This document shows, in pieces, positions 1-64,000 of a DNA stretch of 64,000 nt; the first letter of the stretch is position 1; every line of letters begins with the position of its first letter. Source of the stretch: Diacronema lutheri (taxonomy: Eukaryota; Haptophyta; Pavlovophyceae; Pavlovales; Pavlovaceae). A program made the translations under genes and the position numbers. Location of the stretch: positions 1,798,001 to 1,862,000 of the forward strand of contig JAGTXO010000001.1 of NCBI GenBank assembly GCA_019448385.1, in the 5' to 3' direction. The notes beneath the pieces were generated by a model that saw only the letters and a program-made list of their open reading frames with translations, had not been told where the DNA came from and made no database searches.

Positions 1-1333
1 GCGGCACGCGCGAGGTGCGCGCGGCGCGCGGGTGGTGCGATTGAGCTGCGCGCCGCGTGCGTGGCGCGCGGCGGCGCGCGGCCGCGCGCGCGGCGCTCAC
101 GCTGAAGAGCGCGAGCTCGCCGAAGAAGGGCGACGTGTCCGTGTGCCGGATGAGGCGCACGTGCCGAATGCTCCCGTCCTCGAGTGGCACCTCGATCGCG
201 ATCGCACCGGCGACGATCAAGAAGAAGAGCGTGCCCGCCTGCCCCTTGCTGAACACGTATTCGCCCGAGCGCAGCAGCCGCACTTGGAAGAGGTCGGCCG
301 TCGCGGCCGCGACGCGCTGCGTCGCGCCGTGGAAGAGCGAGAGCGACTGCACCATGCTCGCGCGCCATCGAGCGACGGCGACGCTTGCGAGCGCGCGCGC
401 GGCGGTCTCGAGCTCGCCCGTGAGGCTCAGCCTGCGGACGGGAACCTTGCGGAGCGCGTGCGCGGGCACTCTGAGCGCCCTGCCAGACTCGATGCACTCG
501 ACGGTGTCGGGGCGCCAGTGCACGGGCAAGCGCTCGGCATCAGCCTTGCTCACCGAGTGAGCCGGCTGCGCGCGGGAGAGCGCACTGAGCAGCGCCGACT
601 CGCCGAAGAGCGCGCCGGCGCGCAGCGCGTGCGGTTTTGCGAGCAGCGGGTGGACGGCCACGGCGCCGTCGGCGATGATGAAGACGCACTCAGCCGGCGA
701 GCCAAAGCGGTAGACCGGCTTGTACCGCTCGATGGGCACCAACTCCGACTCGTCGGCGATCGCATCGAGCACGCGAGGCGGCCACGCCCTCGCCTGTGGG
801 CCGACGAACACGTCACAGCTGTTCAGCACGTCGAGCTTCTCGCGGCGCAGCACGGCGACCGCGAGGTGCGCCGAGTGCACGACGCGCGCCAGGTGCGCAT
901 CCGTGGAGGGCTGCTGCGAGGCCATCGGATGGTCCGGCAGCGCAACCGTGTCAAACCAATGGTCGAGGGTGGGAAGCTCGCCCGCGCGCGTGTGCGCCCC
1001 GAGCGAGTTGGCGGATCGCGCGGCCGACGCGCGGGCGGAGCGCGCATCGGCGGCCTGCGGGTCGCCGCCCTCGGTCGGAAGCGCAAGCAAGCGCATATCG
1101 ACCGCAGCGACGGACATTCGCGCATGCTCATCGTCTGCGCCGTTGCTCAAATTTGGCGCAGTTGGCGCCGATGGCGCCGCGGATTCAAGCGAGGCGCGGG
1201 GCGCGCTCGGGCTCACGCCGAGCCGCTTTGCTTTGCTCGTTGCAGCGCAGCCGCGCCAGCGGATGGCCACGAGCGCGTGCGCCGTATGCGCGACGCCGTG
1301 GCCCGATAGGCTCGCGAGGCTGCTCGCCGTCAT
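1..1333 (-). CDS. Tandem cyclic-nucleotide-binding-domain protein, 3' end outside window
   Basis: The minus-strand frame is open from the ATG at 1333 to the left edge, and the protein is incomplete. A Ser/Ala/Pro-rich N-terminus of about 140 residues precedes two CNB-type beta-roll domains. The first (about residues 190-260) has YRFGSPAECVFIIADGAVAV and the phosphate-binding-cassette-like LFGESALL. The second (about 340-410) has GEYVFSKGQAGTLFFLIVAG and FFGELALF. Both cassettes keep the G-E pair of cAMP/cGMP-binding domains; the Arg that contacts the cyclic phosphate is not obvious in either, so ligand binding is uncertain. A donor-like GTGAGC lies at 100-95, after which the translation becomes Arg-rich, so an intron probably starts there. 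The partner could be a PKA regulatory subunit, a PKG or a CNB-only protein; the missing 3' part would decide. Confidence 0.75.
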   Translation of the reverse strand, partial: MTASSLASLSGHGVAHTAHALVAIRWRGCAATSKAKRLGVSPSAPRASLESAAPSAPTAPNLSNGADDEHARMSVAAVDMRLLALPTEGGDPQAADARSARASAARSANSLGAHTRAGELPTLDHWFDTVALPDHPMASQQPSTDAHLARVVHSAHLAVAVLRREKLDVLNSCDVFVGPQARAWPPRVLDAIADESELVPIERYKPVYRFGSPAECVFIIADGAVAVHPLLAKPHALRAGALFGESALLSALSRAQPAHSVSKADAERLPVHWRPDTVECIESGRALRVPAHALRKVPVRRLSLTGELETAARALASVAVARWRASMVQSLSLFHGATQRVAAATADLFQVRLLRSGEYVFSKGQAGTLFFLIVAGAIAIEVPLEDGSIRHVRLIRHTDTSPFFGELALFSVSAARAAARRRAPRTRRAAQSHHPRAARTSRVP

Positions 1334-1375
1334 TGGACCTCACATCATCCAATGACATCCATGGCGCCGAGGGCG

Positions 1376-1921
1376 TCAAGATTTTCTTTGGGCCGTCAGT
1401 TTGATGCATTTTCCTAGACTTTCGGAGTGGAAGGTCTCGAGGGCGTCCCGCTGATGCGACTCCTGCGCATCCCGCTCGGTGCCGTTGCCCGACGCGAACA
1501 TGTTGCGCGAGAGGTCAAACGTATACACCACACCCTTCTCGACGTGGTGCACCGAGCCATCGCTCGCGCCGGGTGGCCAAATTAGCTGCATGCGCGATTT
1601 CCAGCGCCGCGGCGCGGGCGGCGAGCGCCGTTGCGGCCGCAGCCTGCGAGAGCACCCGCTGCGTACCATGCCTTTTGTCCGAGGCATGTGCGGCATGCTG
1701 CACGGCCTCGTTCCCGAGCGTGGCGGCCCAGAGCGCATGTGACTGCGCCCTCTCGGGCAGCATGACAATGTCGCCCAGCCGCTCCCAACGGCGCGGCAGC
1801 GCCTCGGCGAGCGCCTCTGCGTGTGCGCGGGCGAGGCCGTGCGCGACGAGCGCGGCCGACACGCCCACCCAAGCCGGTCGTGCGGGCTGGGGCGCTTGGG
1901 GTGCGACGATTTGACGTCCAT
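1376..1921 (-). pseudogene. TYW2-like (tRNA wybutosine synthesis) N-terminal remnant
   Basis: Two minus-strand frames together resemble the N-terminal half of TYW2, the aminocarboxypropyl transferase that acts on tRNA-Phe position 37. One frame (about 1860-1600) has LPRRWERLGDIVMLPERA. The next (about 1595-1430) has VVYTFDLSRNMFASGNGTE, like the family motif just before the methyltransferase-type domain. They are offset by one base near 1597 with no plausible intron between them. No ATG opens the first frame near its conserved part; the only nearby ATG (1921) is in the other frame. After the SGNGTE motif the reading continues about 30 unrelated residues to a stop at 1376, and the whole catalytic domain is missing. 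The neighbouring CNB gene starts only 43 bp further on. I read this as a decayed gene copy. A one-base assembly error could explain the offset but not the missing catalytic domain. Confidence 0.6.
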
Positions 1922-2031
1922 CGTTGCCGCGCTCGCAAAATCGCCGCCATCGTGCGGAAATGAGAGGCCGGTCGTGGACGCGGCCTCGGTCGTGGACTCG
2001 CACAGCACAACGAGCAACCGCGCACGTGCAG

Positions 2032-3234
2032 ATGGGGCGGGACGCAGGCGCACGCGAGCCGACGGTCTTCTTCTTCAGCCACACGCATGGGCCGTTCGCC
2101 TGCCTGTCGAACTGGTACCCGTGCGCGTTCGTCGACGAGGCCAGCCGCGCCTTTGCCAACTCGGAGCAGGCGATGATGCACGGCAAGGCGGTCCTCTTCG
2201 GCGACGCCGCGACGGCGGAGAAGATTTTGCGCGAGACGGACCCGCGAAAGGTCAAAAGGCTTGGTCGCTGCGTCGCCAACTTTGACGAAGATCTGTGGCG
2301 CGAACGCGCGCGCCCGCTCGTCATGCAGATCCTGACGCACAAGTTTGCGCAGAACGCGCACGAGCAGCACGTGCTGCTTTCGACCGGGAACAAGCTGCTT
2401 GTCGAGGCGTCACCGTACGATGCGATCTGGGGCATCGGTTTGGACGCGGAAAGCGCAAGGCAAACGCCGACGGACAGATGGCCCGGCAGCAATTGGCTCG
2501 GCGAGGTGCTGTGTGCGGTGCGCACGCAGCTCCGTGCCGCAACGGGCGGCGTACAACCGCTCGGGCGGCCGGCCGCCGGCTCCTCGGCCGAGGGCGCCGA
2601 GCGCGAAGCCGTCGCGCCGAGCCACCTACTCGTGCTCGACTTTGAGGCGACGTGCGACGAAGGAGAGCGCCGGTGGGCGCACGAGATCATTGAGTTCCCC
2701 GCCGTGCTGCTCGAGCGCGAGGGCATGCGCACGGTCGACGAGTTCCGCACGATGGTTCGACCGACCGAGGTCGCCGCCCTCCGACCCTTTTGCACGCAGC
2801 TGACGAGCATCACGCAGGAGCAGGTCGACGGCGCGCCCACGCTCGACGAGGTGCTGCCAAGCTTTGAGCGCTGGCTCGAGGGGCACGGCCTCTGCGCCGA
2901 GCAGGTGCTGCCCGTGACGTGCGGCGACTGGGATCTCGGCACGTGCCTGCCCAAGGAGTGCGCACGCAAGGGCTTATCGGCGCCGCGCGTGCTCGGCCGG
3001 TGGTGCAACATCAAGCACGCGTTCAGCGCAGGGATGGGCGTGCCCAAGGCCTTTGGCATGGTGTGGATGTTTGAGCGCCTCAGCTTGCCCCTCATCGGTC
3101 GGCACCATCTCGGCATCGACGACGCGCGCAACATTGCGCGGATCGCGGCCGCGCTCGTCGAGCGGTGCGAGCACCTCGAGCTGACGGCCACGGGCGGCCG
3201 CCGCGCGCACAGACCCATCAATCGCACGGTGTGA
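2032..3234 (+). CDS. NADAR (YbiA-like N-glycosidase) domain fused to ERI1-type DEDDh exonuclease
   Basis: One uninterrupted 400-residue ORF. Residues about 10-160 form a complete NADAR/DUF1768 domain (FFFSHTHGPFACLSNWYP, FANSEQAMMHGKAVLFGD, then WPGSNWLGEVL). Known members hydrolyse N-glycosidic bonds of riboflavin-pathway intermediates, and others act on ADP-ribosylated substrates. Residues about 197-375 are a DEDDh 3'-5' exonuclease of the ERI1/3'hExo group: LLVLDFEATCDEG supplies D-x-E, FCTQLTSITQEQVDGAPTL is typical, CGDWDLG carries the third acid and HHLGIDDARN carries His plus the last Asp. ERI1 enzymes trim histone mRNA ends, 5.8S rRNA and small RNAs. No SAP domain is seen. The start at 2032 sits just before the NADAR fold; the ORF is open further upstream but without family similarity. 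The 3' end overlaps the convergent methyltransferase gene by 17 bp. The domain identities are firm; the joint function is unknown. Confidence 0.88.
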   Translation: MGRDAGAREPTVFFFSHTHGPFACLSNWYPCAFVDEASRAFANSEQAMMHGKAVLFGDAATAEKILRETDPRKVKRLGRCVANFDEDLWRERARPLVMQILTHKFAQNAHEQHVLLSTGNKLLVEASPYDAIWGIGLDAESARQTPTDRWPGSNWLGEVLCAVRTQLRAATGGVQPLGRPAAGSSAEGAEREAVAPSHLLVLDFEATCDEGERRWAHEIIEFPAVLLEREGMRTVDEFRTMVRPTEVAALRPFCTQLTSITQEQVDGAPTLDEVLPSFERWLEGHGLCAEQVLPVTCGDWDLGTCLPKECARKGLSAPRVLGRWCNIKHAFSAGMGVPKAFGMVWMFERLSLPLIGRHHLGIDDARNIARIAAALVERCEHLELTATGGRRAHRPINRTV

Positions 3235-4321
3235 TGCGGAGGAGCGAGACATCGCTCGGGTCGCAGAGCCGCCACAGCTGCGCGCGCTCCCGCGCATCCG
3301 AATCCGACTCGGCACGCGGGGGGCCGATGGCCTCCTCAATGCCCTGCAGCCCGTGCCGCACGAGTGCCGCCTCAAAAGCGCGCAAGGTTTCCTCGCTGCG
3401 CCGCTTGCTCGCGACAAGCGCGATCGCCGACGGGCGGGCGAGCAGCGCGCGGATCGTTCGCGCCAGCCCATCGAGCAGCTCCTCGCTGTACACGCAGTCA
3501 GCCGCGACGACGACGTCGGGTGTGACGGCCGCGAGCGCAGTCGCCGATGCGAGGGTCGGCTCGGTCCAGTCGAGGGTGGCGCAGCACACGGTTGGCAAGC
3601 CCTGGTCCCGCCGCAGCGCGACGTGCGCCGCGACGCCGTGGGCTGCGAGCACGGGCACGTCGGCGCCGCCGTTGCGCCGCAGGTTTGCGCGCAGGTTGTC
3701 GACGGTCGCACCATACACGTCCGTGGCCACCAGCTCGCTCGCCGCGCACTCGCGCGCGAGCAGGCACGAGAGCAGGCCGCAGCCTGAGCCGAGCTCGACG
3801 ACGCAGCGCGACGCAAAGAGCTCGGGCCGTGCGAGAGCGTAGAATGCGAGCCACGCGCCCGCGTCCCACACGCAGCAGCCAGTCTCCGCGCCCGCGCCCC
3901 AAGCGTCCGCCGCGCGCAGCACGATGGGCGCCGCGTCGGCGCCCACGTGAAAATGCAGGTAGGCGAGCTCTGGCGCCGCCACGAGCGGCGTCATAGGGAG
4001 CGTCGCGCACATGCGCAGCAGGCGCTCGTCAATCTCCTCGACGTCGCTTTCGTCCTCGAGCGCGCGCACAAGGAGCCTAACGAAGCGCGATGTGCGGCGG
4101 CTGTTGGGCGGGAACTCGCGCGCTGGCGCGCAGGCCAGCACGCCGTCCACCACGGCGGCTTGCGCTGCGGCAAGAGGCCACTCTGGGAGCGCGCGCGCGA
4201 GCAACACCAGCTCGTCACATGCAGCCTGACCTTGGAGGTACGTCGCGCGCAGGCGTTCGACGGCGCCGTGCGGGTCAGGCGCGACGCTCGTGAACGCGGA
4301 CGTGCGCGTCCGCGCGTTCAT
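3218..4321 (-). CDS. Class I protein-lysine methyltransferase, EEF2KMT/FAM86-like
   Basis: A single-exon ORF of 367 residues. The central part reads ETGCCVWDAGAWLAFYAL, then VVELGSGCGLLSCLLA (SAM-binding motif I) and ATDVYG, followed by the family-16 style DVVVAADCVYS post-II loop. This order is that of the METTL21/FAM86 protein-lysine methyltransferases. The alpha-helical N-terminal third resembles FAM86/EEF2KMT, whose known substrate is a lysine of elongation factor 2; the substrate here is inference. Length is close to human EEF2KMT (330 residues). The first ATG of the frame (4321) is used and gives a full N-terminal domain. The stop at 3218 lies inside the last codons of the convergent NADAR-ERI1 gene, so the two mature transcripts must overlap. 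Other METTL21-type methyltransferases remain possible. Confidence 0.78.
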   Translation of the reverse strand: MNARTRTSAFTSVAPDPHGAVERLRATYLQGQAACDELVLLARALPEWPLAAAQAAVVDGVLACAPAREFPPNSRRTSRFVRLLVRALEDESDVEEIDERLLRMCATLPMTPLVAAPELAYLHFHVGADAAPIVLRAADAWGAGAETGCCVWDAGAWLAFYALARPELFASRCVVELGSGCGLLSCLLARECAASELVATDVYGATVDNLRANLRRNGGADVPVLAAHGVAAHVALRRDQGLPTVCCATLDWTEPTLASATALAAVTPDVVVAADCVYSEELLDGLARTIRALLARPSAIALVASKRRSEETLRAFEAALVRHGLQGIEEAIGPPRAESDSDARERAQLWRLCDPSDVSLLRITPCD

Positions 4322-4415
4322 AACGTCATACTCGTACTAAGCACGTGCCGCCAATCTTCATCTTGTTTTTGTCGCCTCTTGCGCAGTCGAAGACCCGAGA
4401 CGGACGGCGGAAGGC

Positions 4416-5216
4416 ATGAGCCCGGGTCGGCGCTTGGCGGTGGTGACCGGCGGGAACAAAGGGATCGGCTACTACATCGCCGCGCAGCTGCTCGCCGCAG
4501 GGCATGACGTCATTATCGGCTGCCGTTCCGCCGAGCGCGGCGAGGCCGCGGCGGCGGCGCTTGGTGCCGGCTGTACCGCCGCGCGCCTCGACATTTCCGA
4601 CTCCAGCTCCATCGCCCAGTTTGTCGAGGCCATGCACACGCAGCACCCGGCTCTGCACGTCCTCGTCAACAATGCGGGAATTGCCTTCAAGAGCTCGGAC
4701 ACCACGCCCTTTGCCAAGCAGACGCGGACGACGCTGAGGACGAACTACGAGGGCACCGTAGAGATCACGGCCGCGCTCCTCCCGCTCCTGCGCAAGGCCG
4801 ACAACCCGCGCATCGTCAGCGTGGCGAGCATGGCGGGCAAGCTGAAGCAGCTGAGCCCCGAGCTCCAGCATGCCTTTGCCTCCGAGAGCCTGACGCTCCC
4901 CAAGCTCAACGAGCTCGTCGCCCAATTCGAAGCCGACGTCGACGCGGGCAAGCATCGCGAGCGCGGGTGGAGCAACTCAAATTACGGCCTCAGCAAGCTC
5001 GCGGTCATCGCGTTTACGAAGGTGCTCGCGAGGGACGAGTCAAGCATCCTCGTCAACGCGTGCTGCCCGGGCTACTGCGATACTGACATGACGTCGCACA
5101 ACGGGCCTCGTCCGGCCGAGGTGGGCGCGCGCACGGCAGTCGCGCTCGCGCTGCTCCCGAGCGGGAGCAGCGTGACGGGCCAGTTTTGGGAGAACGAGCA
5201 GCCGTCGACTTGGTGA
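4416..5216 (+). CDS. Carbonyl reductase, short-chain dehydrogenase/reductase (CBR1-like)
   Basis: A 266-residue classical SDR without introns. AVVTGGNKGIGYYIA at residues about 9-23 is the NADPH-binding glycine motif, with the NKGIG form typical of CBR1. CRSAERG follows as the cofactor-specificity loop, then LDISD and LVNNAGIAF (about residues 87-95). VSVASMAG carries the catalytic Ser, and the YGLSKLAV segment carries the Tyr-x-x-x-Lys pair. A roughly 40-residue insertion between Ser and Tyr (LQHAFASESLTLPKLNELV) matches the CBR1 subfamily rather than plain SDRs, and NACCPGYCDTDM is the usual C-terminal loop. CBR1 enzymes reduce quinones and reactive carbonyls in the cytosol; the substrate here is not predictable. 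No targeting peptide is visible. A strong hairpin lies 24 bp past the stop. Confidence 0.9.
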   Translation: MSPGRRLAVVTGGNKGIGYYIAAQLLAAGHDVIIGCRSAERGEAAAAALGAGCTAARLDISDSSSIAQFVEAMHTQHPALHVLVNNAGIAFKSSDTTPFAKQTRTTLRTNYEGTVEITAALLPLLRKADNPRIVSVASMAGKLKQLSPELQHAFASESLTLPKLNELVAQFEADVDAGKHRERGWSNSNYGLSKLAVIAFTKVLARDESSILVNACCPGYCDTDMTSHNGPRPAEVGARTAVALALLPSGSSVTGQFWENEQPSTW

Positions 5217-5525
5217 GTCACGCGCGTATCGTGCGACGTGCGCAAGCAGCACTACACCCTCGCGCCATGGTGCAGTGCTGCTTGCGCGCGCACGTGAGCA
5301 AAGGGCACTGGTGCAGCCCGCCCGTGCGGCCCGCGCGGCCGAAAGTGCATGCTCAGGACGGAGACCACAGACATGCCAGGCGCATTGGGCTGATGGAGGT
5401 ACGCCACGCACGACGCGAGTGGGACAGAGAGATGACTCCGTGCCACTGATGAGATCACTCCCGAGGGCATCCACCCGACCGCCAGCCAGCCGAGCCTCCA
5501 TGGCCGTTTCGCGCTCTCGACAAGG
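5217..5525. other. Intergenic region containing an 18-bp-stem hairpin
   Basis: This 309-bp gap separates the carbonyl reductase stop from the ankyrin gene start. It contains a near-perfect hairpin: 14-bp arms at 5240-5253 and 5274-5287 are exact reverse complements, and inside them CACC (5255-5258) can pair with GGTG (5269-5272). No other gene, tRNA or long repeat was found. The hairpin could belong to the 3' UTR of the reductase or act as a terminator; the remaining part is probably the ankyrin gene's promoter and 5' UTR. Confidence 0.6.
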
Positions 5526-6620
5526 ATGGCGGCGCTGGTTGAATCGCGCACGACGGCCGAGGCGCGCCGCGCGCTCGCGTTCGCCGTTGGGCGCGTGGCT
5601 GCGACGGGTGCAAGCGTGGGTGTGATCTGTGGGGCGGATATCGAAGCCGGCGAGGTCAACAGGTGGCGCGAGCTCGCGTTCGAACTGGCGCGCTGCGAGG
5701 ACGGCAGGGTCGGGGTGCACGTGCCGCGCGCACGCGGCGGGGACGTGCGCGTGGTCGAGTTCGCTCCACGCGCGCGGCGCGCGAGCTCTCCGTCGCGCGC
5801 GCTGACCGAGCTGTATGTGGACTGCCGCCGTGGCGCCATCGCGAGCGTTCGACACCTCTTGGAGAGCGGCGTACCTGCCGACGAGTGCGTGAACGCCGAC
5901 GGCCTCACGCCGTTGCACGCGGCCGCCCGAGGTGGGCACGCGCGCGTCGCGCGGCTGCTGCTCGAGTACGGTGCACAGCCAGAGCGTGCCGATGCTCGCG
6001 GCGGAACGCCCCTCATGCGCGCGTGCCGGCACGGCCATGCGGACGTGGCCTCCATGCTGCTGGACGCTGGCGCGCACGCGGACCATGCGTCTCGCGGCGG
6101 GTACACGGCGCTCATGCTCGGCGCGCGCGGTGGTCACGACGACGTGGTGCGGCTGCTCTGCGAGCGCAGCGCTGACGTGCACGCGATGGCGCTCGGTGGC
6201 GCGACCGCGCGCTCGCTCGCAGCCGAGGGCGGCCATTTCTCACTTGGGCTGCTGCTGCGCGCGCATGGCGCAGCCGGTGCTGCGCGAGTGGGCTCGCCGC
6301 CGCGCGCAGCCGCGTTCCAGCACGCGTGGTGGTACGGCCCGCTGATTGAGGGCACGCGAGTCGCCGAGCGCGTCGCGCCCGCACGCCCTCCCCGCGCGCT
6401 GCCTCCGCCCGCGGACGCAGCGGCATTTGCACAGCGCCTCATCGACCGCGCGGCGCGTGACGAGGGCCTGCCACACGACGGTGGCCGATGGCGCACGCGA
6501 CGGGTGGGCGACGTGCTCGCCTCGGAGCAGGCGGGTGCTCGACTCGGCAGCGCGCGGCACGCAACCGCGGCCTTCGCCGAGGCACACAGGAGGGTGGCAG
6601 GCCATCCCATGCCAATCTAG
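5526..6620 (+). CDS. Ankyrin-repeat protein
   Basis: A 364-residue single ORF. Residues about 95-230 hold four or five consecutive ankyrin repeats: LTELYVDCRRGAIASVRHLL, then NADGLTPLHAAARGGHARVA, then ARGGTPLMRACRHGHADVAS, then RGGYTALMLGARGGHDDVVR and a weaker ALGGATARSLAAEGGHFSLG. The first 90 residues and the last 130 (Ala/Pro/Arg-rich) match nothing I recognise, and there is no transmembrane segment, zinc finger, SOCS box or kinase domain to give a function. Ankyrin repeats mediate protein binding. The ATG at 5526 directly precedes the coding-like sequence. The convergent F-box/LRR gene ends only 13 bp after the stop. Confidence 0.85.
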   Translation: MAALVESRTTAEARRALAFAVGRVAATGASVGVICGADIEAGEVNRWRELAFELARCEDGRVGVHVPRARGGDVRVVEFAPRARRASSPSRALTELYVDCRRGAIASVRHLLESGVPADECVNADGLTPLHAAARGGHARVARLLLEYGAQPERADARGGTPLMRACRHGHADVASMLLDAGAHADHASRGGYTALMLGARGGHDDVVRLLCERSADVHAMALGGATARSLAAEGGHFSLGLLLRAHGAAGAARVGSPPRAAAFQHAWWYGPLIEGTRVAERVAPARPPRALPPPADAAAFAQRLIDRAARDEGLPHDGGRWRTRRVGDVLASEQAGARLGSARHATAAFAEAHRRVAGHPMPI

Positions 6621-6633
6621 CCTCTTCCCACTG

Positions 6634-8767
6634 TCAGCGCCGGACCTGCACGTTGACGCACGCTTCTTGCACGGCCTCGACGGCCGCGGTCGTCACGCGC
6701 TCGCAAAAGCGAAGGTTGATCGAGCGCAAGCCCGGGCAGTGCTCGGCAATCGCCATCAATCCAACGTCTGTTATCTCGTGCTTGCACCCGCCAAGATCGA
6801 GAGACTGCAGGTGTGGGCATGACTGCGCGGTGTGCAGCGTGGCGCGTGCGGGCGCGCGGCACGCACACGTCAGCGCAAACGAGGGCGGCGGCGCGCGCTG
6901 GCGTGCGGCGTGCTGTCGAGCTGGCGGCGGCGGCGCGCGCGCGCGCTCACCTGCGCCACGGCCTCGAGCGACGCATCGGTGAGCCGCAGGCAGCCGCCGA
7001 TATCGAGGGAGCTGAGCGAGCGGCAGCCGGCGGCGAGCGCACGCAGCCCCGCATCAGTCAGCGCGTCGCAGTAGCCCAAGTTGACGCAGCTCAGCTCCTC
7101 ACAGCTCTCGGCGAGCGCAACGAGCGCCGCATCGGAGATCTCGCACCAGCCCAGGTCAAGCGTGCGCAGCCGACGGCAGTTGTGCGCGAGCGCGATGATG
7201 GCCGCGTCGGTGATGCGCCCCGCGCGCTCGAGGTGCAGCGCGCGCATCTGCGGGCAGTGCTGCGCGACCGACAGGATCGCGACGCCAGACACCTTGGAGC
7301 ACAGCCTGGCCGCGTGGCGCGCACGGGACGGGGGCAGTGCGCGCGTGCGATGGATCGGCGATGTGCGTATGCGCCGTCACGGGCACAGCCGGCGCGGCGC
7401 GCGCGCGACTCCATGCGCACGCGGTGTGCGGCGGCGTGCGCACCTGACGTCGAGGGAGCGCAAATTTGGGCAAGCCGCCGCAATTGTCTGGATGCCAGCG
7501 TCCGACACCTAAAGAAGGGGGGAGGGCGGAGGGGGGATTCGGGCGCGCGGAGGAATGCGGTGAGCGCGACGGCGCGCGTGCACGCCCCGAACATCCGCGA
7601 GCGCGGCGCTGCGCGCGCGCGAGTGTGCACGCGGGCGCGGTGGCCTCGCCGCCTGCATCCCTGCCTGCGCACCTGCGAGCAGACCCACAAATTGACGGAC
7701 TCGAGACGGACACAGTTCTGTGCGAGCGCGTAGAGCGCACAGTCGGTGATGTCGCTGTAGCCCTCGAGGTCCACGTCGCGCAGCTCGGGGCAAGCCGCCG
7801 CGATCGTCGAGATGCCCGCGTCCGTGACCGAGCCGCAGCGCGAGATGTCGAGCGACGCGAGCGACGCGCAGCGCATTGCGAGGAAGCGCAACGCTACGTC
7901 GCCGACCGAGCGGCACAGGCGGAGCGAGAGCGAGCGGAGGCGCGGGTGCGCGGCGGCGATCGCGCCGACGCCTGCGTCCGTCACCAGCGTGCACCCGCCC
8001 ATGTTGAGCGACGTGAGCGGCGCGGAGCCCGCGGCGACCGCCCATGCGCTCACCTCACGGCAGCCCTCGATGGAGAGCGTCGCGAGCCGCCGGCAGCCGG
8101 TCGTGACGGCGCTCACGCCGGCGTCGGAGAGACGGCCGCAGCCCGAGACGTCGAGCGACTCGAGCAGCGTGCACTTCTTCGAGAGCACGAGCAGCGCGTT
8201 GTCCGAAAGGTCGCACCAGCCGAGGCAGAGCGACGTGAGCCCGCCGCACCCGTCGCCAAGCCGGCGGATGCCGTCGTTGGTGATGTCGCGGCAGCCGAGG
8301 ACGTTAAGGATGCGGAGGCCCGGCGTCTCGAGCGCAAGCATCGCGATCGCGTCGTCCGTCACGTTATCGCACTGCGTCAGATCGAGGCTGGTCAGCGCCG
8401 GGTTGAGCTGCGCGGCCGCGTGCACCTGCGCGTCCGTCACGGTCGGCCCGTGCAGCCGAAGTGACGAGATGCTCGGGAAGCGGCGCGACAGCTGCGCGAG
8501 CGCGTGCTCGAGCGGCACATGGCCGAGCGAGACGTTCGACACTGCAATCGAGTCGACGCACGCCGCAAACGTCCGCCGCCAGTCCGAGCAGACGCACGAC
8601 GCGGCGAGGAGGGCGCGCAGCGGCAGGAACGTGGCGAGGTGCGCGATCGCGTCCGCGTCGAGGAGGCCAATGTTGGCGCGCTTTATGACGTCGTCGCACT
8701 CCATCGAGTCGTGCTGATCGACCGATACCTCCGTCGGCGCGCCCGACATTGCGTCCCACTCCCTCAT
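6634..8767 (-). CDS. F-box/leucine-rich-repeat protein (FBXL2/20 type), 4 exons
   Basis: Spliced minus-strand gene with exons 8767-7673, 7508-7444, 7305-6951 and 6822-6634, giving about 567 residues. Donors are GTGCGC, GTGCGC and GTGAGC, and frames join exactly at each. Near the N-terminus LLDADAIAHLATFLPLRALL is an F-box, the SKP1-binding part of SCF ubiquitin ligases. The rest is about 17 cysteine-containing LRRs, for example LTSLDLTQCDNVTDDAIAML and LRTLDLGWCEISDAALVAL. The tiny 65-bp exon 2 restores one LRR (VSDAGIQTIAAACPNLRSLD), which confirms the splicing. The last exon ends with an AVEAVQEACVNVQVRR tail. The ATG at 8767 is preferred; 8749 is an alternative. The protein probably selects substrates for ubiquitination, substrates unknown. 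The divergent STOML2 gene starts 140 bp upstream. Confidence 0.9.
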
Positions 8768-8907
8768 CAGCCCCGGCGCTCTCCTCCTCCGTGTGTGGGT
8801 AGGTTGGGACGCGGCTCCCCTCCCCCGGTCCCCTTCAAAAACGCCCCTCGTCAAAGCCATCGCGCGGCGGAAGACCCTCGTGCGCCCTCGAGCGCGCGCC
8901 GGGCGCG

Positions 8908-10193
8908 ATGCTGACGGTGCGCCACCTGGCCGCCGTGCCGCGCTGGGCGCCGCTCACGCGGCGCCTGTCGTCCTTTGCGGCTGCGCCGACGCCTGTCAAC
9001 TTGGGCGTGCACATCGTGCCGCAGCAGAGTGCGTACGTCGTTGAGCGGTTTGGCAAGTTTTCCAAGGTGCTCAACGCCGGGATCCACCTGCTCGTGCCGC
9101 TCGTCGACCGGGTGGCGTACGTGCACGTGCTTAAAGAGGTGCGCGCCTTGCTGCTCCGTGCGACCTTTCCCTCCCGTCGGCTCGCGGTACAGGCGGTCGA
9201 CCGTCGCGTTCCGCGCGCGCGGCGCTACGCGCGCGCGCTGCGCACGCGCAGGAGGCGATCTCAGTGCCGTCGCAGACGGCGATCACGAAGGACAACGTGA
9301 GCATCACGATCGATGGCATCCTCTACGTGCGCGTCACCGACCCTTACAAGGCTTCATACGGGATCGACGATCCGCACTACGCCGTCACGCAGCTCGCGCA
9401 GACGACGATGCGTTCCGAGCTGGGTAAGATCTCGCTCGACCGGACTTTTCAGGAGCGCGACACGCTCAATTCGAACATCGTCGCTTCGATCAATGCCGCC
9501 TCCGAGCCTTGGGGTATTCAGTGCATGCGATACGAGATTCGCGACATTGTCCCGCCAAAGGCCGTGCGTGCGGCGATGGAGCTCGAGGCGGAGGCCGAGC
9601 GGCGGAAGCGCGCGGCCATCCTCGACTCAGAGGGTGACCGGCAGTCGACGGTCAATGCGGCGGAGGGCGACAAGACCTCCGCCATCTTGCGCTCCGAGGC
9701 CAACAGGCAGGAGCGCATCAACCTCGCCGAAGCCGAGGCGCGCGCCACCGAGCTTGCCGCCGAGGCCTCGGCTGCTGCGATCGAGCGCATCGCAGCGTCG
9801 CTGCGGACGGCGGGCGGTGCGGACGCCGTCGCGATGCGGCTGGCGGAGCAGTATATCCGCGCTTTCGGTGCGATGGCCAAGCACTCCAACACACTCGTGG
9901 TGCCTGCGAATGCGGCCGACGCCGCAAGCATGGTCGCGTCCGCCCTCGCTGTCTTCAACGGCGTCGGCGCGACCGCCGCGCGCGTGCACGCGGGCGTACA
10001 TTCGGCGAGTCCTGAGGGCGCAGGTGCAGCGAGCGAGCGCGGCGGCGACGAGCGCGATGCGTTCGCTTCCCGCGCCGAGTCGGGTGGTTCTGTGCGAATT
10101 GGATCGGACGGGGGAGCGGCTGAGAGCAGGTCGGGCGAGGCCGTGGGCGCAGGCGGTGGCATCCGGGAGAACGTCGACGACTGGACGCGCTGA
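8908..10193 (+). CDS. STOML2: Stomatin-like protein 2 (SPFH/prohibitin family), mitochondrial
   Basis: Two exons, 8908-9138 and 9252-10193, joined at LKE|EAISVPSQTAIT, give 390 residues. The first 25 residues (MLTVRHLAAVPRWAPLTRRL) are Arg-rich and lack acids, as in mitochondrial presequences. The SPFH domain follows: GVHIVPQQSAYVVERFGKFS, ITIDGILYVRVTDPYKASYG, YAVTQLAQTTMRSELGKISL and YEIRDIVPPKAVRAAMELEA, all close to human SLP-2. A long coiled coil of ERRKRAAILDSEGDRQ type comes next, then a Ser/Gly-rich tail. STOML2 scaffolds cardiolipin-rich inner-membrane domains and binds prohibitins. The 113-bp intron starts GTGCGC and ends GCGCAG. The C-terminal tail beyond about residue 310 is not conserved. 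Confidence 0.93.
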
Positions 10194-10255
10194 ACGTGTG
10201 CGCGCGTGTGTGTACGCCTTCCCTTTTCAGAATTGGGAGCGGGAGAGATTCTCGT

Positions 10256-10753
10256 TCATGAAACACGCCCTTGCAGCGCGTCGATCTCGTCTTTGGACGC
10301 GAACATGGCTTTCGCTGTTGACAGCGCGCGCAACAATCGCTCGTTCTCACGGTCGACGTCGCGCGCTTGTCGTCGAGCATGCTTGCGGCGGTCGTCGAGC
10401 TTGCGCCGGCCGAGCTCGAGCCGACGCTCACCCTCTGCTTTGAGATGTTTCAACCGCTCGTGCTCGGCGCGGCGAGCTGCACTCAGCGCGTCCAAGCGCT
10501 TCATCTCTTCGGCCGCCAGCTTCTCGCGGTACGCGCGCGCCCGAGCACGCTCGTCGGGCTCGCGCGTGCACCGAGCCCTCCTGGCCAGGGCCGCGGCGCT
10601 CCCTTGCATCGCAAGGAGCGAATGGCCGGGCAGCGGCGCGCGCCGCTCTCCCGGAGCCGCCCCAGCGCGCCGGCCCATCTCTGTCATGTCGCCAAGCGTC
10701 AGGACGACCACGGAGTCCGAGCCCGCACCGTGGCGGCCGCCGTTGGCCTCCAT
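10256..10753 (-). CDS. Small coiled-coil protein, unrecognised
   Basis: A 165-residue ORF on the minus strand. The C-terminal half is strongly charged and heptad-like (YREKLAAEEMKRLDALSAAR, then KLDDRRKHARRQARDVDREN and ERLLRALSTAKAMFASKDEI), so it is probably one long coiled coil. The N-terminal 60 residues contain DSVVVLTLGDMTEMGRR. No family is recognised. An in-frame ATG at 10801 would add 16 residues and would overlap the start of the plus-strand neighbour by two bases, because both would use the same CATG. The opposite strand of this stretch is also open but reads as Ser/Arg-rich sequence typical of antisense shadows, so the minus strand is favoured. Confidence 0.55.
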   Translation of the reverse strand: MEANGGRHGAGSDSVVVLTLGDMTEMGRRAGAAPGERRAPLPGHSLLAMQGSAAALARRARCTREPDERARARAYREKLAAEEMKRLDALSAARRAEHERLKHLKAEGERRLELGRRKLDDRRKHARRQARDVDRENERLLRALSTAKAMFASKDEIDALQGRVS

Positions 10754-10799
10754 TTCCCTTGCCCAGAAACGGCCTTTCGATGATGCTGTTAACAGGCGC

Positions 10800-13700
10800 A
10801 TGAGCGCAATGTCGCGCGGAGGCCGGTCGCCCGGGCCCACGCCCGCGACACCCGCCGTGCCCGCGGTCGGCGACCTTGCCGCCGAGGCGTGCGCCGTCCT
10901 CGACGCGCTCGTGGCGCGCTGGGCGCCGCACGTGCGCGGCGGCCTTCTCGCCGACTTTGAGGCGGCGGGCGCGGCGACGCGGCTAACACTCTCGGCGGCG
11001 GTGCACGCGGTGGTGGACGCCGAGCGCTCTCGGCTGTCAAGCCTCGCTGAGGTTGAAGCGGCAGTCGAGCGCGCCCGGTGGCAGCGCGCGCTTGACTCAG
11101 TTAAAGCAGCGGCTGAGGAGGAGACGGCGCGCGTGCGTCGAGCGTCGATGACGGTCGCCCTCGACACAAACGCGAAGCTGCGCCGGCAGCACGACGAGAC
11201 GCTCGAAAAATATCGCGCGCAGCTCGAGGCGGCCGCGATGGCCGAGGTTGCCGAACTACGCACAGAGCGCAACGCCGCGATCGAGCGTGCAAGAGAGGCG
11301 GAGAGCCTCGAGCGCTCGCGCCGGCAGGAGGCGGACCGCGCACACCAGACCATCCATCGGTGGAACCGCTCGCGCGAGACGCGGCTCGCCGGGCGGCTGC
11401 GCTCGGCGGACGAGCGCGTTGTGCGCGCCGAATGGGATTGGGCGCGCACCGTCTTGCACAGCTGGGCCGTCGAAGCTGGCCGATCGCGCGCCGCGACGGT
11501 CGTCGCGCGCGCCGCCAACGCTCAAGCCCTGGAGCGAAAGCGAGCGGCGGATGCCGAGGCGCGCGCCGCTGACGCGCTCGCGTACGCCGACTCGCAGGCG
11601 AGCGAGCTCGCGGCGCTCGGCGCCGCGCTCGACGGCGCGCGCGAGGGCGCGCTTGCCGAGGCGGGCGTCCTCAGCGCGACCCTCGCCCTTGAGCTGAGAA
11701 CGCTCGAAAAGGCGATGGCGGTCGCGCATACGCGAGCGGCCATCGCCGAGGCCGAGCGCGGCGCTGCGGCTGCGGGGGCGCGCGAGGCGCGCGAGGATGT
11801 GCTCATGTGGCGCGAGAAAGCCGACATGGCTGCGTCGAGCGCGCGTGCGCCGACACCGCCGACAATCGCGCAGACGTGCGACGCGGCGTGCGATGCTTAC
11901 GCGGTCTCGCCCGCAGAGCCCACGGCGGGCTCGCCGCCCGCTGACCTGGCTGCGCCCGTGGCGCGCTCGCGGCCGTCCGTGCACTGGCAGGAGCACGAGG
12001 CACTGGCGACGCCACGCCGCGGCGGCGAGCGTGGCGCCATGGCGGGCCCTCCGTCCTTTGGCAAGGACCCCGGCCCTGGCACCGCAGAGCATGGCACCGC
12101 AGAGCATGGCACCGCAGAGCATGGCGGGTCAAGCCCAGTGGCTGCGCCCGGTGCGCACGAGGCGGCGGTCGGTGCGCCTGAGGCGGCGGTTGGCGAGTCT
12201 GCAGGGTTGTTCGAGGCGCAAACCGATGCGACGCGGCGCGACGTGGACGCGGAGCGCGCCGATGCTGCCGAGCAGCTCGCGCGCACAGCAGAGGCGGAGG
12301 GGCGTGCGATGGAGGCGGAAGGGCGCGCGGCGGAGGCGGCTGCGCGCGCGGACGATGCGTTGCTGCGCATGAGCGAACAGCTCGCGCAGCTGACCGCCGA
12401 GCGCGACGCGGCGAGGGCCAAGGCGGCAGTGGCTCTCGAGGAAGCACGAGATGCCGCGGCCCGTGTTGCCGCAGCCGACGCGCGCGCGCGAGCGGCGGCA
12501 GCCAATTCTGCGGCGAAGCGTGCATCGGCCGTCGAGGCGGCGGCGGCTGCTGCCGAGGAGAGGGTGGCGAAGACGCTCGCCGAGTCGGCCGCCGAGGCGG
12601 CGGCGCGCGCCGAGCGCGCGGCGTCGAGCGCCGCGGCAGAGGCGGAAGAGCGGGTCGGCACGGCCGCGCGCCGCGCCGCCGAAGCGGCAGCCGCCGAGTG
12701 CGCCGAGCTGCGGCGCAGCCTCGCCGCTGCACGCGAGGAGGCGGCCGGAGCGAAAGCCGCCGCGGCCGTCGCGCGCTCCGCCACGCGAGTCGCCGAGGCG
12801 TCGGCGGCCGCCGCGCTCGCCGATCGGGACCTTGCGCGCGCAGGCGCCGAGCAGAGCGTCACGTTTGCCATGTCGGAGCGGGATGCGGCGGGTGAGGTGG
12901 CGGCAGCGGCCGCTGCGCGCGCGGCGGATGCGAGCAGAGCGCTCGCGTACGCTCAGGCGCAGATGGTGGCAGAGGCGGAGGCGAGAATGCGCGCGGAAGC
13001 TATCGCCGTCGTACACCGGCGTGCAGCCGCAGACCTTGCGCTTGGGCTCGTCGACATGCCACACCACTCGCCGCTCCCGCATTCGCCGTCGCCGCACGCG
13101 ACGACGGCAGTGCGGGCTGCGGCCGACGTGTCGCGCGCGCACTACTCGCGCTGCGCACCGGGCGGAGGACTCACAATGGCGGCGTGCTCGCCGCCTCGCG
13201 CCGTGAGCGCAGGTAGCCCGGCACGCGCTACCGCACCCGCCGTGCCGGGCGCCTCGGCAGACAAGCAGCGCGCAGCGAGCACTGCGGGCGAGGTCGACTC
13301 CACGTTGGCGAGCGGGCTGCACGGCCATGGCGCCGCTCCACCGGCAGCCGGACGTGCGGTTGGTGAGCGCGCTCGCCATCCGCCGGGCAGCTGGGCGCAA
13401 GCGGGCGACCACGCGCATCACACACAGCTGCACGCGGGCGCGAGCCTGTCGGCCGCTGGCGCCGCGCTTGCGGGCAGCATGCCCGCCAACGATGGCGCGC
13501 AGAGCGCTCGACGGCCTCATCTCGTGCTTCTGCTGCCGGACCCGACGTGCGGCACGCCCAGCTCATCAGCGGACGGTGAAACGGGGCCAAGCGATTGTGC
13601 AAACCACGATGCGGCGAGCGGCGCGCGCGCCGAGCCGGCCGCGCGCGCACCCTCCCGCGCGCGCTCGACGGCGCGTGGCGCGAGCGGCCGCATCGCCGTC

Positions 13701-14516
13701 TGCACGTCGCTCGCAGACACGCCCGCCGCGCCGGAGTCCTTGGTCGCGCGCAACGCGGGTACGATCGCTTGCACGGCGCACGCGCACGGTGCAGGCACAA
13801 GCTCTGCTTTGTGGCAGGGCGGAAGCGGCTTCTCGCAGCAGAAGCAGCCGCAGCTTGCCGCACGTCGGGTGCCCGTGGCAGCGTGGGGCCTCGTCCCGTC
13901 GCCTCCCGCAGCTACGCACCCGCCGTGCGCGCACAGCGCGGCCGTGGCGCAGAGCGCGGCGTGCAGAAACGGCGAGGCGGCCAAAGGGGCGCAGTCCGGC
14001 GCCAGCGGCGTCTCGCGAGGCGCGCGCGTTGGGTCGGCAGCGACGCTTCGCGCGAGTGGACCTGTGGCCACGTGCGGCGCGTGCGCGATCACCGCCTCGG
14101 CCGCCGTCGCTTCTGCTGCGCTCCTCCGCCCCGGCTGCGCGCCATTTGGGGGCGGTGCGCAGGCGACACCTCCCGCAGTGCACGTTGCGCCCATCACTGG
14201 CGGGGCGCCGCCAGCCGTCAAGGCGAAGGGCGCGCCCGCGGAGACGCGCCGGCCTCAATCTGCCGCCTTCGCGCCGTGCATCTCGCCGGTCGGCGTGCTC
14301 GGCATGGGTGCCGCGCTCGCGTGGCACACGTCGCCGTTGGCACTCGACGGCGCGAGCAGCGCGGTGCGCGCCGGCGCAAGCGTTGGCGCGCACTCCACCA
14401 CGCCGCCGATGCATGGCCGGGCAGACAGCGCCAGCAGCAGCCGTACGTATGCGCGCAGCGGCTCTGGCAGCGGGCCATCACCCGCCTTCTCGAGCCCGCA
14501 TCGCATCAGCACCTGA
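10800..14516 (+). CDS. Large Ala-rich coiled-coil protein with Ala/Ser/Pro-rich tail
   Basis: An uninterrupted ORF of 1,238 residues from the ATG at 10800. About residues 15-90 are moderately conserved-looking (AAEACAVLDALVARWAPHVR). Two coiled-coil blocks follow, about 85-345 and 470-740, very rich in Ala, Glu and Arg (AAAEEETARVRRASMTVALD; EERVAKTLAESAAEAAARAE). Between them lies a short tandem repeat of five residues, GTAEH, three times, encoded by a 15-bp unit at 12078-12122. The last 480 residues are low-complexity Ala/Ser/Pro/His with no domain. I do not recognise a family; a cytoskeletal or basal-body structural role would be a guess. The start could also be the ATG at 10809. The ORF is open upstream to 10206, but that part is antisense to the small coiled-coil gene. 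Confidence 0.65.
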   Translation: MSAMSRGGRSPGPTPATPAVPAVGDLAAEACAVLDALVARWAPHVRGGLLADFEAAGAATRLTLSAAVHAVVDAERSRLSSLAEVEAAVERARWQRALDSVKAAAEEETARVRRASMTVALDTNAKLRRQHDETLEKYRAQLEAAAMAEVAELRTERNAAIERAREAESLERSRRQEADRAHQTIHRWNRSRETRLAGRLRSADERVVRAEWDWARTVLHSWAVEAGRSRAATVVARAANAQALERKRAADAEARAADALAYADSQASELAALGAALDGAREGALAEAGVLSATLALELRTLEKAMAVAHTRAAIAEAERGAAAAGAREAREDVLMWREKADMAASSARAPTPPTIAQTCDAACDAYAVSPAEPTAGSPPADLAAPVARSRPSVHWQEHEALATPRRGGERGAMAGPPSFGKDPGPGTAEHGTAEHGTAEHGGSSPVAAPGAHEAAVGAPEAAVGESAGLFEAQTDATRRDVDAERADAAEQLARTAEAEGRAMEAEGRAAEAAARADDALLRMSEQLAQLTAERDAARAKAAVALEEARDAAARVAAADARARAAAANSAAKRASAVEAAAAAAEERVAKTLAESAAEAAARAERAASSAAAEAEERVGTAARRAAEAAAAECAELRRSLAAAREEAAGAKAAAAVARSATRVAEASAAAALADRDLARAGAEQSVTFAMSERDAAGEVAAAAAARAADASRALAYAQAQMVAEAEARMRAEAIAVVHRRAAADLALGLVDMPHHSPLPHSPSPHATTAVRAAADVSRAHYSRCAPGGGLTMAACSPPRAVSAGSPARATAPAVPGASADKQRAASTAGEVDSTLASGLHGHGAAPPAAGRAVGERARHPPGSWAQAGDHAHHTQLHAGASLSAAGAALAGSMPANDGAQSARRPHLVLLLPDPTCGTPSSSADGETGPSDCANHDAASGARAEPAARAPSRARSTARGASGRIAVCTSLADTPAAPESLVARNAGTIACTAHAHGAGTSSALWQGGSGFSQQKQPQLAARRVPVAAWGLVPSPPAATHPPCAHSAAVAQSAACRNGEAAKGAQSGASGVSRGARVGSAATLRASGPVATCGACAITASAAVASAALLRPGCAPFGGGAQATPPAVHVAPITGGAPPAVKAKGAPAETRRPQSAAFAPCISPVGVLGMGAALAWHTSPLALDGASSAVRAGASVGAHSTTPPMHGRADSASSSRTYARSGSGSGPSPAFSSPHRIST

Positions 14517-14578
14517 CGGCAAAGACTGATGTGATTTGACTCACCGAGGCCACTGTGGGGGGGATTGGGACCTTTGCG

Positions 14579-15741
14579 TCAATCTGCTGCCTCCTGCGCA
14601 CTCTCGCCCTCTGCTGCGGACGTGGGTTCACCGGCACAGCCGGCACCGACGGCGTCCTCGTACGTCGTGGCGGAGCTCAAATCCAAGAGCGGCTGCGATG
14701 CTCGGTCGCCAGCGGCCGACAGCGCGGCGCAGCGCCGCTCCCACTCACGCAGCGCGCGGACAAAGCCCACGTTAGGCCGAGCGCAAGGTCGGCCGTGCCG
14801 CACGAGCGCGAGCGCATCCGCCGCGCGTAGCCCGTGCGCTCGTACGATGATCGCAGCGGCGGCCGTCGGCGCGCGCGAGATACCCGCGCCGCAATGCACG
14901 TACAACGTGCCGCCCGCCTCAAGGGCGCGCAAGGCGAAAGCGCTGATGGGCTCAAAATGCCTCGCCATCTCGGCAGCAGCCGCCTCGCGGTCGTCCACAT
15001 GCGCGTGGTAGTGGCCCTGCACAAAGTCCGGGAGTCGCCGCCTCTCCGCCGAGATGATGGACACGACGTGCGTCACGCCGCGCGCGCGCAGCGCTACGCA
15101 GTCTGCGGCCGGCGACGGCGGCGCAACGCGGCGCGGACGCGGCGCGTGGTGCGCACAGTTGAAAGGAAACGCGGAGAGGCAGCCGCTCTTGGGACGTGAG
15201 CGGCGCGGCGCGCACCGTTCAATAAGGCCGCCCAGCCGCCAACCCACAACCGCGGAAGAACCTCGTGCATCACGGCGAGGCGCGCGCTCGCGCCACCGCG
15301 CATGGGCCTGCCAGGCTTGGCGGGCAGCATGGACGCGGGCTCCACGGCTGCGCGCTCCGCGTCCTCGCGCCGCGCGTGCAGCCCGGAGCACGCGAGCGCT
15401 GCCTCGAGCGAGGCGCGGGTCGCATCCACCTCGGCTCGTGAGCGCGCGTTGGTTGCCGCCTGCACAAGCTCCGTGACGGCGCGCTGCAGAGCGCCGTGCG
15501 CAGGGCCCGGATCGCGGGAGAGCATATCCTGCACGACGAGCGCGCGCATGAGCGCGAGCACGTCGACGCCTCCGCTGCCAAGCTCGTCACGAGCGGCGGT
15601 GTGCTCGGCCCTGGCGGCGGCCGCCGGCTTGCGCCACGGGCGCACGGCGCCCGCGCGCGCGGCACGCGCGACCTCTCCGCGCCGCGCGTGCTCGACGTCG
15701 GGCACATCGCGGTCTCCGAGGTCGACGAAAAACGCCGCCAT
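14579..15741 (-). CDS. Dual-specificity protein phosphatase, 2 exons
   Basis: Exons 15741-15216 and 15102-14579 encode about 349 residues; the split Asp codon (G|AC) joins GGWAALLN to [16 protein letters not shown] in frame. That junction is the classic DUSP substrate-recognition start ([14 protein letters not shown]). The catalytic loop is [17 protein letters not shown], with Cys and Arg in HCx5R form, and the general-acid Asp lies in AHVDDREA. The N-terminal 150 residues ([17 protein letters not shown], then an Arg/Ala-rich helical part) are not recognised. Such enzymes dephosphorylate Ser/Thr/Tyr on MAP kinases and other targets; the target is unknown. The intron starts GTGCGC. The RAB18 gene starts 65 bp away in the divergent direction. 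Confidence 0.88.
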
Positions 15742-15806
15742 CGCGGCCGGTTGACCGTCTGCCTCCGGCAGCTGCGGCAGGAGCCCGTGCCGAGCGGCGG
15801 CGAACG

Positions 15807-16811
15807 ATGTCGCGGCCCGACCACGTCTTCAAGCTGCTGCTCGTCGGCGACGCGGGCGTCGGCAAGTCGTCGATGCTCCTTCGCTTCACCGACGACACGT
15901 TCGAGGAGCACATGGCGTCGACGATCGGCGTCGACTTCAAAGTGAAGACGATTCGCGTGCGTCGCCACGCGTCGCGTCGCGCCCGCACCTCGGGCGCTCT
16001 CTGCCCTGCCCTCGCACCGCGCGCGCCCGCGCCCGCGCTGAACGAGTCAGCGTGCGCGCGCCGACAGCGGAGAGGGCACGTCGCTGAACGCCCCGCGCAT
16101 CCGTGCGCTGCTCGCGCTCGCTCCGTCGCTCCGCCCGCGCAGGTGGGCGAGCTCACCGTGAAGCTCACGATCTGGGATACTGCCGGCCAGGAGCGCTTCC
16201 GCACACTCACTTCGAGCTACTACCGCGGCTGCCAAGGCATCATCCTCGTCTTCGACCTCACCAGCCAGCAGTCGCTGCTCAACATTCAAAACTGGCTCAA
16301 GGAGATCGACGTCTTCACCGCCCCGCCCGAGCCGGTCAAGCTGCTCGTAGGCAACAAGGCGCGCCCGCGGCACCACTGCCTGTTCCCGCGCTGCGCGCGC
16401 AACCCAAGGCCGCGCGCGGCACGCGCTGCGCCAATGCACGCCGCGCGGACGATGCCGCCGTTGCCACAACCCCCCCCCGCCCCCCCCCCCCCCCCCCCTG
16501 CCGCCACCGCGCAGGCTGATCTGCCGGACGAGCGCGAGGTGAGCGACGACGATGCGCTCGCGTTTGCGCGCGTGCGCGGCATGCTCTACCTCGAGGCGAG
16601 CGCAAAGACGCGCGCGGGCATCCGGCAAGCCTTTGAAGAGGCGGTGCGGAGGATTTTGGACACTCCCGCGCTGCTCGTCGACACACATGTCGGCGGTGGC
16701 GCCGCTGGCGCGGTGAATACGGGCGGCGGGGGAGGCGGCAGGAGCGGTGCCGTCCAGCTCAACGCGCCGCCTGCAAAGCCCGTGGATGATGGGCGCGGCT
16801 GCGGCTGTTGA
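15807..16811 (+). CDS. RAB18: RAB18-like small GTPase, 3 exons with one GC-AG intron
   Basis: Exons 15807-15956, 16143-16358 and 16515-16811 give 220 residues. G1 is [10 protein letters not shown]; the effector loop is [14 protein letters not shown]3 is [13 protein letters not shown]4 is LVGNKADL; G5 is [27 protein letters not shown] and the overall spacing are RAB18-like (lipid-droplet and ER-Golgi traffic). The C-terminus ends CGC, a double-cysteine signal for geranylgeranylation. Intron 1 starts GTGCGT. Intron 2 must start directly after the NK codons with GCGCGC, because the only nearby GT would delete the G4 motif; it carries a C-rich tract before CGCGCAG. The intron-free ORF is also open, but the two insertions (62 and 52 codons) interrupt conserved GTPase motifs. 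Confidence 0.93.
16359..16514 (+). other. GC-AG intron of the RAB18-like gene
   Basis: The exon ends ...GGCAACAAG and the next one resumes GCTGATCTG, together restoring GNKADLP. The intron therefore begins GCGCGC and ends CCGCGCAG. It contains a nearly pure cytosine run at about 16470-16498 just before the acceptor. Confidence 0.75.
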
Positions 16812-17111
16812 CGCGAGGTTGAGCGCGGCTGGCCCTATGGCCTCGCACTCTCCACAGTCTCCGGAGAGCTTGCAGCGATGAGCCGATCCCGGCTTCTTCG
16901 GGCCACATGAGCAGAAAGAGAGCAGGCCGAGAGCACAGAGGACACTCACCACTGTTCGTCGCTTCTGAGATCGTCTGCACAAACAAATTCCAGAATTTGT
17001 TCATGCACGTGGCCACGCTCACGGTCACGTCGGGATCAGGCGTCGTGCTGGCGTCCGACGACGACGCGTCGGCCGCGTCGGCCACACTTGCCACGCCTCG
17101 CTCGTGCACCG
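16812..17111. other. Convergent intergenic region, possible small minus-strand ORF
   Basis: This 300-bp gap lies between the ends of RAB18 and the Sel1-MYND gene. On the minus strand a frame from the ATG at 17004 reads MNKFWNLFVQTISEATNS, then a GTGAGTG donor-like site at about 16950 and a pyrimidine-rich stretch ending in AG, as if a small spliced gene were present. No family fits. The AT-rich perfect palindrome at 16982-17001 (9-bp arms) falls inside this reading. I cannot decide between a minor gene, relic sequence and UTR. Confidence 0.3.
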
Positions 17112-18296
17112 TTAGACTGGCGTGCGCTGGTGGCCCGGCGACGGCGAAGGACCCGTCGAAGCGCTGGTGGCCCGGGCACTGGACCCGGCGACGACGCTCT
17201 CGCCGATCATCTGATGCACGCGCGACCTCGCTCGCTCCTCCTCCTCCTCCTCCTCCTCCGAGGCGTTATTCGCGGCATCCTCCGAGGCAAAGCGCAGGCA
17301 GCCCGGTTTGTGCACGGGCCACATGCGCTTCATGCACTCGGCGCCGCAAAACTTGGCCACGCGGCACTTGCTGCACACCTTGAGCGATTTGGTCTTGCCG
17401 CAGCCGATGCAGCACGCCTTGGCCACGTCGCGCTCGTGCGCGTGCGCGGCCAAGATGGCGAGCGCGTCGTTGCGGTTTTCGTGAGCTGCGCAGGTGTCAA
17501 ACTGCTGGGCCGCCACCGCGATCAGGCGCGCGCCCTCCTTCTGCTTCCGGGGCACCGAACCATCGCCAGTGCCCTCAATAAGAATCTCGCCCAAGGAGAG
17601 CTTCGCGCGCACATCGCCCTGCGCGACCGCCATGCGGAAGTAGAGAACCGCCTCGGCTGGGTCGCGCAGGACGCCGTCGCCGAATCGCAAGCCGTTAGCG
17701 ATGCCGTGCTGCGCACCCACGTGGCCCTGATCGGCCGCGAGGCGGTAGAAGCGCATCGCCTCGACCAGGTCTTTCGCCACACCTTCGCCTCCAAATGTGA
17801 GGCAAACGGCGAGGTTGAATTGCGCCTCCATGTGGCCCTGCGCGGCCGCGAGGCGGTACATGCGCACGGCCTCCACTTTGTCGCGCGCCACGCCTTCACC
17901 GGCGTTGAAGCAGTTGCCGAGGTTGTTCTGCGAATCCGCAAAGCCTTGCTCGGCCGCGAGGCGGAAGAGGCGCATCGCCTCAACCGGGTCGCGCACCACA
18001 CCGCCGTAGCCATTGCGCAGGCAGACGGCCAGGTTGTGCTGCGCATCCGCGTGGCCCTGCTTGGCCGCGAGGCGGTAGACGCGCACAGCCGCAGGCGAGC
18101 GCCAGTTGGAAGCATCGATCGACGCCATCGTCGTGCGTGCGGAGTGCGAGCTTTTGCGGCGTGCGTGCGAGCTTTTGCGGCGTGCGTGCGAGCTTTTGCG
18201 GCGTGCGTGCGAGCTTTTGGGGGCTTGGAATCTTCCAGGTTCTCCACCGTGCGCACGCGGAAAGCGGAAGAATGGCGCCGGCGGTCGCGAGCTCAT
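17112..18296 (-). CDS. Sel1-like repeat protein with C-terminal MYND zinc finger
   Basis: From the ATG at 18128 the protein is 338 residues. Five or six Sel1 repeats fill about residues 12-210 (VYRLAAKQGHADAQHNLAVC, LFRLAAEQGFADSQNNLGNC, MYRLAAAQGHMEAQFNLAVC, FYRLAADQGHVGAQHGIANG). A MYND finger at about 262-300 (CIGCGKTKSLKVCSKCRVAK, then FCGAECMKRMWPVHKPGC) keeps all Cys/His ligands, and an acidic run (EEEEEEEE) follows. Sel1 repeats are solenoid adaptors, known from ER-associated degradation and signalling; MYND binds Pro-rich partners. This combination is frequent in algae. An upstream in-frame ATG at 18296 would add 56 residues including a seven-residue repeat (HARRKSS) from the 21-bp tandem repeat; which start is used is unclear, and the given range includes the longer form. 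Confidence 0.85.
   Translation of the reverse strand: MSSRPPAPFFRFPRAHGGEPGRFQAPKSSHARRKSSHARRKSSHARRKSSHSARTTMASIDASNWRSPAAVRVYRLAAKQGHADAQHNLAVCLRNGYGGVVRDPVEAMRLFRLAAEQGFADSQNNLGNCFNAGEGVARDKVEAVRMYRLAAAQGHMEAQFNLAVCLTFGGEGVAKDLVEAMRFYRLAADQGHVGAQHGIANGLRFGDGVLRDPAEAVLYFRMAVAQGDVRAKLSLGEILIEGTGDGSVPRKQKEGARLIAVAAQQFDTCAAHENRNDALAILAAHAHERDVAKACCIGCGKTKSLKVCSKCRVAKFCGAECMKRMWPVHKPGCLRFASEDAANNASEEEEEEEERARSRVHQMIGESVVAGSSARATSASTGPSPSPGHQRTPV
18146..18222. repeat. 21-bp tandem repeat, about 3.7 copies
   Basis: The unit GCGAGCTTTTGCGGCGTGCG plus T recurs with starts at 18146, 18167, 18188 and 18209, almost without change. It sits just upstream of the 18128 start of the Sel1-MYND gene. It encodes a HARRKSS repeat if translation begins at 18296, and is otherwise 5' UTR. 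Confidence 0.9.
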
Positions 18297-18332
18297 CCAC
18301 CACACCGGAGCCGGCGCGGTGGGGGCGGGGGC

Positions 18333-18827
18333 ATGTCGAGCAGCAGCAGCGGTTCGCTGCTCCTCGACGTGCTTACCGACGACGCGCTCGACGGCGTGAT
18401 GCGCGCTCTGGTGAGCGCGGGCGAGCCGCTTTTGGTGGCCTTCTGCTGCAGGCGCACGCGAGACTCGCTGAAGCGCACAACGTCCGAGGCATTCAGAGCC
18501 CTGCACTTTGCCGGCGAGCGCTGGAGCGGCCGGACGGTGCAGACCGTCGCGTGGGCCATCGACCACGCGGGCGCCAGCGCCCAGGACGTGCTGTTCAGCA
18601 ACGTGAAGTACGGAGGATCTACGCGCGCCCTCCGGCACCTCGTGGACGTGCGCGGAGCATCCCTCGTCGCGCAGCACACGCTCGAGGCCGTGCGCGGCCG
18701 CCACGCGAGCACGCTCGACGCCATTCTCTACTTCCTTCCCACCGTGCCCCTGCTCCACGCCGGATGTCCGCGAATATCATCTCGCTCGCCGACTTCAAGG
18801 CGCAGTCGTCGTCTCGAAAGGGCATGA
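18333..18827 (+). CDS. F-box-like N-terminal ORF, probably a truncated gene
   Basis: The ATG at 18333 opens a 164-residue ORF, divergent from the Sel1-MYND gene. Residues 8-55 (LLLDVLTDDALDGVMRALVS, then PLLVAFCCRRTRDSLKR) look like a degenerate F-box followed by its helical tail, and the later part (RALRHLVDVRGASLVAQHTL) looks like the beginning of a repeat solenoid. From about residue 145 the reading turns into Arg/Ser-rich sequence and stops. A different frame then reads MSANIISLADFKAQSSSRKG from 18763 to a stop at 18871. The gene therefore seems cut short or spliced in a way I cannot see. Function unknown. Confidence 0.45.
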   Translation: MSSSSSGSLLLDVLTDDALDGVMRALVSAGEPLLVAFCCRRTRDSLKRTTSEAFRALHFAGERWSGRTVQTVAWAIDHAGASAQDVLFSNVKYGGSTRALRHLVDVRGASLVAQHTLEAVRGRHASTLDAILYFLPTVPLLHAGCPRISSRSPTSRRSRRLERA

Positions 18828-19288
18828 AGGAGATGATGTACTCCGACTTCACCGCCGGCATGATCGCGTAAGGCGCTCGGCCTCACGCTGAACCGCCCCA
18901 AGTGCCTGCGAAGAGCGAAGAGAAAGACCGCTCCAAGCTCGAGGGCATCCTGTACGCCGTGCGGCGCGCGCAGACGGGCCACGCTCTTCTGCCTGGGGCC
19001 ACTGGAAACCCTGCCATTTGAACTCGTGCGAGTGTCACGAGAAGTGCAGCTCGGTGCAGCGCGACGACTTGCGCGCGCGCTTCAGCGCGCGCTCGCTCCA
19101 CGCGCACAGCTCCTTCGCTCGGTGGTCATCTGATGCACGCTTCGCCGTCGAGAGGACGAGCCTGGGCGTTGGTGAGATCGTGGCCCGCGATGCGCACGCC
19201 GTCCGAGGCTATGCGCGTGCTCGTCGCAGCGTCCACAAAGGCTCCGCGCGCAACCATGGCCAGAGTGTAGGGCTCGGATTCCTCCCTT
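18828..19288. other. Unassigned region with short coding-like fragments on both strands
   Basis: No complete gene is supported. On the plus strand the frame ending at 18871 (KGMKEMMYSDFTAGMIA) is followed, past one stop and a GTAAGG donor-like site, by KSEEKDRSKLEGILYAVRRA ending near 19020. On the minus strand about 19280-19126 reads TLAMVARGAFVDAATSTRIA and on to a stop. These have the composition of real coding sequence but no start, no partner exon and no known family. I read the stretch as debris of at least two genes. Confidence 0.4.
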
Positions 19289-22200
19289 TCAGCCGAGGAT
19301 GTACACGGTGCCCTCCGAGTACATCACCTCGGCGCCCATGCCCTCGTGGAGAAGCGCGGCCTGCCGCCCGGGCAGCGGAAGCGGTTGGTGCGTGCGCGCA
19401 GGGCGTGAGTGGCGCACGGTGGACGCGCGACAGTTTGGCGTCTGGGGCGTCGCACCCAGCCGCCGGGCCTTGGCGCTGCGCGCGAGGCGCGAGGAGACGA
19501 AGCGCTGCGCGAGCTTGGCGCCCGACCGCCCGATCGCGCGTCCACCCACCGGTCGCAGCGCGCGCGCCCTCGCGTGCCAGCGCAGCTCACCTTGAGCTCG
19601 CCCATCGTTGGCGGTGGAATGCCCGCCGCGGTGTGCGCGTCGTCAAGCGCGGCAAAAACGGTGGCGATAGCGAAGGAGGTTTCGCCATGGTTGCGAGCGA
19701 CCAGATCGCCGAGCGCGCGCTTCAGCCTCGCGAGCGCGCCAGCCGGCAGCTGGTCGATCGGAACGGGCTCCTCCTCGTCCTGCCCGATGGGCGCGTGCGG
19801 GCCGAGCGCGCCGGCGCGCGACGAGCCCGCCATGCCCGGAGGGAGCGGCTCGAGGTCAGCGTCGTCGTCGCCGTGGTCGCCGCCGAACGGAGCACCGGCG
19901 CCGTCGCCATCATCATCATCCGCAGCAATGGAGCGGCGCGTCCTCTTGGGCGCGCCCGCCGCTGCGGCGGCCGAGCGCGGCGATTGGCGCTTGTCTGCGC
20001 GGTTCTGATTCTCCTTGTCGCCCTCGCTGCTCACGCCGTCCGTCGCCGCAGCGGCGGGCGCGCGGCCGGCGGCGGGCGCGCGGACGGCCTCGTCGCCACC
20101 GCCATTGTCTTCGTCGTCGTCGTCGCCCTCGCCGCCCGCTGCGCCGCCCGGCTTGACGCGCTTGTCCTTTGGGATCTCCTTGAAGAGCGCGCCGTGCATG
20201 ACGGCGATCGCCGCGTCCACGTCCTCCTCGAGCACCGTCGCGCGCAGGCGCAGCTTGGCAAACGCGCTTGATAGCCTGGGAAGGGGGGGAGGGGGGGGGG
20301 GTGACGCAATGCGGCGAGGCGAGGCGAGGCGAGGCGCACGGCGCGCGCCGAGCAGCCGCGGCGCGACGAGCGTGTAAAGGCCACAGGCGTGCCCGTTTTG
20401 GCGCACGCGCAGGCGATGCGCTCGGCGCACGTATGAAGGGTGGGTGGAAGGGGAGAGGGGCGGGGGAGGGAGAGCGGGCATGCTCGCGCGCTCAGCGTGG
20501 CGCGCTGCGCGGCCCACCGAATCATCGTCTCGAGCGTGCGCGGCGTGATGGGCAGGCAACGCGCCTCGGTGCCGCCCGCGCGCTGGCGTAGGTTGGCGTA
20601 CTCGGAGGCGATGCGCTCGCACGCGCCAGCGCCCATCGTCGGCGCGATCCGCTGCTTGGCGTAGCGGATGTACTTGCGGATGAAGCCCGTCGAGAGGACA
20701 GTCTGCGTCACCTTGCCGCGCCCGCGCGTGCCGCCCGGCTGGGTCTGCAGCGTGCCGCGCTCAAACTTGACGTACATGGGCGTCTGCCCGTCCGCATCGT
20801 TCGCGCCAGCCTCGTCGTCGTCGCGGTCCTCGATCACGTCGCCCGCGCGCGAGCCGAACGCCGCGAGCGCGGCCGGCGTCGCGCCTGTCTTGGCGGTGCG
20901 ATGCATCTGCAGGACGTGGCCTGAGATGGCGCGGTCCGTCTCGACCGACTTTGGGTCGAGCACGATGAAGAGCAGGTCGAAGCGCGAGAGCAGCGAGTCG
21001 GGCAAGCCAACTGAGGGCGCACGCCGCCCGCACGAGGCGCAGCATGGGCGCGCGCGCGCGCGGCGTGGGCTGAGGGCGGCGCGTGCGGTGGGCGCCCTGC
21101 GGGGCGCGCGGCGCGCGCAGGCGGAGGCGCGCGGCGCCCTCGCGCGCACTGTTCTCCATCGGCGTCCGATCGCGGTCGTACTTGCCGTAGACGGGGTTTG
21201 CGGCCGCAAGAACGGACGCGCGCGCGTTGAGCGATGCGTGGATGCCTGCCTTCGCGATCGTGATCGTCTGCTGCTCCATCACCTCGTGGATCGCGGTGCG
21301 GTCCGCTTCGAGCATCTTGTCGAACTCGTCGATGCAGCACAGCCCGCGGTCTGCGAGCACCATCGCGCCCGCCTCGAGCCGGCGCTCGCCCGTCTCCGAG
21401 TCCGTCGTGACGGCGGCGGTCAGGCCGACGCCCGACGAGCCCCGGCCAGTTGTCGAGATGGCGAGCGGCGCGATGCCAAGGGCAAATCGTAGGATCTGCG
21501 ACTTTGCGGTCGAAGGGTCGCCCACCATCAGCACGTTGATGTCGCCGCGCAGGTGCGTGCCGTTGGCGAGGTTCTTCTCGACCCCGCCGAGCAGCATGAG
21601 CAGCAGCGCCTGCTTCACGTCCTCGTGCCCGTACACCGACGGCGCGAGCGAGCGCACGAACTCGGGGATCAGCTCCTTCGACTTTGCGAGCTTGCGGATG
21701 TTCTTCACGTCCGTGTCCGTGCACTCGCCCGCCGTCGCCTCCTTGGAGAGCAGCCGCACGTGGTTGCCGAGCACGAGGGTGCGGTACATGCCCGTGCTGT
21801 TCTGCTTGGCTGGCAGCGCCCGGAAGATGCCACACACGCGCACCTGATGGCAGGGCCGACGCGCGGCGCGGACAGGGCGGCGAGGGCGCGCGTGAGCGCC
21901 GTGCGCGCCACGCGCGCCGGCCGGCCGGGCGCGGCCGCGCCTCACGCGGTCGCCCGGCCTGCACGAGTCGACGAGCTCGTTCTCGATCAAAACGTCCACC
22001 GAGCGGGGCAGCTGGCCGGGCGGCGCGCGCTCGGGCATCTCCTGAATTGAGATGATCTGGTGGTCGCGGTAGGTGCACAGCCCGTATTCCGTCGTGAGCA
22101 GCTCGCCTTCCTTCGTCTTGGTCGGGTAGGCGGTCGTCGTCGGGCGGCCGGCCGTCGACGTGAGGTCGCGGTACTCTCGCGTCTCAAACGCGCCCGTCTT

Positions 22201-22878
22201 CGCGCAGTGGTGGACGGTCTTGACGACCTTGGGGTGGACGGAGGTGCAACGCATCACGATGCCCTCCACGCTCACCAGACGGTTGAGAAGGTGGCACAGC
22301 AGCCCGCGCGGCGACACCTGCTGCGCGCCGAACGCGCCGTCGACGCCGACGAAGAACTCGCTCGTCTTCTCGGCATACTTTGGGTACTGGTGCGCGATCT
22401 GGTCGTGCAGCGCCTCCTCGAAGGCGGGGAGGTGCTGCGACGGGTGGTGCAGCAGCCTACGCACGGCACGCGCGACGCGCGCGGCGGCGGCGCGCGCACG
22501 AGGTCAACGGCCAGGCGCGAGCGCCCGCGGCGCAGCGGCGCGCACACGCGCGCGAGAGGCCGGTGTGCGCGCGCGCCTGCGGGCGAGGTCCGAGTCAAAC
22601 TCGCGGAGGTCGTTCATGCTGATGACGAGCCGCCTGTGCTGCTTGTCCGCCATCTCGCCGAGGCGCTCGTCATACCCTGCGGCGTCCTGCGCGCCCGCGC
22701 GGCATCGGCCGGCGATGCATGCACGCGTGAGCGCGGCGCGCGCACGCGCGCGCGCGGCCGGTGGCCAAGCGCGGCGCGCTGTGCGCGGCGCGGCGCTGGA
22801 GAAGGGTATGGACGCGCGCACCATGAACTCTTGAAACGCGCGCTTGATCGCGTTCTTGTCATGCTCTGCCGCGTCCAT
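19289..22878 (-). CDS. MCM3: DNA replication licensing factor MCM3, 7 exons
   Basis: Exons are 22878-22822, 22686-22577, 22456-21946, 21843-21150, 21010 to about 20515, about 20270-19591 and 19360-19289. The N-terminal domain has [20 protein letters not shown] and [20 protein letters not shown]. The AAA+ core has [20 protein letters not shown], Walker [31 protein letters not shown], Walker [12 protein letters not shown], sensor [11 protein letters not shown] and the arginine-finger segment [16 protein letters not shown]-terminal acidic, Lys-rich linker carries DDDDGDGAG, and the winged helix ends [14 protein letters not shown] as in other MCM3s. MCM3 is one subunit of the MCM2-7 helicase loaded at origins. 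The 22576 donor is GC, not GT. The 5' end of exon 6 is uncertain: an acceptor follows a C-rich tract at about 20281-20300, and the exon 5 donor may also be GC. The divergent E2F gene starts 242 bp upstream. Confidence 0.93.
22457..22576 (-). other. GC-AG intron of MCM3
   Basis: Exon 2 ends ...GACCTCGCCCGCAG and exon 3 resumes GCTGCTGCACCAC, restoring DLARRLLHHP in frame. The intron begins GCGCGCGC and ends GCGTAG; no GT donor keeps the frame. Confidence 0.7.
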
Positions 22879-23120
22879 CGCGCCGCGCGGCACCTCGCCC
22901 GCAGGAGCCTCTGGGCGCGAAGTCGGGCGCGAACTCGCGTCCGTTTTAAAAGCGTTGGGCGTGGTGTTCCGGACGAGCCGACGGTCCGGGAGCGCGGCAA
23001 AGCACGCCCGCGCCTTTTTCCCTTCGCGGGCGTATTTCCCAGAGGGGCTGGCGAGGCGCCAAGCCCGAGTTGGGCGAACTCGGCCCACCGCGGCAGCTCC
23101 TGCCAGGGCCGCCGCGGCAG
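22879..23120. promoter_or_regulatory. Bidirectional MCM3/E2F promoter with an E2F-like site
   Basis: The start codons of MCM3 (minus, 22878) and the E2F factor (plus, 23121) are separated by 242 bp, so this region must hold both promoters. GGCGCCAA at 23055-23062 (TTGGCGCC on the minus strand) matches the E2F consensus TTSSCGC except for the outermost base. An AT-richer patch, TTTTAAAAG, lies at 22943-22951 and a T/C-rich run at 23013-23025. No TATA box in the usual position is evident for either gene. Confidence 0.5.
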
Positions 23121-26026
23121 ATGGCGAAGCCCTCGGACGCGGAGCAGGCGGGTGTACAGGGTTTTCTCGACTTTGTCAACACCGGCACTCGCGCCGCGCC
23201 GCCCGCCGCCACAGATGTGCGCTCGCGCCTACTGCGCTTGCCTTCCTGCGGGGCGGCGGCCGCGTGCGTGCGCGCGATCGCGGCGGCGCGGGCCGGAGGT
23301 CGCGCATCTGGATGGACTGCCTCGCGTCGCGCTCTATGCGCGCTCGCGGCTTCCGTCCGCCAGCCCCTTGTCCGCGCGGCTGCGCGCTGCGACTAACGCT
23401 GCCCTCCGCCCGCGCGGCCCGCCGCGGTGTACGCGCAGCCTAAGCGGCCGGGCTCCGCGCTCGATAGCGCGGACGCGCAGGAGCTGCCTCCCGCGGCAAA
23501 GAGGGCGCGGCCAGAGGAAACCAGCCCGGCCGTTGCGAAGAAGGCGAGCAAGCCCAGCGGCGGAGCGGGCGCGGGCGGCGGCGGCGGGGGCGGGAGCGGC
23601 GCGGTCAACGCAGCGCAGCACGCGGCCAAGCAGGCCGCGATTGCGGTGATGGCGCAGCAGGCGGCGGCGGTGCAAGAGGAGAGCAAAAAGAAGGGTGGCC
23701 CGGCAACTACGTCGTGCAGGTGAGCCTGCACGCGCGCAGACGCGTGTGCGGCACGCCTGGCAGCATCGGCGAGCTGTGCGGCCGCCATGCGTCGGGCGCG
23801 GGTTGCCGGCCTGTGCCACGCGCGGCGCACGCGCGCGAGTTTGGCCTTGGGCTGCATGCGCCCGCTGACGCGTGGGCGCGCTTGCGCGCATCAGCTCGAT
23901 TGTGTGCTACCGGTTCGGTCCGGCTCGGTGCCGAGCGCGGGATCGCTCGCGGCTGTCCCCTCTCTCAATGTGGATGGTCGCAGCGAGCCGCACGCTCGGC
24001 ACCGGGGCGAGCTGTGCGCTCGCTCACCGCCCACGCGCCCTCGTCCGTCCGCGCTCGCTCGCATCTGCGCGCGCGCGCGCGCTCGGCGGCCGCTGCATGT
24101 CCTTGCGTGTCCTCTGTGTGTGTCTCTGTGTCCTGCGTCACGCACGGTGTCTGTCTGTCCGTGTGCCGTGTGCACTGCTGCCGTGTGCACTGCTGCCTTT
24201 GCCTTTGCGCAGGTACGACTCATCGCTCGGCCTTCTGACCAAAAAGTTCGTCTCACTCATCCAGAACGCGCAGGAAGGTGTGCTTGACCTCAACCTTGCC
24301 GCGACTGCTCTCAACGTGCAGAAGCGGCGTATCTACGACATCACAAACGTGCGCGCGCCATCGCGCGGCGGAGGACCTCGCGCCCACGCACTCGCGTGGC
24401 TTTGCGCGGGCCCATCCGCAGCTGGAGTGCACGGCGGAGGCGCTGAAGATGGCAGCGGGTGGCAGCAGCAAGCGCGGCAGGATGATGAGCTCTGGTGGAG
24501 GCGGTTCGAGCTCGCGCGGCCGCGCCGATGAGGACGCTCCCCCTCCCCCCCCCGGCCCCCCCCCCCCCCCCCCCCCACCCCACCCCACCCGCGCGCTCTC
24601 ACCTCTCGCCTCGCCGCTCCCCCGGCCGGCCGCGCGCGCTCTGCGGCGCAGGTGCTGGAGGGCATCGGGCTGATCGAGAAGAAGTCAAAGAACAACATCC
24701 AGTGGAACAGCAAGGGCATGGGCTTGGCGACCTCTAGCGAGATGAAAAGCGAGCTCGACAATCTGAAGCAAAAGATTGGCCAGCTCCACGGACAGGAGAT
24801 GATGCTCGATGAATACATTCTGCTCATGCAGGTTCGCTCAAACCCCCACGCGCGCACGCTGCGCTCCACGACGGCTGGCCCGTCGCCACGCGGCACCTCG
24901 CCGCCGCTCAGCACAGCCCCTTCTCGCGCGCCGCGCCGATGGCGCCACCCCGGCTTGGCGTCCCCCCCCCCCCCTCCCCCCCTCTTCCTTCCTCGTTTGG
25001 AGCAGAACACGCTGCGCGAGCTGTCCGAAGACGAGGAGAGCGCGCAGCACGCCTACTGCTCGCACGACGACGTGCGCAACCTGCCGTGCATGCAAGGCGA
25101 GACGCTCATCGCGATCAAAGCGCCGTCCGGCACGACGCTCGAAGTGCCCGACCCTGACGAGGGTATGGTGCCGCCAAACAGGTGCGCACACGGCGGCCGC
25201 GCCGTAGGCTGCGCCCAGCTCGGACGCACCACGTGCCGCTCCACCCAGAGCGCTGGGCGGCACGCCCCTACGCGCATCTGCGCTGCTTGCGTCCCACACG
25301 CGTGCGGGAAGCGCGCGTGACGGCGTGCGCTTTGCCAGCACAGCGGCGCTCACGCGATTGCGCCCCGCCGCGCGCCCCGCCGCGCGCCCCGCGCGTCGCG
25401 CACCTACGCCCGTGCCGCCCTGCGCACGCGCAGGCGATATCAAATCTTCCTCAAGTCCAATTGCGGACCAATAGACGTGTTCCTCGTGAGCCACCTCGAC
25501 GAGAAGACGCAGGTCGTCGGGGACAGCGCTGACGTTGAGCTGGGCGGCGGGATCGATCGGAGCGGAGGCGCGTGCGCGGACGGAGACGGCGGGCGCGGCA
25601 CAAATGGCGGGGCGGGCGATGGGACAGCGTCACAACAGCGCGCTGCCAGCATGTTCGGCGGAAGCGCGCCGCTGGTCGACAGCCGAGCAGGTGAAGAGCG
25701 CAGCTGCTTGCGCGTGCGTGCGAGCACTGCGGGGCAGCCGTCGCGGGCAGAGGGGCAGCGTAGGCAGAGGGGCGCGGCACGCGCGCTATGTCACACGCGT
25801 GCTCACCCGCGCCACCCGTGCGGCTGCGCGCGCCGCTGGCGCGCACATGCCGCGCCGCGCAGACGGTGGGATTGGGGACGTGGGCGCGCTCCTTCGCCTC
25901 TCGCCTCTCCCGTCGGATCCCGAGTTTTACTTCACGCACTTTGATCATAACGACGGGATCACCGACCTCTTCAACACCATAATCGGCAGCTCGTGCGCGG
26001 CACTTGGCGCGCACGCGGCAGCGTGA
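23121..26026 (+). CDS. E2F-family transcription factor with pocket-protein-binding motif, 7 exons
   Basis: Exons 23121-23216, 23439-23719, 24213-24348, 24652-24831, 25003-25181, 25434-25690 and 25863-26026 give about 430 residues, with all phases matching. The winged-helix DNA-binding domain is spread over exons 2-4: [33 protein letters not shown], then [20 protein letters not shown]. The RRIYDITN motif defines E2F/DP proteins. A leucine-zipper-like dimerisation segment ([20 protein letters not shown]) and the marked-box part ([20 protein letters not shown], then [19 protein letters not shown]) follow, as in E2F4/5. The last exon has [20 protein letters not shown] and ITDLFN, the retinoblastoma-pocket contact. 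The protein therefore looks like a canonical heterodimerising E2F. Introns 3 and 4 contain long C tracts. Confidence 0.93.
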
Positions 26027-26090
26027 CTTTGCTTCCTGAGCTGACTCCGCGATCCGCGCCTGCTGGCGCCTGCACAACACGTTTCGGCGG

Positions 26091-26669
26091 CTACTTTTGC
26101 GAAACCAGCCACGTGAGGCCCTCCATGAAGCCAGTGCCGCTCACGAGCGACGCCTCGAAAAGCCGCACTCGTGGTGATGCGCCCTCCAATGGGCTCTCCG
26201 CGCACGTGATGTTTGCAAGGTCGAGCAGCTTCTCCAGCTCAGCGCTGCGCATCGCCGCTTGCCGATCCTGCTTGTTTGCGAGGATGAGGATTGGCACGCC
26301 AGCGTCAGCCGTCAGAGACACGGTTCGCTCGAGCTCTGACCGGGCCTCCTTGAGGCGCGCCCGGTCAGCTGCGTCGATCATGAAGACGATGGCATCGGCG
26401 GCGAGCTCGTACTGCGTCCATAGCGTGCGGACCGCCTCGTGGCCGCCGAGGTCCCACGCCTTGAGCGTCACGTTGCCGACGACGACCTCCTCCATGACCG
26501 GCCTTTGCGTCGGCACGAAGCTGCGGACCTGGCCGTCGCGCAGCTTGTACAGCAGCGTGCTTTTACCCGCGTTGTCCAGCCCGACGATGATCAGCGTGCG
26601 CTGCTCAGTGTGCAGGCCGAACAGCGCGAGAACCGCGCGCAGGGCGTTCGCCAAGAGCGCGAAAAGCAT
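26091..26669 (-). CDS. SAR1: SAR1-like small GTPase (COPII coat initiation)
   Basis: An intron-free 192-residue ORF, the usual SAR1 length. The N-terminus MLFALLANALRAVLALFGL is a hydrophobic amphipathic helix, as needed for ER-membrane insertion. LIIVGLDNAGKSTLLYKLRD is the P-loop, and VPTQRPVMEEVVVGNVTLKA aligns with the PTxHPTSEE switch of SAR1. WDLGGHEAVRTLWTQY is the G3 region with the family's DLGGH, LANKQD is the G4 box, and the C-terminus reads FMEGLTWLVSQK. The substrate pathway (COPII budding at ER exit sites) is inferred from the family; an ARF-like divergent paralogue is possible because the switch lacks the usual His of HPTSEE at its exact position. Its start overlaps the start of the plus-strand neighbour at CATG 26667-26670. 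Confidence 0.85.
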   Translation of the reverse strand: MLFALLANALRAVLALFGLHTEQRTLIIVGLDNAGKSTLLYKLRDGQVRSFVPTQRPVMEEVVVGNVTLKAWDLGGHEAVRTLWTQYELAADAIVFMIDAADRARLKEARSELERTVSLTADAGVPILILANKQDRQAAMRSAELEKLLDLANITCAESPLEGASPRVRLFEASLVSGTGFMEGLTWLVSQK

Positions 26670-27009
26670 GCCCTCGGGTGACTTTCACGTCGCCATGCTG
26701 GTCGGCTTTTTCGGTTTCGCCTTGAGGCTCACGATGCTGTCCATCCAGCCTGACGACCTCCTCAAGCTGAAGGAGGAGAACGACGAGCTGGAGAGGAGCA
26801 TCATGCAGCACACGAGGAAGTTTGACGTGACTGATGATACCGTGCCGCTCAAGGAGCCCGCGCCGCCGCCCAAAGTTGGTGGGATCAAGGTCTACAAGTT
26901 CAACGAGTTGCCCCAGTTCACGACCGAGGCCGTCTCGGATCGCGGCACACCGTACATGCCCCTCCAGTGCAAGAAGCGGGGTCACGACGGCACGATGTTC
27001 ACGTCGTGA
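26668..27009 (+). CDS. Small protein with hydrophobic N-terminus and coiled coil, unrecognised
   Basis: ORF of 113 residues if the ATG at 26668 is used; ATGs at 26695 and 26734 would give shorter forms. The N-terminal part (MLVGFFGFALRLTML) is hydrophobic and could be a membrane anchor. It is followed by a short charged helix (DDLLKLKEENDELERSIMQH) and a Pro-rich and then conserved-looking tail (GGIKVYKFNELPQFTTEAVS, DRGTPYMPLQCKKRGHDGTM). The codon pattern is coding-like. I know no family for it. The start overlaps that of SAR1 on the other strand. A frame is open further upstream, but it runs antisense to SAR1. Confidence 0.6.
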   Translation: MPSGDFHVAMLVGFFGFALRLTMLSIQPDDLLKLKEENDELERSIMQHTRKFDVTDDTVPLKEPAPPPKVGGIKVYKFNELPQFTTEAVSDRGTPYMPLQCKKRGHDGTMFTS

Positions 27010-27206
27010 GCTTCCTGTTGGAGCTCCGATCCCATGATTGCGGCGAAAAGCTCCCTGCATATACGCGCATGCCGGACGGTGCACGCGCGTACACACATGC
27101 CGAACGGCAATGAGCGGCAATGCCACGGCAGGCAGCTACAGGCCACATCCCCCCCCGCTGCTAAAGCTACACCGTGCCAATGTGGCACTGTCCACTTTCC
27201 ACAAGA

Positions 27207-27361
27207 TCACGCGAAGTCCATCGTCGCGCCGTCGCTCTTGACCGTGGAAACGCACCGCCACTGACCTGCAGCGGCACAGTCGCGCACGACGAGTGCGCAC
27301 ACGCTGGTAGAGCGGGCGCGATGAACAACTATGCGCAGCTGCCGCGGGCGTGTGTGTGTGT

Positions 27362-27396
<35 letters not shown>

Positions 27397-28444
27397 CACG
27401 GGCACAGCTGGGCGCGCGGCGGCGCGCGCGGCGAACGCACCGGTCGCGTCCGGTTGCCACACGCGCACTGTACCGTCGTCTCCGCTCGATGCGAGGAGCG
27501 AGCCGGTCGCGTTCCACTCGACGCGCCACACGGCGTCGCGGTGGTCGAGCAGCCGCGCGGCAAGTTTCGCCTCCCACGGCGCCGACGCGTTGACGCCCGC
27601 GGCAGGCGGGCGCAGCGTGTACACGTGCACGGTGCCATCGCGCCCACCCGTCGCGACCAGCTGCATCGTACGTCCGATGTGAGGCGCCCACGCGACGGCT
27701 TGGATTGCGTCGCGCGCGTCAGACAACTTTGCCACCTCCGCCCACTTGCGACCACCGTCGTTGGACGAGACGGAGGCGGTGCCATTCGTGAAGCCGACAA
27801 TCAAGTACGCCGGCCCAGACGTGTGCTGGCCCCATGCGAAGCAGCGCGCGCCCGGCACGTCGATCTCGTCCACGCCGCTCCACTCGCCGAGCTGCATCAC
27901 GTCATGCGCCTCATACACGCGCAGCTTGCCGTCGGCGGAAAGCGCGCCCAGCCGCAGGCCTGCAAGAAGGCGTCACGCGACGGAATTGTGTGCACAAGCC
28001 GGCCTCAGCGCGGGCTGCGGAGGGGAGGGTCGGGTTGCGCGACGCGCGTCGTGACGCAACGCGGGGGCGGCCCACGGCATGCTGCTCACCGAGATGCCTG
28101 GGCGCAAACGCGATCGACGTGACGCTCTCTTTCGCGTCGCCCAGTACCGCTTTGCGCGGCCACGCACCACCGCGCGCCCCGCCGGGAGGCTCCTCCCAGA
28201 TGTGGACCGCCCGATCGAACGAGCATGACGCGAGCACCTGCCCAAACTCGGGGTGCGCCCACGCCACGCGCCAGATCGAGCCGTCGTGCGCCTTCCATGA
28301 GGCGACGCATCGGCTGCGCTCCCAGACGCGAATGGTCAAGTCGGACGAGCAGGTTGCCATCCGTTCGCCGTAAAAATCGTAGGCCACATCGTGGATCACG
28401 TCCGCGTGCTCGGTCGGCACACGATCGATTCGGCGCATGGGCAT
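27207..28444 (-). CDS. SEH1: Nucleoporin SEH1 (WD40), 3 exons
   Basis: Exons 28444-28090, 27959-27441 and 27265-27207 encode 310 residues. The N-terminal blades carry the family signature: ADVIHDVAYDFYGERMATCS, SSDLTIRVWE, and DGSIWRVAWAHPEFGQVLAS followed by CSFDRAVHIWEE. The second exon has LSADGKLRVYEAHDVMQLGE and LLDHRDAVWRVEWNATGSLL, then ASSGDDGTVRVWQPD, and the short last exon supplies QWRCVSTVKSDG. SEH1 is shared by the Y-shaped Nup107 complex of the nuclear pore and the GATOR2/SEA complex on lysosomes or vacuoles. The second intron contains a run of 31 cytosines on the sense strand (G on the plus strand, 27362-27392). Total length is slightly under human SEH1 (360) because the Ser-rich C-terminal tail is missing. 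Confidence 0.93.
27362..27392. repeat. 31-bp pure guanine run inside the SEH1 intron
   Basis: Thirty-one consecutive G on the plus strand, hence C on the SEH1 sense strand, 97-127 bp upstream of the exon 3 acceptor. A similar 20-G run lies between the SEH1 start and the THUMP methyltransferase stop at 28544-28563. Run lengths in a single assembly are unreliable. Confidence 0.8.
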
Positions 28445-28584
28445 GGCGCCCGCGAGTGTAATACCACTGTGGGGGGGTGGGCCAGTCTGAGTGTCTGAGT
28501 GTCTTGTTTCTTGGGTCCGGTGGGAGGAGGAGGGGAGGGGGGAGGGGGGGGGGGGGGGGGGGGCTTGAGGAGGAGGAGCAGCCT

Positions 28585-30318
28585 TCAGACGGTCGGAACC
28601 TCGTCGAGCGCGCGCTTGAGTCGCGCAGCGCGTTCACGCGCGGCTTCGAGCGCGACGCTTGCTGCGCCGAGCGCGCGCTCGGCTGCGAGCACGTCGCGCT
28701 CCGTTGCCGCGCGCAGCTCGCCGAGCTCCGCCGGGCTGAGAGTGGTGACGCCACCCTCATCGAGTGCAGCTGCGAGCTCGTCGGCCTGCCGCGCCTCAAG
28801 CACGGTGACCATGCCTCCGAGCCCGCCAATGTTGACTGTCAGCCGACTGCTCAAGGCCCACAGTGCTGCACTCGCGAGCTCAGCCGCGCCGGCGCTTGTC
28901 GCGGCGGCGCGCGCTGCGCGCTGCGCGCTGTCCTCTCGCGCGCTCGCGGCCAAGCCGGCCCACCGCGCGGCGAGGACGCGCGCGTTGTGCTCTGGGAGCG
29001 CCTGCTCGAGCGCGCGGCTGAGTCCGGGGAAGGTGAGAAGCACCGCTTTGCCGCAGTCCGGTTGGAGCACGGCGGAGAGCGAGAGGAGGAGCTGCTTCCC
29101 GTCGCGCTTGGTAAGTGCCGCGTACCCATCCTCCGTGCCGAACGGCAGCTCGCTCACAACGCGGTGCACGCGTCCGCCGCCCGGACTCTGCCCCGCTGTC
29201 CGGGTGGGCGCGAACTGACGAACAAGGTCAAAGCGCGCGTCGCACGGCTCGGGCAGCACGTCAATGGCGGAGCCTGCGCGCGCGAAGCCGCGCGCGATCT
29301 GTGCGTTCGCGCGCGCCATCGAGAGCGGCGCCGCGTCGCGGTCCGTCGAGAAGGCGTGCACGCGCTCGAAGCCGCATGCCGCCTCAAGGGCGATCGTGCC
29401 CACGCCGCCGAAGGGATCGAGCACGCGCCACGCGTCTGCGCCGGCGGGTGGCGGTGCAGACAGCCCGGCGAGCTCAAGGAGCAGGCGCGCTGTCGACGGG
29501 CGCAGGCGCTTGCGGTCGCAGTGCACGAGCCACGGGCGCGGCTCCGTGCGCAGTGGCTTGAGCGTCAACAGCTGCGGCGCGGTCGGAAGCGGAGCCGGAT
29601 CGGGCGCGTGGCAATGCAGACCGGCGAGCAGTCGGTCCTCTGCGAGCGCCACACACATGAGCACGTCGCACAATCCCGCGGCGGATGATGCGCGCTCGAT
29701 CGTCCATTCGGGGAAGCGAGCGGCCACCGCCGCCTCGACGACGCGCGACACGTCGACCGATCGGAACGCGTGCGAGCCCGAGCGGACCGTCTGTACCTGG
29801 AAGCGGACGGCGGGCGCCGATGGCCCAGCGCGCTCAATGGACGGTGCGTCAACGCCACCACGGTGTGCGTGCAGCGTTCGCAGCGCTCGCTCCCAGTCCA
29901 CGCCGTCGAGAAGGGCGTGCACGTCCTCGAGCGAGCGGATGCCTTCCGCGTGGCTCACGTACGCGAGGAGACTCTGCGCCCACGGCAGCGCGAGCGGCCA
30001 CGGCGGCAGCGCGTGCGACGTGGCGGATGAAAGTGCCTCGAGCGACGTGGGGTGCGGGCGCGGGTGCTCGACCGGCAGCGCCACGTGCGATTCGATCAAC
30101 AGCGCCTCGACAGCAGCGACGCCGGCGAGTGTGCCCTGCAGCTCGCGGCCGGCCGCAAAGCTCACCGTGGCGGGAGTCTGCAACGCGCAAAAGCTCGTGC
30201 GCGCGCTCTCCAGCGCGGCAGGCCCCAACCCCGCGGTGACGAGGGCAAGGTAGACGAAGGGCGCCGGCGTCGTGTCCGCCGCCCGCGCGTACAGCGCTCG
30301 GCGCGCGAACGTCCGCAT
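28585..30318 (-). CDS. THUMPD2/3-type RNA guanine-N2 methyltransferase
   Basis: An uninterrupted ORF; the ATG at 30318 gives 577 residues. The N-terminal half contains a THUMP-like part (APFVYLALVTAGLGPAALES onward; VPxVYL-type start) and the C-terminal half a class I methyltransferase: WRVLDPFGGVGTIALEAACG is motif I in the DPFGGVGT form, AFSTDRDAAPLSMARANAQI is motif II, and VVSELPFGTEDGY is the (D/N)-x-PFG catalytic motif of THUMPD2/THUMPD3. These enzymes make m2G in tRNAs or U6 snRNA. A charged coiled-coil tail (EARERAARLKRALDEV) closes the protein. An upstream in-frame reading to 30543 exists but is antisense to the plastid ABC-F presequence. Which of the two paralogues it represents is not resolved. 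Confidence 0.82.
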   Translation of the reverse strand: MRTFARRALYARAADTTPAPFVYLALVTAGLGPAALESARTSFCALQTPATVSFAAGRELQGTLAGVAAVEALLIESHVALPVEHPRPHPTSLEALSSATSHALPPWPLALPWAQSLLAYVSHAEGIRSLEDVHALLDGVDWERALRTLHAHRGGVDAPSIERAGPSAPAVRFQVQTVRSGSHAFRSVDVSRVVEAAVAARFPEWTIERASSAAGLCDVLMCVALAEDRLLAGLHCHAPDPAPLPTAPQLLTLKPLRTEPRPWLVHCDRKRLRPSTARLLLELAGLSAPPPAGADAWRVLDPFGGVGTIALEAACGFERVHAFSTDRDAAPLSMARANAQIARGFARAGSAIDVLPEPCDARFDLVRQFAPTRTAGQSPGGGRVHRVVSELPFGTEDGYAALTKRDGKQLLLSLSAVLQPDCGKAVLLTFPGLSRALEQALPEHNARVLAARWAGLAASAREDSAQRAARAAATSAGAAELASAALWALSSRLTVNIGGLGGMVTVLEARQADELAAALDEGGVTTLSPAELGELRAATERDVLAAERALGAASVALEAARERAARLKRALDEVPTV

Positions 30319-30364
30319 CGTGCGGAAAAGAAATTCTGCGCGCCACGAGCGCGCGGTGCTTGCG

Positions 30365-32364
30365 ATGAGAAGAAGGTCGATCGTCGCGCTCGCGTTGCTC
30401 GCGTCCTTCGTGGGGCCCTCGCTGAGCGCGCTCGCCGCCGCGCGCGCGCGAGGCCTGCCGCTCGTCGTGCGCGGCGCGGCGCGTGCGCCCGCGCGTGCGG
30501 CGGTGGTGGCGATGGCGAAGAAGGGCGCCAAAGGCGGCAGCAAGGGCGCATCGCTCCAGCAGAAGGATCAGCGCGCGGCCAAGCAGGCCTCGGCGGCGCG
30601 GACGTTCGAGGACCAGACGAAGCAGTTCATGTTTACGATGCTCCACCTCACCAAGGCGCTGCCCGACGGCTCGCGCACCCTCCTCAAAAACATCAACCTC
30701 TGCTTCTACCCGGGCGCGAAGATTGGCGTCGTCGGGTTGAACGGCTCGGGCAAGTCCACGCTGCTCAAGATCATGGCGGGCGTCGACAAAGAGTTTGACG
30801 GCCAGGCGCGACCAAAGGACGGGATCTCGATCGGCTATCTTCCACAGGAGCCCGAGCTCACGGGCGAGACCGTCGACGAGTGCATGAAGAACGCGATGGC
30901 CGACGGGCAGCGGGTGCTCGACCGCTTCACCGAGCTCTCCGCGCGCCTCTCAGAGCCGCTCGACGAGGACGAGATGCAGGCGGTGGTCGACGAGACGGCG
31001 CGAGTGCAGGATCAGATTGAGGCAAGCAATCTGTGGGAGCTCGAGCGCGTCGTCGAGCGCGCGACAGTCGCGCTGCGCTGCCCGCCGGCCGATGCTAAGA
31101 CGGCCGTCCTCTCCGGCGGTGAGAAGCGCCGCGTGGCCCTCGCCGCGCTGCTCATCCAGGGGCACGACATGCTGCTGCTCGATGAGCCAACCAACCACCT
31201 CGACGCGGCGTCCGTCGGGTGGCTCGAGCAGTTCCTCGACACGTTTACCGTGCGCGCCGCGCGCCGCCGCGCGCCGCCGCGCGCGCACTCACCACCGCCC
31301 GCCGCCGCACGGCGTGGGCGCAGGGCACCGTCGTCGCGATCACTCACGACCGCTACTTCCTCGAGAACACGTGCAAGTGGATCCTCGAGCTCGACCGCGG
31401 CGAGGGCGTGCCGTTTGAAGGCTCTTACTCGGGCTGGTTGCAGGCTAAGGCGTTGAAGCTCGCGCAGGAGAAGAAGGATGATTCGGCGCTGCAGCGCACG
31501 CTGAGCAACGAGCTCGAGTTCATCAAGCAGACGCCAAAGGGCCGCGCGTCCATCTCAAAGGCGCGCCTCCGCCGGTACGACGAGCTTGCAAACATGCCCG
31601 CGCGCGAGCGGCTCGCACACTCCACCCAGATTTACCTGCCGCCCGGCCCGCGGCTCGGTGAGCGCGTGATCGAGGCGCGCGGGCTGCGCAAGACGTTTGG
31701 CGACCGCGTGCTCATTGACGATCTGAGCTTCGACCTCCCGCGCGCCGGCATTGTGGGGATCGTCGGGCCAAACGGCGCGGGCAAGTCGACGCTGCTCCGA
31801 ACGATCCTTGGCCTCGAGAAACCGGACGGCGGCGAGCTGCTCATCGGCGAGACGGCCAACATCGTGTGCGTCGGGCAGGACCGTGACGGTCTGAGCGACG
31901 ACAAGTCGGTCTTCGTCGAGATCACGGACAACGACAATGAGATCTCGCTCGGCACGTCGAGCGTCCTCTCGCGCGCCTACGTCTCATGGTTTGGCTTTCG
32001 CGGCACCGATCAGCAGAAGCTCGTCAAGAACCTGTCGGGCGGCGAGCGCAACCGCGTGCAGCTCGCCAAGCTCGTGCGCTCGGGTGCAAACGTGCTGATG
32101 CTCGACGAGCCGACCAACGACCTCGACGTCGACACGATCCGCTCCCTCGAGGAGGCGCTGCTCGACTTTGCGGGCTGTGCGCTCGTTGTGAGCCACGACC
32201 GCTACTTCCTCGACCGCGTCGCGACGCACATCCTCGCGTTCGAGGGCGACTCAAAGGTGACGTACTTTGAGGGCAACTACGCCGAGTACGAGGAGGCGTA
32301 CCGCGCGCGCGTGGGCGACGAGGCCGCGCAGCCGAGGCCAGCCAAGTTTGCCGCGCTGGCCTGA
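30365..32364 (+). CDS. ettA: EttA-type ABC-F translation factor, probably plastid-targeted
   Basis: Exons 30365-31249 and 31324-32364 give 641 residues. The N-terminus (MRRRSIVALALLASFVGPSL, cleavage near SALAA) is a signal peptide; the next 35 residues are Arg/Ala-rich without acids, like a transit peptide. This two-part form directs proteins into secondary plastids. The first ABC domain has VVGLNGSGKSTLLKIM, signature LSGGEKRRVAL and Walker B LLLDEPTNHLD. The EttA-like linker and arm (PKGRASISKARLRRYDELAN) follow, then the second ABC domain with VGPNGAGKSTLLRTIL, LSGGERNRVQLA and LMLDEPTNDLD. EttA gates the ribosome E site according to energy state in bacteria; the plastid copy presumably acts on plastid ribosomes. 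The 74-bp intron starts GTGCGC. The divergent THUMP methyltransferase starts 46 bp away. Confidence 0.9.
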
Positions 32365-32412
32365 CCCTGAGATTTGTCCTCAATGACGCACCGTTTTCGT
32401 TCTTTTCTGCTC

Positions 32413-33417
32413 CTACGCAACGTCTAATTCGGCGAGCGTCACGCCGAGGGCCGCGTCGAGGAGCTGCACGCGCGGCCCGTTGCCGCAGACGGCAATCAGA
32501 CCGCCATCGCCGTGCGCGGTGGTCGAGTCGACGCCGAAGAGCGAGGTGGACGTGCAGGTGACGCGCTGCACGAGCGAGCCTGCGAGCGTCCACTCGTACA
32601 CGCTCGGCTCGGCCCCGACCGACAGCACCGAACTCGGCGAGTGCGCGGCGAAGCGCAATTGCTGCGGCGCGGCGCCCGTCGGCATTGCGGCCGTGCACGT
32701 CTGGGCGGTGAGGCTCCACGTCGTGAGGACAGCGGCGCCCCAGCCGCAGACGAGCCAGTCCTCCGTCGCATCGACCTGCGCGCACGAGCACCAGCCGCCC
32801 GCGCCGCCCGGCGGGCGCAGCGTCGCCGCGCTCTCGGCAACGCGCACGTCCCACAAGCGCGCCGTCCCGTCCTCCGAGCCCGTCACAATCTGCCGCGCGT
32901 GCGGACGGGAGGCGACGCAGTGGAGGTAGCCCTCGTGGCCTGCAAAGTTGCGCACGAGCTTGCACGTACCCAGGTCCCACGCGTACGCGTTGCCGTCGCC
33001 CGCCGCCGTGTAAAGGGCGCGCTCGCGCTCGTCGACCGCGAGGCCGTTGCACTCCGAGAGGGCACCAACGGAGCCCAGCGCGCCCATCGCGCGCGGGTGC
33101 TCGAGCCGGAAGGCGGGCGCAGGCGTCTCGCCACGCGCGGCCGCCTCGACCGCGGCGGGCCACGCCCAGCCCGCGATGTCCGTGTCGCCGCCCGTCACGA
33201 GGAGCTGGTGTCCTTGCACGCTCGCAAAGTGCAGCGAGTAGACCGCGTTGCCGTGCGCGGCGAACGAGGCGTGCGCGCCGTCGTGCGGGCTCGCGCTGTC
33301 GGCGGTAGCGGCACGGCCGAGCGCCGGCGCCACGGCCCAGACGTGCACGCGGCCCGAGCTCGCCGCGCAGACGAGGTGCGCGCCGTCGGGCGAGAAGAGC
33401 GCCGCGAGGCCGGGCAT
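32413..33417 (-). CDS. THOC6: THO complex subunit 6 (WD40)
   Basis: A single-exon 334-residue beta-propeller. Recognisable segments are FSPDGAHLVCAASSGRVHVW, AAHGNAVYSLHFASVQGHQL, VTGGDTDIAGWAWPAAVEAA, GHEGYLHCVASRPHARQIVT followed by GSEDGTARLWDVR, and DATEDWLVCGWGAAVLTTWS. The pairing of the GGDTDIAGWAW and EDWLVCGWGAA blades is that of THOC6, whose human form has AGDGEVKAWLW and SDWMVCGGGPA at the same places. THOC6 belongs to the TREX complex, coupling transcription and mRNA export. The ATG at 33417 is the first in frame. The divergent EDR2-like gene starts 59 bp upstream. Confidence 0.82.
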   Translation of the reverse strand: MPGLAALFSPDGAHLVCAASSGRVHVWAVAPALGRAATADSASPHDGAHASFAAHGNAVYSLHFASVQGHQLLVTGGDTDIAGWAWPAAVEAAARGETPAPAFRLEHPRAMGALGSVGALSECNGLAVDERERALYTAAGDGNAYAWDLGTCKLVRNFAGHEGYLHCVASRPHARQIVTGSEDGTARLWDVRVAESAATLRPPGGAGGWCSCAQVDATEDWLVCGWGAAVLTTWSLTAQTCTAAMPTGAAPQQLRFAAHSPSSVLSVGAEPSVYEWTLAGSLVQRVTCTSTSLFGVDSTTAHGDGGLIAVCGNGPRVQLLDAALGVTLAELDVA

Positions 33418-33476
33418 CGCGTGACGTCACGGTGCAACGCGCATCCCAAAGCCGGCCACAAAATTCTCTGAGCCGG

Positions 33477-35474
33477 ATGCCGCGCTCGTCCGGAGGGCGC
33501 GGGGAGAGCGCGGTGCCGAAGCGCGACGTGGAGCAGCGCTTCCGCTCGTTCATGAGCAGGCGCAAGCCATTCTCGCTGCTCGGCTTTCAACCCTCCGAGC
33601 TCTCGGCTGAGCTCCACGACCTGCGCATTCAGGCCGCTGCGATCGAGGCGCAGCTGCTCGAGAATGATGACAAGGTGCTGCTTGCACACGTGCGCCGCCG
33701 GTTCGGCGACTCGAGCGCGGACGCCATCACGCGCTCGGCGGCCGACGCTGCGAGCGGCAAGGCCTGCGGCGCGGGTGGCTTGGCGGCAGCCGTCGCCGAT
33801 GCGTCGGCGGCAGGCGGCGCACACCCGGGCGCAAGCGCGGGCAGCTCATGCGCCGGCAGCTTCCGGCAGAATGGCGAGATGAGCGGCGCGGCCGCGCCTG
33901 ACGCGCGAGTTGCCCACCACTCGCGCTCACCATCGTGGGGCGAGGGCGCAAAAGTCGGCCTCGCGGCCGCCGCGGGCGGGACCGCGCTTCTCGTGCTGAC
34001 GTCAGGCATCCCCGTCCTCGCAATCGGCGTCGGCCTCGTCCTCGTCGGCGGCAGCGCGGGCGCCGCGACGGCGTCGCAGTGGCGGAAGCGCAAGAGCAAG
34101 TCGGCCGGCGCGCAGGTCAACGCCGAGGAGGTAGCCAAGTGGCGCGCGCACGTCGCCCTGCTGCAGGAGAAGCTGGCGCGCTCCGAGGCGTTTACCGCCT
34201 CTGTGCTTGCGCCCGACAGCCTCGCGACGCTCGCGCACGCGGGTGGCGCGGGCGGCGCGGGCGGGCTTTCGCTGTGCAGCGCGGACGGCGGCTCGCTCCC
34301 GCCGCACCCGCCCGCCGCGCTCGCCTCGGCCGCCGCGGCCAGCGCGGGCAAGCCGCAAAAGCAGCAACCGCTGACGGCAGCGCCCGCACCGCGCGCCGCC
34401 GCAGCGGCGGCTGGCGCGGCCGCGGCCGCTGCCACGCCGCCGCGCGCCGGCAACGGCGCGCCGTGCGCCGATTCGCAAGTGCCGCCGCTGCTGCGCGAGG
34501 CCTTCGCGCAGGTGCGTTGGGCGGTCCGCTCGGACCCGAACGAATGGCGTCTGTGCGCGTGCTATGGGGCTGCGCGGCTGCTCCAGCATGTCCACTCGGG
34601 AGGGCAGGCGCCGCTCTGCCCGATCAAGGCGATCGTGCAGGTGCGCGGCGCGCGCGTGGCGCCGCGCGTCCGCGCCATGCGCTCGCTCGCCCTACTCCGC
34701 CATGCGTCGTTAAGCCGCCGTCGCCGCAAGCGCACAACCCGCGCCCTGACCGCGCACGCCGCATGCCGCGCGCTGGCGCGCGGCCAACGCCGCCAGGTCG
34801 ACGCGCCGCCGCGCTCGGTGCGCAAGATGATCCTCGACCTGCGCGACGGCCGTCGCCTCTGGGACGCCTCCTTCGAGCACGGCCATACGATTGACAAGCT
34901 TGGCCCTCATTCGGACATCGCGCACATCGTCCTTTCCGCTGTGCCCCATTTCTCGCCCTTCACCGCCGGGCACACGGGCGCGCTTGTGCCGCTGCTGCTG
35001 ATGAGCACCGCGCTCGCCGCGGACCGCGACCTCGTCGTGTGGCGGCATTGGGTGCCGCTGCCGCCCGAGCTCGTCGCCGACTCCGGCGACGCGACGACGA
35101 ACGTGGCATCGTCCGGGGGGGCGGGCGGCGGCGACGGCGGCGGTGGTGGCTTCATCGTCGTGACCGCGTCGACGCTGCACGCGGCGTGCCCGTCGGTGCA
35201 CGGGTACGAGCGAGCGCGCTGCCTGCTCGAGGCGTGGGTGATCACCCCCGTCGCCTACTCGGTCCGCTCCGAGGTGACGCACTTCTGCTCGCTTGAGTGG
35301 GCGGGCTGGCCGGGAGCGCTCGCGCGCCTCTCGCCCGCGCTGCGCGGCGCGCTCCACCGCCCCTTCTTCGAGCGGCTGGGCGCGCTCGCGCTGCACGCGA
35401 CGGCGACACACGGCTGCCTCGCCGTGCCGCTCCCGCGCCGGCTCAAGGCCGAGGGCGGCGACGCGGCCGACGCG

Positions 35475-35506
<32 letters not shown>

Positions 35507-36422
35507 GGACGGCGACGATGACGACCTCGCGCGCGGCGCGGGCGCGGCGCGCGCCGCCGACCCGACGACCGGCCTGTTCGCCGACATCTACCAGCCGCTC
35601 GACGACGTGCCGTGGCAACTGCGCACTGCGCCGACGATCGGCGGCATCGACGGCTTCTCGCAGCCCAAGGCGGAGACCTTCCGCGTTCGCTCAAAGGGCT
35701 ACCTCGGGGACCGCGTCAAGCTGCCATCCGCACCGGCCGCCTTCGACGTTGCGAACGTGTACGCATGGCGCATGCACGAGACGGTGCGGCACGTCGCAGC
35801 CGCGCCCGACTCGCCGCTCCACCGGTGGCGCGCGAGCGGGAGTACGCCGCCATTCACGCTCGTGGTGAACATGATCATCTCGGGCGCGCCAGGCTTCCAG
35901 GGCGTCTTCTTCTTCTGCATGGACGAAGAGGAGTGGAGCGTGCATCTCGCCTCTCGCGCGGCGATGGAGGCGGGACAGCCCGTCGCCTCGGCGAGCGACG
36001 CCTTCCATCGTCTGCTCGCGCAGTTCGTGAAGGAGGACTTCTCGCCCGAGGCGAACCGCTTCCGCGACGAGCGGTTCAAGCTGCTGCCTGCGATCGTGCA
36101 GGGCCCAATGCTGCTCAAAAACTCTTCGGGCAACCGGCCGGCGATCCTCGGCACCAAGCTCAAGCAGTCGTACTTCGCCGGGCCGGGCTACTTTGAGATC
36201 GACGTCGACTGCGCCTCGTCGCACGCGGCCGCGTCTGTGGTGAACATGGTGAAGGGCTATTGCAAGACGCTCGTGATCGACCTCGCCTTCATCCTGCAGG
36301 GCAACTGCGAGGATGAGCTGCCCGAGCGCGTGCTCTGCAACATCCGCTTCTCGCGCGTCGACATGAGCAAGCTGCCGCTCCGCCCGCAGTCGGGCGTGGC
36401 GCAACCCGGCGCGCAATACTGA
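33477..36422 (+). CDS. EDR2-like protein with START and DUF1336 (EDR2_C) domains
   Basis: Exons 33477-34640 and 34797-36422 give about 929 residues. The 156-bp intron is a multiple of three and has no stop, but splitting at KAIVQ|VDAPPRSVRKMILD restores the START-type domain, and the donor is GTGCGC. Residues 1-75 form a helical start. Two Gly/Ala-rich hydrophobic stretches (LAAAAGGTALLVLTSGIPVL, LAIGVGLVLVGGSAGAATAS) could be membrane hairpins. The START-like part includes ILDLRDGRRLWDASFEHGHT. The C-terminal 240 residues are EDR2_C: AETFRVRSKGYLGDRVKLPS, FTLVVNMIISGAPGFQGVFF, PAILGTKLKQSYFAGPGYFE and VVNMVKGYCKTLVIDLAFIL. Plant EDR2 binds phosphoinositides and dampens defence; the role in an alga is open. 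An AATAAA at 36428-36433 may serve polyadenylation. Confidence 0.88.
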
Positions 36423-36489
36423 GAATGAATAAAGGACACAATCCTCTGCAATCTTGCGGGTCTCGCCGCGCGCGCGCAAGCGCAGGAGC

Positions 36490-39037
36490 TTAGAGCGCGT
36501 TCTCGTCCCGCAGCGACAGCTGCAATCTGCCGTCTGACGTGGTCGATCCTCGCGCGCCGGCCGCCTCGCAGTTGCCGTTCGTCGCGCTCAAATCGCCCGC
36601 ACGCTGCAGCGGTTCGCAAGCGCCTCCCGACGCGTCGGCCTCGCTGTGCACCCCCTTTGCCTCGGATGGCGCGGGCGCCCGCACGTCCGGCGAGTCGGGC
36701 TTGGCGGGCTCTCGCTCGTGCTTGCCCGGCGTCGGCATGCATCGCATCGGGAAGGGCGACATGTCGAGCGTGCGCATGCCGTGCGCACGCTCGTCGCGAG
36801 CTGAGCCGGGCGCGCCGTTTGCGGGCGTGAGCAGAGAGTCGAGGTTGAGGAAGCCGAGGAGCTCGTCGGCACACAGCCTGTTCGAGCCGGGCGTGACCGG
36901 CGTCATCGCGTGTCGCGGCGTCATCCCTCGAGCTGCCGAGAGCACACAGGTCGGCACCGAGCGGTGAGGCCGCGGCGTCGCGTTGGGCGGCACAGCGGCG
37001 CTCGCGCCGGGCTTGGCCTTGTCGTCTGCGGGAAGCGGCGGCGGCGGCGCGAGCTGCTGCGCGGTGCGAGGCGAGAAGAGGAGGCGGTGCGAGAGGGCGT
37101 CAAGCCGAGAAACACCCGGCGCGTGCGGCAGCCGGCCAGTCCGCGCGCTCTGCGGCCTCTGAGCGCTCGAGATGCCGACGGGCGCGGAGCCACCGCTCGG
37201 CGAGAGCATAATGAGCGGCCTGTGCCGCGGTGACGCGAGGATGGCTGCCGAGCCGTGCGCGTGTGAGCTGACGATCTTGAGAAGCTCGTCGACGTCAAAG
37301 TGCATCAGCTCGTTGAGAAGGTTGGCGCCGCTCATTGGCGTGCCGCGGCCGGGCGTGAGCGAGAAGATTTTGGCCTTTGTGCGCGGCGTGACGCTCGGCA
37401 GCCCGGAAGGTGCGTCGCCGCCGCCACCTGCCGACGCGCCGGCCAGCTCGCCGGGCGAGTGCTCGCCACCGCTGCCGCGCGCGAGCTCGCCCGTGCGCGC
37501 ATCGGCGGTGAGCTGCGCTTGCACTTCGCCCTCCTCCTTGCGCTTCTTGTTGACGAGCTGCACGGACGCCTGCAGCGATGACTCGACGAGCGAGTCGCAG
37601 AAGGTCTGCAGCCAGCTCACCTGCGCGGGACGGTGAGACGGCGAGGCGGGTTGATCGAGGCGCGATGAACGGATGGGAGTCTGTGCGCGGGGAGCACGCA
37701 GGGGGCTGCACGCGCGTCTGCACGCACGTGCTTCTCGATGTTTTCAACGTCGGCGCTCGTAGGCGGGTCGGCTGCCCGAGTCCAGAGCTGCGTGGCGCAC
37801 GCGCACAATTCGCGCACGGATGCGCGTCAGTCAAGCGCTTGCTCGCATAGCTGGGCACGTGGCTGGGTGCGGTACGGCACGCTCAGGGCAGAGCGCGCGG
37901 CAGAGCGCGCCGCGCGCACCTGGTTGAGGTGCTCGATGTTCTGCATCAGCACCTGCTTGGTGCCCTTGGCAATGTCGCGGTCGGGCCCATCGCCCATCGA
38001 ACGACGTTTGCGCGCACCATTGGCGACCGGCTGCGGCGCGGGCGGGACGTCTGCCGGCGGCGGCTGCTCCGCCGCGACAACGACTGCAGGCAGTGAGGGC
38101 GGCTGCTCCGCCGCGACAACGACTGCAGGCAGTGAGGGCGGCTGCTCGGCCGCGGCGACGGTGGGCGCGGTGGGCGCGGCAGCCGCCGGCGCAGTCAACG
38201 CGCCGCGTGCGGTGCTGGGCGGTGGGCTGCTCGATTCGCCGACGCTCCGCGCCTCGGCGACCGGCCGCGGAGCGTCGGCGGCGGTGCCCTTATGCGCCTC
38301 GGCCTCCATGCAAAGACCGGGCGCGCACGCCTGCGCAGGCGGCAAGGCGCTTGCGGCAGCGGGCGGCCGGTGGATCGCAGCCGCGTGCACGTTGGGCTGC
38401 GCTGCGGATTCGACCAGCGTCCCGGCGTCCTCGGCCGCGACTGCCGCCACGAATGCGCGCGGCACAAGAACGGCGTCGACAATCGTCTCCTTCGTATCGG
38501 CGGGAGGGCCTGGCGCGTACGGGCCCTTGTGGCGATTCAGCTTGCGCAGCTCGCGGCGGAGGGCCGAGTTCCAATGGTTTTTGATCGCGTTGTCCGTCCG
38601 GCCGGGCAGACACGCCGCGATCTTGGCCCACTTGTTGCCATACGTGCGGTGCGCCTCGACGAGCATCGCCTCCTCCTCGGGCGTCCAGTTGTGCTTCTTG
38701 ATCTCCGGATCGAGCTGATTGTGCCAGCGCTCGCGGCACTGCTTGCCGGTCCGGCCGCACAGCTGTTCCGCGATCTGCGACCACTTCTTCGTGCCCAGCT
38801 CGTGCACGAGGCGCACAACGGACACGTCCTCCTACGCGCGCACGCGCGCGCACGCGTTCGGGCGCGCGCATGAGATACGTGCGCGCACGCGCCGCCGATG
38901 CGCCGCGCACTGCCCGCGGGCCAGGGCTGAGCAAGGATGCGGTGCACCTCTGCGCTCCAAGGCCGGCGGGAGGAATCCGTCCCGTCGTCCATGGCCTCCG
39001 CCCTGGAATCGTCCGCGCCGATGTCGGCCTCGTCCAT
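36490..39037 (-). CDS. MYB transcription factor (R2R3 type), 4 exons
   Basis: Exons 39037-38948, 38831-37920, 37787-37728 and 37620-36490 give about 730 residues; every junction keeps frame, including the 60-bp third exon. Repeat R2 begins across exon 1/2 as RRPWSAE|EDVSVVRLVHELGTK and continues WSQIAEQLCGRTGKQCRERW. Repeat R3 reads NWTPEEEAMLVEAHRTYGNK, WAKIAACLPGRTDNAIKNHW. The three-Trp spacing and GRTGKQCRERWHNQL are typical of c-Myb/MYB3R and R2R3 factors; no R1 repeat is seen. The rest is disordered (Ala/Pro/Ser), with a 39-bp tandem repeat giving AAEQPPSLPAVVV, a helix WLQTFCDSLVESSLQASVQL, and short motifs near LNELMHFDVDELLKIV and ADELLGFLNLDSLLTPANGA. The target genes are unknown. 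A promoter with repeated motifs lies just upstream. Confidence 0.88.
38062..38155. repeat. 39-bp tandem repeat inside the MYB coding sequence
   Basis: Two exact copies start at 38062 and 38101, and a third partial copy begins at 38140. On the minus strand each copy encodes the 13-residue unit AAEQPPSLPAVVV, so unit length preserves frame. Confidence 0.9.
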
Positions 39038-39269
39038 CTCCGTTCGAAAGCCACAGTGGGGCGTTCAAAATCAGAATCCGATTCCACCCGGACTCTTGTT
39101 GGATGGCGGGCACAAAAAGTGAAAACTGAAAAGACGACGGTGACAAAAAGTCGATCCCGGACTTTTGTTGCGCGCCGGTGAAGGACGTACGAATTTTCGC
39201 GCTCACCCTCGGCAGACGCGCGCATCCATTCGCCCGCGGCCTCGCACGGCGCACGCGTTCGCCCTGCGC
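39038..39269. promoter_or_regulatory. MYB upstream region with duplicated and inverted motifs
   Basis: CCCGGACTCTTGTTG (39087-39101) and CCCGGACTTTTGTTG (39156-39170) differ at one base. Between them ACAAAAAGT occurs at 39112-39120 and 39143-39151, close to the reverse complement of the ACTTTTGT core. The stretch is clearly poorer in G+C than its surroundings. It lies directly upstream of the MYB start and downstream of nothing but the zinc-finger gene's far end, so a promoter role for MYB is the likely reading. GAATCCGATTC at 39074-39084 is a small palindrome. Confidence 0.45.
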
Positions 39270-39844
39270 TCACGCGCCCGCGTTGTCGTCGAGCTCGTAG
39301 TTGTGCAGCAGATCGGCTGCGCGCTGGCTGTTCGCCGCATCGAGCGCGGGTGGCTGCTGCGGCGCCGCCGACTCAACCTCGCGGCTCTGCGAGACAGGCA
39401 CGTCGTGCTCTGAGTGCTGCTGCTCAAACTTGGGCACGCCAAGTGCCTGCGCCACGACGCCGGGCGGGAAGAGCGCGTCGAGCTCCGCGCCGCCGCTCGC
39501 GCCTGGCCAGCCGCCGCGCTTTGCAAGCATGGCCGCGCGATGCGCCGCCAGCACCTGAGAGACGGCGAGCGCGCCATCACGCGCGCCGTCGCGCGCCTCA
39601 CGTTGCTCGCGCGTCTCGCTGCCGCCATGGCTGGCGAGGGCGCTCGGCGGCTCTGCAAGCGGCGCCTGCTGGGGCCAGCGCGCTTGACTGAAGAGCGCGG
39701 CCGGCGGCAGCAGGCCTGGCCAGAGCTGCGGCGCAGCTGGCGCTCCGCTACGGCCCGCGCCGGCCTGCCGCGCGTGCTGCTGCTGCTGCAGGTGCGCAAA
39801 GTGCGCCATTTGCGCCATCTGCGCCATCTGCGCCGCGAAGAGCG

Positions 39845-39923
<79 letters not shown>

Positions 39924-41743
39924 GGACGCCGACGGCTGCGGCTGCGCCTCGCCATGCGCCTGCACGTGCGCCTGCGCCTGCGGCTGCGTCTGCGGCTGCG
40001 CTTGCGCCTGCGCCGCCTGCTTGGCCTGCGCGTTCCACTCGCCTTGCTCGCTCTTCACGCCCTGCGAGCTGACCTGCGCAGCGCGAGTGCCGCCGCTCGC
40101 GTCCGCACCGCTGCCTCCGAGTCCGAGGGCGGCCGGGTGCGCAAACGAGCCGGGCCCAAAAAGCGGGTTTGAGTAGGGAGGCAGAGCAAAGGGGTTGCAC
40201 ATTGCCGCGGCAAGCTGCGAAATGTGCTGCCCCATCCCGCTGAGCGCCGCCGCGCCGCCCGCGCCCATCGCCGCGCCGCGCGCGCCCATCGCTCCGCTGA
40301 GCGTCCCGGCGCTTCCGACGCCGGCGACGGGCGCCGGCCGGCGCATCTTGGGGCTCGACGTGACCGCGCGCTGCGAGACGGCGTTGGACGGCGCGTTTCC
40401 CCGCGGCCGACTTGACCCCGTCGGAGACGGCGGCCTGTCCGACTCGCGCGGCACAAGGTCTGAGCCCACATAGGACGTGGTTTGCGACATGCCGCCGACC
40501 GCGCCCGACCGCACGCGCTTCCGGCCCATACTCTCGGCGCCGAGGAGCGAGCCGCCCATGTTGGCATGAGAATTGCCCTCCTTGAGGCTCTGCACCTCCT
40601 TGACCAGCTGCACGTTGCGCCCCTTGAGGCTCTCGAGCTGCGGCACGAGCGCCTTGTTCAGCTTTTTGAGCTCGCGGTTCTCGGCCGTCAGCTCGGCGTT
40701 CCGCTTCTCGAGCGCGGCGAGCTTCTCGCGCTGCCTCGCCGCCATCTTCCACGAGGCGTCGAGACGCTCGCGCAGCCGCTTCTCGCTGCGCGAGTGCGCG
40801 GCGCGTTTTGGGAGCGGAGAGAGCGCGCGCGTGGCGTGAGGCGCGAGTTGCGTGCTCTCCGGGCCGCACGGCGCGCTCCGGAGCCGGCTGGGTGGCGGGC
40901 GACACGCTGATTCTGTCGATGAGAGTGCAGCGCCCGGCGCTGGGCGCCCCGAAGACACGCGCGCGCGCGGCGACGGCCCACTCACACGAAGGAGTCGCCG
41001 GACGTGCTCTCATGCTCGATCAGCTTGTGGATGCGCAGCGATGACGGGTTGGCGAAGCACTTGCCGCAGCCGGGCATGTGGCAGGCGAAGGCGTCAGACT
41101 GCTCGTGCAACTTGAGATGGTACTCGAGGTGCTTCTGCACCTGCGCGCAGGTGGCGTCCGTGCGGGTGGCGCGTGCAGATACCCGGCCGAGCCACAGCGC
41201 ACGCCTCAGCGCCAGGGCACGCGAGCAGCGCGCGTGGCGGTACGCCGGCGCGAGGCGGCCGGGCGGCGCGCGGACCTTAAAAGCCTTGTCGCAGTCGCTG
41301 TGCGGGCAGACGAAGGGCCGTTGGTTGGAGTGCGTGAGCAGATGGCGCTTGAGAAGCGCGCGGTCAATGAACGCCTTGCCGCACCCCTCCTCCTCGCACT
41401 TCCAGGGCTTCTCGCCCGTGTGGATGCGGTAGTGCCGCTCGAGCGCCCATTTAGATGCAAACGTCTTCCCGCAGCCCTCCCACGTGCACGTGCGCGACGG
41501 ATCGGGCGCACCGAGCATGTTGTTCAGCCCGAGCGTGCGATCGACGCTCGCGCTGCCGCCGTCCTGCTCCTGCGACAAGTCCTGGCTGATCTCGGGCATG
41601 TCAAAGTCCTCCTCACCACCATCCATGAAGGCCTGCATGAATTCGGTCGAAACGAGGTCATCGCCCAGCGGGTCAATCTCCGCACCGTGCGCCCCGGCCG
41701 GCCCGCCTGCCGGCGTGCTCGGCACCACGGCCGGTGCTGCCAT
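39270..41743 (-). CDS. C2H2 zinc-finger transcription factor with coiled coil and polyglutamine, 3 exons
   Basis: Exons 41743-41276, 41140-40986 and 40785-39270 give about 712 residues. Four C2H2 fingers of the TFIIIA/YY1 type lie at about residues 85-205: CTWEGCGKTFASKWALERHY, CEEEGCGKAFIDRALLKRHL, CPHSDCDKAFKVQKHLEYHL, CHMPGCGKCFANPSSLRIHK. The acidic N-terminus (GGEEDFDMPEISQDLSQEQD) looks like an activation region. After the second junction (SGDSFV|EKRLRERL) comes a leucine-zipper-like coil (REKLAALEKRNAELTAENRE). A low-complexity part holding 25 consecutive Gln follows. Without splicing, exon 2 would stop two codons after FV, and the third exon would lack an ATG; the GTGTGAGT donor and CGCGCAG acceptor make one gene the better model. 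Two separate genes cannot be excluded. Confidence 0.75.
39846..39920. repeat. (CTG)25 trinucleotide repeat encoding polyglutamine
   Basis: Twenty-five uninterrupted CTG on the plus strand read as CAG on the zinc-finger gene's sense strand, giving Gln x25. The absence of CAA interruptions makes length polymorphism likely. Confidence 0.95.
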
Positions 41744-41879
41744 CAGCTAATGGGCGTTTCCAGTTTTTTCCGCTGCGTCCATTCATTAATGAATTCATTT
41801 TCGCGATGGAGGGTGGGCCGTGGGCCGCGCTGGGCGCGCATTGGATTCATCGCGGGGAAGAGCTGTCGCCATTTTCAAC

Positions 41880-43903
41880 TCACGGCTCGGCAGCCGCTCC
41901 GCCATCGGCATCGACCTTTGCTCCGCCCTCGTTGTCGCCCTTTGGCTTCATCGCGGGGAAGAGAAGGACCTGCCAAAGACAGCGCAGCACACACACCGGT
42001 GCGCCTCAGCGTGCGCCGCGCACGCGCGGCGTGTGGCGCGGCGCGACCGTCCGTGCGCGCGGGGCGTACCTCCTTGATGTTCATCGAATCGGTGAGCATC
42101 ATGCAGAGCCGGTCGATGCCGAGCCCCCAGCCGGCGGTCGGCGGCAGGCCGTACTCGAGCGCGGTGCAAAAGTCCTCGTCAATGTCCATCGCCTCGTCGT
42201 CGAGCTTCTTCGCGGCCATCTGCGCGGTGAAGCGCTCGCGCTGCACGACGGGGTCGTTGAGCTCAGTGTACGCGTTGCACAGCTCTTTGGTGTTCACAAA
42301 GAGCTCGAAGCGCTCCGTAAGGCTTGGGTCGTCCCGGTGCTGCTTTGCGAGCGGCGACATGAGCACCGGGTGGTCGGTGATGAAGGTCGGGTTGATGCAC
42401 TCGCCCTCGAGCAGCTCGCCGACGAGCTTATCGAGCAGCTTGGCGGGAGTCGGCTGGTCCGGCTCAATGTCGTGCTTCTGCACCGCTCGAGCGGCGTGCG
42501 GCGCGCGCGCACGCGCGAGCGCGAGCGGCGTCCGATCGGCGGGCGCGCGCGCGTTCGACGAGTGGGCGATGGCGAGGCGACGGCCGCGCGGCGACCTGCA
42601 CCGGCAGGCGCTGCGCGAGCGCGCAGCGCGCGCGCCGCACCTTTGCGAGGTCGGTGAGGAAGGCCATGCCGGCGGCGTTCTCGAGGTCCTTTGGGAAGGG
42701 CACGCCGAGCTTGTCCTCGAGGGACTTGATCATTGGCAGCCGCTTGAAGGGCGGAGTGAAGTCGATCTCGCGGCCCGGCGCGCTCTTGTCACCCTCCGGG
42801 TGTATCGTGATCTTGTACGAGCCCGTCAGCTCGAGGACCATCGACGAGAGCAGGTCCTCGGTCATGCGCATCAGGTCGTGGTAATCGGCGTACGCCCAGT
42901 AAGCCTCGCACGTGGTGAACTCGGGGTTGTGCGTCAGATCGATGCCCTCGTTGCGGAACAAGCGGCCGATCTCGTATACGCGGTCCAGCCCGCCGACGAC
43001 GAGCATCTTGAGGTAGAGCTCGGGCGCTATCCTCATGAAGAGCTTGCGCCCCAGCTCGTTGTGGTACGAGACGAACGGGCGCGCCGTCGCGCCGCCCGGC
43101 ACCATGTTGAGGATCGGCGTCTCCACCTCAATGAACGAGAGCATGTCGAGGTACCGCCGCACGTAGTTGATCGCGCGTGTGCGCGTGATGAAGATGTCGC
43201 GCACGTGCCGGTTGACAATGAGGTCGAGGTAGCGCTGCCGGTAGCGCGTCTCCTTGTCCTTGATGCCGTTCTTGGGCACAAGATGGAGGCAGGGCGAGAG
43301 CATCTGCACGCTCGACGGGAAGAGCGAGAGCTCGCCGCGCTTCGACTTGCCCGCGCGGCCGCGCACGCCGATGATGTCGCCGCGCTTGACGGCGGTCATG
43401 TCGGCCGCAAAGTCGCCCGCGTACGCGGACGCATCGGCCATGACCTGCACCTTGAGCCCGTCAGCAACCAGGTCGAAGAAGACAAGCTTCGTCCCTGACT
43501 CGCGCTTGAGCATCACCCGCCCGGCGAGCGCCGCCTCCGCGTCCGTGCGCGCGCCCGCGTCGAGCGACTCAAACTCGCTTATGTACGCGGCGAGCGAGTG
43601 AGTCGCGTGGAACTTGTGCGGGTATGGCGACACGCCCGCGGCCATGCGCTGTCGCACCCATGCCTCGCGCATCTCCTTGAACTTGGAGGGCTCCATCTCG
43701 TCGCCATCGTCGTCGCCATCCTTGGCCTCCTTGGCCGCCTTGGCCGCGCTCGGCGGCGCGGCCGCCTCCTTTGCAGCGCGCTCGGCTGCCTTCTCGGCGG
43801 CCTTCTTCTGCTTCTCGGCCTCCTTGGCGAGCCGCTTTTGCTGCGACTTGCTCATCTCGCCCTCCTTGGAGCTGCCGGCCCCTGCGCCGCCATCGTCTGC
43901 CAT
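41880..43903 (-). CDS. KARS: Lysyl-tRNA synthetase, class II, 3 exons
   Basis: Exons 43903-42641, 42477-42070 and 41969-41880 give 586 residues. A Lys/Ala-rich helical extension ([20 protein letters not shown]) typical of eukaryotic LysRS precedes the OB-fold anticodon-binding domain ([20 protein letters not shown]). Class II motif 1 is around [20 protein letters not shown]. Motif 2 is [20 protein letters not shown] with [12 protein letters not shown]. Motif 3 is [20 protein letters not shown]. The C-terminus [13 protein letters not shown] is restored only by splicing to the last 90-bp exon. Donors are GTGCGG and GTACGC. No organellar presequence is seen with the ATG at 43903, so this is probably the cytosolic enzyme; an upstream alternative start could add one. 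Confidence 0.95.
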
Positions 43904-44126
43904 GCGCTCGGTGGCGTGCAACACGCGGCCCCGCGTCTCTGGCGCCAAATGGCGGTCCGCGTGGAATCCGGCCCTCCTCCCCCTTCCCGGAATTCGTTTC
44001 ACCAGCACATCGATGTCGCCTTCAGGCGAGGTGGTGGGGTCGGGCGCGGACGCGCCGCCCGCGCAGCCCGCGCCGCCGCCCACGCCGCCGATGCGCAGCG
44101 GAGGCCAAGGCATCGCGGACGGTACG

Positions 44127-45512
44127 ATGGCGTATACGGAGCAGTTTGCGCGCCTTCGAGGTCACACGCCTCCCACCGCGCCGCCGCCCGACTTCGGCCG
44201 AACCGCCGGCCGTCGCGACGAGCATTGCACGACGCGCTCGGAGCTGCTCGCGCAGCGCAAGCAGTTGTACATCGACGCTAACGAGGATCGAAAGCGCGCG
44301 CACGAGGAGGCCAACCCAATCTGGGCGGCCACCCTCTCCGCGCCGCCCGGCGAGCTCAAGCCTTCGTACAACCGCACGCAGTCGCAGATGCGCGCGGAGC
44401 GGCGACAAGACCGCGTCGCGACGTCCGTCCTCGCGTCGGGCGACGGGATCCTCGATCGCGACAAGAACATTATGCTCGCCTCGGACCCGACGGCTCTGAC
44501 CACGACCATCAGCCGGCCTGACGCCTACGGCGCCGAGCTGCCGCTCGCCTTTGTCGACGAGCCCGAGCACGCGACCCGCTCGGCGCTGCTCGGCGCGCGT
44601 AAGATCGACATCGTGCGCGCCAATGCGCAGACGATGAGGCGGATTGGCGAGCATGGGTACCGCTCGTTCTACCAGCGCGTCGGCGACCGGCTCGATTCGT
44701 CGCTCAAGAGCTACTACGACTCGCAGGAGGCGGGCGGCGGGAAGCTGACGCGCGGCGCGCTTATGGCGCAGCGCAAGGCAGACTTCATCGCACAGAACGA
44801 TGAATTTCTCGCGCGCCACCGCGCGGGCGAGGTGCGACAGCCCAAGTACGCCGACCAAGCCGAGCCTTTTTGGACGCTCGGGCGCGAAGTGCCGCAGCCC
44901 GCCATGAACTCGCGCGCTGACTTGCTCGAGTCGCAGCAGTGGTACCGCAGGGCCGAAGTCTACGTGCCCGGCAGGTCGCCGCGCGAGCCCGACCCGTTCA
45001 AGGTGGGCGCGGCGGCGAGGCTCGCGGACAAGCTCTCTTCCGGTCCGAAGCGCTTCCAGCGCGGCTACCCCGCCGCGAAGCGCGAGGTGCTCGACAAGGT
45101 CACGAGCATGGACGCACCCGACCCGAGCGCGCTCACGCAGCCGTCCGAGCGCAAGGCGTCCATCAAGGAGACGCTGCGGTTCTTGCACTTTAAGGTGCAA
45201 TCGGAGCAGCTCAGCTTCGGCCACGTCGGCCCCGACATGGCGATGGAGGCGCCGATGTACTCCTCCTTCTCGCGCGACGGCATCTTCAGGGAGCCGCACC
45301 GCACGCCACGCCCGCGCACCATGATGGCGCGCACACGCCCGCCCGAGCGGCTGGATAGCAACGCGACGCTCGCCTTCTCGGAGGCGGCGCGCACGTCGTT
45401 GAGTTCGCCCATGCTCATGAGCACGCGCACGCCTGCGATGCCCGGCACCGCCGCGTCCGTGCGCAGCGGCGGCTTCCAGGTGATCGACTCGGTGCTGCAG
45501 CAAAGCTGCTGA
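44127..45512 (+). CDS. Unrecognised protein with degenerate 25-residue repeats
   Basis: A 461-residue ORF from the ATG at 44127 (44091 is an alternative). A motif recurs several times: [60 protein letters not shown] and [20 protein letters not shown], separated by 85-120 residues, each followed by aromatic-rich segments ([33 protein letters not shown]). This spacing suggests a repeated peptide that binds a regular lattice, as in microtubule-associated or axonemal proteins, but I do not recognise a family and this is inference. The C-terminus is Ser/Thr/Pro/Arg-rich. A 7-bp-arm hairpin follows 10 bp after the stop. The upstream LysRS gene is divergent (223 bp between starts). Confidence 0.7.
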
Positions 45513-45912
45513 CGATTCCCGCGAAGTCGTGCGAAATTGCGACTTCACGACGCTCGACCACGCCGTCAGCATCTGGGCGCATCTCTGGGCGCTGCCCACT
45601 AGGCTGGCAAAACTCCCCGAAGCGGCGCACGGCGCACGTGCGGCCGCGAGCCGAAGAGGGGCCCGCGCGACCGGCCGCGGCCGGCGTGCCGATAGACTCG
45701 TCGTCCGAATCTGCGTCGGGAGGATGCGCGCCTGGGCCGGCGCTGCGTGCAACATTGCAAATTGCTAGGCAGTGTCCTTCAGAAGCACATTTTCGCCGCG
45801 CCGGCACGGCGCAACGAACGCGCAACGCGCGTAAGAACACCCGCTTGTAGCTTGCGCGTGCGCGCCACCAGCCCCGCCGGCCCGCTCCGTGCGCGCGGCG
45901 AGCGCGGCGGAC
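45513..45912. other. Convergent intergenic region with a 3' hairpin
   Basis: These 400 bp separate two convergent genes. GAAGTCG (45523-45529) and CGACTTC (45540-45546) form a hairpin with a 10-base loop just past the upstream stop, possibly a 3'-processing element. A minus-strand frame is open to about 45840 but has no recognisable domain. The AT-richer patch at 45750-45795 carries no TATA-like or tRNA-like signal. I see no supported gene. Confidence 0.5.
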
Positions 45913-46308
45913 TCATCGCATCTTAGCAGCAAGGAGCTGCTTGCGGGCGTCCCTCTTCTGCACGAACGGGTTGTCGCGTGTGGGGAAGACATTGACGTAC
46001 TTGCGCTTCTTATGCGAGTCGACCGAGAAATGCACGTAGCCGGCGTTCAGCGCGAAGAGCGTGTGGTCCCGCCCCATGCCGACGTGCACGCCCGGGTGGA
46101 TCTTTGTGCCGCGTTGCCGCACGATGATGTTGCCCGCAAGGCACGCCTGGCCGCCGAAGAGCTTGGTGCCGAGGAATTTAGGGTTCGAATCACGACCGTT
46201 CTTCGTCGTCCCGCCCGCCATCTTGGTCGCCGTCCGCGTCGCGCCGAGCAGCTCGCCGCCCAGAGGGCTCGCCCGCGCGAGCCAGCCGCGAGCCACGACC
46301 CACGCCAT
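45913..46308 (-). CDS. MRPL27: Mitochondrial large-subunit ribosomal protein bL27
   Basis: A 131-residue intron-free ORF. After a short Arg-containing presequence ([20 protein letters not shown]) the mature part begins [20 protein letters not shown], the strongly conserved bL27 N-terminal arm that reaches the peptidyl-transferase centre. [20 protein letters not shown] and [20 protein letters not shown] complete the family core. No signal peptide is present, which argues for mitochondrion rather than secondary plastid; targeting is inference. The C-terminus ([20 protein letters not shown]) is longer than in bacteria. NUDT22 starts divergently only 21 bp away. Confidence 0.9.
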
Positions 46309-46329
46309 GGGTCTACCTTGGAATGGGCA

Positions 46330-47247
46330 ATGGCGGCGGTCTCGGTCGCGATGCGCGAGTGGAGACTTCTGTTCACGTTGCGCGACCTCGCGACGCCGGC
46401 GAGTGCGCGGGGGCTCTCGCGCGCGGCGGTGCGCGTGGAGACGGGAACATTGTACGCGCGCGCGCCGCACTCGACCGACGCGGCGATCGCGGACGTGTGG
46501 GCCAGCCGTCTCTCGGCAAATGCGCGTCTCTTTGACGCGCCGAAGTACCGCCTCGCGTCAGTGGCGGCCGCCGAGGGCGCTTGCGTGCTACGCATTGGCC
46601 TGACTGGCTACCGCGAGTACATCGGCACGCACCTCTCGCCCGAGTTTTCGACGCTCGTCGCCGACGGCGAGCGCGAGAGCGCCGCTGGGCGCGGTGACGC
46701 GAGCATGCACCTTTCGTGCGCGCTCGGCGTCGAGACCGTCCTCCTCACATCGGACGGCTACGTCGTGCTGCTGCGGCGGAGTCGCGCGGTGGCGACGAGC
46801 GCGGGCGAGTACAACGGCCCGAGCGGCCATCCCGAGCCGGAGCACGCCGTCGGCGGCCTCGACGCGGGCGCGGACGCGATCGCGGACCAGCTATGGGCGG
46901 CGGTGCTCGCCGAGACGGTCGAGGAGACCAACGTGCCCTCCGACACGCTTAGCGCGCCCGTGCTGATCGGGGCGATGGTGGACGAGCGCCGCAAACCCGA
47001 TCTCCTTTTCTGCACCTCCACCACGCTCTCGAGTGCCGAGGTCCTCGCTAGGTACCGCGCGGGCGCGCCAGACGCGTGGGAGTCGAGCGGCATGATTGCT
47101 GTGCCGCCCGTGCCCGCTCGGGCGGGCGTGGCGACGCGCAGCTGGGACTGCGACGCCTTTGGCGTGCGGCTTACCGCGGTCACGCAGGCTGCAATGCACT
47201 GCATGGCCATCCGCGAGCAGCTGCTTGCGGACGCTGCACGGTCCTGA
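46330..47247 (+). CDS. NUDT22: NUDT22-like Nudix hydrolase (UDP-sugar pyrophosphatase)
   Basis: A 305-residue ORF that aligns along its length with human NUDT22. Matching segments are [25 protein letters not shown] (human [20 protein letters not shown]), [15 protein letters not shown] (human RLGLTSYRDFLGTN), [20 protein letters not shown] and GPSGHPEPE (human VPGGHPEPQ). The region [20 protein letters not shown] replaces the canonical Nudix box, as in the human protein, which hydrolyses UDP-glucose and UDP-galactose. [17 protein letters not shown] matches the C-terminal block. The start at 46330 leaves 21 bp to the divergent bL27m start. Identity as NUDT22 is firm; activity is inferred. Confidence 0.9.
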
Positions 47248-47494
47248 GCTACAGCAAGGCAGTTCGACGCAGGCGGGCGTGCGGCTGACCCCCCCCCCCC
47301 CCCCCCCCTCCCCCCCCCCCCCCCCCCCCCGGAGCTCCTCAGCTGTAGTCACGCCCCGCCACCGCTCCGTAGTCTCTTGGAGCTCGGGGGGGGGGCGGGG
47401 GGGGGGGGGCCTTGAGCACCAACGCCGCACGCGTGGCGCCAAAGTCGTCCCGACTGCAGCATTGCGCGCGCGACGCGCGCTGCCTACTCGCCGA
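47248..47494. terminator. Convergent intergenic region with a long C-run/G-run inverted repeat
   Basis: Cytosine runs at 47289-47308 and 47310-47330 are followed by GGAGCTCC; guanine runs at 47386-47395 and 47397-47409 are preceded by TTGGAGCTC. CCCCCGGAGCTCC can pair with GGAGCTCGGGGG, so the region can fold into a very stable hairpin on either transcript, with a loop of about 50 bases. It lies exactly between the convergent stops of NUDT22 (47247) and the kinase (47495). A role in blocking read-through is inference. Confidence 0.55.
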
Positions 47495-48766
47495 TCAGGC
47501 GCTCGAGCGGCGGAAGCGTGCGATCGCCGACGTGACGAGGGAGGGCGGCTTGGCCGCCTTGGCCAGCGCAGCCTCTTGGAGCTCTTCGAGCGCCTTGAGC
47601 ACAAACGCCAGCTCTGGCCGGTCGGACGCCTCCGCGGCCCACATGGCGGCGAGGAGCGTCGACTGCTGCCTCGGCCAGCTCAATGGCAACGGTGGACGGA
47701 GGCCGCGCGTCGCGACGCCCTCCGCGACCTGGTCGGCCGTGAGGTATAGATCGGCGTATGCGCGCTTTCGCATGAGCACCTCCCACGCGACGACGGCGAA
47801 GCTGAAAACGTCCACCTTGTGCGTGTACTCCGCGTTGCGAAAGTTCTCGGGCGCCATGTACCGATTGCTGCCCGTCTGTCCGGTCGTGATCGCCGCACGC
47901 AGCGCGCGCACGCCGACGGGCAGCAACTTTGCCGCCGAGCCGGTGGGCTGCGCAGCGTGGATGAAGCGGAAGAGGCCGAAATCGACGAGCTTTGCACGGC
48001 CGTGCTCGTCAATGAGCACGTTCTCTGGTTTGATGTCGCGGTGCGCGATCGGGATGCCGATGCCGGCCCCTTCGTGTAGAAAGCGAAGTGCGCGCGCGAT
48101 GTCAACGAGCCAGCCGAGCGCGGCGTGCTGCGAATACTTGCCCGCGGTGATGCGATGCAGCAGCGTGCCACCCGGCAGAAACTCTTGGACAATCCCCAGC
48201 ACGCACTTGTGCGAAACAGGGTGCTCGAGCTCGGTCACTCCGAGCACAGAGACGATGTTGTCGTGTCGCAGCGAGTGGAGGAGGACGGCCTCGGCGTGCA
48301 GGTTGATCGCAACGGAGGCGGGCAGCGTAATCGCCTTGCGCTCATCCGGCGCCAGGCTGAACGGCTCGAGCGTCTCCTGTGCCTTTGCGTACTTGACTAC
48401 GACGAGCGAGCGCAGCGCGCCGCTCCGAAGCCCCGCCGCTGAGTCGATGGTCGGCTCGGACGAGCGGCGGAATGGCATGGGCACGGTAAGCCCGCGCGCG
48501 CGGCGCTTGACACGCGAGCTCGCCGTCGACAAAGGTGCGGCCGAGTCCGTCGGCGTCGCAAAATCGTTATTGACGAGGCTGCACATGTCGACGTCGGCAA
48601 ACGCGCCCGTCCCAACGCACCTGATGCGCTTCAGGTGCGCGGCGTCGATCAAGTTGAGCGTGAGTGCGAGCGCGCGAAGCGACTTGGCCGACGGGGTCTC
48701 GTGCGAAGACGTGTCCAGCTGCTGCTTGAGCGCACACAGGTGTTCAAGCCGGGATAGGTCTTGCAT
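47495..48766 (-). CDS. Protein kinase (Ser/Thr, TKL-like)
   Basis: The ATG at 48766 gives 423 residues; the frame is open a few codons further without another ATG, so an upstream exon is possible. The kinase domain has RIRCVGTGAFADV (glycine loop), SLVVVKYAK (VAxK-type Lys), GIVQEFLPGGTLLHRI (hinge), HRDIKPENVLI (catalytic loop), KLVDFGLFRF (DFG) and SNRYMAPENF (APE), then DVFSFAVVAWEVLMRKRAYA and RPELAFVLKALEELQ. All catalytic residues are present. DVFSFAVVAWE and the C-lobe are those of TKL kinases. An insertion of about 60 residues with RSSEPTIDSAAGLR lies between the glycine loop and the Lys. Substrate and pathway are unknown. Confidence 0.88.
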   Translation of the reverse strand: MQDLSRLEHLCALKQQLDTSSHETPSAKSLRALALTLNLIDAAHLKRIRCVGTGAFADVDMCSLVNNDFATPTDSAAPLSTASSRVKRRARGLTVPMPFRRSSEPTIDSAAGLRSGALRSLVVVKYAKAQETLEPFSLAPDERKAITLPASVAINLHAEAVLLHSLRHDNIVSVLGVTELEHPVSHKCVLGIVQEFLPGGTLLHRITAGKYSQHAALGWLVDIARALRFLHEGAGIGIPIAHRDIKPENVLIDEHGRAKLVDFGLFRFIHAAQPTGSAAKLLPVGVRALRAAITTGQTGSNRYMAPENFRNAEYTHKVDVFSFAVVAWEVLMRKRAYADLYLTADQVAEGVATRGLRPPLPLSWPRQQSTLLAAMWAAEASDRPELAFVLKALEELQEAALAKAAKPPSLVTSAIARFRRSSA

Positions 48767-48807
48767 GCTGTGCACAGCTGTTGGCCACGGCTGCTTAAGC
48801 AAGCCTG

Positions 48808-48869
48808 AAGTCCTGGTCGTAGTCCGTGTCGTAAAAATTGAAGAATTCGACGGAATAAGACCAGGACTT
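48808..48869. repeat. Perfect 11-bp-arm inverted repeat in an AT-rich patch
   Basis: AAGTCCTGGTC (48808-48818) and GACCAGGACTT (48859-48869) are exact reverse complements. Inside them TCCGTGTCG and CGACGGA can extend the stem around an A/T-rich loop (TAAAAATTGAAGAATT). The surrounding 48790-48960 is far more AT-rich than the rest of the window. It lies between the kinase start and retroelement-like debris, so it might be a promoter element, a MITE-like remnant or an element end. Confidence 0.6.
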
Positions 48870-48959
48870 TAACTTTCAAATTTGGCCTAAACTCGCATTC
48901 CACCATTCGAGTGACCATTTGAATTTACTGGAACGTGCAGTCTGAGATCGTGAGGACGG

Positions 48960-49870
48960 CATGGTATCACGTGTCGCGCCACCGCCTGAAAGCCGCACGA
49001 GAGCCGAAACCCCCCTACGCCGCCACCGCACCACCAAAATAGCGCCCGCTGGCCCCCTGCGCCATGAGCGCCACCTCAAGCGAGCGCATGGAGAAGACAC
49101 TGCGCGCGGGCGCGCGACTGGACGCGCGCTGCGCGGCGAGCGGATCGATGAATGGCAGGCGCGCGAGGATGAGCTGCGCATGGCCTCGCGCGGCCATCGC
49201 GCCGACGTGCGAGATGAGCACCCGCCGCCCGGCCGCCGCAGATGCCGCCGCGCTCAGGCCCAAATGCGAGTGCACTTCGCGCCCCGCCGCCGCAGAGATG
49301 TCAGCGCGCCTTGCGCAGGTACTCCGGGGCGATGGCGCGCTCGCGTCGGGCGACACCGTCGTGCGCGCCGGACGGGTGCCACGATTCGCAGAGGCTGATC
49401 GTCTTCACCTCGACGAGCTCGAGGCCACGCGCGGCATCGTGCTGGAGTGTAATGTCCGGCACCGGGAGGGGGACGCGCGAGCGTCGTGCTGTCCCCGCGC
49501 GCGTCAGAATACTCCAAGACGTTGCCCGCAATACGCGTCGACATCCGCGAGGTCCACTCCAAGCTCGGGCCTGACAACCTGCAGCTGTGCAGCAGCAGTG
49601 GCTGATCCGCCTGGACTACCTTCTCGCGCACTGCCTCCCCGAGGAGACGGAGGACGTCGCGCGGCGATTCGACACGCTGCTCGCTAGCCTGGCTGGCGAG
49701 ATCCTCGGCTCGGACGTCGCCGACGCGCCCTGCCGCGTCGCGCGCCTGCGGCTCCCGCTGCGCCACAGCGACCTCGGGATACGCTCGCGCGTCGACATGC
49801 GCGATCCTGCGTTCACAGGTGCCGCAGCGAAGGCCATCCCCGCCCTTGCCGACGAGCAGTGTGCGGCCGG
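48960..49870. mobile_element. Retroelement-like debris (non-LTR-type RT C-terminal region), broken and rearranged
   Basis: Two blocks of coding-like sequence lie back to back. On the plus strand about 49590-49860 resembles the linker that follows the reverse transcriptase in non-LTR-type elements, with RVARLRLPLRHSDLGIRSR as its best part. On the minus strand about 49530-49020 resembles the C-terminal, endonuclease-like region of similar algal elements (GLELVEVKTISLCESWHPS; GHAQLILARLPFIDPLAA). Neither block has a reverse-transcriptase core, and their opposite orientation shows rearrangement after insertion. It is an old, clearly non-functional fossil with several breaks. Family assignment is tentative. 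Confidence 0.45.
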
Positions 49871-49882
49871 CAAGGTATATGT

Positions 49883-50858
49883 TTATTGTGGTCCGCCATC
49901 CGTCTCCGACGTCGGCGCGGCGGGCGCGGGCTCTGCGCCGGTCGTGCCGCCTGCAGGCTCTGGCCTGCGCCCTGCGGTCGCGTCCGCGTTCGCACCGCGC
50001 TCCGCGCCCACCGCGTCCGGCTTTGCGCCGCCAACGCCACGCGGAGGCTTCGCAGACCTTGCGGCGGGCGCGCCGTCTGGCGGCTTGGTCTGCGGCGCGC
50101 CCGCGGCCTTCTTGGCTGCTCTGCTCGTCTCACCCGCCGCGCCCGTCGCCTGCTTGCTCGGCTTCCGCCCGGACGGCGGGCTTTTGTTGAGCGTGCGCCG
50201 CTCGGCGTGCGCGCGAGGCGGGTCGCGCGCGCGTGCGCCCGGCAGCGGCCCAAAGTCGACGCCGCCAAGCCCGTCGGCGTGCGCGCCTGGCGCGGGCGTG
50301 CGCGTGAGCTTGTTACGCGAGGCAAAGGTGATCTCGATGTCTTCGCTGCCATCAAGGCTCGGGTACTGCACGGCGGCACGGCGGCGCGCGCGGGACGGCG
50401 GCGCGCGCGGGACGGCGGCGCGCGGTGAGCGTGGGCAAGGCTGTGCTGCGCGGCGCGCGCGGCGGCGTACCTCAACGAGCGGCGGCGGCGGCTTGTGCTG
50501 CCCGGTGTGCGCGCTCGGCGTGATCGGTCGTTGCGGCGGCTCGGCGTGCGGGTTGAGCGCGGGCTTGCCCCTGCGTGAGGCACGGGTCGCGAAGATGCGC
50601 AGTGCGGTCGACGCGACGCGGCCGGCGCAAGGCAGCGCGGCGGCGCACACTCTGGCACGCCGCGCCAGGCGCACCTGGCCGTTGCGCCGAGCTTGCTCGG
50701 CGACAACTTTTTGGGCGCGGGCGCCGTGGCCGTCTGCTGCAGTAGGTCGGCCTCAGCCTGCGCGTCGTACGCGGACGCAATGTAGCGTGATGCGAGCAAC
50801 TCCTCGCCGTACGGCATCTGTGCGGAGCGCGGCAAATCGCTCTCCTCGTCGTCGTCGG

Positions 50859-50889
<31 letters not shown>

Positions 50890-52997
50890 GTCGTCATCGC
50901 CGTCGTCCTCGTCGCCGTCGTCGTCTTCGCCGTCCGCGTCCGCACGCTCGGCCTCGCTCGTCGAGTCGGCCGCAAGGCGCTCGGCGGAGAGGAGGGGCAG
51001 GATGTACTGGACCTGGTGCCGGTTCGTCTCGTCCGAGTGCACGAGCAGCGCCTGCACACGGGCGTGCGCGCACGCGCCGTGCCGAGGCGAGCGCGCATTG
51101 AGCCGAGCGGCCTGCGCGCGCGCGGCCGGCGCGCGTGCGCGCACTTCGCGCGCACCTCGAGAATGTCAGGCAGGCCCATCTCGAGCGCGCGCTCGCGCAG
51201 CGCGGGCCTGGTGAGCACCGAGTAGAGCGTGCCATTCACGTACGTGCGCACCTGCGCGTTGTCGTACTCGAGCATCTTGTTGAGCACGGCGAGGATGTCG
51301 AGCGACGGCTCCTCGCACGCGCGCTTGCCCGCGAGCCGGAGCGACAGGTTCATCAGCAGCGCGGTGGCGTACTCGATGGTGTACTCAGAGAGCGCGTCCG
51401 TGTCCGACAGCACCGTCGCGAGCCAGCGCACGACGCCGCCCGCAATCATCGCTGACTGCGGCGCGCGTCGGAGCGAGAGCTTCTGCAGAGCTCCGAGGAC
51501 GTTCTGCCGAGCGGGCGTGTCCGCGCGCTCGGCGAGCATGAGCGCGCACAGCCGCTCGAGGAGCCCCGCCTTGGCGAGGATGTACGCTCGCCCCGCCGCG
51601 AATGAGGCAAAGTGGTTGAGCAGCCGCACCGCCTGCTCGACGACCACCGGCTCGTCGGCGGAGAGGCAGGCGGCGACGACCTTGTCGTGGAGCAGGTCGT
51701 TTTGAACGAAGGCCGCGAGGATGAGCTGGCGCTGCCGGCCCGTCGACTTCATCAGCCGCCAGCGCAGCGCCTGGAGCAGCAGCGCGCGCTCGTTGGGCGG
51801 CAGCGCTTGCAGGTCGCTTACCACCGCCGCGTAGTTGAGCGCAGCGAAGAGCGGCACCGAGCGAGGCCGACGCGGGAGGCGCATCATCTGCTCGTCGACG
51901 CCCACGTCGTCTATGCTCGCCGCGGCGGTGGCGCGCAACGCCTGCTGCTGCAGCTGCTGCGATGAGGGCGGCAGCGGCGGCGGCGCCATTTCGCCCGGAG
52001 GGCCGCCGTATACGCCGTACCCGCCGCCGCCGCTGCCGGCCGCGCCGCCGAGAGCGTACGCGCCGCCCGCTGCGCCCCCAAGCCCGAGAGCCGCGAGTGC
52101 GTCGGCAGCGCGGCGGATCGCGACGCGCTGCTCGACGGCGCGCGGCGTGCTCAAACCGGCAAGCTGCCCGAGCCGCGCTTGCTGCTCCGCCGCGACGCGC
52201 AGCAGCTCGTGCGACGTGCGGCCGAGCGCCGCCTCGCGCTGCGCGCTCAGCTGCTTCGCCTCGACGAGCCTCAGCTCCGACTCGACGAGCCGCTCCTTGA
52301 GCGCGTCGAGGTCAGCGGAGGCCTCGACGACGGGGTTGCGCGGCACACCGTGCTCTCCCTCTAGCGAGAGCGACTCGTACGCGCGGTAGATGGTCAGGAG
52401 CTTCGGCTCCGCCGCGAGCTGTGGCGTCGAGCGCAAAAAATCAGCGACGCGCTGCCGCAGCGCGCCCGCCCAGCCGGGCGTGAGGAGCTCGCGGAAGGCG
52501 GGGTGCTCGGTCAGCTGCGGGACGTACGGCAATGCGTAGTACGCGAGGAACTCCGCCGTCGCCGACAGCGTCGCCCCGTTCGTCTCGAGGTAGCGCTTGA
52601 AGCGCTCCATGCTCGCGCCGAGCGCACCCGCGTCGCGCCGTGGGTTGTTGGCGTGCTGCGGGTAGACGGCAAAGTAGATGTGCAAGTAAAATTCAAGCTT
52701 GGCGCACGTGCGATCGCGCTTGCGCACCAGAGGCGGCACGTAGCTCTCCCACAGCGCGAATAGCTCGTCGCCCCGCCCCTGGTCGAACGCCTGCATCGCC
52801 TGCGCGAAGATGCGCTGCCGCACGCCGTCGCCGACCGGCCGCCATGCGGCGGGCGCGTGCGCGCGCTCGCGCATGTGCAGCTTGAGCGCATGCGCCGGCC
52901 CGTCGCACCCCGTGTGCAGCAAGTACTCGAGCACGAGCAGGTCCAGCTCGTCAGCCGTCCCCGGCACGGCGTATCCGCCGGCCGTCTCGGGCCCCAT
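49883..52997 (-). CDS. ARMC9: ARMC9-like protein (LisH and armadillo repeats), 4 exons
   Basis: Exons 52997-51156, 51051-50675, 50570-50471 and 50365-49883 give about 933 residues with matching phases. A LisH-type helix pair opens the protein (LDLLVLEYLLHTGCDGPAHA), then ARMC9-specific parts: FDQGRGDELFALWESYVPPL, LEFYLHIYFAVYPQHANNPR and FKRYLETNGATLSATAEFLA. A coiled coil at about 255-310 and a helical armadillo array (AVRLLNHFASFAAGRAYILA, NVLGALQKLSLRRAPQSAMI, YATALLMNLSLRLAGKRACE) follow. Exon 2 carries RHQVQYILPLLSAERLA and a long Asp run. The C-terminal 200 residues are Ala/Pro-rich with FASRNKLTRTPAPG. ARMC9 works at the ciliary base and its loss causes Joubert syndrome in humans, so this gene implies flagella. 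NUDT17 starts divergently 128 bp away. Confidence 0.9.
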
Positions 52998-53125
52998 TTT
53001 TTGCTTCAAACGTTTGCAGCACGTCGAAACGTTCAGGCGCGGCAGGCTCTTGCTGCCGCCTGCGGGCAGCGTAGACGTGCTTGGGCCCTGCCTCGCACGT
53101 CCGCTGTGGCTCCGCGAGGCGGCGC

Positions 53126-54040
53126 ATGCTGCTCGACCGCGCCCCGGCGCCGGTGGTGGTCCACGCGCCTGCGGGCGGCGCGGCGGGCAGCGCGTGCGTC
53201 GTGCAGGCGCTCGGCTGCGCGCGGAGCGTGCGTGCCGCGCTCGGCGCGGCCGAGGGACACGTGCTGTACCGCGAGAATCCGAGCAAGCACGGGCCGCTCG
53301 TCGAGCTGTTCGCACCTACCGATCCGGCCGCGAATGCGCCAGATGCCGGGTGCGTCGCGGTGGTGCTCGGCCACCAGGAGGCGTTCGGCGTGCCATGCAC
53401 GTGCCCTGCGAGCGCCGACGACGCGGCGGGCACGCTCGCGTCGGTTCGGCTCGCGGCCGTCGCCATGGCGACCGACCAGCTCGGCCGCGTCCTCCTCACG
53501 CGCAGGCCGGCGTCGATGCTCACGTTTCCAGGCTGCTGGGTGCTTCCGGGCGGCTCGGTCGATACGTCCGACGCGAGCGTCGCAGACGCGGCGCTGCGTG
53601 AGCTGCGCGAGGAGACCGGCCTCGTTGGCGCCGTGCTCGCCAGCCCGCCGTTGCTGTGGGAGTCGTGCTACCCGACCACGCAGGCTGGCTGGGCGGACGC
53701 GCGGCGCGAGGGCAGGCGCACGTCGCATCACCTCGTCGTTTTCGTCGAGGTGCGCGTGTCCAGCGCGTCGGACCTCGCGCTGCACAGCAACGAGTGCGAC
53801 GCGGCGTGCTGGGTCTACCCCGCCGATATCTGCGTGCACGCAGATGCGCGTGACCGTGCACGCGACGACTTGTTGCGGCGCGAACATGAGGCAGCGGCCG
53901 GCAGCGCCGACGCGCGGCCAATCAGCGCTGCACGGCTGGACGGCATGTACCCAAACGAGCTGGGCGAGGGCGTGGGGCGAGGCCACAGATGGGCCATCGA
54001 GCAACTCTTCCTCCGGACGCAATCCACCCATTTTGCCTAG
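53126..54040 (+). CDS. NUDT17-like Nudix hydrolase
   Basis: A 304-residue ORF. GRVLLTRRPASMLTFPGCWV leads into the Nudix region GGSVDTSDASVADAALRELR EETGL; the REUxEExGU half is perfect, but the first half has one extra residue, and Asp/Ser where the leading Glu of Gx5E normally stands. LLWESCYPTTQAGWADARRE and SHHLVVFVEVRV correspond to NUDT17 (WESAYPPRLSWG, KYHHIVLYLLV). NECDAACWVYPADI is the usual closing motif. The function of NUDT17 is poorly known (predicted nucleoside-diphosphate-linked substrates). The altered Nudix half makes activity uncertain. The convergent AspH-like gene ends 43 bp beyond the stop. Confidence 0.85.
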   Translation: MLLDRAPAPVVVHAPAGGAAGSACVVQALGCARSVRAALGAAEGHVLYRENPSKHGPLVELFAPTDPAANAPDAGCVAVVLGHQEAFGVPCTCPASADDAAGTLASVRLAAVAMATDQLGRVLLTRRPASMLTFPGCWVLPGGSVDTSDASVADAALRELREETGLVGAVLASPPLLWESCYPTTQAGWADARREGRRTSHHLVVFVEVRVSSASDLALHSNECDAACWVYPADICVHADARDRARDDLLRREHEAAAGSADARPISAARLDGMYPNELGEGVGRGHRWAIEQLFLRTQSTHFA

Positions 54041-54083
54041 TTTGCTTGAAGGAGAGGAGGGAGGTGTTCCACCCCTTGCGTGC

Positions 54084-55351
54084 TCATTGTGATTGAGCCC
54101 GGACCCACCAATCGTCGTCGTCGAGCAGGTGTCTGCCGTCGGCGAGCAGCTTGTAGAAGCTCTCATCCTGCGGCTGCTGCTCGTCGGCCGCCATCTCGGC
54201 GCGCATCTTGTTCTTTTGCAAGAAGGCGAGGAAGCGCACCTCCTCGTCGGACAAGTCCGGGTGCCAGACATCAAAAATGAGGACCACGCGCGCCTCGCGC
54301 CCGTCATGCCACGCCTCGTGCTCAAATGAATCGTCGAAGACGAGCGCACTGCCAGCCACCGCCTCGTGCATCCCGTCCGCGACGCGCATCCGGCTGCCCT
54401 CGACGCCCGTGAGCGGCAGGTGGACGCGCAGCTTCTTGTTCGTCGGCCCGTTGTGCTTGATGATGTGCGTGCCGGGCGTGAGCGCGGAAAAGAAGGCGTG
54501 CTCGTATGCGCGAGGCACGCCGTCGAGCAGCGCGCATGTGACTGGGCACAGCGCGCGGTTACGCTCGAAAGAGACCTGCGGCCGCGGCAGCCGGGCCGGG
54601 GCGTGCGTGCGCACAGGCCTGAGCAAGCGAGCGCGCGCGCGGGGCGCCGGGCGGGGCGTCTGGGCGGAGAGGCGGGCGCCCGCGCGCACACCTCGTGCAA
54701 CGCGAGGTAGAACACGTTCCAGTCACCCGCGTCGTGGCTCAAGTTGCCGTGCCCGTCCGCCGAGTCGAGCGCGTTGCGCGACGCCCACGCGGGGATGCGG
54801 AGCGGCTGGAAGCCGCGTTGGCCACGGAGGGCGAGCAGCTCGGCGCGGATCTCGTCGGCGCGACCTTCGAAAGCGCGAAGCCATGGAAGGGTCGAGTTGT
54901 CCCAGACGGGCTGCGCGCGCAGCCCGGGCAGCAACTCGGGGCAGCCCGCTTGCCAGGGCGACTCGGGCCGGGCGCGTGCGCGCCCATTGATCAGGTTGAG
55001 CAGCCACGGCCGCAGCCGGTCAAACTGCGGTAGGGACGGATCGGCGATGCGGCGAAGCCATTTCTTGGCAATCACGATGCCAAAGTTTGACAGGCGGTAG
55101 CTCTGCAGCAGCGCGTCCAGCCTGCCCCACACTTTCCGTGTGCGAGCCTCGTCCGCGTCGGCCGCGCGCGGCGCGTACCGAGGGCGGATCGTGAGCGCGA
55201 CGCGGCCCGTAGAGCTTCTCTGCGCAGCTGGCGCGATGGACACGTGTACGCCTGAAGCGACAAGCCGCGGCTGCGCCACCGCGCCCGCCGGCTCGCTCGC
55301 CTCCGCGTTCGACATCACGCGGTCATTGGACATCGCTTTCGCCCCCGCCAT
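54084..55351 (-). CDS. Aspartyl/asparaginyl beta-hydroxylase domain protein, 2 exons
   Basis: Exons 55351-54692 and 54575-54084 join at ALHEV-type sequence (FYLALHE|VSFERNRALCPVT) to 383 residues. The C-terminal half is an AspH-type double-stranded beta-helix: HAFFSALTPGTHIIKHNGPT, NKKLRVHLPLTGVEG, ADGMHEAVAGSALVFDDSFE, then HEAWHDGREARVVLIFDVWH. The two iron-binding His (IKHNGPTN and FEHEAWH) and the 2-oxoglutarate-contact Arg (EARVVLIFD) are present. WDNSTLPWLRAFEGRADEIR is the usual preceding region. Such Fe(II)/2-oxoglutarate dioxygenases hydroxylate Asp/Asn in EGF domains or act on other substrates; no membrane anchor is visible. Start at 55351 is the first true ATG of the frame. Confidence 0.9.
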
Positions 55352-55950
55352 TCCCTCCAAAAGCCTTGGCCTGTGGCGGCCATGTGGCCGGTTCCGGTGC
55401 TCGTCAGCCCCCTTATCCAGCCGACGACGGCGATGCGCGGCACGAGGGCTTCGCCCTTGCTCGAGTCCGTCCGTGCCGTCCCTGTGCCACGGTTATGTGC
55501 GCACGCGAGCAACGCGCTCTATCACCGCGCCGTGATGAAAGTGTGGGAGCCCGCTCGCCGTACGGGCAGCCGGGCAAGTCGGAGCAGCTGGCGAGATGCC
55601 GGCACCTTTGCGGCACAACTTGGGGCGATTCGATGCGCGTGCGCCGGCTCTCGACGACCATTTCTGGAGGTGCCTGCTGTTCGCCAACGCCAATGCGGAG
55701 ATTGCGCCCGATGAGACGGAGCACGAGCTCGGCCACGTGCATTGACGGTGTGCGCTCCAGGGCGATGGGAAGGGCCACCCGCTGACTTTTTGAGCGGACG
55801 AGCCGGATGCCGCGCACGCTGCTCTTCGCCGCGGCCGGCTCACACGTCAAGCACCTTATCGCGGTCGACAGCTCAATTTCTTCCGCGCTCCTCATGCCGA
55901 GAGCGGCCGCCGACCAAGCCCGTGCGTACGACGATCGTGGGCAGCGCGCT
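55352..55950. other. Unassigned sequence upstream of the Fanzor-like remnant
   Basis: No gene is supported. Several short frames are open on both strands; one plus-strand stretch at about 55645-55740 reads DDHFWRCLLFANANAEIAPD and EHELGHVH before a stop, which looks like true coding sequence of unknown origin. It may belong to the 5' part of the decayed element or to another relic. No terminal inverted repeats or target-site duplications were found by eye. Confidence 0.35.
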
Positions 55951-57440
55951 GCACGCGCATGTCGTCCAGCGCTCGGACGGGATCGGCTCGGCGCGGTCTG
56001 CCGACTCGTCTCTCGCTCACGGGCGTACTGCTATGGCGCGCGCGTCCTGCACTGCTCGCACTCTCGCACCTCAAGACACGCTCGAGCAAGCTTAAGGGAT
56101 GGCTGGAAGAGCGCAAGGCGGTGGCTCGGGACGCTGGACCTACGCTGACCACGATGACGAGCCAACAGGTGGACCGACTGAAGCGGCTCGTTTGTCCCGC
56201 CAAAGTCGGACGTGTGTGTCAGGTACGCGGTCTTTGCGACGCGCTTCGACATCTCCAACCGCGTCTTCGACTTCGCCGGGCGCGAGCTGCCGCCGGCCGA
56301 CCTGCCGTGGCACGCGCGGCGCTCGTGGGCGGGCCGCGCGCCGCTGCCGCGCGTGCCGCTCCCGAGCCGGCAGCCCGTCACGTCGGTGCTGAAGGACGGC
56401 ATTGCCCTGCACGTCGTCGGGACCGTCCTTTCTGCCGGAGGCGCAGGCGCCGGCCGGCGGCTCGAGCGTCCTGCGCCGCTGGCGCCGGCCGGACGGGCGC
56501 ATCGCCATCGCGCTCGACTCCGAGCTGCGGCGGGCGATCCGACGAGGAGGCGGTCGTCGTCGCGGCCGACCCGAACATGGGCAACATCACCACCTACTCT
56601 GCGCACGCCGGGCGGGGGGCCGTCTGGCGGCAGTTCACGCAGCGCGCGCGCGCGCGCGTGCCGCGGGCTTTGCGCGCGAGACGGCCAAGACCAACGCGGC
56701 GCGGCGGCGCGTGCGCACCGACGTGCGCGGCGAGGAGTTCAGCGTGGAGGCGGACGAGGCGCGGCTTGGCGAGGCGCACAGCGCCAAGGTGCTCGACGCG
56801 GGCAAATTCGTCGCCTTCCACCGCGCGAGCGCGCAGGTGCGCGAGCGCGCCGCCGAGCACGTGTACGACGCGCCGGCGCGCCGCAAAGAGAGCTGGCGGC
56901 GCGACAGCGGCGGGCGGTCCAACGCGGCGCGCGCCGCCGAGGCGCTCGTCGCGGCGCACCGCGTCGACGGCGTGATGCGCGACCGGCTGCTCGTGTGCGT
57001 GGGCAAGTGGCTTCACGACCACAGGGGCGCGCAGCCCAAGGGCGCGCCGCCCGCCTTCCAGGTGGGGCTGCTGCGCGAGCTGCGGCGGCGCGGCGTCGCG
57101 GCCGTCTTTGTGTCCGAGCCGTATGCGTCGATGCACTGCTCGACGCCGCGGCTCGCCAAGGGGGGCAAGCTACAGCGCCGCTGCGCGGTGCTCGCGTAGG
57201 ACCCGCGCCTGCCCGTAGCAAAGGGCGGCACGCGCAGGGTGCACGCGCTCGTCGTCTGCCCAGCGTGCAACGGCGGCAAGAAGCCCGTGCACCGCGACTA
57301 CAACGCCGCGCGCAACGTCTTCTACGACGTGCACGACACGGCGGCGCACGCGGCCAGGCGCGACACCACGTCGACGCCTGAGCGCTTTGCCATCGTGCTC
57401 GCCAGGTGGGCGCGCGGCAAGGTGAGGGAGCTCGAGGAGC
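55951..57440 (+). mobile_element. Decayed Fanzor/TnpB-like RNA-guided-nuclease gene
   Basis: Plus-strand coding sequence in at least three frames, with the features of a eukaryotic TnpB homologue (Fanzor). A helical N-terminal part (SKLKGWLEERKAVARD) precedes VFATRFDISNRVFDFAGREL. The RuvC-I-like segment is VVVAADPNMGNITTY (Asp at about 56568). A long helical region, then MRDRLLVCVGKWLHDHRGAQ and AVFVSEPYASMHCS (RuvC-II Glu at about 57116), follow. The closing zinc-ribbon/RuvC-III part is ALVVCPACNGGKKPVHRDYN with AARNVFY (Asp at about 57296). All three acidic positions survive, but the reading changes frame several times and meets a stop at 57197, so the gene as assembled is broken, unless some shifts are unrecognised introns. 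TnpB/Fanzor proteins use a guide RNA from the element end. Family call 0.65; whether the element is Fanzor1 or Fanzor2 is not resolved. Confidence 0.62.
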
Positions 57441-57728
57441 GCACGGTGCGCGGCGAGGGCGACGACTGCGACGACGGCGGCTGCGGCAAGGGCGGCGGCG
57501 ACGACCGCGACTGCGGCGACGGCGACGGCGACGGCGACGGCGGTGGCGACGGCGGCGGCGGGCGTGGCGGTGGCGGCGGGCGCGACGGCGGCGCTTGCGC
57601 CCGCACCCCCGCCCGCAGAGCTGCCGGCGCCAGTGCCGGCGGCCGACTACAGCCATGGCCTATGGCGATACCCCCCCCCCCCCCCCCCCGCCCCCACCCC
57701 CCCCCCTCCCCCACCCCCACCCCCATGA
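57441..57728. repeat. Low-complexity Gly/Asp-coding and poly-C tract
   Basis: After the Fanzor-like remnant a GGCGAC-type simple repeat (57450-57600) is followed by a cytosine-rich tract at 57671-57725, with two C-runs broken by single G, A or T. The tract ends 4 bp before the peroxiredoxin stop codon. No gene is supported here. Confidence 0.7.
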
Positions 57729-58615
57729 TTACTCCGGGATCTCGGCCGCCCTCTCTGCAAAGTATTGCCTCGCGCCGATGACGTCCGCGGGAATCGCGCG
57801 GTCGCCCGCCTCCCAGCCCGCGGGGCAAAGCTCGTCCGGGTGCTGCTGCGTGTACTGGATCGCCTGCAGGATGCGCAGGACCTCGGCCGGGTTGCGCCCA
57901 AACGCGAGGTTGTTCACGGCCATGTGCTGCACGATTCCGTCGGGGTCGATGATGAATATGCCGCGCGTCGCAACGCCCTCCTCTGCGACGAGCATTCCGT
58001 ACGACGACGCGATCGCTTTGGTCAGGTCTGACACGAGCGGGAAATTCACCTCGCCCACGCCGCCGAGTTGACGCTCCGTCTGCGTCCACGCGAGGTGCGT
58101 GTACTTGGAGTCAACCGACACGCCGAGCAGCTGCGTGTTCAAGTCGCGAAAATCGTCGGCGCGGTCGGAGAAAGCCGTGATCTCTGTCGGGCAGACGAAC
58201 GTGAAATCGAGTGGGTAGAAGAGGAGCACAACATACTGCCCGCGTTTCCTCCCATAGTCTGCGAGCCGAACCTGCGCCAATGCGCGGCGGGTCGGAGCGC
58301 GCGCCTCTGGGCGCAACCGCGGATGAGCACGCTGCAAGCGCACGGCGCAGGAGTGCAACATGGGACCCGTGCTCGTCAGCGCTCGCCCCGGCAGTTTCGG
58401 CCGGCGCTCACATGGATGAACTCCTGGTCGAGGACGGCCTCGGCCTCGAAGAGCGGCGCCGGCCGACCGACCAGGTTGCGCTCTGCCATATGCATGCGCG
58501 ACGATGTCGAAAGCAGGCGCGAGCGCAGGGACGGCTGCGCCGCGTGCACGTGCGCCGAGAGCGTCAATGGGAGCGCGACAAGTACCAACCACGTGCATCG
58601 AGTGTTCGTCGCCAT
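57729..58615 (-). CDS. 2-Cys peroxiredoxin, probably plastid-targeted, 2 exons
   Basis: Exons 58615-58412 and 58271-57729 give 248 residues; the junction is EFIHV|RLADYGRK. Residues 1-25 (MATNTRCTWLVLVALPLTLS) are a signal peptide with cleavage near HVHA; the next 20 residues (AQPSLRSRLLSTSSRMHMAE) are basic and Ser-rich like a transit peptide. The catalytic part is VVLLFYPLDFTFVCPTEITA with the peroxidatic Cys, then LLGVSVDSKYTHLAWTQTER, and the resolving Cys lies in QQHPDELCPAGWEAGDRAIP. The YF motif of sensitive eukaryotic Prx (ARQYFAERAAEIPE) is present. It reduces hydrogen peroxide using thioredoxin. The presequence argues for a secondary plastid. The gene upstream, DMAP1, ends 103 bp away. 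Confidence 0.93.
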
Positions 58616-58718
58616 TGATGAATCAGGGCCCGCAAATCGAAACTGCACGATGAGAAGACTCAACGTTGGTCAGGAGTCAGCACCGAGTGACGCGCTGACA
58701 ACCTCACGGGCGCCGTGC

Positions 58719-60080
58719 TCAGATCGACTTGCGCGAGCGCTTGTCCACTCTCGCGCCGCCGGCCGCCGCGCCATCATCCGTCGCGTCCAAGTCCTTGGCG
58801 CCGCTCACGCGCGAGCGCTTGCTGCCCGCGCCGCCGCCGCCCGCCGCGGTCACGGCCGCGGCGGCGGTCGCCGCGCTACTGCCCGCAGCGCCAGCGCCAA
58901 CGCTGCCGTCGCCGCCCGCGCCCTGCTTGAGGAAGGCCGCCTTGCGGCTCTCGAGCGTGCGCACCTCGTACTCGAGCTTCTTGAGCTTCGCCTCGAGCTC
59001 GATAAGCGCGACGATGTCAGAGCGGATCGCGTTGTACAGCGGGACGGTCTCAGCGGAGGGGAGCGGGCGGAGCGGCACCTGCAGCTCGCGCAGCCGCGCC
59101 TCAAAGCGCTCGGCGCCTTTGTCGGCCGTGATCCGCCGCGACGAGAGGTCGGCCGAGCGCAGGTAGGCGCCCGGACCGCGCCCCTTGCCCCCCCGCACGC
59201 CGCCCGCGCCGCCGCCGGCACCGGCCAAGGCGGCGCCGCCGCCCACGCCGCCGCCGCCCTTGTCTGTGCCGCTGCCCAAGCGCGCGCTCGCGCCACCCGC
59301 GCCGCCATCGTCCGCGACGCGCTGCATCCTGCTCTGCTCCTTCTTGGCGGCCTTGAGGGCACCCTCGATCCGGCGCGCCTCGTCGAGCAGCTTGAGCTCG
59401 GCGGCGACGTGCGCGCGGTCGCGGCGGTAGAGGGCTTCGAACGCCGCCTTGCGCTCCTCCTCGTGCCGCCTGTCATAGCTTAGCACCAAGACTGGGTCGT
59501 CGGACGCGACGCGCGGCTCGTCCGGCCGCGCCTCGCCGCGCTCCTGGCGCTCGAGCGCGAGCTGCGTTGTCACGCGCGCCACAGCGTAGTAACGCTCCTT
59601 GAGCTGCTCGACGGAGTGGCGGCCGGTCCAGCGGTCGTGCACGACGGTGAAGCGCAGCTCGAAGAGCGCGCAGAGCTCGATGAGCTTGTCGGTCGCCTGC
59701 CTGGACCAGTCCTCGTCCTGCAGGTGCTGCTCGTACTCGGCGTCCGTATAGCTGGGCACGCGCACCTGCTTGTTGAAGCGGGCAAACTTGTAGTCGGCGG
59801 CCTTGTCCGACACATTCGCCCAGTGGTGCAGCGCCAGCCCGTCCGAGCGCGCCGAGGATGTGAACGGCTTCCACGCCCAGCGCGAGACACGGCCGGAGAA
59901 GCGCTTCTCCTTGAGGCCGGCATCGGCCGGCACGAGCGGTACGCTCGCCTGCTGGTTGCCAATGAGCGCGTACACCTCGCGGCTAACTCCGTCGGGCTTC
60001 TTGTGCGACGCCTTGGACGTGCGCGGCGCCGGCGCCGCGCCGCGGCCCTGCATGCCGAGGATGTCGCGTACATCCCCCAT
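58719..60080 (-). CDS. DMAP1: DMAP1/SWC4 chromatin-complex subunit
   Basis: A 453-residue intron-free ORF from the ATG at 60080. MGDVRDILGMQGRG matches the first residues of human DMAP1 (ADVRDILELGG). KPDGVSREVYALIGNQQAS, SRWAWKPFTSSARSDGLALH and ADYKFARFNKQVRVPSYTDA cover the conserved N-terminal region. A SANT/Myb-like part follows: DEDWSRQATDKLIELCALFE, LRFTVVHDRWTGRHSVEQLK, ERYYAVA. The C-terminal region has PLYNAIRSDIVALIELEAKL and a coiled coil. DMAP1/SWC4 is a subunit of NuA4 acetyltransferase and SWR1 chromatin remodelers. A Gly/Ala-rich segment interrupts the middle. The P4-ATPase starts divergently 79 bp away. Confidence 0.92.
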   Translation of the reverse strand: MGDVRDILGMQGRGAAPAPRTSKASHKKPDGVSREVYALIGNQQASVPLVPADAGLKEKRFSGRVSRWAWKPFTSSARSDGLALHHWANVSDKAADYKFARFNKQVRVPSYTDAEYEQHLQDEDWSRQATDKLIELCALFELRFTVVHDRWTGRHSVEQLKERYYAVARVTTQLALERQERGEARPDEPRVASDDPVLVLSYDRRHEEERKAAFEALYRRDRAHVAAELKLLDEARRIEGALKAAKKEQSRMQRVADDGGAGGASARLGSGTDKGGGGVGGGAALAGAGGGAGGVRGGKGRGPGAYLRSADLSSRRITADKGAERFEARLRELQVPLRPLPSAETVPLYNAIRSDIVALIELEAKLKKLEYEVRTLESRKAAFLKQGAGGDGSVGAGAAGSSAATAAAAVTAAGGGGAGSKRSRVSGAKDLDATDDGAAAGGARVDKRSRKSI

Positions 60081-60159
60081 GGCTGGTCGCGCGCGCACTT
60101 TCAACTTCCAACCCCTCAGAATGGCAGGCTGTGATGCAGCCGCTGCGTGCGCGTGAGCC

Positions 60160-63100
60160 ATGGGCGTGCCGGCCCTTGCCGAGCGCTCGATACAGATCGG
60201 CGTGCCGCAGCACGACGGAACGTCCAATTACGTGCGCACCACGCGGTACACGCCGCTCACGTTCGTACCGCTCTTCCTGCTCGAGCAGCTCTCACGCGTG
60301 CTCAACGTGTACTTCGTGCTGATCGTGCTCCTGCAGAACGCAAAGCAGGCGGCGCGCGCGACGCAGGCGGCAGAGGCGGCGGCCGCCGAGGCCTCAGACG
60401 TGCTCGCCCAAGCTGCCGCGCGCGCGGCCGCCGCTGGCGTCTCGAGCATCCGGCTCGTTGGCGAGACGCTCGTGCCGCTCGCCGTGATCTTGACGCTCAC
60501 GGCCGCCAAGGAGGTCGCCGACGACGTCAAGCGCGCGCGCGACGACGCGCGCGCCAACGGGCGCACGGCGCATGTACTGCGCACTGGCGTGCGCTTCACA
60601 CCGCTTGCGTGGGGCGCGCTCCGGCCCGGCGACGTCGTGCTCCTCTGCGAGGGCGACGCTGCGCCTGCCGACCTCGTCCTCATCTCCACGTCAAGCCCAG
60701 CCGGCTCGTGCCTGCTCGATACGTCGGCGGCGGACGGCGAGACGGAGCTCAAAAGCCGATGCGCGCTGCCTGAGCTCAACAAGCTCGGCCGCCGCCCGAT
60801 GGCCCTCGGCACGCTGTGCGACACAGTCCTCGAGTACGCGCCACCGGAGCCGCGCACGGGCGCGTTCGAGGGGACGGTTGCGGCGGGCGATCAGCGGCTA
60901 CCGCTCACCGCATCGCAGCTGGTGGTGCGCGGGATGGTGATGCGCACGACGCAGTGGGCAGTGGGCGTCGTCGTATACACGGGCGATGAGTGCAAGCTCC
61001 TCCTGCCCACGGCAACGCACACGCACGGCACGCGCGTTTTTGATCGCCCGAGCTCGGCGGCGAGCGCTGCCTCAGCCACGTCCGCCGCCGTCGGCGCGAC
61101 GCGCAAGCCGTTCCGCCTGGAGCGCGAGCTGAACCGCGCGGTACTGTTGGCGATCGTCGCACTCTTCTGCCTCTGCGCCGCGCTCACCTTCGCCGGCCTC
61201 GAGTGGAACATCTTTGCCGCCGGACGCCGGACGCACGCGTGGTATCTCTCCGTCCGGCCGCACGGGCGCGGCGGCGAGGAGCGTGATGACGCGCCGACCG
61301 TTGTGCTCGCGCAAGGCGGGCACGCGGAGACGCTGCCACACCGCTTCTTCCACTGGCTGCTTGAGCTCCACGCGCTCATCCCCATCACGCTGTACGGCGC
61401 TCTCGAGCTCGCACGCTTCCACCACGCGGGCCTGCTCGCGCGAGACGCGTCGATGCCTGGCGCACGGGCCAAGACAGCGCCCGCGCCCGCCGAGCTTGGC
61501 CGAGTGACGCACGTGCTCCTCGACAAGACGGGCACGCTCACGACGCGTCGCTTCCGCTTCCGCGCGTGCTCGATCGGCGGCCGTTTGTACACGGACGCGG
61601 CCGCCCCGCCCGCCGCCGCCGACGATGATGACGAACCACACGTCTCAGAGCTCGACGCTGCGGGTCCGACCGCGCGCGCGCTCTTTGCGCGCACGAGCGC
61701 CGCTGAGCTGGCGCACGCGGACCTCGTGGCCGAGTTTTGGACGCTGGTTATGCTCTGCCACGGCGCTTCGGTGCGCGAGCCCGCAACCATGCGCCGCGAA
61801 CTTGTGCGCAGCGTCACGGGCAGCGCGCGCACGCTCGGCGGTGCAGCCGCAGCTGCACTCGCCGCGCGCGCGCGCGCGCCGATCGCGAGGGCGGGCGAGC
61901 GCGAGGGCGCGGAGGGCATGCGCGCAACGCACAGCTCCGTGGTCGGCGTGGGGGTCGGCGTGGGCCTTGCCGAGGTTGCGCCTGGCGCGCAGCGCTTCGA
62001 CTCCGCGAGCGGCGGCGGAGCACACGCCAACGCGCGCGCGCGCGCGCGCGCACGCGGCGCACATGACGACCGCGCCGCGTACGGGGCGGGCGGTGCGATG
62101 TCTGACGCACGCGCGCACGGCAATGCGTGTGGGGACGGCGCGTCCGAGTGCGAGGGCGTGCACGCTCGGCGGTGCGGTGCGCGGTACACTGCGAGCGAGT
62201 ATGAGGGGCCATCGCCGATCGACGTCGAGCTGCTGCGAGCCGCGAGGCGGGTTGGCTTTGAATTCTGCGCGCGCGTGCGCGCGGACGCGGCTGGTCCGAT
62301 GGGGGAAGGCGCGGGTAGAGCGCCAGCACTTGGCGCCGAGGGCGCTAGGGCCAGAGCGCTCGCGCCAGGATCCTCGGGCGTGGACGGCCGCAGGGACGCG
62401 CAACAGCCGGCGCAGCCGACGCAGCAGTCGCTGCCGCAGGTCCTCATCGCACGCCTTCCTGCGGACGCGCCGTTCTCAGAGGGCGGCAGCGACGACGGCG
62501 TCTGCAGCGCCGACGACGAGCGCGCCGATGGGCACGACGGCGAGCCACGCGCCGCCCGGCCCCCATCGCGCTTTCGCCTCTTGCACGCAATGCCCGACAC
62601 GCTCGGCCGGGGGCGATCGTCCATCGTGATCGTCGACGAGGCAGACGGCTCAATCCTGCTGTACACGAAAGGCGCGCTCGATGCCGTCGCGCCCCGTCTG
62701 CGCAGGCCGAGGGTGGACGTGCCGCCTCACGCGCGCGCGCACCGCGCTCCCGGCGCGGCCGCGCCAGGCGCGCGCGCTGGCGCGTCACCAACGGACGAGC
62801 GCCATGCGTCGTCCAGCAGGCACGCCGGTTGGCCGCAACCCGCGCTCGAGGCGGACGTGGAGACGGTGCGCCAGCTCGAGCTGAGCGCGGCGCACGCGCG
62901 CGGCTTCGCGCTCTGCGGCCTGCGCACGGTCTGCTGCGCGGCGCGCGCGCTCTCCGCTGTCGAGTACGAGATGTGGTCGCCGCTCCTCGCCGAAGCGGAG
63001 GGGGCGCCGCCGGCGGAACGCAGCCAAATGGAAGCTGATGCGGCCGACGTGCTCGAGGTCTCGCTCGCTCTGCTCGGCATCGCCGCTGTCGAGGAGGAAC

Positions 63101-64000
63101 TCGAGCACGGCGCGCCGGACGCGGTCGCGGCGCTCGCGAGCGCCGGCCTGTGCACGTGGCTCGTCACCGGCGACCGCGAGGACGCTGCCATCTCCGTGGC
63201 GCACGCGAGCGGGCTGCTTGACGGTCGGACGGCGCTTCACCGCGTCTCCGGTGCGACGCTCGACGAGGTTATGGTCGCGCTCGGCGAGGCGGCGAACGTG
63301 AGCGCGCACGCCGCTGGCCTTGGCGCGCGGATGCGGACGGCGGTGGGCATGGGTGGCGCGCCCTTCTGTAGCGGCGCGGCTGCGCTGTTGGCGGGCGGTG
63401 CAGTCGGCAGCGCGCACGGCGCGCGGCGGACGCTCCTCGAGCACGCGGCGCTCGCAGCCGCGACCGCTGAGGCGATCGCTGCCGCGCGCGCGACCGCACG
63501 CGCTGCCGGCGGCCGCTGCGCGGCTGTTGGCACGCCGCGCGCCGTGCCCACACACGATGGCGGCGCGCGCGCCGGCCGTCGACTGGCGCTCGTGTGCGAC
63601 GGCCGGTCGGTCGAGCTCGCGCTCTCGGCGCCCGCGTGCCGCGCCGAGCTCGCGCGCGCGTGCCGCTCGTCGGACGTTACAATCTTCTACGCAATCGGCG
63701 CGCACGCCAAAGCCGCAGTCGCCGGCCTCCTCCGCCCGCCCGGCGCGGGCCCCGGCTCGGGTGCGGCGACGGTCCTCGCCGTCGGCGATGGGCTCAACGA
63801 CGTGGCGATGCTGCGAGCGGCGGACATTGGCGTCGCGTTGGTACCAAGCCGGGCGGCTGGCGGCGGCGCAGCGATGGGCGGGCGCAAGGCTTGGCGCGGT
63901 GACGACGACGAGAACATGAGTGGCATTGAGGGCGAAGCGGATATCGTGCTCGCGTCGATCGCGCATCTGCAGCCGCTGCTGCTGCTGCACGGGCGGTGGG
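60160..64000 (+). CDS. P4-type ATPase (phospholipid flippase), 3' end outside window
   Basis: The ATG at 60160 opens a frame that runs to the right edge (1,280 codons, no stop, no intron needed). GTSNYVRTTRYTPLTFVPLF is the P4 cytosolic start, followed by LNVYFVLIVLLQN and LVPLAVILTLTAAKEVADDV (first membrane pair). DTSAADGETELKSR is the DGET actuator loop. Two further membrane segments lie at RAVLLAIVALFCLCAALTFA and LLELHALIPITLYGALELAR; the latter has the P4 PITLY sequence in the place of the PEGL motif of ion pumps. THVLLDKTGTLTTRRFRF carries the phosphorylated Asp (codon at 61520). ILLYTKGALDAVAPRL is the nucleotide-binding KGA motif, and VGDGLNDVAMLRAADIGVA is the hinge. A long Ala/Arg-rich insertion (about 61850-62450) sits in the nucleotide-binding domain. 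P4-ATPases move aminophospholipids to the cytosolic leaflet. Confidence 0.93.
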   Translation, partial: MGVPALAERSIQIGVPQHDGTSNYVRTTRYTPLTFVPLFLLEQLSRVLNVYFVLIVLLQNAKQAARATQAAEAAAAEASDVLAQAAARAAAAGVSSIRLVGETLVPLAVILTLTAAKEVADDVKRARDDARANGRTAHVLRTGVRFTPLAWGALRPGDVVLLCEGDAAPADLVLISTSSPAGSCLLDTSAADGETELKSRCALPELNKLGRRPMALGTLCDTVLEYAPPEPRTGAFEGTVAAGDQRLPLTASQLVVRGMVMRTTQWAVGVVVYTGDECKLLLPTATHTHGTRVFDRPSSAASAASATSAAVGATRKPFRLERELNRAVLLAIVALFCLCAALTFAGLEWNIFAAGRRTHAWYLSVRPHGRGGEERDDAPTVVLAQGGHAETLPHRFFHWLLELHALIPITLYGALELARFHHAGLLARDASMPGARAKTAPAPAELGRVTHVLLDKTGTLTTRRFRFRACSIGGRLYTDAAAPPAAADDDDEPHVSELDAAGPTARALFARTSAAELAHADLVAEFWTLVMLCHGASVREPATMRRELVRSVTGSARTLGGAAAAALAARARAPIARAGEREGAEGMRATHSSVVGVGVGVGLAEVAPGAQRFDSASGGGAHANARARARARGAHDDRAAYGAGGAMSDARAHGNACGDGASECEGVHARRCGARYTASEYEGPSPIDVELLRAARRVGFEFCARVRADAAGPMGEGAGRAPALGAEGARARALAPGSSGVDGRRDAQQPAQPTQQSLPQVLIARLPADAPFSEGGSDDGVCSADDERADGHDGEPRAARPPSRFRLLHAMPDTLGRGRSSIVIVDEADGSILLYTKGALDAVAPRLRRPRVDVPPHARAHRAPGAAAPGARAGASPTDERHASSSRHAGWPQPALEADVETVRQLELSAAHARGFALCGLRTVCCAARALSAVEYEMWSPLLAEAEGAPPAERSQMEADAADVLEVSLALLGIAAVEEELEHGAPDAVAALASAGLCTWLVTGDREDAAISVAHASGLLDGRTALHRVSGATLDEVMVALGEAANVSAHAAGLGARMRTAVGMGGAPFCSGAAALLAGGAVGSAHGARRTLLEHAALAAATAEAIAAARATARAAGGRCAAVGTPRAVPTHDGGARAGRRLALVCDGRSVELALSAPACRAELARACRSSDVTIFYAIGAHAKAAVAGLLRPPGAGPGSGAATVLAVGDGLNDVAMLRAADIGVALVPSRAAGGGAAMGGRKAWRGDDDENMSGIEGEADIVLASIAHLQPLLLLHGRW

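What the first reader, a model, noticed from the sequence alone, without database searches (positions are those of the whole stretch)
2032..3234. NADAR glycosidase domain fused to an ERI1-type exonuclease
Both domains are complete in one intron-free 400-residue ORF. NADAR proteins act on N-glycosidic or ADP-ribose-linked substrates; ERI1-type DEDDh enzymes trim structured RNA 3' ends. Joining them suggests an enzyme that removes a base or modification and then degrades the strand, for example a clean-up factor for ADP-ribosylated or damaged RNA/DNA ends. I know of no described protein of this architecture, but I could not search.
Basis: partly seen in the sequence, partly recalled or inferred. 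Interest (0 to 1): 0.8.

Follow-up and report, generated by a model that had tools for sequence, protein, structure and literature searches.

The report
ADP-ribose eraser joined to RNA exonuclease
A gene of a marine alga encodes one protein with an enzyme predicted to strip ADP-ribose marks from nucleic acids joined to an enzyme predicted to chew RNA from its 3' end; the same pairing recurs in other protists, which suggests a clean-up system for ADP-ribosylated RNA.

Summary
Window 2032-3234 (+) is one 400-codon open frame in the haptophyte Diacronema lutheri, with a full NADAR domain (Pfam E 4e-47) and a full ERI1/ERI3-type DEDDh exonuclease (7e-22). The main catalytic residues of both are present. 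A model (mean pLDDT 90.9) matches ADP-ribose-bound NADAR 8bau and human ERI3. The deposited gene model implies a 100-bp intron (3063-3162) that would delete the last exonuclease motif; this looks wrong.

The architecture is a small family: 26 of 120 listed hits (346 in all) carry both domains; one is this gene, two are named dinoflagellates. Trees reject a single origin for all of them. The search also found close ERI1 relatives fused to KptA/Tpt1 and to microbial PARG, two further ADP-ribose enzymes, which the query does not contain. [quoted passage not shown] Most likely the protein removes ADP-ribose from guanosine in RNA (or ssDNA) and degrades the strand. No activity, substrate or ADP-ribosylating partner is shown. 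My paper searches found no description of this architecture. New variant of a known kind: both families are known; the pairing and its recurrence are the news.

The parts
2032..3234 (+). NADAR-ERI1 gene, single open frame, 400 aa (KFE25_009240 of Diacronema lutheri, annotated shorter)
2059..2541 (+). NADAR domain, residues 10-170; E45, K52, K75, R79, W89, E125, D130, W133 match ADP-ribose-site residues E43, K50, K75, R79, W89, E125, D130, W133 of the oomycete NADAR
   Evidence: domain limits; alignment; residue roles from PMC11543638 section 12; conservation
2542..2613 (+). Linker, residues 171-194, low model confidence, probably disordered; lacks the basic-Trp motif of dinoflagellate-type relatives
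   Evidence: mean pLDDT 59 and 45 in blocks 171-180 and 181-190
2614..3177 (+). ERI1/ERI3-type DEDDh 3'-5' exonuclease domain, residues 195-382; D203, E205, D301, H359, D364
   Evidence: assignment of the five residues to DEDDh uses recalled human ERI1 numbering plus the alignment
3063..3162 (+). Intron implied by the deposited 350-aa protein; probably a mis-annotation, removes motif III (H359, D364) and shifts the frame
1960..2031 (+). Possible 24-residue arginine-rich N-terminal extension from an in-frame upstream ATG (1960); unproven
   Evidence: reading

Best explanation
A two-step nucleic-acid clean-up enzyme. Step 1 (inferred): the N-terminal NADAR domain hydrolyses ADP-ribose off guanosine bases of single-stranded RNA, possibly also ssDNA. 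Step 2 (inferred): the tethered ERI1-type DEDDh domain degrades or trims the strand from its 3' end, which a bulky base adduct would otherwise stall. The flexible linker would let both sites work on one strand. Shown here: both domains are complete, their main active-site residues are kept across the family, the joining happened more than once, and related ERI1 domains are joined to other ADP-ribose enzymes. Not shown: any activity, the substrate, the order of steps, or the enzyme that adds the mark.
Against: No biochemical data. The NADAR part also matches NCBIfam TIGR02464 'riboflavin biosynthesis intermediates N-glycosidase' above cut-off (143.8 vs 73.7 bits), so another N-glycosidic substrate is not excluded. 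No guanosine-ADP-ribosylating enzyme was shown in this genome; the tool for that did not answer (PF08719 repeats). KptA, PARG and DUF4291 fusions are one protein cluster each among the 120 hits listed. Of the 9 listed hits with a partner other than NADAR, 7 have partners without a known ADP-ribose role (5 RanBP zinc ribbon, 1 TatD, 1 DUF4291). In 4 bacterial loci with ERI-like genes no ADP-ribose gene of the kinds queried was found nearby. Domain orientation in the model is not informative (pTM 0.66). The NADAR tree does not reject one origin for haptophyte- and dinoflagellate-type fusions (p-AU 0.10; 0.30), and the exonuclease tree does not reject dinoflagellate-type plus P0059/P0094 (p-AU 0.097).
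Confidence: 0.5

Rival explanations
1. Reverse order, salvage: the exonuclease degrades RNA first and NADAR then acts on the ADP-ribosylated mononucleotides, or on soluble ADP-ribose or NAD-derived products, recycling them.
For: A NADAR binds free ADP-ribose (8bau); NADAR action on small ADP-ribose derivatives of RNA processing has been proposed (PMC9503650, passages).
Against: Tested NADARs act directly on modified RNA oligonucleotides (PMC11833690, passages); nothing here separates the two orders.
Confidence: 0.2
2. RNA-maturation factor: ERI1 trims a stable RNA (rRNA, snRNA, histone or spliced-leader RNA) and NADAR mainly serves recognition or regulation, as may be so in the nematode trans-splicing protein SNA-3.
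For: [quoted passage not shown] In dinoflagellate-type relatives 14 of 15 linkers carry a basic-Trp motif resembling U2AF ligand motifs, against a shuffled mean of 0.75 and a maximum of 5 in 5000 shuffles; a ULM-like cyclic peptide with KSRWDE binds the SPF45 UHM (PMC7648758, passages).
Against: The window's protein and its 6 nearest fused relatives lack the motif; near-full conservation of NADAR catalytic residues argues for catalysis; the motif could be a nuclear localisation signal.
Confidence: 0.17
3. Metabolic NADAR: a YbiA-type N-glycosidase clearing riboflavin-pathway intermediates, joined to a nuclease without a shared substrate.
For: TIGR02464 match above cut-off; bacterial and plant NADARs do this (PMC11543638, passages).
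Against: The closest solved relative is the oomycete NADAR studied as a guanine-ADP-ribose hydrolase; repeated joining to one type of nuclease with both sites intact is hard to explain without a shared substrate.
Confidence: 0.08
4. Artefact: two genes fused by assembly or by reading through an intron or stop.
For: The deposited model is shorter and spliced.
Against: Long-read 3-Mb contig, one open frame with coding periodicity, same architecture in 25 listed homologues besides this gene, some from transcriptome collections.
Confidence: 0.02

Closest known systems
Phytophthora nicotianae NADAR (PDB 8bau), guanine-ADP-ribose hydrolase
   Different: Stand-alone domain; of the 11 residues Y84 is F, D86 is E and R93 is A here; activity of the window's protein not tested
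Human ERI3 / ERI1 exoribonucleases (7k05, 7lpz, 1w0h, 4l8r)
   Different: No NADAR there; no SAP domain found here (the SAP domain of ERI1 is recalled)
YbiA and plant riboflavin NADAR proteins (TIGR02464)
   Same: NADAR domain; passes the TIGR02464 cut-off
   Different: Fusion partners there are riboflavin enzymes (partly recalled), here a 3'-5' exonuclease
SNA-3 of nematodes
   Same: NADAR domains in an RNA-processing protein (PMC9303266, passages)
   Different: Three NADAR domains; the word exonuclease does not occur in that paper's main text; described as nematode-specific
DarT1-NADAR toxin-antitoxin systems
   Same: A NADAR that reverses guanosine ADP-ribosylation (PMC11543638, section 12 and passages)
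   Different: No DarT among the neighbouring frames scanned, genome not searched; nuclease partner instead

Membership tests
NADAR superfamily (PF08719) | Full-length profile match above the gathering score | tested here: met
   160.8 bits vs 35.1, positions 1-163/163
NADAR superfamily (PF08719) | Conserved ADP-ribose site (E43, K50, E125 of the oomycete enzyme) | tested here: met
   E45, K52, E125, conserved across the fused family
NADAR superfamily (PF08719) | Hydrolysis of guanosine-linked ADP-ribose | not testable with these tools
   needs an assay
ERI1-type DEDDh exonucleases | RNase_T domain closest to ERI1/2/3 with all five DEDDh residues | tested here: met
ERI1-type DEDDh exonucleases | 3'-5' exonuclease activity on RNA | not testable with these tools
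   needs an assay
ERI1 sensu stricto (3'hExo) | N-terminal SAP domain for stem-loop binding (recalled) | tested here: not met
   only NADAR and RNase_T were reported with the limit set to E 10; the filters drop most matches above about 0.1
DarT-NADAR toxin-antitoxin | Adjacent DarT ADP-ribosyltransferase | tested here: not met
   six neighbouring frames between 5 and 8860 scanned with Pfam at E up to 0.01, no DarT; the whole genome could not be searched
Riboflavin-intermediate N-glycosidase (TIGR02464) | Curated equivalog cut-off | tested here: met
   143.8 vs 73.7 bits; I do not take this as fixing the substrate
Riboflavin-intermediate N-glycosidase (TIGR02464) | Activity on riboflavin-pathway intermediates | not testable with these tools
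   needs an assay

The most novel reading that the evidence does not exclude
ERI1-type exonucleases are the recurrent degradative partner of RNA ADP-ribosylation: protists have repeatedly joined them to different ADP-ribose enzymes (NADAR for guanosine bases, PARG for 2'-OH and phosphate marks, KptA/Tpt1 as transferase), giving a dedicated 'erase and destroy' pathway for ADP-ribosylated RNA, possibly an antiviral or anti-toxin system and in dinoflagellates possibly tied to the spliceosome.
Probability: 0.35. Interest if true: 0.85.

Novelty: new variant of a known kind. Interest (0 to 1): 0.58.

Why it matters
The roles of NADARs outside DarT operons, and of those in eukaryotes, are stated to be unclear (PMC11125620, discussion passage). 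A natural fusion of a NADAR with an RNA exonuclease, formed more than once, points to nucleic acids rather than metabolites as the NADAR target in these protists and gives one protein on which the link can be tested directly. It also bears on how ADP-ribosylated RNA is destroyed: RNA with a 5' ADP-ribose cap resists the exonuclease XRN1 (PMC9458441, passages).

Tried and rejected
Rejected: assembly join or two genes (see rivals); the deposited intron as a sign of a broken exonuclease. Viral origin: P0001 patterns matched nothing in viral contigs; the haptophyte-type alignment matched 50 stretches but none was a relative; of 681 phage records with a match none covers 80% of the query; in the 50 rows shown of the viral model search I saw no clear fusion (696 matches in all). 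Bacterial neighbourhoods: in 4 loci with ERI-like genes (two Nannocystis, one Myxococcales MAG, one Actinomadura) tblastn with NADAR, KptA, FHA, PARG and DUF4291 queries found none, a result against a general bacterial link, on a small sample. DUF4291 as a possible ADP-ribosyltransferase: no PDB relative at a meaningful E-value, no paper in the library; left open. The first structure job was run on a single sequence by oversight and gave pLDDT 34.3; not used.

Limits of the trees. P0031 has a weak NADAR (29.8 bits against a gathering score of 35.1) and a very long branch and was left out of the NADAR tree. That tree has 72 rows, from 27 fused and 145 non-fused NADAR proteins found, without P0002, P0031 and domains under 106 aa (P0094 among them). 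The exonuclease tree has 82 rows out of 120 ERI-bearing proteins, without P0002 and domains under 141 aa. My first exonuclease test (all fusions p 2e-12; haptophyte plus dinoflagellate type p 2.6e-35) wrongly shut out two probable fragments inside the clades (P0051, P0104) and the second counted P0011, whose exonuclease lies elsewhere; one search repeats the second without these faults (p 1.6e-14). Groups were named after seeing the hit list and trees. Many 'exonuclease only' metagenome proteins may be fragments, which would lower the number of independent fusions.

Paper searches for this architecture: NADAR (40 of 3,020 listed), NADAR+ERI1, NADAR+exonuclease+fused, ERI1+ADP-ribosylation+RNA exonuclease, NADAR domain+dinoflagellate, DUF1768+exonuclease. 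I saw no description of it in the listings, nor in the passages read; only openly licensed papers are held.

Full report

The deposited protein is 350 aa; an assumed intron at 3063-3162 explains it. That stretch has codon-position GC 0.70/0.42/0.88 and encodes motif III of the exonuclease; a loose pattern for motif III (H-x-G-[ILV]-[DW]-D) is found in 117 of 118 ERI homologues held. I take the intron as a mis-annotation, or at most a truncating splice form.

Active sites. Using the residue roles given for the ADP-ribose complex of the oomycete NADAR (PMC11543638 section 12) and the alignment (chain numbering two higher than the paper's), E43, K50, K75, R79, W89, E125, D130 and W133 correspond to E45, K52, K75, R79, W89, E125, D130 and W133 here; Y84 is F, D86 is E and R93 is A. 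In the exonuclease D203, E205, D301, H359 and D364 form DEDDh (human numbering recalled). Across the fused family these are nearly invariant (counts in Best explanation).

Family. One search returned 346 proteins, 120 listed. Of the 120, by the Pfam column, 26 carry NADAR plus RNase_T (one, P0002, is this gene), 84 RNase_T alone, 1 NADAR alone, and 9 RNase_T with another partner: KptA/Tpt1+FHA (1), DUF4291 (1), microbial PARG (1), TatD (1), RanBP zinc ribbon (5). A domain search of the 265 proteins held gives 27 with both domains, counting this gene twice (P0001 and P0002). Named organisms among them are D. lutheri and the dinoflagellates Effrenium voratum and Cladocopium goreaui; the labels 'haptophyte-type' and 'dinoflagellate-type' for the others rest on tree position. 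P0007 and P0010 have two NADAR domains in tandem. P0059 combines a YbiA-type NADAR with ERI1; P0094 appears to be a cut-off relative of it. D. lutheri has two more ERI-like genes whose open frames (375 and 348 aa) show RNase_T only.

Origins. On the NADAR tree (72 rows) P0059 sits inside the YbiA-type clade (100/100) and one clade of all 26 fused rows is rejected (p-AU 2.7e-6; with the lone NADAR P0060 allowed in, 3.7e-54). Haptophyte-type plus dinoflagellate-type together is not rejected there (p 0.10; 0.30 with P0060). On the exonuclease tree (82 rows) the dinoflagellate-type rows with the probable fragment P0104 form one clade (100/97). The union of haptophyte-type and dinoflagellate-type rows, with the probable fragments P0051 and P0104 allowed in and P0011 left out, is rejected (p 1.6e-14). 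Haptophyte-type plus P0059/P0094 is rejected (p 6e-4), dinoflagellate-type plus P0059/P0094 is not (p 0.097), but for P0059 the NADAR tree is clear. So at least two separate joinings are well supported and three or more are likely. An alternative for part of the pattern is one old fusion with repeated loss or replacement of NADAR.

Partners. The KptA and PARG fusions matter most to me, because the query carries neither domain. Both pass Pfam cut-offs clearly. P0115 (PARG) and P0116 are the sister group of the dinoflagellate-type NADAR fusions (96/77); P0025 (KptA) and P0046 (DUF4291) lie in one starred clade with P0031, a weak NADAR fusion. NADAR and PARG cover complementary RNA marks in published assays: guanosine base for NADAR; 2'-OH for PARG, with bacterial PARG also active on 5'-phosphate ADP-ribose; NADARs were inactive on phosphate ends (PMC11833690, abstract and passages) and those tested were inactive or nearly so on uracil ADP-ribose (PMC13036486, passages). 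Against over-reading: each of these extra fusions is one protein cluster in the listed hits, and in 4 bacterial loci no ADP-ribose gene of the kinds queried lay near ERI-like genes.

Linker motif. In dinoflagellate-type fusions 14 of 15 linkers have [KR]-x(0-2)-[KR]-W, versus a mean of 0.75 and at most 5 in 5000 within-linker shuffles; the fifteenth (P0019) has F in place of W. A like motif lies upstream of the exonuclease in P0115 and P0116 but not in P0104. These sequences are related, so the shuffles overstate independence, and I chose the pattern after seeing the linkers. It resembles U2AF ligand motifs (comparison partly recalled; PMC7648758, passages), and SNA-3 links NADAR domains to trans-splicing (PMC9303266, passages), but the window's own protein lacks it.

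Mechanism. I commit to coupled guanosine de-ADP-ribosylation and 3'-5' degradation of RNA, confidence 0.5. Order of steps, RNA versus ssDNA, and the writer enzyme are open. I could not search the genome for ADP-ribosyltransferases because that tool did not complete.

Novelty. Both enzyme families are known. I found no paper in the library describing this architecture; PMC11543638 states that most NADARs appear free-standing and that plant ones are often fused to other domains (passage). New variant of a known kind.

Noticed in passing
window 3063-3162: Deposited gene model KFE25_009240 implies removal of 100 bp encoding exonuclease motif III; probably a mis-annotation.
   Followed up: yes
proteins P0025, P0115, P0046: ERI1-type exonuclease fused to KptA/Tpt1+FHA, to microbial PARG, and to DUF4291 in proteins of unnamed source; DUF4291 function unknown.
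   Followed up: partly
linkers of 14 of 15 dinoflagellate-type fusions, and upstream of the exonuclease in P0115 and P0116: Recurrent basic-tryptophan motif resembling U2AF ligand motifs before the exonuclease domain.
   Followed up: partly
proteins P0012, P0013, P0016: Two ERI1-type exonuclease domains in one protein without NADAR; P0013 is from Pelomyxa schiedti.
   Followed up: no
protein P0011: NADAR part groups with the dinoflagellate-type fusions but its exonuclease groups elsewhere: a possible further joining or domain swap.
   Followed up: no
window 1960-2031: In-frame upstream ATG could add an arginine-rich 24-residue leader, possibly a targeting peptide.
   Followed up: no
window 1518-1949 (-): Divergent neighbour with a weak TYW2 N-terminal match (22.2 bits, below the cut-off 27.7), a possible tRNA wybutosine enzyme.
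   Followed up: no
window 3221-4321 (-): Convergent lysine methyltransferase-type gene (PF10294) whose open frame overlaps the 3' end of the fusion gene by about 17 bases.
   Followed up: no
G000:C4:612066-612695 (L002) and G000:C5:172486-173082 (L003): Two further ERI-like exonuclease genes in the same genome; their open frames show RNase_T only.
   Followed up: partly
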